From: Calditrichota bacterium
Lineage (GTDB): Bacteria > Zhuqueibacterota > Zhuqueibacteria > Thermofontimicrobiales > Thermofontimicrobiaceae
DNA length: 34,270 nucleotides
Assembly: GCA_013152715.1 (NCBI GenBank)
Contig: JAADFU010000024.1
Location: 1-34,270 of the forward strand
Direction: 5' to 3'
The first letter of the stretch is position 1. Every line of letters begins with the position of its first letter. The notes beneath the pieces are model-generated. The model was given only the letters and a program-made list of their open reading frames with translations. It made no database searches and was not told the DNA's origin. The position numbers and the translations under genes were made by a program. This document shows positions 1 to 34,270 of the stretch, piece by piece.

Positions 1-54
1 AACGCCGGGGTACTTTTTACGGATATTTTTCATCTGCAAAACAATTTCATTCAT
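1..54 (-). CDS. ABC transporter ATP-binding protein, N-terminal fragment (runs off window)
   Basis: Only 18 codons are in the window, reading MNEIVLQMKNIRKKYPGV. This is the usual opening of sugar-type (RbsA/MglA/XylG-like) ABC ATPases, where the first strand and the KKYPGV stretch lead into the Walker A region, which here lies outside the window. A GAGGG ribosome-binding site sits about 8 bases upstream of the ATG. The ATG overlaps a TGA stop in another frame (TGATG), the arrangement of a translationally coupled downstream gene. The sugar ABC assignment rests on a very short stretch and the substrate cannot be told. It could be another ABC ATPase class. Confidence 0.5.
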   Translation of the reverse strand, partial: MNEIVLQMKNIRKKYPGV

Positions 55-328
55 CAACTCAACCCTCGCCTTAAATCCAAATTTTTCGCCAACGCTACGG
101 CATCCAAATATTCCGTTGTGGAAATCCTGCGAATTGTCAAATTATCCTCGGAGGCGCACTGTATTGCGCCGGCAGCACAATAACCTTGCCGCCTTTTGTC
201 CGATCGACGTTACAATTTCTCGGGCACAGACGACAGCGGCGATACATTGACCAAAGTTCACCGGCGCGGCGGGTAATTTCACCTTTTTCGAACAAATTCA
301 AATACGAGGGAAACGCTCTTTTCTTCAT
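54..328 (-). pseudogene. Disrupted N-terminus of a radical SAM (PflA-like, COG1313-type) protein
   Basis: A 63-codon frame starts at 328 and carries a YLNLFEKGEI segment and a CRLCPRNCNVDR segment. These match the conserved N-terminus of PflA-like radical SAM proteins, which normally continue for about 300 residues. The frame then stops at 137. Near 184-190 a shift into the neighbouring frame would restore the expected G-Y-C after KGGK, as if one G were missing. After that, similarity to the family is lost, and the new frame runs to a TGA at 54-56 that overlaps the ABC gene start. The radical SAM core with its CxxxCxxC cluster motif is absent. There is no room for a promoter: the ATG lies about 8 bases from a terminator stem. 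It reads as a degraded gene, although a sequencing or assembly error cannot be excluded. Confidence 0.45.
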
Positions 329-335
329 CTTTAAG

Positions 336-374
336 AAAAAATACCGCCTCTTGACGGCAAAAGGCGGTATTTTT
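336..374 (-). terminator. Intrinsic terminator, possibly bidirectional
   Basis: The inverted repeat AAAAATACCGCCT (336-348) and AGGCGGTATTTTT (362-374) has a GC-rich stem, a 13-base loop and A/T tracts on both sides. It lies 27 bases past the stop of the membrane-protein gene ending at 401. It could terminate transcription from either side. Confidence 0.8.
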
Positions 375-400
375 GGGGAAAAATTATTTTTTCAAGCCGA

Positions 401-1555
401 TCATTTTTTATCAGCCTTTTGCTGTGGCTCACCGTCAGGCGTGGCTTCTGGCTCTTCTTCTTCTTCCTCTTCTTCGCGATCTTTTCGCTCAAGCAAATTT
501 TCGTCATCTTTTTTCTTACGCAAAATCAGGTATGCCAGAGTATGTCCCACGTTCAAAGACGACAGACCGTAAGAAACGACATAACCGCCTACAATGAACA
601 TCCAGACGGCAAAAATGTGAGCCGCAACGATCTGGTACATGGGCAAATTCAGCGGAACAAACTCGCGGCTGAAATAAATCCACGGAGCAAAGTTACCAAT
701 CAACTGCTCCAGCCAAACAATGGAATAAGCTACCCACACGCTGAGCAGATACATAGCGTGAGCAGAAATATTTTGATAATCAGCGCCCATGGTCGCCGCA
801 AAAATACGATCCATGACAATGAATGCTTTTTTTGATAGATACGCCAGCACAAAAAAGGCAAATATTGCCAGAATTCCATTGATGACCTGATAGAAAATTA
901 ATCGCCAGGGTTGGCTCCAGACGAGAGAAAATGACTGAAAAACCGCTTCGAAAGCATCATCGTCGGTCGTCGCCAGAATTGCCGGAGACAATAGCGCAGC
1001 GATAACCACGACAATCGCCATAAAAACTAACAGTAATGAGGCAAACATCCAGATTGGCGTAAAAATTGTCACGCCAAATTCACCGACGTAAGGAATGCGT
1101 CCCAACCATCCGACTACGGCGCCGCCGAAAGCAATGAGTGCGATCAAAATCACCAACGAAACCGGCGACAGGATCAGAGACCAGATTTTTTTACTGGAAA
1201 AACAAAAAGCTTCGCGCCAGGTGTAAAAATTATTTCCTTTGAGCAGCATGTAAGTGGCGCGGGAAACTGCTGTCGCTGTAACAAGATAAACCACAATCAG
1301 CCAGATGATGCCGATTGCGAAAACGATGTAGCTGATCCAATTCCCCTGTTCGCCCATCAGGCAGGGAAGAAGACCATATTTTTTCCATCCGACTGAAATT
1401 CCTATCCCTGAAATAGCAAAACTGAGATAGGTTAAAACCCAATAGCCTAAAAAACCAACCACAAATCCGACAAACTGAATCCAAATCCTTTGAATACTCA
1501 ACGCCAATCTTGGCGCCCTAAACATGTCACGGAAGTCAAATCGCATCAGATGCAT
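401..1555 (-). CDS. Polytopic inner-membrane protein of unknown function with acidic C-terminal tail
   Basis: A 384-residue protein I do not recognise. Hydropathy by eye gives about seven membrane segments, roughly at residues 27-50, 74-97, 125-150, 165-195, 218-240, 267-290 and 307-332. The cytoplasmic-looking C-terminus is highly charged and contains a run of eight glutamates in a Lys/Glu/Asp-rich tail, encoded by a GAA/GAG-rich stretch. The start is well supported: AAGGAGGT lies 4 bases before the ATG. It is a single-gene unit, with a good promoter at 1678-1706 upstream and a hairpin terminator at 336-374 downstream. No catalytic motif or transport signature was seen, so no function is proposed. 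Confidence 0.85.
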   Translation of the reverse strand: MHLMRFDFRDMFRAPRLALSIQRIWIQFVGFVVGFLGYWVLTYLSFAISGIGISVGWKKYGLLPCLMGEQGNWISYIVFAIGIIWLIVVYLVTATAVSRATYMLLKGNNFYTWREAFCFSSKKIWSLILSPVSLVILIALIAFGGAVVGWLGRIPYVGEFGVTIFTPIWMFASLLLVFMAIVVVIAALLSPAILATTDDDAFEAVFQSFSLVWSQPWRLIFYQVINGILAIFAFFVLAYLSKKAFIVMDRIFAATMGADYQNISAHAMYLLSVWVAYSIVWLEQLIGNFAPWIYFSREFVPLNLPMYQIVAAHIFAVWMFIVGGYVVSYGLSSLNVGHTLAYLILRKKKDDENLLERKDREEEEEEEEPEATPDGEPQQKADKK

Positions 1556-1677
1556 AACTACCTCCTTGGATTAGTCCGGTAAATTCTCGTTTACTGTACT
1601 TAAAAAACCCGCAAATGATTGTCAGTGAACTTGAAGAGGAAATTTTTGTCAATTCGCTCCGCATTGTTAATTTATAT

Positions 1678-1706
1678 ATTTTACAAAATTCAATCCGAAT
1701 AGTCAA
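1678..1706 (-). promoter_or_regulatory. Sigma70-type promoter for the membrane-protein gene
   Basis: Read on the minus strand: TTGACT (1701-1706), a 17-base spacer, TAAAAT (1678-1683). It lies about 125 bases upstream of the ATG at 1555 and downstream of the corC-like stop at 1764. A small GGCAT/ATGCC hairpin (1738-1754) between that stop and this promoter may be a weak terminator. Confidence 0.7.
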
Positions 1707-1763
1707 GTTTTTTTTCTCGATGGAGAAATGACAACGAGGCATGTAATTATGCCGGCACATCCC

Positions 1764-3065
1764 TTAATCAGCACCGTTCTCGTCTGATTTTTCGCTATTT
1801 TCCTTAATAACAATAACTTCAACAATACGGTTTTTTTGAACTTTTTCCACCACAAACTTATATGATCCATACCTGACAACTTGTTTTTTTCGGGGCACGG
1901 CGCCAATTTGCTCGTAAATCAACCCGCCAAGACTCTCGTAATTCTTATCCACTGGCAGCTTCATGCCCAATTCTTCATTCAATTCATCCAGATCAATTTT
2001 TGCATTGACCAGATATTTGTTCTCGCTCAATTTGACAAACAGCGGATTTTCCTGGTCATATTCATCCTGAATTTCGCCGACAATTTCTTCAATGACATCT
2101 TCCAACGTGATAAGCCCGGCGGTGCCGCCATATTCATCCACGACAATCGCCATGTGCTGTTTCTCTTTCTGCAATTCGCTGAGCAGTTCATCGATTCTCT
2201 TTGTATCCGGGACAAAATGCGCCTCACGAGCTAAATTGCCCAGATCGGTCTCTTTCTTCTTCGCATGGTCGATAAATGGCAACAATTCTTTCGCGTGAAT
2301 GACCCCCACAATATTATCGATTTTTTCCTCATACACCGGAATGCGGGTATGACCTCTTTCCTTAATGATGTAAATTAATTCTTCCAGAGGCGCTCTTCGT
2401 TCCACGCATACCATATCGATTCGCGGCACCATGATTTCTCTGACGGTAGTCTTTGAAAATTCGAAAATTGAGTGAATCATCTCCTTTTCATCTTCTTCCA
2501 GAGCGCCGTGTTCCTCGCTGACTTCGATGAGGATTTTGAGCTCGTCTTTGGAAAGAAAGTGGCGTTTCACTCGCGTCGCCATCGCGCCGGAAACCAGAGC
2601 CGGGAATTTATCCAAAATCAGAGTGATCGGATAAAAGAGATAAAAAAACAGCGTTAACGGGATGGAGGCTTTTTCCGCAAATTGGTAGGGATTTTTAACG
2701 GCGATAACTTTCGGCGTTAGCTCGCTGAAAACCAACAAAATCAAAGTCACAACGACCACTTCAATAAATATAGACAAGCTATGCGGCAAACGGAATGCAG
2801 CGCTCAAATCAGCCGTCAACAACGTCGCCACGCTGGCCGCCGCCACATTGACAATAGTATTTCCGAACAAAATCGTCACCAACAAATGGCGGGGATTGTC
2901 CAGAAGGCGCGTCACCCTCATCGCGCCCGAAGTCGACGTTTCGCGCAAGCGGTCGACCAGCTCTTTAGACAAGGAAAAATACGCTGATTCTGAACCGGAA
3001 AAAAATGCTGAAAAGCCAATGAGCACAAAAAATAATACTACACGGAATATCGAGTCAACTTCCAA
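1764..3065 (-). CDS. CorC/HlyC-family transporter (DUF21 + CBS pair + CorC_HlyC domain)
   Basis: A 433-residue membrane protein of the CNNM/CorC family, associated with Mg2+/Co2+ efflux or divalent-cation homeostasis. The N-terminal DUF21 module (about 1-190) has several membrane segments. A CBS pair follows (about 200-325) with the family motifs VREIMVPRID and MAIVVDEYGGTAGLITLEDV, then the C-terminal CorC_HlyC domain containing ESLGGL (about 340-420). Length and order are normal for the family. The start is a TTG at 3065, preceded by AAGGAGG at about 10 bases; no ATG or GTG fits nearby. It follows ybeY by 26 bases and is the last gene of the phoH operon, a frequent association in bacteria. 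The ion transported cannot be told from sequence. Confidence 0.9.
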   Translation of the reverse strand: MEVDSIFRVVLFFVLIGFSAFFSGSESAYFSLSKELVDRLRETSTSGAMRVTRLLDNPRHLLVTILFGNTIVNVAAASVATLLTADLSAAFRLPHSLSIFIEVVVVTLILLVFSELTPKVIAVKNPYQFAEKASIPLTLFFYLFYPITLILDKFPALVSGAMATRVKRHFLSKDELKILIEVSEEHGALEEDEKEMIHSIFEFSKTTVREIMVPRIDMVCVERRAPLEELIYIIKERGHTRIPVYEEKIDNIVGVIHAKELLPFIDHAKKKETDLGNLAREAHFVPDTKRIDELLSELQKEKQHMAIVVDEYGGTAGLITLEDVIEEIVGEIQDEYDQENPLFVKLSENKYLVNAKIDLDELNEELGMKLPVDKNYESLGGLIYEQIGAVPRKKQVVRYGSYKFVVEKVQKNRIVEVIVIKENSEKSDENGAD

Positions 3066-3091
3066 AAAGGGCCACCCTCCTTAATATCGCT

Positions 3092-3514
3092 TTAATAGTT
3101 TTTCAAATAATAATCTTCCTTCTCGCGCATGATTTCCCTTTGTTCCACGGCGCCATCAGCGTAGCCGACCAGATGCAAAACACCGTGACAGATCACACGC
3201 ATCAATTCTTTTTCCGGCGAAGTTTGGTAATCCTCGGACTGTCGTCTCACCTGCTCAACGTTTGCATAGACTTCGCCTTCCATGTATCCGATGTCTCGAT
3301 TAATGTCAAATTCAAAACTTAATACGTCTGTCGTATGCGGATCGTTCAAATACTGCCCGTGTAAATTTTTTGTCAATGTATCGCCTATTATCACAACATT
3401 GAGCCAGCCGTCGTTGAAATTATGATCGGTCAAAATTTTCTCCAGCGTAGCTCGGGCAGCCTTATCATCAATATCTCCACGAGCTTCACTCATATCAAAC
3501 CGTATCTCAACCAT
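3092..3514 (-). CDS. ybeY: Endoribonuclease YbeY (16S rRNA 3'-end maturation, ribosome quality control)
   Basis: A 140-residue protein with the YbeY metal site HGVLHLVGYAD near the C-terminus. The canonical motif HGxLHLxGYDH uses three histidines to bind Zn2+. Here the first two are present, but the third is missing and an Asp two residues after the Tyr is the likely replacement. Bacteroidetes YbeY proteins commonly show GYxD, so this is probably a lineage trait and not inactivation. The segment TDVLSFEFD matches the conserved TDVLSFP region. The ATG overlaps the end of the HD-hydrolase gene by 8 bases, so translation is probably coupled. YbeY acts in the cytoplasm on late 30S assembly and 16S processing. 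Confidence 0.93.
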   Translation of the reverse strand: MVEIRFDMSEARGDIDDKAARATLEKILTDHNFNDGWLNVVIIGDTLTKNLHGQYLNDPHTTDVLSFEFDINRDIGYMEGEVYANVEQVRRQSEDYQTSPEKELMRVICHGVLHLVGYADGAVEQREIMREKEDYYLKNY

Positions 3515-5792
3515 CAGCCTGCTTTTCCTTTTTTTCTTTTGATGGGATCAATTTTTCTTCCTGATCCGGATACTCAATTCTGCCGTGAAACGTGCTCAAA
3601 AGCACCGCTTCAAAACTTTCAGTAATTTTCGTTAAATCGCGCAAAGTCAGCGGGCTATCGTCCAATTCCGATTCTTGAAAACGACGCTGAACAATGGAAA
3701 TGACCATTCCACGGATGCGGCTCACAGACGGGTCTTTCAGCGTCCGGGAAGTCGCCTCAACAGCGTCGGCTAACATGACAATACCCGTTTCTTTTGTCCG
3801 CGGCTTGGGCCCGGGATACCGAAAATTCGTTTCCTCAATTTCTTCTTCATTGCCCATTTCCAGCGCTTTTTGGTAAAAATATTCCATTTTGCTGGTGCCG
3901 TGATGCTCGGCGATGAAATCGCGAATTTCACGCGGCAGTTTATATTCTTTCGCCAGCTCCAAACCAGAACGAACATGATTAGACAAAATTAAACAACTCA
4001 TGGACGGCGAAAGTTTCTCATGCGGGTTGCGGTTTTTCGTCTGATTTTCAATGAAATATTCCGGCTTTTCTATTTTTCCGATATCATGGTAGTACGAACC
4101 AACTCGCGCCAGCAGCGAATTTGCTCCAATTGCCTCCGCCGCTGCTTCTGCAAGATTTCCCACCATGAGACTGTGATGATACGTTCCCGGCGCCTGAATT
4201 GACATCTTGCGCAATAAAGGGCTATTCAAATCGGAGAGTTCCAGCAATTTCATGTCCGTCACCAGATCAAAAATATTTTCAAACAAAACCTGTAATCCAT
4301 AGGCGAACAGAGGCGACAAAAAACCGTTGATGGCGCCGTACATCCAATATTGAAATATTTTACGCCACGGCGTATAGTGCAAAATCTCTACCACGGTAAT
4401 GGAAATCAGGTAGCTGCCGATAATAAGCGCGATAGAGTTTATCAGCCAGTTACGTTTGCGAATTCGGCTCACGGACAGCACAGCCACAACGCCGACGACC
4501 ATGGAAATCAAAGCAATATTAAATTCGTTGCCGCGAAGGCTCCCTAACAGCAAAGACAAGGTGATGGTTCCGACAATTCCAATTCTCGTGCCCAGAAAAA
4601 TTGCCAACAACATCGACCCAATCGTAATCGGCATCAGATACGGCGATAAATGAAATCGATTAATATAAAAACTCACAAAGCTGACAAGGAAAAATATCAA
4701 CGCGATCAGGATCGCCCGATTCAGATCATACATGACAGACCGCTGTGTAAAAAATAAGTACATAACAAAAATACTCAGCACCAGCATGATCAAGAAAAAG
4801 CGACTAAAAAAATGAAAGACGCCTAAAATACCCCGCTTGTCGGATTCCCGTTCGGCGAGTTCAATGGCCAGCGAATTCAGTTTAGCAATGTGAGCTTTAG
4901 TGACACGCTCGTAGCGGTCGATAATCCGCTCATTGGCAAGTACCGTGCCTTTTGCGAGCGGTACATTTTTTTTCGCTTCTTCAATGTTTCGATGGGTTTC
5001 ATTGGGGTCAAAAATAATTGTCGGTCTCAAAAATACGCGCAAAATTTCATAGCCCGCCTTCACTTTCAAATCATCATTTTCAAATTCTGTTCTAAGTTTC
5101 TCCAACAGGACATCTCCGATTTGCGACGGATCATAAAAATCGGACAATTCAGAAATTATTTCTTCGACATCCGTCACAACCGATATCTTTCCATTAACAG
5201 CCCTGACGCTCTCGCGTGGCTGATCCAGAATACCGACTGACGTAATATCCCGGGCAATTCGAATGGCGCGCTGTTCCAGTTCTCCCAGAGTTTTATTTTT
5301 CATCTCTTGCAGCAGAAGAGACAAAATTTCTTCCGAACTGTTAATCTTATAATCAGCGAGCAAGTGAGATAATTTTTTAGACAAATTTGTCTCATCCGCT
5401 TCCTTGGCCATTGCATTTAATGAATCAAAAAATACTTCAATGGACGTCAACTCCAGAGAACGAATGCTGTCGTTACGGACGAAAACCGGCATCACTTCGC
5501 TCGCCGCCCGGCGGAGATCCCGCTGGTACTCATCGTCAGTTTTATTGATGGGAAAAGTGAATGGCGCGATTATCTCGTCGCCGACATAAACTTCTCCTTC
5601 TTTAAGATCAGAATATTTGAAAGAGCGGCCGCGCGGCAACATGAGCGAAATCAGAATCGTCAAGGCCAGTCCAATTACAATCAACCAAACGCAACGTTCG
5701 ACGTCCTTTTTGCGAGCACCATTGCCATTTCTCCCTTTTCGGTGAAAAATATTCCGCCGCAAATTTTCCAATATTTTTAATAAAGATTGCAC
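3507..5792 (-). CDS. 7TM-HD phosphohydrolase, PgpH-type cyclic-di-AMP phosphodiesterase
   Basis: A 761-residue membrane enzyme with the full PgpH architecture. It has an N-terminal membrane segment (about 33-52), a large extracytoplasmic 7TMR-HDED domain (about 60-310), a cluster of membrane helices (about 325-510) and a cytoplasmic HD domain (about 530-700). The HD metal ligands are visible as HH 539-540, HD 569-570, the AEHHGT segment at 628-633 and Asp676 in LADAVEA. Characterised members (Listeria PgpH) hydrolyse c-di-AMP to pApA, so this implies c-di-AMP signalling here. No cyclase or receptor is in the window. The start is a GTG at 5792 with GGAG about 8 bases upstream. It sits between phoH (27-base gap) and ybeY (8-base overlap), the standard order of this operon. 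Confidence 0.93.
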   Translation of the reverse strand: MQSLLKILENLRRNIFHRKGRNGNGARKKDVERCVWLIVIGLALTILISLMLPRGRSFKYSDLKEGEVYVGDEIIAPFTFPINKTDDEYQRDLRRAASEVMPVFVRNDSIRSLELTSIEVFFDSLNAMAKEADETNLSKKLSHLLADYKINSSEEILSLLLQEMKNKTLGELEQRAIRIARDITSVGILDQPRESVRAVNGKISVVTDVEEIISELSDFYDPSQIGDVLLEKLRTEFENDDLKVKAGYEILRVFLRPTIIFDPNETHRNIEEAKKNVPLAKGTVLANERIIDRYERVTKAHIAKLNSLAIELAERESDKRGILGVFHFFSRFFLIMLVLSIFVMYLFFTQRSVMYDLNRAILIALIFFLVSFVSFYINRFHLSPYLMPITIGSMLLAIFLGTRIGIVGTITLSLLLGSLRGNEFNIALISMVVGVVAVLSVSRIRKRNWLINSIALIIGSYLISITVVEILHYTPWRKIFQYWMYGAINGFLSPLFAYGLQVLFENIFDLVTDMKLLELSDLNSPLLRKMSIQAPGTYHHSLMVGNLAEAAAEAIGANSLLARVGSYYHDIGKIEKPEYFIENQTKNRNPHEKLSPSMSCLILSNHVRSGLELAKEYKLPREIRDFIAEHHGTSKMEYFYQKALEMGNEEEIEETNFRYPGPKPRTKETGIVMLADAVEATSRTLKDPSVSRIRGMVISIVQRRFQESELDDSPLTLRDLTKITESFEAVLLSTFHGRIEYPDQEEKLIPSKEKKEKQADG

Positions 5793-5819
5793 TGCAATTC
5801 TCCGATCAAAATCAATCGC

Positions 5820-6854
5820 TCAACCAATTTTATTATCATCGCTTGGCTCAGCCTTGTCCTCAGTCGCCGCCGATCTACCCGAAGCGGACTTATTGTTTGA
5901 ATGTTCCGCGTACGCTTTGATAATTTCCCGCACCAAACGATGACGAACGACGTCGCGATCCGTAAGGTAAATGAAATCGATCCCCTCTATGCCTTTCAAA
6001 ATATCCTGAATTTGCACCAACCCGGATTCCTGTTTGTTCGGCAAATCGATCTGTGTAATGTCGCCCGTAATAATTGCTTTGGAATTCACTCCCAGCCTGG
6101 TTAAAAACATTTTCATCTGGTTGGGGTTGGTATTCTGCGCCTCATCCAAAATCACAAATGCGTTATTTAACGTGCGACCTCTCATATACGCCAAAGGCAC
6201 AATTTCAATAATCCCATTTGCCGTAAACTTTTTCAATTTTACCGGAATCACCATGTCAAAAAGCGCATCGTAAAGCGGTTTCAAATAAGGCTCAACTTTT
6301 TCTCTCAAATCGCCCGGTAAATACCCGAGACTTTCGCCGGCCTCCACCGCCGGACGCGCTAAGACAATTTTTTCGACTTTTTTATCCCGCAGATGAGACA
6401 ACGCAATCGCTACCGCCAAATATGTTTTCCCTGTTCCCGCCGGACCAATGACAAAAACAATATCATTTTTTTGTGTCGATTCATAGTAAAGTTTCTGTCC
6501 CGGCGTTTTGGGCTTAATACTGCCTTCCTTCGTAAAAATAATCGCGCCGGCGAGATTGGTATCACTTCCTTTTTTCACCCTGCCGGATTTCAGCGCCTGA
6601 ATGATAGTTTGCACGTCATTGTCGGTAATCTGCTCAGTTCGTTCCAGGACTGTAATTAATTCACCGATAGCCCTTTCCAACAACTCTGTTTCTTCTTTTT
6701 CGCCGATTAAAGTCAATTCGCCGCCGCGAGCAATAATTTTGCTATGGCTAAAATGCCGTTCAATTTCTCTCAAATTTTTGTCGTTCAAACCATATAATTG
6801 CAATTGATCAATTCCGCTCAAAGAAATTTTCTTTTTAATCTGATCCTCTGCCAT
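5820..6854 (-). CDS. phoH: PhoH-family ATPase (PhoH/PhoL)
   Basis: A 344-residue cytoplasmic P-loop ATPase. A small N-terminal KH-like region (about 1-90) precedes the PhoH domain, with Walker A GPAGTGKT at 137-144 and Walker B VILDEAQN at 234-241. The PhoH-typical segment GYLPGDLREKVEPYLKPLYD is at about 178-197. PhoH proteins are RNA-helicase-related ATPases genetically linked to YbeY and ribosome/RNA metabolism, which agrees with the operon phoH-pgpH-ybeY-corC. The best ribosome-binding site, AAGGAG, is about 14 bases before the ATG at 6854, which is long; no better start was found. It is the first gene of its operon. The promoter within the 300 bases upstream is not obvious. Confidence 0.93.
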   Translation of the reverse strand: MAEDQIKKKISLSGIDQLQLYGLNDKNLREIERHFSHSKIIARGGELTLIGEKEETELLERAIGELITVLERTEQITDNDVQTIIQALKSGRVKKGSDTNLAGAIIFTKEGSIKPKTPGQKLYYESTQKNDIVFVIGPAGTGKTYLAVAIALSHLRDKKVEKIVLARPAVEAGESLGYLPGDLREKVEPYLKPLYDALFDMVIPVKLKKFTANGIIEIVPLAYMRGRTLNNAFVILDEAQNTNPNQMKMFLTRLGVNSKAIITGDITQIDLPNKQESGLVQIQDILKGIEGIDFIYLTDRDVVRHRLVREIIKAYAEHSNNKSASGRSAATEDKAEPSDDNKIG

Positions 6855-7151
6855 CGAAAAAAAGTCTACTCCTTTAGTTTAATTGCTTTCTTGCAAATAA
6901 CAAAAATTTTGCCATAAATTCAAAAATGACCGCTCTACCCGCCTAAAAATTTTACTCAGTCTTTTTTGGGTTTGCGTTTTTAAGTTCGGGTCCAGTATTT
7001 TGCGACTCGAGTAAATTGTTGTCGTTTTTTTTTGATTGGACTTTAGTGCTTGAATTCCCGAGTGCCACAAAAACGTTAAACGACTAACTGAGAACCGGAA
7101 TCATTCTTTATAAACAATCTAAATATAATAAAGTTCTCATTATATTCCAAA
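6855..7151. other. Intergenic region upstream of phoH, no gene recognised
   Basis: About 300 AT-rich bases between the terminator at 7152-7192 and phoH. They must hold the promoter of the phoH operon. Two TATAAT-like boxes on the minus strand near 7115-7145 are candidates, but none has a convincing -35 at normal spacing. A 63-codon minus-strand frame (6879-7070) has a low-complexity basic translation and no ribosome-binding site, and is not called. Confidence 0.6.
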
Positions 7152-7192
7152 CAAAAAAAGCTCCTGGCCAATTAAAAAGATAGCCAGGAGCT
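7152..7192 (-). terminator. Strong intrinsic terminator of the lipoprotein/LysM operon
   Basis: On the minus strand, AGCTCCTGGC, a 14-base loop, GCCAGGAGCT, then a T run. The stem is a perfect 10 bp (7159-7168 with 7183-7192), and the T tract corresponds to A7153-7159. It lies 55 bases past the stop at 7247. Confidence 0.92.
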
Positions 7193-7246
7193 CTGTTCGC
7201 AATCAATCTTTTTTGAGTTACAGGCATGAACCCTGTGTAAAAGATA

Positions 7247-8095
7247 CTATTCCTCGGGAATAATTAGCACTTGGTGCGGATAAATGACATTTTTATCCTT
7301 AATGACTGTGCTGTTCGCCTCGAAAATTTTGGTCCATTTAGTCGGGTCATTAAAAATCTCCGCCTTGCCGGCGATCTTGTAAAGAAAATCACCTTTGACG
7401 ACCAAATATTCGTTGGCGCCCACGCCGCGTTGAATTTTAAAAATTTGCTCCGGATAAATCGCATCCGGATCTTTGATTTGATCGCGATTGTAAGTGTAGA
7501 TGCGAATCCACTGATAGGGATCATTGTAGATATCTTCCTTGCCGGAAATCTTCCACAAATAATCGCCTTTCACAACAGTGTATTCATCATAAACCGCCTT
7601 TGGTAAACTGGCGCGGAGCTGTGAGATTTTTCCTTCGATCACAGCGAGTTTGTCCTGCATGGTGCTCAGAAGAGCGATGTTGTTGCCTTTGTATCCGTTT
7701 AGTTGCTCTTCCAATTGGTCAATTTCTTTTCTGCGCTGGAAAAGTTCTTCCGGAGTCAAACCAGCCAACTCGTCGACTTTTCCTTCCAATGCATCCAGAT
7801 CAGCGCCGAATTGATTCGCGCCGGCCTCGTCGGTTCCCAGCAATGTGTAAACGGCTTGCCATTCATCAGCAGTTGCCTTTTCCGTAGCTGCAATTTCATC
7901 TTTCAGCCCGGCAATTTCTTTGTCCAGTGCAGCCATTTCCGCCTTCGCATCTGCTTCGCGTTTTTGCAATTCTGCCATTTTGGCGTTGTACTCATCCATC
8001 GTCCATTCACGGCAGGTTTGCGCGAAAGAAGCGACTGACAGCGTCACGGTAAGAATCAGAGCGAAAACGGATGCAATTTTTATGACACTTCTCAT
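7247..8095 (-). CDS. Secreted coiled-coil protein with two C-terminal LysM-type domains
   Basis: A 282-residue exported protein. Residues 1-25 are a Sec signal peptide ending in SFAQ. Residues about 33-165 are Glu/Lys/Ala-rich and look like coiled coil. Two LysM-like repeats follow at about 171-222 and 229-280. Each starts VVKGDxLxKI and contains a YNDPxxW/FNDPxxW insert before the final IYPxQ segment. LysM domains bind the glycan of peptidoglycan, so a periplasmic, wall-associated role is likely. The start at 8095 is chosen for the GGAGG six bases upstream and because the signal peptide begins there; the frame stays open further upstream to 8137. It lies 43 bases after the lipoprotein gene and shares its promoter and terminator. 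Confidence 0.88.
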   Translation of the reverse strand: MRSVIKIASVFALILTVTLSVASFAQTCREWTMDEYNAKMAELQKREADAKAEMAALDKEIAGLKDEIAATEKATADEWQAVYTLLGTDEAGANQFGADLDALEGKVDELAGLTPEELFQRRKEIDQLEEQLNGYKGNNIALLSTMQDKLAVIEGKISQLRASLPKAVYDEYTVVKGDYLWKISGKEDIYNDPYQWIRIYTYNRDQIKDPDAIYPEQIFKIQRGVGANEYLVVKGDFLYKIAGKAEIFNDPTKWTKIFEANSTVIKDKNVIYPHQVLIIPEE

Positions 8096-8138
8096 CTTTA
8101 GCCTCCAGGTTCTATGAGTTAATGAGTGATTTTGCAAA

Positions 8139-8411
8139 TTACATTCCGCCTAATTTTGATTGAATTGTGGATTTTTCGCTCTTTACTGCCTCGAGCTTTT
8201 GCTTCGCATCATTGAGCTGTTGCTCAACCTGAGTTTTGTCTTCCTTCTTGTTCTGCAAAGCTTGCTCCGCAGCATCTGTGGCTTTTACCTGCTCCTCGTA
8301 CGCAGCACACTGCTTTTCATTTGGATGACGAGTACAGCCGGTCAAGAAAACAGACAGCATTAGTGCAAAGATAAACGTAACGACAAGTAACGTTCTCATC
8401 GTTTTGCGCAT
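8139..8411 (-). CDS. Small coiled-coil outer-envelope lipoprotein
   Basis: A 90-residue protein with a lipoprotein signal: basic N-terminus (MRKTMR), hydrophobic core and lipobox LTGC with Cys26. The mature part is Gln/Lys/Glu/Ala-rich (about residues 36-85) and predicted by eye to be one long coiled coil, in the manner of Lpp or YbgF-like adaptor proteins, with no clear homologue. The start at 8411 is set by AAGGAGGTG seven bases upstream. It is the first gene of a two-gene unit with the LysM protein, driven by the promoter at 8533-8561. A structural role joining membrane and peptidoglycan is an inference from the lipid anchor, the coiled coil and the LysM neighbour. Confidence 0.82.
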   Translation of the reverse strand: MRKTMRTLLVVTFIFALMLSVFLTGCTRHPNEKQCAAYEEQVKATDAAEQALQNKKEDKTQVEQQLNDAKQKLEAVKSEKSTIQSKLGGM

Positions 8412-8532
8412 CAACTTACACCTCCTTCCGTTGTTAAGTTCGCATATTATTTGGTGAAACTTTTGTCTTTTATCATCGACTGATTTCAATTTCAGCTAAT
8501 GATTAACAATTTGTAACCTGATAAGTCATTTA

Positions 8533-8561
8533 ATAATAACAAAAAAAAAAGTAATTGTCAA
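8533..8561 (-). promoter_or_regulatory. Strong sigma70-type promoter for the lipoprotein/LysM operon
   Basis: On the minus strand: TTGACA (8556-8561), a 17-base T-rich spacer, TATTAT (8533-8538). The -35 is a perfect consensus match and the -10 matches 5 of 6. It is about 120 bases upstream of the lipoprotein ATG and only about 27 bases beyond the aspS stop. No terminator hairpin lies between, so some read-through from aspS is possible. Confidence 0.82.
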
Positions 8562-8587
8562 GAAAAAAATATTATAAATACACTTTT

Positions 8588-10372
8588 TTATTGCAAGGGC
8601 GTAATTATTTTTATCCCCAGCTCTTGCAACTGCCGGTCCGAAACCTCAGCCGGCGCATTATCCATCAGCGATAAAGCGCTCGTTGTCTTCGGAAATGCTA
8701 TCACATTACGAATAGAACTTTCGCCCGCTAACAACATGACTAATCGGTCGAAACCGAAAGCGATTCCCCCATGCGGCGGCGCCCCGAAACGTAAACCATC
8801 CAATAGAAAACCGAATTTTTGCTTTGCTTCTTTTTCACTAATTTTCAATAAGTTAAATACTTTCATTTGCGTTTCAAACCGATGGTTTCTGATGCTGCCT
8901 CCGCCGATTTCGTAGCCATTCAAAACGAGATCGTACGCCCTGGCTTTTACTTTTTCAGGAGACGAATCAAACAGCGCCAAATCCTCCTCCCGCGGGCTGG
9001 TGAACGGATGATGCATCGCCGCGTAACGCTGTTCTTCCTCGTCAAATTCCAGCAACGGAAACTCAGTCACCCACAATGGCTTGAATTCCTCTTTTGAAAT
9101 TAAATCTTCATCTCGGCCTAATTTGCTCCGCAATCTGCCGAGATTTGTCAAGGTTGAAACTTTTTCCCCGGCGATGAAAATGAGCAAATCTCCCGCTTCA
9201 GCAGCCATGGCATCGCTGATGCGAGACATCATTTTGTCGGTCAGAAATTTCTGAATCGAGGAATCCCAACCATCATTTTTCACCTTCGCCGTCAAAACGC
9301 CCTTGCCGCCGAGATCAATGATGAATTGATTCAAACCATCCACTTGTTTCCGAGAATAGCCGGCGCCGCCTTTCAAATTAATCCCGGCCACTATCCCGCC
9401 GTTAGCGACGGTCGAAGAAAAAACTTTGAATTCACTGGATTTGACAAAATCACTGACATCTGAAATTTCCATTCCGAAACGTAAATCCGGCTTGTCTGTG
9501 CCAAATCGACGCATGGCTTCATCAAATGAAATTGTCGGAAAAGGGGTCGGCAGAGAAATTCCGATGACGTCCTCAAACAACGTCTGCATCAAACCTTCGG
9601 CAATACGAAAAATATCTTCTTCTTCCACAAAAGACATTTCTATGTCAATCTGCGTGAATTCCGGCTGCCGTTCGGAGCGCAAATCTTCGTCGCGAAAACA
9701 TTTCACTATTTGAAAATAGCGATCGTAGCCGGCGATCATTAAAATTTGTTTGTAAGTTTGCGGCGACTGCGGCAAAGCGTAAAATTTGCCTTTATGAATG
9801 CGGCTCGGCACCAAATAATCTCTCGCCCCTTCCGGCGTGCTGCGCATCAAAAAAGGCGTCTCAATTTCGAAAAACCCCTGAGCATCAAGAAAGCGACGCG
9901 CTGTTTGCGCCGCGCGATGACGCAGCGCCATATTTTTCCGCAATTCAGGCCGACGCAAATCCAGATAACGATAGCGAAGCCGCAACTCCTCAGATGCGTC
10001 CACATGTTCGACGATGGGAAACGGCGTGGTATCGGCACGGTTTAAAATTTCCACTTTCTCGGCCACAACTTCGATCTCGCCAGTCGCCATGTTCGGATTT
10101 ACCATTCCCTGCGGACGACGACGCACCTTTCCCGTTAATTTGATCACATATTCGCTCTTCAATTCACGAGCAGATTCGTAAACGGCCCCATCTTCCGAAG
10201 GGTCAAAAACGATCTGTGTGATACCATACACATCTCTCATTACGACAAAAATCAAACTGCCATGATCACGTCTGGAGTCCACCCAACCGCACAAAGTCAC
10301 ATTTGTCCCGTCATGTTTTCCGCGAAGTTCTCCGCAAGTATGAGTTCTGGCTTTTATTGCTATCTTTTCCAA
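8588..10372 (-). CDS. aspS: Aspartyl-tRNA synthetase (bacterial type, with GAD insertion)
   Basis: A class II synthetase of about 594 residues that charges tRNA-Asp (or tRNA-Asp/Asn if non-discriminating, which cannot be decided here). It has the N-terminal OB-fold anticodon-binding domain (RTHTCGELR, then GWVDSRRDHG), motif 2 with FRDEDLRSERQPEFTQID, the bacterial GAD insertion in the middle and motif 3 GIAFGFDRLVMLL. The end carries the typical MDNAPAEV segment. I place the start at a TTG (10372) because GAGG lies eight bases before it and the product then begins just ahead of RTHxCGEL as in homologues. An upstream TTG at 10399 lacks a ribosome-binding site. It is a single-gene unit between two independent transcription units. 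Confidence 0.95.
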   Translation of the reverse strand: MEKIAIKARTHTCGELRGKHDGTNVTLCGWVDSRRDHGSLIFVVMRDVYGITQIVFDPSEDGAVYESARELKSEYVIKLTGKVRRRPQGMVNPNMATGEIEVVAEKVEILNRADTTPFPIVEHVDASEELRLRYRYLDLRRPELRKNMALRHRAAQTARRFLDAQGFFEIETPFLMRSTPEGARDYLVPSRIHKGKFYALPQSPQTYKQILMIAGYDRYFQIVKCFRDEDLRSERQPEFTQIDIEMSFVEEEDIFRIAEGLMQTLFEDVIGISLPTPFPTISFDEAMRRFGTDKPDLRFGMEISDVSDFVKSSEFKVFSSTVANGGIVAGINLKGGAGYSRKQVDGLNQFIIDLGGKGVLTAKVKNDGWDSSIQKFLTDKMMSRISDAMAAEAGDLLIFIAGEKVSTLTNLGRLRSKLGRDEDLISKEEFKPLWVTEFPLLEFDEEEQRYAAMHHPFTSPREEDLALFDSSPEKVKARAYDLVLNGYEIGGGSIRNHRFETQMKVFNLLKISEKEAKQKFGFLLDGLRFGAPPHGGIAFGFDRLVMLLAGESSIRNVIAFPKTTSALSLMDNAPAEVSDRQLQELGIKIITPLQ

Positions 10373-10414
10373 TGCATCATCCTCAAATTCAGCAGTCAAA
10401 TTTCACTATAATTT

Positions 10415-10443
10415 AATTTAAGCAAAATAAATGACAAATGCAA
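10415..10443 (-). promoter_or_regulatory. aspS: Putative aspS promoter
   Basis: On the minus strand: TTGCAT (10438-10443), a 17-base spacer, TAAATT (10415-10420). It lies about 40 bases upstream of the preferred aspS start. The match is moderate (four of six in each box). Confidence 0.45.
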
Positions 10444-10555
10444 CATCGAATTGGACTTTTCCGTTGCTTGCGGAACAAATTTGTCGATTAAGTGACCAAT
10501 GAATTGTGAAATCGCTCACCACGAAAGACTTTTTTGACGGCATTAAGCTTCTCAC

Positions 10556-10590
10556 ACAAAAAAAAAGACCGCCTTTGCCGGGCGGCCTTT
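10556..10590 (-). terminator. Intrinsic terminator of the TPR/ExbBD/TonB operon
   Basis: On the minus strand, GGCCGCC, a 7-base loop, GGCGGTC, then nine T. The stem pairs 10581-10587 with 10567-10573 and includes one G-T pair. It lies 27 bases past the stop of the TonB-like gene and cleanly ends the long operon. Confidence 0.88.
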
Positions 10591-10614
10591 CGCAATTCAC
10601 TTTTCTTAAATATT

Positions 10615-11808
10615 TTAATAGCCAAAAGTATATATTTGTCGGAATGTAGTTTCACCCAGCGTCCTGTCAATTGCGCCGAAATCATCCCAGCGGCGAATAC
10701 GGCTGAGCACACATCGTTCCACGCGTTCATTGTTTAACGTCGAAGAAATCAATTCTACCTGAGTGACGTTTCCATTCACAGAAATTGTGAAACGCACAAC
10801 GATTTTCCCTTTCAAATCAGGATTTCGCCGCAACTCGCGCTGATAACAAGCTTGAATTGCCGCATTATGTTTGCTGACAATCGCGGAAATATCGTCAGGA
10901 TTCCGTTGTCCCACCAATTGCGGCTCTTTTTGTCTGACTGCCGTCTGACGCCGCTTCTCCAAATTTTGCTGTCTGCTTACATTGGCGGACGCGACTCGCT
11001 CCCGGCGGGCAATTAAATTTCCGAGATCCGCCTCCTCGTCCGCACGATTCTTGCGGCGAACGCGTTGGTCGCGCTGCGCCAACTCTTCCGAAGCGCTTTG
11101 CCCGCGATGAATGGCATCCACATCGTCAAGGGTCTGCTTGAATTTTCCCTGCGCCAAGTCAGCCTCGCTCAAAATGTCCTTGACTGCTTTCCCTGTGGAT
11201 TTTTCAGACGCGCTCCCCAAAAGTCCCAAGATGCCTTTGTCTGCGACATTTTGGGAAATAATCTTAAATGACTCGCGGTTGGGCAAGCGACGTCCTCGAG
11301 CGACAGGCACATGGTATGGATTATCGCCGCGAACCGCTTCGCCGGATACATTTTGTTGGTCAGAGGCGCTTGCGCGCTGAGTATTTTTTTCCACTGAAGA
11401 CGCCGTCTGCTCGGAAGCCAATCCGCCTTGTTTGTCTCCGCGCTGCGCCTTAGTTTCGCCGTTCGCCTGCTCTGGCGAGATCGGCGTGGCCCGACTCTTT
11501 TTCTTCGGCTCGACCTTAATTTCTTTTTTTAATACCAGACGCGCAAATTGCTGTTGTATTTTTTGAATCTCTTCAGGTTTCACCGGATTGGAAATTAGAT
11601 GCGTGGAAAAATAGTACGTGAGCGACACTTGTACAATGAACGTGATCGCCCAGATAACAACGAACCGCGCGTCAAATGAATCCGTAAATCTCCTTTTGTA
11701 TTTCTTGGGAAAATCTATATAAATGATGTGATCGTACCTGTCCGCGCCGGTTTCCGTCAAAGAACCACTTTGTTCAGGTTTACTATCAAAATGTCCTTCC
11801 ACTTTCAC
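10615..11808 (-). CDS. TonB/AgmX-like trans-envelope protein (AgmX/PglI C-terminal domain)
   Basis: A 397-residue protein with TonB topology: a cytoplasmic N-terminus of about 48 residues, one membrane segment (about 49-68), a long charged periplasmic linker (about 75-300, Gln/Arg/Lys/Glu-rich) and a C-terminal domain at about 310-397. That domain has the AgmX/PglI pattern, with two conserved cysteines (Cys321 in AIQACYQREL and Cys366 in VERCVLSRI), an F-x-I-x-x-x-G core and a closing IRRWDD. A linker segment KGILGLLGS also occurs in such proteins. The family transmits energy from ExbB/ExbD-type stators. It is the last gene of the operon, 48 bases after an exbD. The GTG at 11808 is the likely start, though a second GTG two codons on fits about equally. 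Confidence 0.82.
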   Translation of the reverse strand: MKVEGHFDSKPEQSGSLTETGADRYDHIIYIDFPKKYKRRFTDSFDARFVVIWAITFIVQVSLTYYFSTHLISNPVKPEEIQKIQQQFARLVLKKEIKVEPKKKSRATPISPEQANGETKAQRGDKQGGLASEQTASSVEKNTQRASASDQQNVSGEAVRGDNPYHVPVARGRRLPNRESFKIISQNVADKGILGLLGSASEKSTGKAVKDILSEADLAQGKFKQTLDDVDAIHRGQSASEELAQRDQRVRRKNRADEEADLGNLIARRERVASANVSRQQNLEKRRQTAVRQKEPQLVGQRNPDDISAIVSKHNAAIQACYQRELRRNPDLKGKIVVRFTISVNGNVTQVELISSTLNNERVERCVLSRIRRWDDFGAIDRTLGETTFRQIYTFGY

Positions 11809-11856
11809 CCCAAAATGGTTTATTCAAATAATTCAGGATTAACGCAGGCGATTTTC

Positions 11857-12351
11857 TCATCCCTCTTTCTTGTACACAACAAGCCGCATATTGGGATAGT
11901 CCGCTCGTCCGCATGTCGCCATTATTTTAACTAATACTTTATAGGGTATCTCTTTGTCCGCCTGAATAGTCACTTTGCCAGAAAATTTAGTACCGTACAT
12001 CTCTTCCATGTGCTTTGCTTCTCTGGCGTAAACTTGCAACGTTTTCAGTAAATTCGGAACAATTAATCCTTCCTGATTAATGACATTTTTGACTTTTGCC
12101 ACTTCCTCATGGTTTACCACAACCGATTGCTTGGAAACAATCAAATCCAACGCGACTTCTGCCGGTCTTTCGATGGTCGAAGTGGGGAGAGTGAGCAAAT
12201 CAGAAGGATGGATTAACATCCCTTCCGTGGAATACGTCTTGAGCAAAAAGACCAGAATAATGGTAAACATATCCATCATCGAGGTCAAATTCAGGCGTAC
12301 TTTACCGGGATCGGTATCGTGTTTTTTTCTTCGCGATGGTATAAACGCCAT
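11857..12351 (-). CDS. ExbD/TolR-family stator subunit (Asp-bearing copy)
   Basis: A 164-residue protein with the ExbD/TolR layout: a basic cytoplasmic N-terminus (MAFIPSRRKK), one membrane helix (about 22-40) and a periplasmic domain (about 60-164). The helix contains LTSMMDMFTIILVFLL. Asp27 aligns with the proton-carrying Asp of E. coli ExbD (Asp25) and TolR (Asp23), so this copy should be able to take part in proton conduction. The periplasmic domain has the usual VTIQADKEIPYKVLVKIM segment. GGAG lies eight bases before the ATG. It follows the other exbD by 23 bases and precedes the TonB/AgmX-like gene. Confidence 0.9.
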   Translation of the reverse strand: MAFIPSRRKKHDTDPGKVRLNLTSMMDMFTIILVFLLKTYSTEGMLIHPSDLLTLPTSTIERPAEVALDLIVSKQSVVVNHEEVAKVKNVINQEGLIVPNLLKTLQVYAREAKHMEEMYGTKFSGKVTIQADKEIPYKVLVKIMATCGRADYPNMRLVVYKKEG

Positions 12352-12374
12352 TTATTTTACTCCGTTTTTTTCTG

Positions 12375-12911
12375 TCAGATGATTCCGGCCGCCAGTGAAA
12401 CATCGGGAAATAATGTGAAGATTCTATGCTTAATTGAAATTTCCCGGCTGGCGTCCATCGTGTTTACCAGCAATTGATAGGGAATATCCGGATTCGCCTG
12501 GATAACTATGTTATTCGTATCCGAAAATTGGCCTTCCGCTTGCTTCTTTATTTCATATAATTTTTCGGACAGTTTTTTAAAATTGTAGTTGCCGTTTTCT
12601 TCCAAAGGAATGGTCGGTGCGCCTTTTTTGTTCCCTTTTACAACTTCAATGGAACTGGAAACATAAAATCCTTCCTCGGTAATCGTCACTGCCAAATCGA
12701 GATTCTTTTCCGACTCCTTTGGCGCCTGTAGTTGCGAGACGTTTGCTCCGACCGTCGGAGGCAAATTCAAATCGATCACGCCAATTTTGACAAACGTCGC
12801 CGACGAAAGAAGCAGCGGGATGAGAACCACCATCAGGTTCATCACCGGAGTCATATCGAGCTGCACCGGCTCAAAGGTGCGGCTGCTGCGTTTTGACGGT
12901 TTAAATGCCAT
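12375..12911 (-). CDS. ExbD/TolR-family stator subunit with Asn in place of the catalytic Asp
   Basis: A 178-residue ExbD/TolR homologue with a basic N-terminus (MAFKPSKRSSR), one membrane helix (about 20-42) and a periplasmic domain with IVIQANPDIPYQLLVNTM. In the helix the family motif reads MTPVMNLMVV. Asn25 (codon AAC at 12837-12839) occupies the exact place of the proton-carrying Asp, as shown by alignment with the neighbouring copy (TPVMN against TSMMD). The rest of the protein is well preserved, so it is not a decaying gene. It probably forms a heterodimer with the Asp-bearing copy inside an ExbB-type ring. The ATG is two bases after the stop of the ExbB gene, so the two are translationally coupled. 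Confidence 0.9.
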   Translation of the reverse strand: MAFKPSKRSSRTFEPVQLDMTPVMNLMVVLIPLLLSSATFVKIGVIDLNLPPTVGANVSQLQAPKESEKNLDLAVTITEEGFYVSSSIEVVKGNKKGAPTIPLEENGNYNFKKLSEKLYEIKKQAEGQFSDTNNIVIQANPDIPYQLLVNTMDASREISIKHRIFTLFPDVSLAAGII

Positions 12912-12913
12912 TT

Positions 12914-13564
12914 TTATTGATTCCCTGTAATTAAGTTAATCAATTTTACGGTGTGTTCGTCGATTTCATCAATAATCTGGTCGGTTTTGTTGTGAATGAA
13001 AGTGTACAATAAAATAGCAGGTACGGCAATCATTAATCCGGTCAGAGTCGTATTCATGGCAACCGAAATGCCCGCCGCTAACATGCGCGACTTTTCCGCC
13101 GCGTCGATTCCCGGCGATGAGACTGATTTGAAAGCGGCAATCAGGCCATAAATTGTTCCCATCAGACCAAGTAGCGTCGAGACATTAGCGATCATCGACA
13201 GATAACTGGTTCGTTCCCGCAATTTGGGAATCACCTCCAGCGTGCCTTCGTCGACAGAATTCTGAATGGCGCGAAACTCAATTTTTTCCGCGGAACCCAC
13301 TTTTTTCAATCCTGCCAAAACGACCTGAGGCAACGCCCTTTTCTTCGCCGATTGGCAAAGAGCAATCGCTTTTTTGTAATCCCCGGCGCGAACCTGTTTT
13401 CTTATTTCATCCATAAATTTTTGGGCATTGATATTCGAACGTACCATGATGTAATAAATTCGCTCGATTGCGACAGCAACCATGAAAACAGCCGCTACCA
13501 ACAATGCCCACATGAAAAACCACCCCGTTGAGTTTGTGCTGAAATTTTTTAAAATGTCAGCCAT
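12914..13564 (-). CDS. MotA/TolQ/ExbB-family proton channel protein
   Basis: A 216-residue inner-membrane protein. It has membrane helix 1 (about 14-36), a cytoplasmic loop, helix 2 (about 121-148, LGLMGTIYGLIAAF) and helix 3 (about 165-190, NTTLTGLMIAVPAI). The TxxG and NTTLTGL segments are family hallmarks around the proton path. Members form a pentameric ring around ExbD/TolR dimers and use the proton-motive force to do work on the envelope. The start at 13564 (MADIL) has GAGGAGGT five bases upstream and is preferred over an ATG-like extension five codons further up. It directly precedes two exbD genes. Confidence 0.93.
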   Translation of the reverse strand: MADILKNFSTNSTGWFFMWALLVAAVFMVAVAIERIYYIMVRSNINAQKFMDEIRKQVRAGDYKKAIALCQSAKKRALPQVVLAGLKKVGSAEKIEFRAIQNSVDEGTLEVIPKLRERTSYLSMIANVSTLLGLMGTIYGLIAAFKSVSSPGIDAAEKSRMLAAGISVAMNTTLTGLMIAVPAILLYTFIHNKTDQIIDEIDEHTVKLINLITGNQ

Positions 13565-13598
13565 CAGAGACCTCCTCAAGTTTTGGCCACTAAAGCGA

Positions 13599-14015
13599 TT
13601 AATTATTTTTATTGTTTGTTAATTTCTTCGCTGCTTTTTTCTTTGCCACAATTCTCTTGGCAATATTATTGATCTTTTGCGGCTTAAATAAACGGTCGTC
13701 GTTGACCAACGGCTTTTGGGGGAAACTTTTCAGCTCGTGATCAAAAGAACGATCCACAAATTCCAATTCTCCAAACTCCGGATTCATGCGCTTCGGCACA
13801 ATGGAAACGCGGGGCTTTTCAATGACCGCCTCGATGCTGATATCTTCCAGCACAATATCTCCTTCCAGTTGTACATCAGCCGCCGCCTTACCAGTGTCCG
13901 CTGCAATCGTTTTTTCGTGGCTGGAACCGTTCGTTTGCGCAAAGACTGATTGGCTGAAACAGAGCGACAAGCCAACTAATAAAAAAGCTGCCGCAAAAGC
14001 GCGATAAATTTTCAT
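13599..14015 (-). CDS. Small exported protein with basic C-terminus, unknown function
   Basis: A 138-residue protein with a clear Sec signal peptide (residues 1-26, ending SVFAQ). The mature part is acidic and extended at first (about 30-70) and ends in a lysine-rich tail (AKKKAAKKLTNNKNN). No family recognised. GAGG lies about eight bases before the ATG. The gene lies between the 1553-residue TPR gene (39-base gap) and the exbB gene (34-base gap), so it is probably a periplasmic accessory of the same machine. The basic tail might bind peptidoglycan or acidic polymers, but that is only a guess. Confidence 0.78.
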   Translation of the reverse strand: MKIYRAFAAAFLLVGLSLCFSQSVFAQTNGSSHEKTIAADTGKAAADVQLEGDIVLEDISIEAVIEKPRVSIVPKRMNPEFGELEFVDRSFDHELKSFPQKPLVNDDRLFKPQKINNIAKRIVAKKKAAKKLTNNKNN

Positions 14016-14054
14016 GCCCGACCTCGTTGCTTACTGATTAGCCTCAATTTATTT

Positions 14055-17000
14055 TTAATACAGAATAATATATTTATCCATGCTCAAATTTTCTTTGATT
14101 TTTTTATTGCTCGTTTCAAATAAAATCCGCTGCCTTTTTTTATCCCAATCAGGCAAAGATTTGATCGCCATGGTCGCAGTCATTCCCTGAGCGGTGCGAT
14201 CCGAATCGATGCCTTCCACCGCCAGCACGTTGTCTCCAGATTTCAAGCCGTCGCTCAAAATATAATGTCCCTGGCTAAAAGCGGAGCTATCCTGACGAAT
14301 GACGCCGGCAATATATTCGCCGTTGACAAAGAGATTGAATGAATCGTCCACTTTCATCTCAATTTCCACCGCGACAGGCAGGCCGACAATGGAAAAATGT
14401 TTCCGAAAATAGACGCGCTCGCAACTGACTCGTTTCAGCTTCGGCGTTTTCTTGACATCGATCTTTATTTTATTTTGATAAAAAGTCGAATCTGAAAACA
14501 GCGAATCAGGAAACGATAAATTCAAAACGCTGGAGTCGCCAGCCAGCGCAAACGTCAGCGAATCGCCGTAAGGCGCTTCAGTCGTGTCAAAAGAAAATCC
14601 GACCGTGTCCAATTTGGTCAACCAAATGTTGTGAGCCTTGTTTTCTTCGCCAGAAACAATTTCTGACGCCTGCCATTCTTGTTCGCTAAAATCAGGGTCA
14701 AGCCAATCGTCGACATAACTCGGAAATGCCAGCCAGCTTGAATCTGAATATTCAACGCGGCTATCCACGGCAAGCCCTAATAAATCTTTGAATTCATCAG
14801 GCCTCAAGCTTACCAATGCCAATTCTACCCGGGGCAGCCAGCGATTTTTGATTCCTAATTTTACCGCTAATTTGCGCGTCGTTTTCAACACGTTGACTGC
14901 ATTTTCCTTCAGTGAAAAATAATTATCCTCAAATGTGAACAGCGCATCTTCAAATTTAGATTCTTTCTTTTCCCGTGATAATTTTTCGTAAAACTTTTTA
15001 TTTGAATAATCAATTTTCGCCAGCGAATCACTTCGCAAAGCAAACAAATAAACCTGCTTCAAAATATTTTCTTCGGTGAGCAGCGCCGACGGATCATGGA
15101 TCTTAATTTCGTTGACAATGTCTAATGTCTGACGATAATAATCCACGGCCCGCAACATGAACTCTTTGGAGAAATCCAGCAAACCTGCCTGTTGATCGGA
15201 CAGCCCGATCAAATCGAAACCATTCTGCGTGGTTCCGCCCTCTGACGCCAATTTTTTGACAACCGGAATATTCCTGCCATGCAGATCCAGCGCCATGAAT
15301 GCCAGTTTTCTGTATTCGTCCGCCATCAAATTGTTCGTCTGGATCGCCTTCAACCGTGACGATTTGACCCAACGATTCTCAATGCCCAAATCCCACGCTT
15401 CCTGAATATTTCGGATATGCTCTTCCACAGCGGCGCGCACTAATGGCTCAACAGCGCGCTCCAACACCTGTCGATTATATTCCATGCGCTCGACTTGACT
15501 CAGGCTCTGCGGAATGGGAGCGTGCAGCAAATCCTGAATTGTCGCCAGATGCAATTCCGCCATGTCGTAAACCACCTTGGAAAGCTGCTCTTCGCAACGA
15601 TCAATCCAGCGCCGCGCAATGTACAACGTGCTGTCGTTTTGCACATATTTTTTTGAAATATCAGATTTTACTTGCGACGTATCGCTCGTTAGCAGAGATT
15701 TTTCATATTTGTCCGCCAGACGCCGCAAGATTTTTATGGACTGCTTGTACGATTTTTCCGCGCGTTGATAAAGTTCGACCGCGGCTTCGTTAATTTGTTT
15801 TTTCGTCACCGCCAACTGCGTCACGCTCATAGGGGGAATTTCTTGCCGCACCCAGGTATCGGCAAATTCCTCATAAGCCTTCCCGATATCGTAAGTCGAT
15901 TCGTACAAATGAACCGTGCCGTACGACGCCGTCTTGGTAAATCCGTCAACAATCTCAATCAGCAAATCCCGCTTTTTCAAGCGGCTCTTTTCCATATTTG
16001 CCTGGGGCAGTTCAAATTCAATTTTGCGGAATTCGTTAAATTTGATTTTCGTAGCGCGAGACAACGCTTCCGCTGCAAAATAGTCGTTGGGCTCAAGCTT
16101 TGCTTTTTGAAATTCTGCGTTTTTGTCCACGGCTTTCCCATATTCCGCCAGTGCGTTGTCGATTTCCTTTTTATCCTCATAATAGCGACCACGACGATAA
16201 AAACTCTCCACCACGCGCGGCGACGTGGGAAATTTTTCCACGTATTCGCCGTAGATTTTATTTGCTTCTGCAAATTTGTCTAATTTCAAATAATAATTAG
16301 CAATGTCAAAAAACAGATCGTCGGCGTCTTCGGAATTCGGAAATTTATCAACAAACTCGCTATTGATGCGAATAGCATTTTCCCAATCCGTTGCTTTGAC
16401 AAAAAACAGACTGGAATTAAACAGCGCGTCGTGAATTTGCAAAGAATCTTTCGCGACGCGCGCCAGGCGTTCATAAGTCAGCGCCGCGTTTTTGAATTCG
16501 TGAATTTCGCCGTAATCAATGGCCAGATTGTTCATCGCATCCAGCAAATATTTAGAATCTTCTCGAGTTTCAACAAGAAAATTATACGTTTCCACAGCGC
16601 GGCCATATTCGCGAGCTTTGTCGTATTCCACAGCAGCGTTGAACAAACTCAAATCCACGAACGGCGCGTCCGGGACTTCCTGCGCCATGCGCAAAAATTC
16701 ATTGCCCGCCTGCAAATGGTCGTCCGCCGCGGCGAAAACCTTTGCCGAAAGGAAAATCGACTCAGCTAATCTCCGCTTCGCCTTTTCCACCAACGCCGGC
16801 GGCGCCGAACCATCGTTTTTTATCTTGCGGGCGACTATTTCCGCACTGCGATAATCGCCCTTGCCAAAATAGCTTTCCAGAATTTGATATTTAATATCAT
16901 AAATTTTTTCGTTATTGGGAAAATGCTTCACAATGGTATTGAAATATTTGAGCGCTTCGGCGAACATATTATTATTGAAAAAAAGCGCCCCTGCGTTGTT

Positions 17001-18716
17001 CAATATTTTAACCGTTTCTTTCTCGTGGGGATAGAGTTTAATATAATTATTATAAGCGCGAATTAGCTTTTTCTCGCTGGGCGTCAATTGGATACGATTG
17101 TAATGAAACTCCGCGAGCACATTCCCCTTGATCTCTTTGACGTTGAGTTGATCGCGGCCATCAAACTGGATTTCTTTCCGCGTTGTGTCCAATTCCACGG
17201 CGTCTCTTCCCAGAGCGATTGCGTTTTCGGCGGCGTAACGCTGATAATTTGAATCCCAATACAAATCACAAATTTTCATGTATTCTTCAAATGCCTCATC
17301 ACTTTGCTTAAGTTTGGTGTCCAACGTCAGCGCCATGTTCCAATGAATGCGCGCCGAATTGCTATCAGTCGGGAAATTTTTTAAATACTTCCGACAATCA
17401 TTCACCGCCGCCAGATACAAACCCTCGTCGCCGGCTTCCTCCGCTTGCGTAAAGAGAAGACTGATGTTGTCTCGCAGCGCGCGTTCCGTTGCCTGGTAGG
17501 CGCGCTCTTTCGCCTTTTCATTTTTCTGTCGCGCCCACCAGGAGCTGCCCGGTTTATACAAATTGAATAGTTGATCGCGCGACAAGTAAGTCAGACGGTT
17601 GTCGCCGAGCAGACGATAACAATCAACAATATTTTCATGAATATGCGGCGCTATTTCCGCTTGCGGATAAAGCTTCAGCAATTTTGAATAAGCGGCAATG
17701 GCTTTTGGATACTCTTCTTTGTCATTCATGTAAACGTCGCCCATTTTCTGCAAAATTCCGATCCCGAAAGCGGGTTTGCCCATGCTGTCAATGTAAGCGA
17801 CAGCGCCCGATAGGCCGTTTTCACCGGAATCGAGAAAACTGAGCCCAATGTACTCAACGGCTTCATCGCGCAGATCTGGATTGGAAATTTGGCTATTCAC
17901 GCCGAGCTTTTTGGTGCGCTCCACGTCTTCAATGAGCAACGTGAAATATGATACGGACTGCGGAAAGTCACTTAAGCGATAATAACACCAACCGAGCCGA
18001 TAGAGCGCCTGATTGTATTTGGGACTGTCTTCATACGTAAGAATTTTCTTGTAATAAACAATCGCCGTGTCAATTTCGTTGCGCGGAGGATTGAAATGAT
18101 ACTCGGCGATCCGCATCAACGATTCCGGCGCGTAACGGCTATCCGGAAATTTTTCTACGATTGTATGATAAACCTGAAGCGCCGAATCCAATTCGCCGAC
18201 TTCTTCCAAAATATAGCCTTTATTGTAATAGGCATCATCCACCAAATTGCTAAACGGAAAATCGCGAATGATTCGCTCGTAAATCGACAATGAGCCAGAA
18301 TAATCGAGCTTTGGCTCCTCAATTTTTTTATCAATTCCGAGACTGTCGTAAACGCTAACCTGATCGTCGTACTCCTGAAGTTGTTTCACGTACAGGTCAT
18401 TGGCTTTTTCGTAGTAAAGTTCAGCCAGACGCATGAGTACTTTGTCCAGAATTTTGCTCTTAGGATTGTCGGCGATAAACTTTTTCGCATCTTCGATGCC
18501 TTTTTCCCGAATAGTGTTCTTCTCTTTCTCGGCGTCAGCAATCTTTCTCTGGTAAAAAGCGCGAAATTGAAGAATCTCTTCAATGGAATAAGTATCAAGA
18601 AGGGAATCGATTTTCACTTTCTGGCGAATATTAATCGGATTTTGCTGCTGCCCAAAACAGACATGAGATAATAATAATACTGCCGCTAAGGCCAACAAAT
18701 TAATATAATTTTTCAT
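14055..18716 (-). CDS. Giant periplasmic TPR protein with C-terminal sugar-binding-like domain
   Basis: A 1553-residue exported protein. Signal peptide at about residues 1-22 (MKNYINLLALAAVLLLSHVCFG). From about 60 to 900 there are many TPR units, recognisable by repeated YxKA/FPxS spacing and segments such as YYNKGYILEEVGELDSAL and FFDIANYYLKLDKFAEA. A helical, partly coiled region follows to about 1330. The last 150 residues form a beta-rich domain with VYFRKHF, DDSFNLFVNGEYIAG and GDNVLAVEGID, a pattern seen in galactose-binding-like jelly-roll domains of glycoside hydrolases and carbohydrate-binding modules. No catalytic residues are apparent. AGGA lies seven bases before the ATG. It is co-transcribed with the other TPR protein upstream and the ExbB/ExbD/TonB genes downstream, so it is probably the periplasmic scaffold or effector of that motor. 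Confidence 0.88.
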   Translation of the reverse strand: MKNYINLLALAAVLLLSHVCFGQQQNPINIRQKVKIDSLLDTYSIEEILQFRAFYQRKIADAEKEKNTIREKGIEDAKKFIADNPKSKILDKVLMRLAELYYEKANDLYVKQLQEYDDQVSVYDSLGIDKKIEEPKLDYSGSLSIYERIIRDFPFSNLVDDAYYNKGYILEEVGELDSALQVYHTIVEKFPDSRYAPESLMRIAEYHFNPPRNEIDTAIVYYKKILTYEDSPKYNQALYRLGWCYYRLSDFPQSVSYFTLLIEDVERTKKLGVNSQISNPDLRDEAVEYIGLSFLDSGENGLSGAVAYIDSMGKPAFGIGILQKMGDVYMNDKEEYPKAIAAYSKLLKLYPQAEIAPHIHENIVDCYRLLGDNRLTYLSRDQLFNLYKPGSSWWARQKNEKAKERAYQATERALRDNISLLFTQAEEAGDEGLYLAAVNDCRKYLKNFPTDSNSARIHWNMALTLDTKLKQSDEAFEEYMKICDLYWDSNYQRYAAENAIALGRDAVELDTTRKEIQFDGRDQLNVKEIKGNVLAEFHYNRIQLTPSEKKLIRAYNNYIKLYPHEKETVKILNNAGALFFNNNMFAEALKYFNTIVKHFPNNEKIYDIKYQILESYFGKGDYRSAEIVARKIKNDGSAPPALVEKAKRRLAESIFLSAKVFAAADDHLQAGNEFLRMAQEVPDAPFVDLSLFNAAVEYDKAREYGRAVETYNFLVETREDSKYLLDAMNNLAIDYGEIHEFKNAALTYERLARVAKDSLQIHDALFNSSLFFVKATDWENAIRINSEFVDKFPNSEDADDLFFDIANYYLKLDKFAEANKIYGEYVEKFPTSPRVVESFYRRGRYYEDKKEIDNALAEYGKAVDKNAEFQKAKLEPNDYFAAEALSRATKIKFNEFRKIEFELPQANMEKSRLKKRDLLIEIVDGFTKTASYGTVHLYESTYDIGKAYEEFADTWVRQEIPPMSVTQLAVTKKQINEAAVELYQRAEKSYKQSIKILRRLADKYEKSLLTSDTSQVKSDISKKYVQNDSTLYIARRWIDRCEEQLSKVVYDMAELHLATIQDLLHAPIPQSLSQVERMEYNRQVLERAVEPLVRAAVEEHIRNIQEAWDLGIENRWVKSSRLKAIQTNNLMADEYRKLAFMALDLHGRNIPVVKKLASEGGTTQNGFDLIGLSDQQAGLLDFSKEFMLRAVDYYRQTLDIVNEIKIHDPSALLTEENILKQVYLFALRSDSLAKIDYSNKKFYEKLSREKKESKFEDALFTFEDNYFSLKENAVNVLKTTRKLAVKLGIKNRWLPRVELALVSLRPDEFKDLLGLAVDSRVEYSDSSWLAFPSYVDDWLDPDFSEQEWQASEIVSGEENKAHNIWLTKLDTVGFSFDTTEAPYGDSLTFALAGDSSVLNLSFPDSLFSDSTFYQNKIKIDVKKTPKLKRVSCERVYFRKHFSIVGLPVAVEIEMKVDDSFNLFVNGEYIAGVIRQDSSAFSQGHYILSDGLKSGDNVLAVEGIDSDRTAQGMTATMAIKSLPDWDKKRQRILFETSNKKIKENLSMDKYIILY

Positions 18717-18752
18717 AACAAATTCCTGTCCCGTGATCTCAAATCCAGGCGA

Positions 18753-21662
18753 CTATTTGTTCCCCCCTCCTTGCTTCAATTGTCGCTGCAAACTCTCCAG
18801 GTTTTCGCTCCCTTCCTCAACCTCCCGAGTTTTGGTGTCAAAATAGAGTTCCTGAAAATACTTCTCTTTCTCCAACTTTTCCAGCCGAATCTTTTCGGCC
18901 TCCATCTCTTTTTGAATTTTGCGCATCTCCGTGTCAAATCTGGTAATCCGTTGTTCAAGCTTATCTTTCTTTTCCTGCAAGATAGTCTCTATTTTAGTCA
19001 AGTTGCGCGACAAGGCCATAATTTGCTGATTTTTTTCCCGAAAAAGACTAAAATTAATATCGCTGATGCCAAAGCCAGAAAAATTTGCCCATTGAATCGT
19101 CTGCGTCTCTACCTCTTCCACGCGGTGGTTGCGCAGCCAAATCTCAAATCGATTGAGTTGTTTGTTTAAATCGACCAGGTCATCTTGCAACACTTCCAGA
19201 TCCACCGCCACGTCGATATCTTCGCCCGACATTCTGAGACTTAACTCAGAGATCGCTTGCAGATCTTTCCCGAGTTGTTGTTTTTCTTCCGCCATATTTC
19301 CGACGAGTTTGTTAAAAATGCCGCGGCGATAGACTACACCAGCCTCTTTCGTTGCCATGGGGTAATCCAAAAAATAGCTCACGGGCGTTGTCGGTCTGGA
19401 GAATTGATACCGTTGAAGCACCGAAACCAGTCGATTTCTTTGCTTCACTGCATTAGCAAGCATTTTTTTATTTTGCTCCTGGCGGGCATAGTCAATAATG
19501 CGATCAAATTCAGCAATTTGCTTAACTAAAATTTTTCGTTCATTGGAGTATTCTTCCACCGCCAGACTACTCGTCGCAGTCCGATAACGAAAAGATGATA
19601 ACGCTTCGTTTATTAAATTTCTGGCGCGCACCAATTTAGGGTAGAGCGTCCGATTTTGGTGGTCTAAAATTTTTTCTTCCAGCGCATCCACCTGATCCAA
19701 CTGCTTGAGCAATTTGCTGCGCTCTTTGTTGTATTCCTCGACTCTGTTGAGCACCCGACGCGCGTTCGCGACATACCGTAAATCAGACAGCGCTTCCTGG
19801 GTTTTGTTTTGCGCGCGCTTGCAGTGCGCCGCCAGCACTTTGGCTTCATAAATATAATTGGTCATCAAATAATTAGAAAAAATCGCGTCCACCTTATTGA
19901 TGACCGTGTTGTATTTACCTTTCTTCAAATTTGCCCAAGCCTGGCCGATCAAACTTTTGTCATATTCATCATATCCGGCAGAAATTTGTGAAAAATTAGC
20001 CAGCGCAGCGTCATATTCGCCCAATTGAAAATGCAAATACCCTAATTTTAGCAGCGCCTCGTTGCGAATAATGGCGTTATTCAAGTCTGTCCAGGGAAAA
20101 ATTTTCTGGTGCACAACATTTTCAAACGTTTTTTTGGCTTGTTTATACTCATTAAGATTAGCAAACACAGTCCCTTGCAAATATTGCGCCACAAGATAAT
20201 ATCTTGAGCCCTTGCTGATTTTTGCCAGAGCTATGCGAGCTTTATCATATTGTTGACGACGAATGTAAATATCAGCCGCCAAATAATGCGCCTTATTCAC
20301 ATCTTCCGGATCGAGATTGTTAAAATTTTCAAGTTTAGCATAATATTTGAAAAATTCATCATCCAACTGATAAGTATAATTTATCGCCAACAGACGCAGA
20401 TAACATTGCCCCAAAAATTTTGAGTGGGGATAATTTTTCACGATGTCGAGATAACCCTTTTGCGCTTCATCGTAATAATTATTGGCAAAATTGGCTTCGC
20501 TTCGATAAAAAATTACTCCGTCCAGATTAGGATAGTATTCCTGGTAATCAGTCAGGATGCGGTCAAATATCATCGCGGCGAGCTCGTACTTCCCGTCCGC
20601 ATAAGTCAAGAGCGCATCGCTGATTTCGCTTTCCAACATCCGATCCCGCTGCTGAGGCGTGGCTAATCGAATGAGTTTCGTATGTAATATTTTGTAACGT
20701 GTGAAATTCACCTGAAACTGCGCCACACGCGCTGCCTTCCACTGCATGAAACGCTCAGAAACAGTGAGTTTTTTGGAGGGCATCGCTTGAGCATAGTCAA
20801 ACAGCGCCAGAATTCGACCATCGATCGAACTCATGATTCTGCCACGCGTCTGGTCAATGGTAGACTCCGCCGCGCTGTCCGGAGCCGCACCCGCCTGAAG
20901 TTGATCGAGTTCCCTCAAAATCCCCACGATATCGGTGCTTTCTTTGATATACTCTTCTACAATTTGGTCCGGTTCGGTGTTGGCAATACGGCTTTTTTCC
21001 ACGATCTGTAAAATTCTCGCTTTTTGACGATCCAATTCCTGAACCAGATTTTCATCCCCGCGCGCCGCAGCTCTCTTTTGAAAAGCTTCGATTTGTTCAA
21101 ACAACCGAAGCAAGCGATTTATCTCTCCGGAATACTCATGAATCATCAGCGACATGTCAGCGCCGGAAACAACCCCTGACTGCAATTTACTTTTGTCCAG
21201 CGCATCTGACAATTGATCCTTAATTTGCTCCACCTCGCGCAGCAGCTTCCAATCATCCTTTCGCTGAACAACCTGGCTCAGACTGTCCACCTGAATTATT
21301 ATTTTCTCCATGAGCGAAATCTCGTTGCGGTATGCGGCAACTAACTTATCTTCTTTTTCATGAATCTTGTCCATCCCTAAAAGCTGTTCCGTCAACTGGC
21401 CGGAACCGCGCGATTGAATTTCATGAGCGACACTTCTGATCATCTGAGTGAGCATCTGCTCTTTCAGAGACATCCGCTCCAGAAAACGCCTCGTTTTCAG
21501 ATCGAGATAAAATCTTAATCGAGTTTCAAAATCAACGCTCAGTTGATCTTCGTTATTTTTTGTTTCAGATTTGGCACCCAGGCTGATAGGGTCAAAGGCA
21601 AGCAAAAGAGAGAAAAGAAAAAAGATGAAAAAAGCCTTCCTCGCTGCCGATCTTTTTGCCAT
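18753..21662 (-). CDS. Large exported coiled-coil/TPR protein
   Basis: A 969-residue protein and the first gene of the operon. Signal peptide at about residues 1-30 (MAKRSAARKAFFIFFLFSLL). An N-terminal helical region (about 40-300) is rich in Glu, Gln, Leu and Arg, and is coiled-coil-like. A TPR block follows (about 350-640; for example YDEAQKGYLDIVKNYPHS and LGYLHFQLGEYDAALANF), then a C-terminal coiled coil (about 650-960) rich in Lys, Glu and Gln. The start at 21662 is set by GAGGT eight bases upstream and by the signal peptide; the frame is open 24 codons further up. It resembles TPR scaffold proteins of gliding, Tol or secretion systems but no specific homologue is recognised. Confidence 0.87.
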   Translation of the reverse strand: MAKRSAARKAFFIFFLFSLLLAFDPISLGAKSETKNNEDQLSVDFETRLRFYLDLKTRRFLERMSLKEQMLTQMIRSVAHEIQSRGSGQLTEQLLGMDKIHEKEDKLVAAYRNEISLMEKIIIQVDSLSQVVQRKDDWKLLREVEQIKDQLSDALDKSKLQSGVVSGADMSLMIHEYSGEINRLLRLFEQIEAFQKRAAARGDENLVQELDRQKARILQIVEKSRIANTEPDQIVEEYIKESTDIVGILRELDQLQAGAAPDSAAESTIDQTRGRIMSSIDGRILALFDYAQAMPSKKLTVSERFMQWKAARVAQFQVNFTRYKILHTKLIRLATPQQRDRMLESEISDALLTYADGKYELAAMIFDRILTDYQEYYPNLDGVIFYRSEANFANNYYDEAQKGYLDIVKNYPHSKFLGQCYLRLLAINYTYQLDDEFFKYYAKLENFNNLDPEDVNKAHYLAADIYIRRQQYDKARIALAKISKGSRYYLVAQYLQGTVFANLNEYKQAKKTFENVVHQKIFPWTDLNNAIIRNEALLKLGYLHFQLGEYDAALANFSQISAGYDEYDKSLIGQAWANLKKGKYNTVINKVDAIFSNYLMTNYIYEAKVLAAHCKRAQNKTQEALSDLRYVANARRVLNRVEEYNKERSKLLKQLDQVDALEEKILDHQNRTLYPKLVRARNLINEALSSFRYRTATSSLAVEEYSNERKILVKQIAEFDRIIDYARQEQNKKMLANAVKQRNRLVSVLQRYQFSRPTTPVSYFLDYPMATKEAGVVYRRGIFNKLVGNMAEEKQQLGKDLQAISELSLRMSGEDIDVAVDLEVLQDDLVDLNKQLNRFEIWLRNHRVEEVETQTIQWANFSGFGISDINFSLFREKNQQIMALSRNLTKIETILQEKKDKLEQRITRFDTEMRKIQKEMEAEKIRLEKLEKEKYFQELYFDTKTREVEEGSENLESLQRQLKQGGGNK

Positions 21663-21891
21663 GATGGAATACCTCAGATGATTTATCTTGATGATTGTCT
21701 GTGTTGATAAATTTACGTGTTCGGCTGGTATCACTGTCGGTCATCGCGCCCCCGAATGGAAACCGACGTCAAACATGCAGATCAATCGCAAGCGCTCTTG
21801 CTGTCTCAGCAAAGTTGAAAAATCATATCGATGCCATGGGATTGATCAATTCCCCCACAACAGTTTCAGTTTATTCCAACAACTCCTTGCA

Positions 21892-21920
21892 ATTTTAATG
21901 CCATTATTTAGCATCACCAA
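21892..21920 (-). promoter_or_regulatory. Putative promoter of the TPR/ExbBD/TonB operon
   Basis: On the minus strand: TTGGTG (21915-21920), a 17-base spacer, TAAAAT (21892-21897). The -10 is good (5 of 6) and the -35 weak. The predicted transcript has an unusually long leader of about 220 bases before the first ATG at 21662. Confidence 0.5.
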
Positions 21921-22117
21921 GCATAAATAAATATTCGATATTATTGTCTTTAAAATTGGACTGTTAGTAATAGCGCCTCGCTTATCAGTTTGAATATTTA
22001 AGAGATAGCCCCTAACAAATGTGTTTCCTTTTGGTTTACAAAAGCTAAATACTTTTTTGAAATTCGGCGCAGATCTGATTTATTGTCATTATTTGAATCA
22101 TTGTTTCACTGACGGAC

Positions 22118-22150
22118 AATTTTAAATAGTTTCTTAAATTTTAAATAGTT
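22118..22150. repeat. 14-base tandem-like direct repeat
   Basis: AATTTTAAATAGTT occurs exactly at 22118-22131 and 22137-22150, with a 19-base period. It is followed by an inverted repeat GCAAATT/AATTTGC (22152-22169). It could be a paired protein-binding site, or simply AT-rich drift. Confidence 0.6.
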
Positions 22151-22255
22151 AGCAAATTACAGAATTTGCTGGCGAAGAAATATTGCAAATCTTTCGCATC
22201 AAGACTCAAAAATTTGCATAAATTTCAAGAAATTACGTTTTTATTTTAGTTTTTT

Positions 22256-22294
22256 GGTAACTGTTCAGGCACAAAGGCTCGAAAACTCCAACTT
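22256..22294 (+). repeat. Degenerate copy of an intergenic repeat
   Basis: The stretch beginning GGTAACTGTTCAGGC, with GGCTCGAA and CTCCAACT further on, resembles the stretch at 30291-30328 (GGTAACTATACGAG, GCCTCGAA, CGCCAAACT) in order and spacing. It is also partly like the inverted copy at 22451. Confidence 0.4.
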
Positions 22295-22450
22295 TTTAAA
22301 CGATATGATTCTCGAATTCAAACAATCATCACGCATTTGTTTTGGTCAAATTGACTGAGTGCAACCTCTGAATGAACCTGGGAGCTTGTTCAAAACACAT
22401 TTTTATTCAAAGTGGTTCTAAAAAATTATTCTTTACTAAATAATTCAACC

Positions 22451-22467
22451 TTGGCGGCTTCGAGGCT
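22451..22467 (-). repeat. 17-base intergenic repeat, inverted copy
   Basis: TTGGCGGCTTCGAGGCT is the exact reverse complement of 30308-30324. Both lie in non-coding DNA, nearly 8 kb apart. GC-rich and out of keeping with the AT-rich surroundings. Confidence 0.65.
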
Positions 22468-22534
22468 GAATAGCAAAAAGCAGATGGTCAAAATCAGGTC
22501 AGTAGCGCTTGCGTTCAGAAAATCGTTCAAAAAT

Positions 22535-22578
22535 GAAAAAGCCTCATCTCAGAATTCAAATCATTCCGAGAGAGGCTT
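22535..22578 (-). terminator. Intrinsic terminator of the parAB-M23-bactofilin operon
   Basis: On the minus strand, AAGCCTCTCTCGG, a loop, CTGAGATGAGGCTT, then T-rich DNA. The outer stem (22572-22578 with 22539-22545) is perfect and continues with few mismatches. It lies 38 bases past the bactofilin stop. Confidence 0.85.
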
Positions 22579-22616
22579 CCGGATAAAACATTTTTTTTGC
22601 TCGGTCGCAAAATGGC

Positions 22617-23027
22617 CTATTTCATGCCTGTTTTCGGGCCCTCGGTTTTGGGCGGCGAGGAAATTTTTGCGCCGTCTTTCATGGTGCATTGTCCGTCAAA
22701 AATAGCGCCATCGTCAATAATCAGCCTGGACGCTTTCATTTCTCCGTGAAAAGTCGCCCGCGACTCAAGTACGATTTTGCCGGTCGCATTAATTTTCCCG
22801 TCGACTTTGCCGCCGATGATGGCATTTTTCGCCGTAATTTCGCCCTCAATTTCACCTTGTGTGCCAATGAAAAGAGACTCTTTTGTCGAAATATTGCCCT
22901 TGACCTTGCCGTCAATTCGAATGCCGCTTTCTACTTTCAGCGTGCCCTCAAGCACAGAGCCTTTTCCGATAATGGTATTTAAATCGCCCGGCCGAACGAC
23001 TTCGCCTTCTTCTTTTTTTCCCAACAT
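22617..23027 (-). CDS. Bactofilin (polymer-forming cytoskeletal protein)
   Basis: A 136-residue bactofilin (DUF583). The beta-helix core (about 12-115) has repeated Gly-centred rungs such as IGKGSVLEGTLKVE, IRIDGKVKGNI and AIIGGKVDGKI. Both termini are short and disordered; the C-terminus (SSPPKTEGPKTGMK) is basic and Pro-rich. Bactofilins polymerise without nucleotide into filaments that scaffold cell-wall enzymes, cell shape and, in Myxococcus, chromosome-segregation proteins. The start at 23027 (MLGKKEE) has GAGGG seven bases upstream; the frame upstream overlaps the M23 gene and has no support. It follows the M23 gene by 22 bases, a pairing seen in many bacteria, and ends the operon at a strong terminator. 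Confidence 0.92.
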   Translation of the reverse strand: MLGKKEEGEVVRPGDLNTIIGKGSVLEGTLKVESGIRIDGKVKGNISTKESLFIGTQGEIEGEITAKNAIIGGKVDGKINATGKIVLESRATFHGEMKASRLIIDDGAIFDGQCTMKDGAKISSPPKTEGPKTGMK

Positions 23028-23049
23028 GCGCAAACCCTCATTTTTTTTA

Positions 23050-23949
23050 TCATTCGATGTCTTTACTTTGAAATGCGAGTAAATATTTTTTCGGATCCAC
23101 TGGGAAGCCATCTTTCCAAATTTCAAAATGCAAATGCGGAGCGGTGCTTCTGCCCGAACTCCCCAGTAACGCAATGGCCTCTCCTTTTTTTACATAATTT
23201 CCTTCTTTTTTCAATAAAACTTGATTATGGCCATAAACCGTTTGAAATCCATTCAGATGATTAATTATTATTAAGTTTCCCAAATCGTCCGTCCAGTTGG
23301 CGAAGAGCACAATTCCGTCGGCAGAAGCGCGAACTTCCGTTCCGCGGCTCGTCGCAATGTCAATTCCATTGTGATCCGGCCGATACCAATCATTCCTGCG
23401 AAAATCCGTCGTCAAAAAACCTTCCACCGGGAGATAGGTAGGAACGCGATCGGCAAATTGATGATAATGGCTCTCTGATCGCGTCAGGAAAAAATCCAGG
23501 TCACTCTCCTGCATACGCATATCTTTATTCCCCGGGCCTTCTCCGCCAAAAGCCATTGGAAATTGATTCCAGGAACTTTGAATATCCGCAAGCAATTTTT
23601 CATTTCCCTTCTCGCTGACGTCAAACTTTTTGTCCACGCCAAGCGCCGAACGAAATTTAGAGAAAAACTGCTTCATACCTTGCACTTCGTCATACAGCTT
23701 TTTGACCTGCTTGTTTTCTTCAGCCAGGTTGTAGTTTTCAATCGTCAACTTGTCTTTTAAATGTTTTGTATGATAATACTTAAAATAAAACACAAAGCCC
23801 ACAACAATATGAATGGTCAACAAAACCGCCACCACATACAAAATGTGAAGCGTGCGCATTTTGATGCGAAAATTTTTCGGGTCGGAATAGTCGTCCGGAA
23901 TGACCAGAATAGACAATACCTGTTTGGGCTGTTTTCCCTTTTTCGTCAT
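23050..23949 (-). CDS. Membrane-anchored M23-family metallopeptidase (LytM-like)
   Basis: A 299-residue protein with a short cytoplasmic N-terminus, one membrane segment (about 34-56), a coiled-coil stretch (about 62-100) and a C-terminal peptidase M23 domain (about 175-290). The Zn2+ ligands are all present: His193 and Asp197 in HNGIDIA, and His274 in HLHFE, with catalytic His241 and His272 in their usual places, so it should be active on peptidoglycan cross-links. It lies 20 bases downstream of parB and 22 bases upstream of the bactofilin gene. Such pairs (for example Helicobacter Csd1/CcmA) set cell shape by localised peptidoglycan trimming. The ribosome-binding site before the ATG is weak. 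Confidence 0.93.
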   Translation of the reverse strand: MTKKGKQPKQVLSILVIPDDYSDPKNFRIKMRTLHILYVVAVLLTIHIVVGFVFYFKYYHTKHLKDKLTIENYNLAEENKQVKKLYDEVQGMKQFFSKFRSALGVDKKFDVSEKGNEKLLADIQSSWNQFPMAFGGEGPGNKDMRMQESDLDFFLTRSESHYHQFADRVPTYLPVEGFLTTDFRRNDWYRPDHNGIDIATSRGTEVRASADGIVLFANWTDDLGNLIIINHLNGFQTVYGHNQVLLKKEGNYVKKGEAIALLGSSGRSTAPHLHFEIWKDGFPVDPKKYLLAFQSKDIE

Positions 23950-23969
23950 AATAGCAAATCTATCTTATT

Positions 23970-24830
23970 TTATTCAAACATTTCCAAAATTCGTTCCAAC
24001 TCATCGTCGGAATAATATTCTATTTCAATACGGCCGCCTTTTTTGCCGTGTTTAATGCGAACTTGCGTGCTCAGAGACGAACGGAGTCGATCCTCGGCCT
24101 CAACGATAAAATAAGGTTTATTTTTTTCCTGATCTTCGGACGTTGTTTTTTTCTCAGACCGGATTGACTTTTTCGTCAACCTTTCGACTTCGCGAACGGA
24201 TAATTTGTTTTTGACAGCCTTCTCCCAGATCCCCATCTGCAAAGTTTTATCTTCGATAGCAAGCAGGGCGCGGCCATGTCCCATGTTTATTTCTCCGCGA
24301 ACCAGACTTTGCTGTATGGGTTCGGGCAATTTTAGCAGACGCAAAAAATTCGCCACAGTGGAGCGTTCTTTTCCCACACGCCGAGAAACTTGTTCCTGGG
24401 TTAAGTTGCATTGCGTCAAAAGAGTTTGATACGCTCTGGCGACGTCTATCGGATTGAGATCTTCGCGCTGAATGTTTTCGATCAGCGAGAGTTCCAGCAT
24501 TTCTTCGTCAGATTCCACCTCGAGTACGTACGCCGGAATTCGCTCCACTTCCAACTGACTCACTGCACGCAATCGCCGCTCGCCGGAAATCAACTCATAA
24601 CCGTCATCCTTCCGCCGGACGGTAATCGGTTGAATAATTCCTTTTTCGGCAATCGAATTTCTCAATTCGGACAACGCGACTTCATCAAAATTTCCGCGAG
24701 GTTGGAATGGATTGGGTCGGATTTTTCGGACTTCAATTTCTTGAATCGAGTTTACGCGCGCCGTCGTATCTTCCGGAGGAACGTCGGGAATTAACGCTCT
24801 GAGGCCCTTTCCCAGCCGTTTATTGGCCAT
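23970..24830 (-). CDS. parB: Chromosome-partitioning protein ParB (Spo0J family)
   Basis: A 286-residue ParB. It starts with the usual [15 protein letters not shown]. The CTPase/ParB N-terminal domain has GERRLRA at 83-89 and [10 protein letters not shown] at 118-127. The helix-turn-helix is at about 141-160 ([20 protein letters not shown]), and a C-terminal dimerisation segment ends the protein. ParB binds parS sites, loads as a CTP-dependent clamp and works with ParA to segregate the origin region. The ATG overlaps the parA end by 11 bases, so the two are translationally coupled. No full parS site (TGTTTCACGTGAAACA) was found in the window; only a half-site occurs at about 18384. Confidence 0.95.
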
Positions 24831-25584
24831 TCTTTATTAATTCCTCTGCTAAACTCATATAATTTTCCGCGCCGGTCGATACCGCGTCGTACAAAATAAT
24901 CGGCTTGCCAAAACTCGGCGCCTCGCTAATTCGTACATTGCGGTTGATCACCGTATTAAAAACTTTTTTGTCAAAAAAACGCCGCACATCGTCTGCCACC
25001 TGGTTGGATAAATTTAGCCGCGCGTCGAACATCGTCAACAGCACCCCTTCAATCTCCAACTTTTTATTCAAGTGTTTCTGCACAAGCCGCACCGTATTTA
25101 AAAGCTGACTCAGTCCTTCCAATGCGTAATATTCGCACTGAATCGGAATCAACACAGAATCTGAAGCAGTCATCGCGTTCAAAGTGAGCAACCCCAGGGA
25201 CGGCGGACAATCAATAAAAATATACTTGTATTTATCTTTGATTTTGGGTAAAATTCCCGCTAAAACTTTTTCGCGAGACATGCTGGGAACCAATTCGATT
25301 TCCGCACCCACCAGATCTTGATTTGAAGGCAATAAGTCTAAATATTCAAGGTCTGTTTTTATGATCGCGTCAGTGAGATTTTCGCCCTTAATTAGTACAT
25401 TGTAAATACTTGTTTCTATTTTCTTTGAATCGAATCCAAGGCCGCTTGTCGAATTCGCTTGAGGGTCAATGTCAATCAATAAAACCGGGTATTCGGCTAC
25501 CGCCAAACACGCAGAAAGATTTACAGCCGTTGTCGTCTTTCCCACACCGCCTTTTTGGTTGGCAATGGAAATAATTTTCCCCAT
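24820..25584 (-). CDS. parA: Chromosome-partitioning ATPase ParA (Soj family)
   Basis: A 254-residue P-loop ATPase with the deviant Walker A motif KGGVGKTTT at residues 11-19, Walker A' with [12 protein letters not shown] and Walker B with FIDCPPSLG. Its short N-terminus without a helix-turn-helix is typical of chromosomal (Soj-like) ParA. It drives the movement of ParB-parS complexes. The start at 25584 has GGAGG five bases upstream; a TTG four codons further up is less likely. It is the first gene of the operon parA-parB-M23-bactofilin, with a promoter at 25617-25645. Confidence 0.95.
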
Positions 25585-25925
25585 TCCTTCCTCCAACTAT
25601 TCCGGGTATAGCTAAAAATATACTGTATTATTTTAATAAAATCAAGCTAAAAAATTGTTGGGGCTTTTTTTTAAACTTATTAGAAAATCATAAGTTCATT
25701 TTCCCAAGACAAAATTTATGCGGTGAAATTCACGACGCAATATGGCGAAAAAAATCGCCCTCCTTCAACGACACTCGTCGCAAAATCAAATATGAAATAT
25801 CCGAAGCAAAACAGTCGTCGCTGATTTTCAGGCGAAATTGTATCGAAAAAAATATCTCTTCAATTTGTCTGTAATGCAGGAACAAAATTATGTGTGAAGT
25901 TGGGATACGCTTCGAGTTTAAAAAT
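25585..25925. other. Intergenic region between the dehydrogenase operon and parA
   Basis: About 340 bases. They contain the parA promoter (25617-25645) and a small hairpin GGCGA/TCGCC at 25743-25760 without a T tract. No gene, RNA or parS site is recognised. Confidence 0.6.
25617..25645 (-). promoter_or_regulatory. Promoter of the parAB-M23-bactofilin operon
   Basis: On the minus strand: TTGATT (25640-25645), a 17-base spacer, TATATT (25617-25622). It lies about 33 bases before the parA ATG. Confidence 0.7.
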
Positions 25926-27059
25926 CTATTTCATCGCTTCCGCTTTGCTGCCAAAATCTCTGGAAAAAGAGAACTCCGCCATGTCGTGTTCCCACTCGCG
26001 GTGAACCATGAAATATGACAAATTTTTTCCCAGCGCCGGCCCTAACATAAAACCATGGCCGCTCATGCCGACGGCGACAAAAAAATTGGGCTCGCTGGTC
26101 TCATCGACAATCGGAGTGCCGTCCGGCGTCATCGAGTATGAGCCGGCCCACTGCCGCAGCGCCGTCACCGGTTCCAACGCCGGAATCACCCGCAACATGC
26201 GACGCGACATTTCTGTGAGAAACTCAAAAGTAGCGTCCACATTTTTACCGGGAACGCGCGTCTCTGGCGTATAACAGCCAATAATTTGCCCGGTCAATCT
26301 TTGCTGAAAATAGCAGCCGTCTTTACGATAATCCACAATCATGGGAATGCCCACATATTCCACGCCTTCGGTAATCAGCGCCTCGTGCCGCTCCGGCGCA
26401 ACCGGTAAATCCAAACCAACCATCTGACCCACGTCGTAGGCATCCGGGCCTGCGGCGTTCAAAATCTGTTCCGCCCAAAAAGTTTTTCCCGAACGCGTTG
26501 TTACGGCAAACTTTCCCATGCGCTGATCAATTGTCACAACTTCTTCCCCAGTCAATATTTTCCCGCCAAATTTCCTGATGCCCAACATGTACCCTTTGAG
26601 CACAAAAAACGGATCTGCCTGACCGTCCGAATCACACCAGGTGCCGCCGACACAATCGTCCACATTCACAAAAGGAAATTTTTTCTTGATTTCCCCGGGT
26701 TCCAAAAATTGAACGTTCAGTCCCATTTGGTGCTGAATTTTCATCACACTAAAAAAACCATTTCTCTGCGCTTCGCTGAATGCCAGAAACAGATATCCCG
26801 AAGGCGCCCATGCTACGGAAAAGCCAAATTCTTTTTCCATCCCTTGGAAAAGTCGGACGCTTTCCATTGCCACGCGGATCGTCGTTTCCGTGGAAAACTG
26901 CGCTCTAATGCCGCCGATGCAGCGGCCTGTCGATCCGGCGCCCAAATATTTTTTTTCTAATAATAAAACTTTTTTGCCTGACTTTGCCAGATAATAGCCG
27001 GTTGCAGTCCCAATAATGCCTCCTCCGACAACAATCACATCGAACTCAGAACTGGTCAT
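25926..27059 (-). CDS. FAD-dependent oxidoreductase of the DAO family (beta/HcnC-like catalytic subunit)
   Basis: A 377-residue flavoprotein with the dinucleotide-binding motif VVGGGIIG at 10-17 and the DAO-family signatures LLLEKKYLGAGSTGRCIGGIR near the start and VGMSGHGFMLGPALG near the end. Members (sarcosine oxidase beta, HcnC, dye-linked L-proline dehydrogenase beta, D-hydroxyproline dehydrogenase) oxidise amino acids or N-methyl amino acids at the amine carbon. It is the last gene of a four-gene operon that supplies partner Fe-S and FAD/NAD subunits, so it should be the substrate-oxidising subunit of a complex. The ATG at 27059 overlaps the BFD gene end by 14 bases, with GGGAG seven bases upstream. 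The substrate cannot be told from sequence. Confidence 0.88.
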   Translation of the reverse strand: MTSSEFDVIVVGGGIIGTATGYYLAKSGKKVLLLEKKYLGAGSTGRCIGGIRAQFSTETTIRVAMESVRLFQGMEKEFGFSVAWAPSGYLFLAFSEAQRNGFFSVMKIQHQMGLNVQFLEPGEIKKKFPFVNVDDCVGGTWCDSDGQADPFFVLKGYMLGIRKFGGKILTGEEVVTIDQRMGKFAVTTRSGKTFWAEQILNAAGPDAYDVGQMVGLDLPVAPERHEALITEGVEYVGIPMIVDYRKDGCYFQQRLTGQIIGCYTPETRVPGKNVDATFEFLTEMSRRMLRVIPALEPVTALRQWAGSYSMTPDGTPIVDETSEPNFFVAVGMSGHGFMLGPALGKNLSYFMVHREWEHDMAEFSFSRDFGSKAEAMK

Positions 27060-27327
27060 CGTCAACTCCCGCTAAAATTTTCAAAGGCACCGTTTTCAGC
27101 GGCGGTCGGAAACTTGGCTCCCAAACCGCAGCCAGGGGTTTCCCCGTGCGACGCGAAATGATCTGCGCAATCAATCTGCCGCATGTGCGCCCCTGACAGG
27201 GACCCATTCCCGCGCGCAGCGTTTTTTTGATTTCCGCCACCGTGGCGATGCCCATATCGATCGCATCGACAATTTCTTTGTACGTAATATCTTCGCAGCG
27301 ACAAATTATGGTGTCATCTGTAATCAT
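27046..27327 (-). CDS. BFD-like [2Fe-2S]-binding subunit
   Basis: A 93-residue protein with the bacterioferritin-associated-ferredoxin fold. The four cluster ligands are Cys9 and Cys11 in ICRCED, and Cys44 and Cys49 in GPCQGRTC. In multi-subunit amino-acid dehydrogenases this domain is either free or fused to the alpha subunit and carries electrons between flavins. Here it is a separate gene. The C-terminal tail (about 60-93) is Pro-rich and lacks a known motif. GAGGT lies six bases before the ATG. It is 26 bases after the ferredoxin gene and overlaps the DAO gene by 14 bases. Confidence 0.88.
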   Translation of the reverse strand: MITDDTIICRCEDITYKEIVDAIDMGIATVAEIKKTLRAGMGPCQGRTCGRLIAQIISRRTGKPLAAVWEPSFRPPLKTVPLKILAGVDDDQF

Positions 27328-27353
27328 AATTCGACCTCAAAAATTCTGACCTG

Positions 27354-27842
27354 TCAATTCGTCCTTTTAAAAAATCGTACTTCCAGCGAAAGTTTTTTCG
27401 GAACCATCAAATAAACGACTGCCGTTTTGTCAAAACTTTTCGGACTCAGCGCGCGCTTCACTTTTCCGACGCCGATTTTTCCTCCGGCACGGTCAATCAA
27501 TTCCACAATTTCTCCTTTTTCTGGCAGAGGTCTGAATTCATAAGGCAAACCCACTTCAGCAACGTCGTCGCCCAGACTTTCATCTACGGCAAAAATTGCC
27601 AACCCCGGACAATTCGCGATGCAAATTCCGCAGCCATTGCATTTGTCAAAATCAACGTGAGGCACGTTGGTAATGTCGCCCTCGATGGTGATTGCACCCT
27701 GGGGACAAACTTCAGTACACGGATTACAGGGAATTCGCTGCACGCACTCAATCATTACCACTCTGCCTTTTTGACGACGCGTTGCGGGAGGTATTTCAAT
27801 GTCTCCGATTCCTAAAATTCCGGTCTTCAAAAATTCACTCAT
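27354..27842 (-). CDS. 4Fe-4S ferredoxin-type subunit with two cluster motifs
   Basis: A 162-residue protein. The second cluster motif is canonical (Cys68, 71, 74 and 78: CNGCGICIANCP). The first is unusual: Cys33, 39, 42 and 46, with Cx5Cx2Cx3C spacing (CVQRIPCNPCTEVCP) instead of Cx2Cx2Cx3C. The C-terminal half (about 85-162) is a beta-rich domain without an obvious motif. It probably relays electrons from the flavin subunits to an acceptor such as the membrane quinone pool or a soluble ferredoxin. It overlaps the alpha-subunit gene by 8 bases; GGAGG lies nine bases before the ATG. Confidence 0.87.
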   Translation of the reverse strand: MSEFLKTGILGIGDIEIPPATRRQKGRVVMIECVQRIPCNPCTEVCPQGAITIEGDITNVPHVDFDKCNGCGICIANCPGLAIFAVDESLGDDVAEVGLPYEFRPLPEKGEIVELIDRAGGKIGVGKVKRALSPKSFDKTAVVYLMVPKKLSLEVRFFKRTN

Positions 27843-29271
27843 GGGCAGCCGCCTCCTTCATTTTGCGTTCTCCCTGGCGAGCCTTTTCTCCGAAAGGTCC
27901 CGTTCGCAACGCGCGCAAGCCTTTCCTCACCCGATTTTTCTTCCGGACGATTTCCGCGGATGAACCAAAAAGCGACTCCGCTGCCGCCAATCCCGCCATT
28001 CTACCTTCCAGCATCGCCGAAGAGGCCTCTTCGATGCCAGCCACATCTCCGGCAACAAAAACGCCTTTAACAGAAGTTTCCATGTCTTCGTTGTGCCAGA
28101 CAACATTTCCGCCCAATTCCGGAATGTACAACATGCGACACTTCGCCTGAAAAAATAGTTCCGAAGCCGGATTCAGCCCCACAGCCAGACACACAGCATC
28201 TACGTCCACATCCTGCTCGGTGCCGGGAATTTCCTCCCACTTTTCATTCAACTTTACAATTGTCGCGCCTGCAACTTTTTCTTCCCCGTAGGCGCGCTTG
28301 ATGGTGTGCGACGTCAAAATCGGCACGCCGCAGCGCACAAGTTTAGAGGCATGCACTTGATAAGCGCCGATTTTTGGCAGCGCCTCCACGACCGCGACGA
28401 CGTCCACTCCTGCCTGCAACAGTTGGTAACTCACAATCACGCCGATATTTCCCGCGCCGACCATGAGCACTCTTTTCGCCGGCAACACACCAAAAACGTT
28501 CATCAGCGTCTGAATTCCGCCGGCGCCGTAAACTCCGGGCAAATCGTTTCCCGCAAACGAAAGCATATTTTCCGACGCGCCGCAAGCGACAATCACCTTT
28601 TTGGCGTTAATTTTGATTAATCTGTTTTTGTGCACCGCCGCCAATTGGTGCGGGTGAAAATAGCCGATGACGGAACATTCCGTAAAAATTTCAATGTCCA
28701 GTTTTTCACACTCGTCGAGCAATTTTTTCGCGATGTCGATTCCCCGGACACGGGCATGGTGTTCTTTGGAACCAAAAAACATGTGCGTCTGCTTGATGAG
28801 TTGACCCCCGATTTGAAAATTTTCATCCATCAGCAGTACCGAAGCGCCTAATTTTGCCGCCTCAATGGCAGCGGACAATCCGGCGGGGCCCGCGCCAACG
28901 ATGGCAACGTCGATTTCTCTTTGAGGAATTTCACCGCGGACGTAAGAATGCCTCTTTTCCACTTTCGGAAATTCGCCCCAACCCGTCTGACTTTTCACGA
29001 CCATGCCGTCGCGCACCGGTTCGAGGCAGGTTTTAACATTAGGCACTCCGTCCACTTCCATCTCGCAGGACGAACATTTGCCAATGGCACAAAAAAACCC
29101 TCGAGGACGGTGCTGCTTCAGGCTGTGCGACAACACGCGAATCCCGGCGGCGTGCAGCGCCGCTGCAATCGTATCTCCCTCAAGGGCGGCAATTTTTTTT
29201 CCGTCAAAAGTAAAAGAAATCTCTTTCCGACTCTCCGGAAATTCAAGAATCGGGTGATCTATTATCCTCAT
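27835..29271 (-). CDS. FAD/NAD(P)-dependent oxidoreductase with N-terminal [2Fe-2S] domain (HcnA-HcnB fusion-like alpha subunit)
   Basis: A 478-residue protein. The N-terminal [2Fe-2S] domain (about 15-95) binds the cluster through Cys61, Cys66, Cys69 and Cys82 (CAIGKCSSC and VKTC). A pyridine-nucleotide-disulphide-type flavoprotein domain follows, with FAD motif GAGPAG at 126-131, a second nucleotide motif VGAGNIG near 270, and VFVAGDVAGIEEASSAM near the C-terminus. HcnA and HcnB are separate in Pseudomonas; here they are joined, as in sarcosine-oxidase and hydroxyproline-dehydrogenase alpha subunits. The N-terminus lacks the folate-binding (GcvT) half of sarcosine oxidase. It is the first gene of the operon, with a promoter at 29385-29413 and GGAG-like sites ahead of the ATG. 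Confidence 0.88.
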   Translation of the reverse strand: MRIIDHPILEFPESRKEISFTFDGKKIAALEGDTIAAALHAAGIRVLSHSLKQHRPRGFFCAIGKCSSCEMEVDGVPNVKTCLEPVRDGMVVKSQTGWGEFPKVEKRHSYVRGEIPQREIDVAIVGAGPAGLSAAIEAAKLGASVLLMDENFQIGGQLIKQTHMFFGSKEHHARVRGIDIAKKLLDECEKLDIEIFTECSVIGYFHPHQLAAVHKNRLIKINAKKVIVACGASENMLSFAGNDLPGVYGAGGIQTLMNVFGVLPAKRVLMVGAGNIGVIVSYQLLQAGVDVVAVVEALPKIGAYQVHASKLVRCGVPILTSHTIKRAYGEEKVAGATIVKLNEKWEEIPGTEQDVDVDAVCLAVGLNPASELFFQAKCRMLYIPELGGNVVWHNEDMETSVKGVFVAGDVAGIEEASSAMLEGRMAGLAAAESLFGSSAEIVRKKNRVRKGLRALRTGPFGEKARQGERKMKEAAAHE

Positions 29272-29384
29272 GCTCCGTTCTCCGCCTCTAATCTCATTTG
29301 CCCTGGGCTACGATTATTTTAAATTTCTCTCAGGTAAAGTTATTTTTGCAAAGCGGAACTAAATTTTGCCTAATTTTATTCCAC

Positions 29385-29413
29385 AATATAATAAAAATCT
29401 TTTCTATTTACAA
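29385..29413 (-). promoter_or_regulatory. Promoter of the HcnABC-like dehydrogenase operon
   Basis: On the minus strand: TTGTAA (29408-29413), a 17-base spacer, TATATT (29385-29390). It lies about 115 bases before the ATG at 29271. Confidence 0.62.
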
Positions 29414-29514
29414 GAAAAAATATTGAATAATTTGTTGATAAATTTGACTCTCGTGCGCATGAAAATTCAAATAAGCGGATTTTGTGCTTCCTGAAATTGG
29501 GGTTGCTGACAAGC

Positions 29515-29541
29515 AAAAAGCGGCGTCAAATCACACCGCTT
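29515..29541 (-). terminator. Probable intrinsic terminator of the LysM gene
   Basis: On the minus strand, AAGCGG, a 12-base loop, CCGCTT, then TTTG. The stem is only 6 bp and it lies about 150 bases past the stop at 29694, so this is moderate. Confidence 0.5.
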
Positions 29542-29693
29542 CAATTTTGAGAGAGGAATTTTCTGAGGATGAAAACAATTTTCTCGCGTCCAATAATGGC
29601 AACCATGTTCTACTATTCATTTGAGTGGAATGTGGCAAAACCAAATTGCGAATTAGCCAGGCGTCCTTTCAGCTTGAAATTTCAAACTGCATC

Positions 29694-30140
29694 TCAGGTC
29701 ACGCTGCGAGCAACAAACGGAATCAACAATTCCCGGCCTACAGTGAGATCTCTGTCGCCGTGAATTTTGTTGATTTTCTTGATGACCTTGTCGGAAACGC
29801 CATATTTCTCCGACAATTCCCGCAGCGTTTCGCCGTCGGAAATGACGTGAATCAGCATCTTTTGCTCGGAATCATCTTTTTGAACGTCGTTGAGTTTTTG
29901 AGAAAATTCCGTGCCAAGTTGATCAACGCGAGAGTCAATGCCCTCTTTAACCTTCTGATAAATCAATCCTTTAACTTCTTTGGCGATTTTTTCTTTGGGG
30001 ATTGCCTCGAAGATTTTTTCTTTCACAGCGGTGTAATTAATTTTGATTTCTCCGCTGATGATACCTTCTTTTTTCAGGTATCCGAGTGCTGCCTGAATAG
30101 CCAACACCACCACCACAACCTTCACCACAAACTTAAACAT
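29694..30140 (-). CDS. Membrane-anchored LysM-domain protein
   Basis: A 148-residue protein. One N-terminal hydrophobic segment (MFKFVVKVVVVVLAIQAALGY) without a cleavage site acts as anchor or signal. A helical region with many Lys and Glu (about 35-90) follows, and a C-terminal LysM domain (about 97-142; HVISDGETLRELSEKYGVSD...IHGDRDLTVGRELLIPF). LysM binds peptidoglycan glycan. The start at 30140 has GGAGGTG six bases upstream; the frame continues 14 codons further up without support. It is a single-gene unit. No promoter with good boxes was found in the 240 bases upstream. Confidence 0.85.
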   Translation of the reverse strand: MFKFVVKVVVVVLAIQAALGYLKKEGIISGEIKINYTAVKEKIFEAIPKEKIAKEVKGLIYQKVKEGIDSRVDQLGTEFSQKLNDVQKDDSEQKMLIHVISDGETLRELSEKYGVSDKVIKKINKIHGDRDLTVGRELLIPFVARSVT

Positions 30141-30290
30141 AGCAGCCACCTCCAATAGGTCACATTGCGCGAGAGCGGACAATGAGATGGGAATTTCACA
30201 GTGGTTATTACAAAAATAATGCCATTTTTCGGGAATTTTAATTTGTTACGCAGAATTAAAAATTGCCGTTGTCGCGGAAGTTGAAAAAAT

Positions 30291-30328
30291 GGTAACTATA
30301 CGAGACGAGCCTCGAAGCCGCCAAACTC
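30291..30328 (+). repeat. Intergenic repeat, third copy
   Basis: Starts GGTAACT like 22256-22294 and contains AGCCTCGAAGCCGCCAA (30308-30324), the exact reverse complement of 22451-22467. A nearby imperfect palindrome (AAACCTTTGAAAGGCTT, 30348-30364) may be part of the same element or a weak terminator for the gene ending at 30383. Confidence 0.55.
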
Positions 30329-30382
30329 ATACCCTTCCAAAAGTTACAAACCTTTGAAAGGCTTCTAAAAAATCCCCAAAAC

Positions 30383-30625
30383 TCAATTAGACTCCATTGT
30401 TTCTTTCAAAATTCGCTCAAAGCGCGACTTGTAAATCAAATCGTAGGTCTCTTCCTTGTCCGGGAAAAGCCGCAGCACAGCCTTTTTGGTCTCGGAAATT
30501 AATGCCAGCGCTTCCATGGTCGACAAATCTCCTTGCCGCAAGCGCGCTGCCGTGGCGTCGACAATCAGACGCAAAAATTGCATTTTTCGATTTTCTTCTC
30601 GCAGCGCATCGTCTCGACCGCTCAT
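30383..30625 (-). CDS. Small helical protein of unknown function
   Basis: An 80-residue, charged, all-helical-looking cytoplasmic protein (segments LRLIVDATAARLRQGD and EALALISETKKAVLRLF). No signal peptide or membrane segment, and no family recognised. Its ATG overlaps the TGA of the Mut7-C gene by 4 bases (ATGA), so it is translationally coupled and probably real. A role with the RNase-like neighbour is possible but unsupported. Confidence 0.72.
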   Translation of the reverse strand: MSGRDDALREENRKMQFLRLIVDATAARLRQGDLSTMEALALISETKKAVLRLFPDKEETYDLIYKSRFERILKETMESN

Positions 30626-31083
30626 GGTTTTTCTCCTTTTATTTCAGAGAGGAATGCCTGAATTTGTTCCGCGTGACTGCCGCGCCAGTAAATTTTGTTG
30701 CAATTCTCACAAAAATAAAATTCACTCACTGTCTCAAAAACATAATCCGGCACGCGGTCTTTCACTTTTTCTTTAGTAATAGGCACAATCGGGCTATTGC
30801 ACAGCACGCAGCGACTGAGCAAATTTTTGTGTTCATCCAATTCAAAACGAGCGATGAGCTGGCGCAATTGATCTTTCAGTTTCACTTCAGTGATAAAGTG
30901 GCTCTGTTTTTCGCCGACACGTTCCGACAGTTCACGATCACGCGTCAGCAAAATCCGATCTTCCAAAAACGCTTTGAAAAACAGATCATCATCGGAAAAA
31001 TTTTTTTCGTAAAGCGTGTCGTAGCCCATAATTCGCAGCCATTTTGCCAGCGTGCCCAGCATGGCATCGACGATAAATTTCAA
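30622..31083 (-). CDS. Mut7-C (PIN-like) RNase-domain protein with zinc ribbon
   Basis: A 153-residue protein of the Mut7-C family. The PIN-like part has FIVDAMLGTLAKWLRIMGYD at the start and ILLTRDREL in the middle, with acidic residues expected at a nuclease site. A zinc ribbon follows in the C-terminal half, with CVLC and CENC pairs, ending in WRGSH as in homologues. Members are predicted RNases related to Mut7; bacterial functions are poorly known. I place the start at a TTG (31083), with GGAG seven bases upstream and the conserved segment beginning there; a longer frame up to 31128 would overlap the epimerase gene. It is 23 bases after the epimerase gene and overlaps the next gene by 4 bases. 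Confidence 0.86.
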   Translation of the reverse strand: MKFIVDAMLGTLAKWLRIMGYDTLYEKNFSDDDLFFKAFLEDRILLTRDRELSERVGEKQSHFITEVKLKDQLRQLIARFELDEHKNLLSRCVLCNSPIVPITKEKVKDRVPDYVFETVSEFYFCENCNKIYWRGSHAEQIQAFLSEIKGEKP

Positions 31084-31106
31084 GTGCTTTCTCCAAAAAT
31101 TCAAAT

Positions 31107-32084
31107 TTAAAGCCAGCCTTGCTCGCAATACCAGCGATAGGTTCGTTTGATGCCTTTTTCGAGAGAAATTTCCGGTTTGAAGCCGAGCGTTTTCTCCGCT
31201 TTTGCGCCGTCCACCAGCCAGAATTGCTCCTTCATTTCGCGCGCCTTGTCTTTGTTCAGCAGCGCCGGTTTTCGTGTGATTTTTGCCGCCAGTTCACCCA
31301 AAAAAGCAGCCACGTTCACTCCGAATTCCGGAACAACCACTTGAATGGATTTTTTGCCCATTGCCTGTGCAATTTTATTTTCGAACTCGGCCCAGTCACA
31401 CGCTTCACCCGTGAGAAAAAAAATCTGGTTCGCTCCCCGTTCATTTTCAGCAGCACGCACGATACCGCGAACCAAATCGTCAACGTAGATGATGCTGATT
31501 CGCCGCTCTTTTTTCCCGACGCGCGGCTTGACGCCCCAATTAATATATTTGAAAATTTCCAGAATATCGTCATCTCGCGGCCCATAAACCGACGGCGGCC
31601 GCAAAATGGTCACCGGAAAATTCGACCGATATTCCCACACGAATTTTTCCGCCTCTCGTTTGCTTTTTCCGTAAAGCGAAATGGGAGCGGGCTCGTCGTT
31701 TTCGTTAATTTTTCTGCCATCTGAGCTGGGGCCCACCGCGGCCTGACTGGAGACATAGACGAATCTTTTCAGGTTCACATTTTCGCGCACACAGGTGTCG
31801 AGCAAATTTTTCGTCCCCAGGGCATTGACGCGAAAAAAATCATCCCACGAAAGAGCGCGAACCAATCCTCCCAAATGAAAAACGACATCCACATCTTTCA
31901 CCGCCGGGATCAGCGTCTCCGATTGCGTGACGTCGCCGTAAACAAATTCCACCGGCAAATTCTCAATCCAGCGCAAATCGCTCGTCTTTCGCACCAGACA
32001 TCTCACAGCGTATTTTTTTTCCACCAATTTTTCAATCAGGTGGCTGCCGATAAATCCGTTGCTGCCGGTTACGAATGCGCGCAT
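31107..32084 (-). CDS. NAD(P)-dependent epimerase/dehydratase-like reductase (possible ceramide reductase, CerR-like)
   Basis: A 326-residue extended/atypical SDR protein. Its Rossmann nucleotide motif is GSNGFIG at 7-13, the catalytic YxxxK is Tyr138-Lys142 (LYGKSK), and the serine is in YVSSQAAVG. The RPPSVYGPRDDD segment is typical of the epimerase/dihydroflavonol-reductase group. The gene is divergent from serine palmitoyltransferase. In Caulobacter an enzyme of this superfamily (CerR) reduces the 3-keto group during ceramide synthesis, so that role is plausible here. A sugar epimerase remains possible. The start at 32084 has GAGG six bases upstream. It heads a three-gene unit with the Mut7-C and 80-residue proteins. 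Confidence 0.85.
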   Translation of the reverse strand: MRAFVTGSNGFIGSHLIEKLVEKKYAVRCLVRKTSDLRWIENLPVEFVYGDVTQSETLIPAVKDVDVVFHLGGLVRALSWDDFFRVNALGTKNLLDTCVRENVNLKRFVYVSSQAAVGPSSDGRKINENDEPAPISLYGKSKREAEKFVWEYRSNFPVTILRPPSVYGPRDDDILEIFKYINWGVKPRVGKKERRISIIYVDDLVRGIVRAAENERGANQIFFLTGEACDWAEFENKIAQAMGKKSIQVVVPEFGVNVAAFLGELAAKITRKPALLNKDKAREMKEQFWLVDGAKAEKTLGFKPEISLEKGIKRTYRWYCEQGWL

Positions 32085-32176
32085 GGGCGTCCTCGATTTA
32101 ATTTTTTGTGCGCTGTCTATTTTGAAATCTGTCGTCATTTGCATAATCAAAATTATCTAAATCAGTTTCATTGCCG

Positions 32177-32216
32177 CGAGCTTTAGCTCGTGATCTGCAA
32201 GCCAGGCTTCAGATCA
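32177..32216. repeat. Two adjacent inverted repeats
   Basis: CGAGCT-TT-AGCTCG (32177-32190) is a perfect palindrome around two T. It is followed at once by TGATCTGCAAGCC-A-GGCTTCAGATCA (32191-32216), which is perfect apart from one extra C. They lie about 95-130 bases upstream of the reductase start, where they could fold in its leader mRNA or act as operators. Confidence 0.7.
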
Positions 32217-32248
32217 ATAACAACTTTCTCAAAGGCAAAACAAACAAT

Positions 32249-32323
32249 ATTCCAATTTTTTGTCTTTAGTTTAAATGTAATAATTTAAAACAAATAAATC
32301 AACAAAAGAATTCCAATTTTTGT
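32249..32323. repeat. Direct repeat pair ATTCCAATTTTT(T)GT
   Basis: ATTCCAATTTTTTGT at 32249-32263 and ATTCCAATTTTTGT at 32310-32323 differ only by one T. Their starts are 61 bases apart, close to six helical turns. Placed between the two divergent promoters, they could be a paired operator. Confidence 0.55.
32277..32305 (-). promoter_or_regulatory. Candidate promoter for the reductase operon
   Basis: On the minus strand: TTGTTG (32300-32305), a 17-base spacer, TATTAC (32277-32282). Weak boxes. If used, the leader is about 190 bases and includes both palindromes at 32177-32216. Confidence 0.3.
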
Positions 32324-32340
32324 ACAATTTGATTTTACAC

Positions 32341-32369
32341 TTGACAATTTGAAAAATGATGTTTATATT
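32341..32369 (+). promoter_or_regulatory. Strong sigma70-type promoter for spt
   Basis: TTGACA (32341-32346), a 17-base spacer, TATATT (32364-32369). The -35 is a perfect match and the -10 is 5 of 6. Transcription would start near 32377, some 35 bases before the spt start. Confidence 0.85.
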
Positions 32370-32412
32370 TTACAATAATTAAATATTTCTGACAAACGGA
32401 GGTAACCCACCA

Positions 32413-33597
32413 TTGGATTTATTTGAAAAAGCTTACAGAGACTCGCGAGCTGAAGATGCGAAGGCGGAAGGTTATTACCCTTATTTTAAAGCCATTCAAT
32501 CCGGCGCGGGTTCGACAGTAATGATAGACGGCAAAAAATTCATTATGATCGGATCCAATAATTATCTGGGATTGACGCAGGACCCGCGCATCAAAAAAGC
32601 CGCTGTCGATGCCATGGAGAAATTCGGTTCCGGGTGTACCGGATCGCGATTTTTGAACGGGACTCTCATTTTGCATGAGGAGTTAGAAGCCAAATTGGCT
32701 GATTTTATGCGCAAAGAAGCCGCGCTGGTTTTTTCCACCGGATTTCAAACCAACCAGGGGACAATTTCTTCCATCGTGGGCAAAAGCGATCTCATTTTTG
32801 GCGACAAAGAAAATCACGCCAGCATTGTTGACGGCTGCCGGCTGTCCTTCGGAAAAAACTACAAATATCGCCACAACGACGCGGCTGATCTGGAGCGCTT
32901 GCTCAAAATGCACAACGATCACAGCGGCGGAAAACTGATCGTCTCCGACGGCGTTTTCAGCATGGGCGGTGACATTGTCAACTTGCCGGAATTGATCAAA
33001 TTGAAAAAGAAATACGGCGCGCGCTTGATGATCGACGACGCTCACTCCTGCGGCGTGCTGGGCAAACACGGCAGAGGAACTTCCGAGTATTTTGACATGG
33101 AAGACGACGTGGACCTGGTCATGGGAACTTTCAGCAAATCTTTTGCTTCGCTCGGCGGTTTTATCGCCGGAGAAAAGAAGGTCGTGGAATTCATCAAACA
33201 CACGGCTCGCGCGCTGATTTTTTCCGCGAGTATGCCGCCGTCCGCAGTCGCTACAGTGAGCAAGGCGCTGGACATTCTGAAATCGGAACCGGAACGTCTG
33301 GAAAAACTACACTACAATGCGGAGAAAATGCGCAAGGCTTACAATGAGATGGGCTTTAACACCGGGAACTCGCAAACGCCAATCATTCCCATCATCATCG
33401 GCGACGACATGAAAACTTTCGGTTTCTGGAAATTACTCTATGAAAACGGGATTTTTTCCAATCCAGTGATCAGCCCGGCCGTCGAGCCCGGCAATGCGCT
33501 GCTACGAACAAGCTACATGGCAACGCACACCGAAGAAGAGTTGGATCAGGTGCTTGATATTTTTTACAAATTAGGAAAACAATTTCAATTGATTTAA
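32413..33597 (+). CDS. spt: Serine palmitoyltransferase-like PLP enzyme (alpha-oxoamine synthase)
   Basis: A 394-residue PLP-dependent class II aminotransferase-fold enzyme. The Schiff-base lysine is Lys242 in GTFSKSFASLGGF. The PLP-ring residues are His135 in ENHAS, and Asp208 and His211 in DDAHS. The sequence and length match the soluble homodimeric serine palmitoyltransferases of Bacteroidetes and relatives, which condense serine with an acyl-thioester to 3-ketosphinganine. The same family includes KBL (glycine C-acetyltransferase), BioF and HemA; the sphingolipid assignment rests on overall resemblance and the neighbouring reductase and GNAT-like genes. The start is a TTG with GGAGGT nine bases upstream. 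It follows a near-consensus promoter. Confidence 0.85.
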   Translation: MDLFEKAYRDSRAEDAKAEGYYPYFKAIQSGAGSTVMIDGKKFIMIGSNNYLGLTQDPRIKKAAVDAMEKFGSGCTGSRFLNGTLILHEELEAKLADFMRKEAALVFSTGFQTNQGTISSIVGKSDLIFGDKENHASIVDGCRLSFGKNYKYRHNDAADLERLLKMHNDHSGGKLIVSDGVFSMGGDIVNLPELIKLKKKYGARLMIDDAHSCGVLGKHGRGTSEYFDMEDDVDLVMGTFSKSFASLGGFIAGEKKVVEFIKHTARALIFSASMPPSAVATVSKALDILKSEPERLEKLHYNAEKMRKAYNEMGFNTGNSQTPIIPIIIGDDMKTFGFWKLLYENGIFSNPVISPAVEPGNALLRTSYMATHTEEELDQVLDIFYKLGKQFQLI

Positions 33598-33643
33598 GTG
33601 CTGAAATGCGTTCTTATTCAAAAATTTTTCCCTCACATCTTTT

Positions 33644-33696
33644 GACACCTGTCTGAAATTAGCGTCATGCAATAAATTTGACGCCCGGGCAGGTGT
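33644..33696 (+). other. Nested inverted repeats between spt and the GNAT-like gene
   Basis: The outer pair is ACACCTG (33645-33651) with CAGGTGT (33690-33696). The inner pair is GCGTCA (33662-33667) with TGACGC (33679-33684). A T-rich stretch follows. It could be a partial terminator or attenuator, or an mRNA-processing or stabilising structure between two co-transcribed genes. Downstream, AAGGAG leads into the next ATG. Confidence 0.5.
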
Positions 33697-33724
33697 TTCA
33701 TTTTCAGCCAAAAGGAGCATGCGC

Positions 33725-34270
33725 ATGAACAATAAGAACATTGAAATCACCAAAGTGCAAAGCAAACGCGATGTGAAGCAGTTTGTTACTTTCCCCTGGA
33801 AAATCTACAAAAATGACGCAGTCTGGGTGCCGCCGCTCATTTCACAACAAAAAGAGATGCTGGACAAAGCCAAACATCCTTTTTTCGAACACTCTGACGC
33901 TGATTTTTATCTGGCGCGCCGCGGCAAAGAAATTGTCGGCACTGTCGCCACCATCATTAACAACCGCCACAATGAAGTGCACAACGAAAACGTTGGCTTC
34001 TTTGGTTTTTTTGAAACGATCGAAGATTACTCGGTAGCAAAGGCGCTGTTAGATCACGTCATGAATTGGGCAAAAGAAAAGAAATTTGACGCGGTGAAAG
34101 GCCCGGAAAGTTTTTCCCAGAACGAAGTCTGCGGCTTGCTCATTGACGGCTTCGACACGCCGCCGGTGATCTTGATGGCGCACAACCCGCCGTATTATCA
34201 GGATTTCATTGAAAAATATGGTTTCACGAAAGCCATGGATCTCTGGGCCTGGTACATGGACGCCAACAAC
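33725..34270 (+). CDS. GNAT-superfamily-like acyltransferase, N-terminal part (bacterial ceramide synthase candidate)
   Basis: An open frame of 182 codons that runs off the window. AAGGAG lies seven bases before the ATG. Near the N-terminus it has FVTFPWKIYKNDAVWVPPL, then a GNAT-like fold with EIVGTVATIINNRHNE and VGFFGFFE, and later VKGPESFSQNEVCGLLIDGF and a PPYYQDFIEKYGF segment. This family of conserved proteins with an N-acyltransferase fold often lies near serine palmitoyltransferase genes. The Caulobacter ceramide synthase bCerS is a GNAT-type acyltransferase, so an N-acylation step on the sphingoid base is plausible. It is probably co-transcribed with spt (127-base gap with nested inverted repeats). 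The C-terminus is not in the window. Confidence 0.75.
   Translation, partial: MNNKNIEITKVQSKRDVKQFVTFPWKIYKNDAVWVPPLISQQKEMLDKAKHPFFEHSDADFYLARRGKEIVGTVATIINNRHNEVHNENVGFFGFFETIEDYSVAKALLDHVMNWAKEKKFDAVKGPESFSQNEVCGLLIDGFDTPPVILMAHNPPYYQDFIEKYGFTKAMDLWAWYMDANN

Follow-up and report, generated by a model that had tools for sequence, protein, structure and literature searches.

The locus described here raises the question of how an envelope motor of the ExbB-ExbD type is built when one of its two ExbD subunits lacks the proton-carrying aspartate. The window, which is the whole stretch of 34,270 nucleotides of Calditrichota DNA that was analysed, contains two adjacent ExbD-family genes, exbD1 and exbD2 (Table 1). 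The membrane helix of ExbD1 reads LDMTPVMNLMVVLIPLLL with asparagine as residue 25, and that of ExbD2 reads NLTSMMDMFTIILVFLL with aspartate as residue 27. This difference between the upstream copy and its partner had been pointed out in a preliminary description of the locus, and the open reading frames, their translations and the intergenic gap of 23 bases bear it out. Both proteins score above the cut-off of 25.4 bits for the Pfam ExbD family (PF02472), with 54.5 bits for ExbD1 and 51.8 bits for ExbD2. The aspartate in the membrane helix, which is expected of the family, was found in ExbD2 and is missing from ExbD1, and the pair therefore carries it once. AlphaFold2 models of both proteins were of moderate confidence and show a single membrane helix at the N-terminus, after which comes a periplasmic domain with the ExbD fold. 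In the single-chain model of ExbD1 (mean pLDDT 72) the helix comprises residues 21-47 and is followed by a periplasmic alpha/beta domain, where the best fold match in the PDB is the ExbD periplasmic domain 8pek, a weak match (E 4.7e-3, probability 0.98). The Foldseek matches that follow this first ExbD match were rejected as noise.

The two genes belong to a row in which two TPR proteins, a small exported protein, ExbB, ExbD1, ExbD2 and an AgmX/PglI-type transducer are encoded in this order. A residue table against E. coli ExbB places both ring threonines in the ExbB of the window and a valine at the position of Glu176 (AAGISVAMNTTLTG). Glu176 is essential in E. coli ExbB. The start of exbB may be an internal ATG at 13561. 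The transducer scores 88.6 bits with the NCBIfam model NF033768, which is above the cut-off of 40, and its match to the GltG model is below that model's own cut-off. Its membrane helix (FVVIWAITFIVQVSLTYYF) lacks the central histidine that TonB and TolA have in their SHLS motif, and some relatives do have a histidine there. No family match in Pfam or NCBIfam was found for the small protein directly upstream of exbB.

Table 1. Features of the motor gene row and the codons discussed in the text, in window coordinates
Feature	Position	Strand	Length or basis
Transducer, TonB-like force transducer, one membrane helix, AgmX/PglI C-terminal domain	10615..11808	-	397 aa
exbD2, ExbD-family partner with Asp27	11857..12351	-	164 aa; ORF, Pfam
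Asp27 codon GAT of exbD2	12271..12273	-	sequence reading
exbD1, ExbD-family, Asn25 replaces the proton-carrying Asp	12375..12911	-	178 aa; ORF and translation
Pro32 codon CCG of exbD1, the +7 Pro coupled to the neutral residue	12816..12818	-	
Asn25 codon AAC of exbD1 (complement of gtt)	12837..12839	-	sequence reading
exbB, MotA/TolQ/ExbB family pore subunit	12914..13579	-	Pfam PF01618, 84 bits
Small protein, signal-like N-terminus, directly upstream of exbB	13599..14015	-	138 aa; ORF
TPR protein, YbgF/BamD-like repeats	14055..18716	-	1553 aa
TPR protein, weak YbgF and GltC matches	18753..21734	-	993 aa

Ten ExbD genes were found in the genome of the window. A second exbB-exbD-exbD cluster is located on contig C180 (loci L004/L006), where a copy with asparagine (VNIIPVMNIFLLLIPFLLL) is followed by a copy with aspartate (LKLTSMIDMFTILLVFLL) and then by a larger transducer-like protein. 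The same asparagine/aspartate pattern is thus present at 37% and 41% protein identity to the pair of the window. The remaining six ExbD proteins, which include two tandem pairs, have aspartate at the site, so that Asn/Asp and Asp/Asp pairs coexist in this genome. We also noticed that an open reading frame similar in size to the small protein of the window precedes exbB in the C180 cluster. Furthermore, about 3 kb from the C180 cluster (G000:C180:15913-20682; L002, L004-L006) the opposite strand encodes an Asp/Asp tandem pair, and the ExbB of this neighbouring pair also lacks Glu176 and has a valine in its place.

As the AAC codon is separated from GAC by one transition, the asparagine could in principle be a sequencing or assembly error, and the preliminary description had named such an error as a finding that would overturn its claim. 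The objection fails, as the paralogue in the same genome and all orthologous pairs share the residue and both asparagine codons are in use, and we give this explanation a negligible probability. Among the distinct tandem pairs the site is encoded by AAC in 104 and by AAT in 81, and since the two codons are mixed, the amino acid has been kept through synonymous change. The idea that the asparagine is unique to the window genome was likewise discarded, as it is shared by the paralogue and by the relatives.

The conservation of the site was assessed with the aspartate partner alone as query against 84,980 named species genomes, which leaves the asparagine column untouched. The best 80 of 357 relatives have record titles from KSB1, Calditrichota, Fibrobacterota, Deltaproteobacteria, Oligoflexia, Nitrospinota and others, and in these 80 the upstream copy has asparagine in nearly all cases, glycine in three, serine in two and an acidic residue in none. 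A profile of the two asparagine copies gave matches in 40 of 40 relatives, a few of them weak, and wherever a relative had an asparagine copy with a readable partner the order was asparagine and then aspartate (72/72 loci). In the phylum of the window the profile matched 80 of 82 genomes at E<=1e-3, four of them weakly, with the same pattern in its other classes. The tandem ExbD pairs collected across several phyla number 241 when counted as distinct, a sample that is non-random because it was drawn by similarity to the partner gene of the window. They comprise 185 N/D, 35 D/D, 10 G/D, 5 D/N, 4 S/D and 2 C/D pairs (first/second copy). A neutral first copy beside an aspartate partner is therefore present in 201 of the 241 (185 Asn, 10 Gly, 4 Ser and 2 Cys). 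The second copy has its aspartate in 236 pairs, the exceptions being the five D/N pairs, which are of the Nitrospinota type.

The preliminary description had left it to such a column to decide if the copy after exbB always has asparagine, and we did observe asparagine or another neutral residue to be fixed there in the phylum of the window and in several others. It had also held that relatives with aspartate in both copies would speak against it. Such pairs exist among more distant tandem relatives, and so asparagine is not a property of all tandem ExbD pairs, but the orthologous clusters do not contain them. The Asp/Asp tandem relatives are mostly from a Myxococcota-like phylum (that of genome G091, with several records titled Deltaproteobacteria and related records ranked as Myxococcota), and they occur in the first-copy clade as well as in canonical ExbD clades. 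Glycine forms the first-copy residue in seven loci (L300-L306) from compact genomes that presumably belong to the genus Fibrobacter, and cysteine (VDLTPIMCLFIILVPLLL) was observed in two loci, L354 and L355. In Fibrobacterota and some others (L124-L136, L145, L150) the first copy is 430-450 residues long and has a second ExbD-like periplasmic domain.

The neutral residue was found together with changes elsewhere in the motor. Seven positions further along the ExbD1 helix a proline is present in 199 of 201 neutral first copies and in none of the 40 first copies with aspartate. Where E. coli ExbB has Glu176, the residue is acidic in 0 of 191 neutral/Asp loci and in 28 of 31 Asp/Asp loci (Fisher p 2e-32, a value inflated by shared descent). 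ExbB position 180 is threonine in 186 of the 191 neutral loci and asparagine or cysteine in 25 of the 31 Asp/Asp loci. The proline is missing from just two neutral loci, L298 and L349 (serine in both), which come from different phyla and are also the sole two with ExbB Ala180. The whole set of four positions is switched between the sister loci L268 and L357, with Asn, Pro, Val176 and Thr180 in the former and Asp, Val, Glu176 and Cys180 in the latter. In addition, the third residue before the site in ExbD2 is serine in 195 of 201 neutral pairs, and proline or alanine in most pairs with aspartate in the first copy. The chemistry of the proton site, in contrast, is conserved, with ExbB Thr148 and Thr181 both present in 187 of 187 neutral loci and the aspartate of ExbD2 retained. 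Downstream of neutral/Asp pairs, an AgmX-type domain was found in 93 of the 102 loci with enough sequence, while none of the 9 same-clade Asp/Asp pairs has an AgmX-type transducer within 2.8 kb downstream.

In a mean-field DCA, whose statistics are weak (Meff about 163 for 331 columns), the top-ranking ExbB-ExbD1 pair is ExbB180 with ExbD1 +7, and among the ExbD1-ExbD2 pairs the second rank goes to the ExbD1 site with ExbD2 -3. Since the enrichment of membrane-membrane pairs in the top ten is modest (p 0.01 to 0.37), this coupling is suggestive at most. A test of asparagine and proline on independent pairs did not reach significance because there were too few such pairs. Few independent switches exist, and the coupling is for the most part due to common descent. 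A substitute for the missing acid was also considered and rejected. No charged residue was found from -3 to +13 of ExbD1, with the exception of one histidine in one locus, and no conserved acid was found in the ExbB pore helices, so that a substitute carboxylate is absent from view. The covariation of the neutral copy with ExbB pore positions supports the view that it evolves as a component of the pore.

As the neutral residue is fixed and covaries with the pore positions of ExbB, a heterodimer with a single protonatable site, as suggested in the preliminary description, stands as the best reading, where the formation of the heterodimer is itself presumed. The locus is likely to encode a motor of composition ExbB5-ExbD1-ExbD2 that uses one proton-carrying carboxylate to drive an AgmX/PglI-type TonB-like transducer. 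We infer the 5:1:1 ratio from the pairing of the genes and from 5:2 homologues. The central axle would be a heterodimer of paralogous ExbD subunits, one of each inside an ExbB pentamer, with the only proton-binding aspartate in ExbD2. ExbD1 would contribute a permanently neutral residue (Asn, or Gly, Ser or Cys in some lineages), which would resemble an aspartate that is always protonated, and a proline two helix turns further on. The ExbB ring would have adapted by keeping its two threonine rings and losing the Glu176 acids, and in such a build one carboxylate would be left of the canonical seven (two Asp and five Glu176). With one loadable position of two, every second step would be passive, the power stroke would come from ExbD2 only, and the motor might turn in effective steps of 72 degrees at a cost of about 5 protons per revolution or might perform a rocking stroke instead of rotation. 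Force would pass to the transducer and to the TPR proteins of the cluster. The inactivity of the D25N mutant of E. coli ExbD counts against this reading (PMC11658791), although the mutation changes both copies there. The asparagine copy may also be merely structural, which was the alternative given in the preliminary description.

The covariation also bears on a motor with an ordinary ExbD2 homodimer in the ExbB pentamer, where ExbD1 would be an accessory or regulatory subunit outside the pore, such as an assembly factor, a plug or a peptidoglycan clamp. ExbBD, TolQR and MotAB are known to contain Asp/Asp homodimers, and an accessory role would agree with the greater length of ExbD1 in many lineages and with its second ExbD-like domain in Fibrobacterota. 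However, ExbD1 keeps an ExbD-type transmembrane helix, and its fixed Asn25 and Pro32 covary with ExbB 176 and 180, which would not be expected of a subunit outside the pore; we regard this arrangement as unlikely. The loss of six of the seven canonical carboxylates of a 5:2 complex (one ExbD Asp and five ExbB Glu176) might instead mean that the site is no proton relay in this subfamily and that the complex is a passive channel or a mechanosensor in which the remaining aspartate is structural. Against this, the ExbD2 aspartate and both ExbB threonines are invariant in the neutral loci and a TonB-like transducer follows, and such a function seems to us very improbable.

The single-site heterodimer was further considered with an ExbD tree, which was built with the site and the +7 column masked. 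The tandem first copies (83 rows) form one clade with an SH-aLRT support of 95 and the second copies (67 rows) form another with 98, and the two clades are joined with 97. Both subunits therefore go back to a single duplication and have been kept together since then. A single clade of the neutral first copies gave p 0.55 in the AU test, and the neutral residue in the first-copy clade may have a single origin. The two genes lie in an operon-like row with a median frame-to-frame distance of about 4 nucleotides in the tandem-pair loci, and their synthesis is thus probably coupled. This row, together with the lack of any sequence feature that forbids ExbD2 homodimers, would also suit a mixed population of ExbD2 homodimers and ExbD1-ExbD2 heterodimers, where the dose of ExbD1 tunes speed, load or idling. 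Nevertheless, two old clades that are found together fit an obligate pair better, and the changes in the ExbB pore are fixed in the loci that have a neutral copy of this clade, which makes a mixed population decidedly unlikely.

A reversed pair was observed in the Nitrospinota-titled phylum (that of genome G090), where aspartate is in the first copy and asparagine in the second in 27 fetched loci (L370-L396, e.g. L333:994-1800). These are canonical-type tandems from a different ExbD clade without proline at +7, and of the 26 ExbB motifs that were read for them, 25 have Glu176. Because this reverse pair is of a separate clade, asymmetric pairs arose at least twice, and because it keeps ExbB Glu176, the loss of this acid is not an obligatory partner of the asparagine. 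The Nitrospinota case goes beyond the preliminary description, as do the proline at +7, the loss of ExbB Glu176 and the threonine at ExbB 180. On balance we lean towards a widespread and old class of envelope motors that runs on one proton-carrying carboxylate per complex, with an obligate ExbD heterodimer and a half-acid design that arose at least twice. If this is correct, the symmetric dimer with two aspartates would be an option and not a requirement for motors of the 5:2 type.

In comparison with E. coli ExbB-ExbD and TolQ-TolR, the motor of the window shares the family membership of all three subunits (PF01618 and PF02472) and the ExbB residues Thr148 and Thr181. It also resembles the Ton and Tol systems in the single aspartate in the helix of ExbD2, in the TonB-like transducer and, as in Tol-Pal, in the nearby TPR/YbgF-like proteins. 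It differs from them in having two different ExbD proteins, of which one is without the aspartate and has a proline at +7, and in its ExbB Glu176 is missing and residues 138, 141 and 180 are Asn, Thr and Thr, where E. coli has Ala, Pro and Ala. The ExbB pentamer of E. coli holds two ExbD helices with Asp25 close to the rings of Thr148 and Thr181 (PMC6778125), and in rotary models of ExbBD, TolQR and MotAB two identical aspartates alternate with a step of 36 degrees per proton (PMC9022066, PMC12215075). The need for both aspartates is hard to probe in homodimers because a mutation hits both. Our search of the open-access literature found no report of an ExbD paralogue with asparagine, of ExbD heterodimers of two paralogues or of MotB D32N heterodimers. 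The neutral/Asp motors could serve as an experiment of nature on a single site, in which the compensating changes have already been made, and as one axle protein keeps its acid, the rule that both must alternate becomes testable in nature. They offer the ExbD site and its +7 position and ExbB 176 and 180 as positions for testing, in a motor that could be broken subunit by subunit.

The tandem Asp/Asp pairs of the Myxococcota-like phylum belong to the same first-copy and second-copy clades, but they have both aspartates, no proline at +7 and an ExbB with Glu176. The closest described system is Glt/AglRQS of Myxococcus xanthus, where two ExbD-like genes come after one ExbB-like gene (Luciano et al. 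2011, PMC3169522) and the partners include TPR proteins and C-terminal domains of the AgmX/PglI type (GltG, GltJ). The motor of the window is not filed as AglRQS. AglQ and AglS are both described as having the conserved aspartate (PMC9389320), whereas ExbD1 of the window has Asn25, and aglRQS is located apart from its Glt partner genes. Clusters related to AglRQS/Glt have been reported in Fibrobacteres (PMC3169522). By gene order and protein size, FSU_2397-2403 of Fibrobacter succinogenes (TPR, TPR, one gene, ExbB, ExbD, ExbD and a TonB-family protein) resembles the row of the window. There, cellulose was the only substrate on which the ExbD FSU_2401 and the TonB protein could be detected (PMC4619616), and FSU_2400-2403 were up-regulated on it (PMC6851124). 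The presumed Fibrobacter loci described above differ from the window in having glycine and not asparagine in the first copy. Judged from their sequences, the bacterium of the window seems to share with many relatives, which belong to several phyla, a motor made from two different axle proteins.
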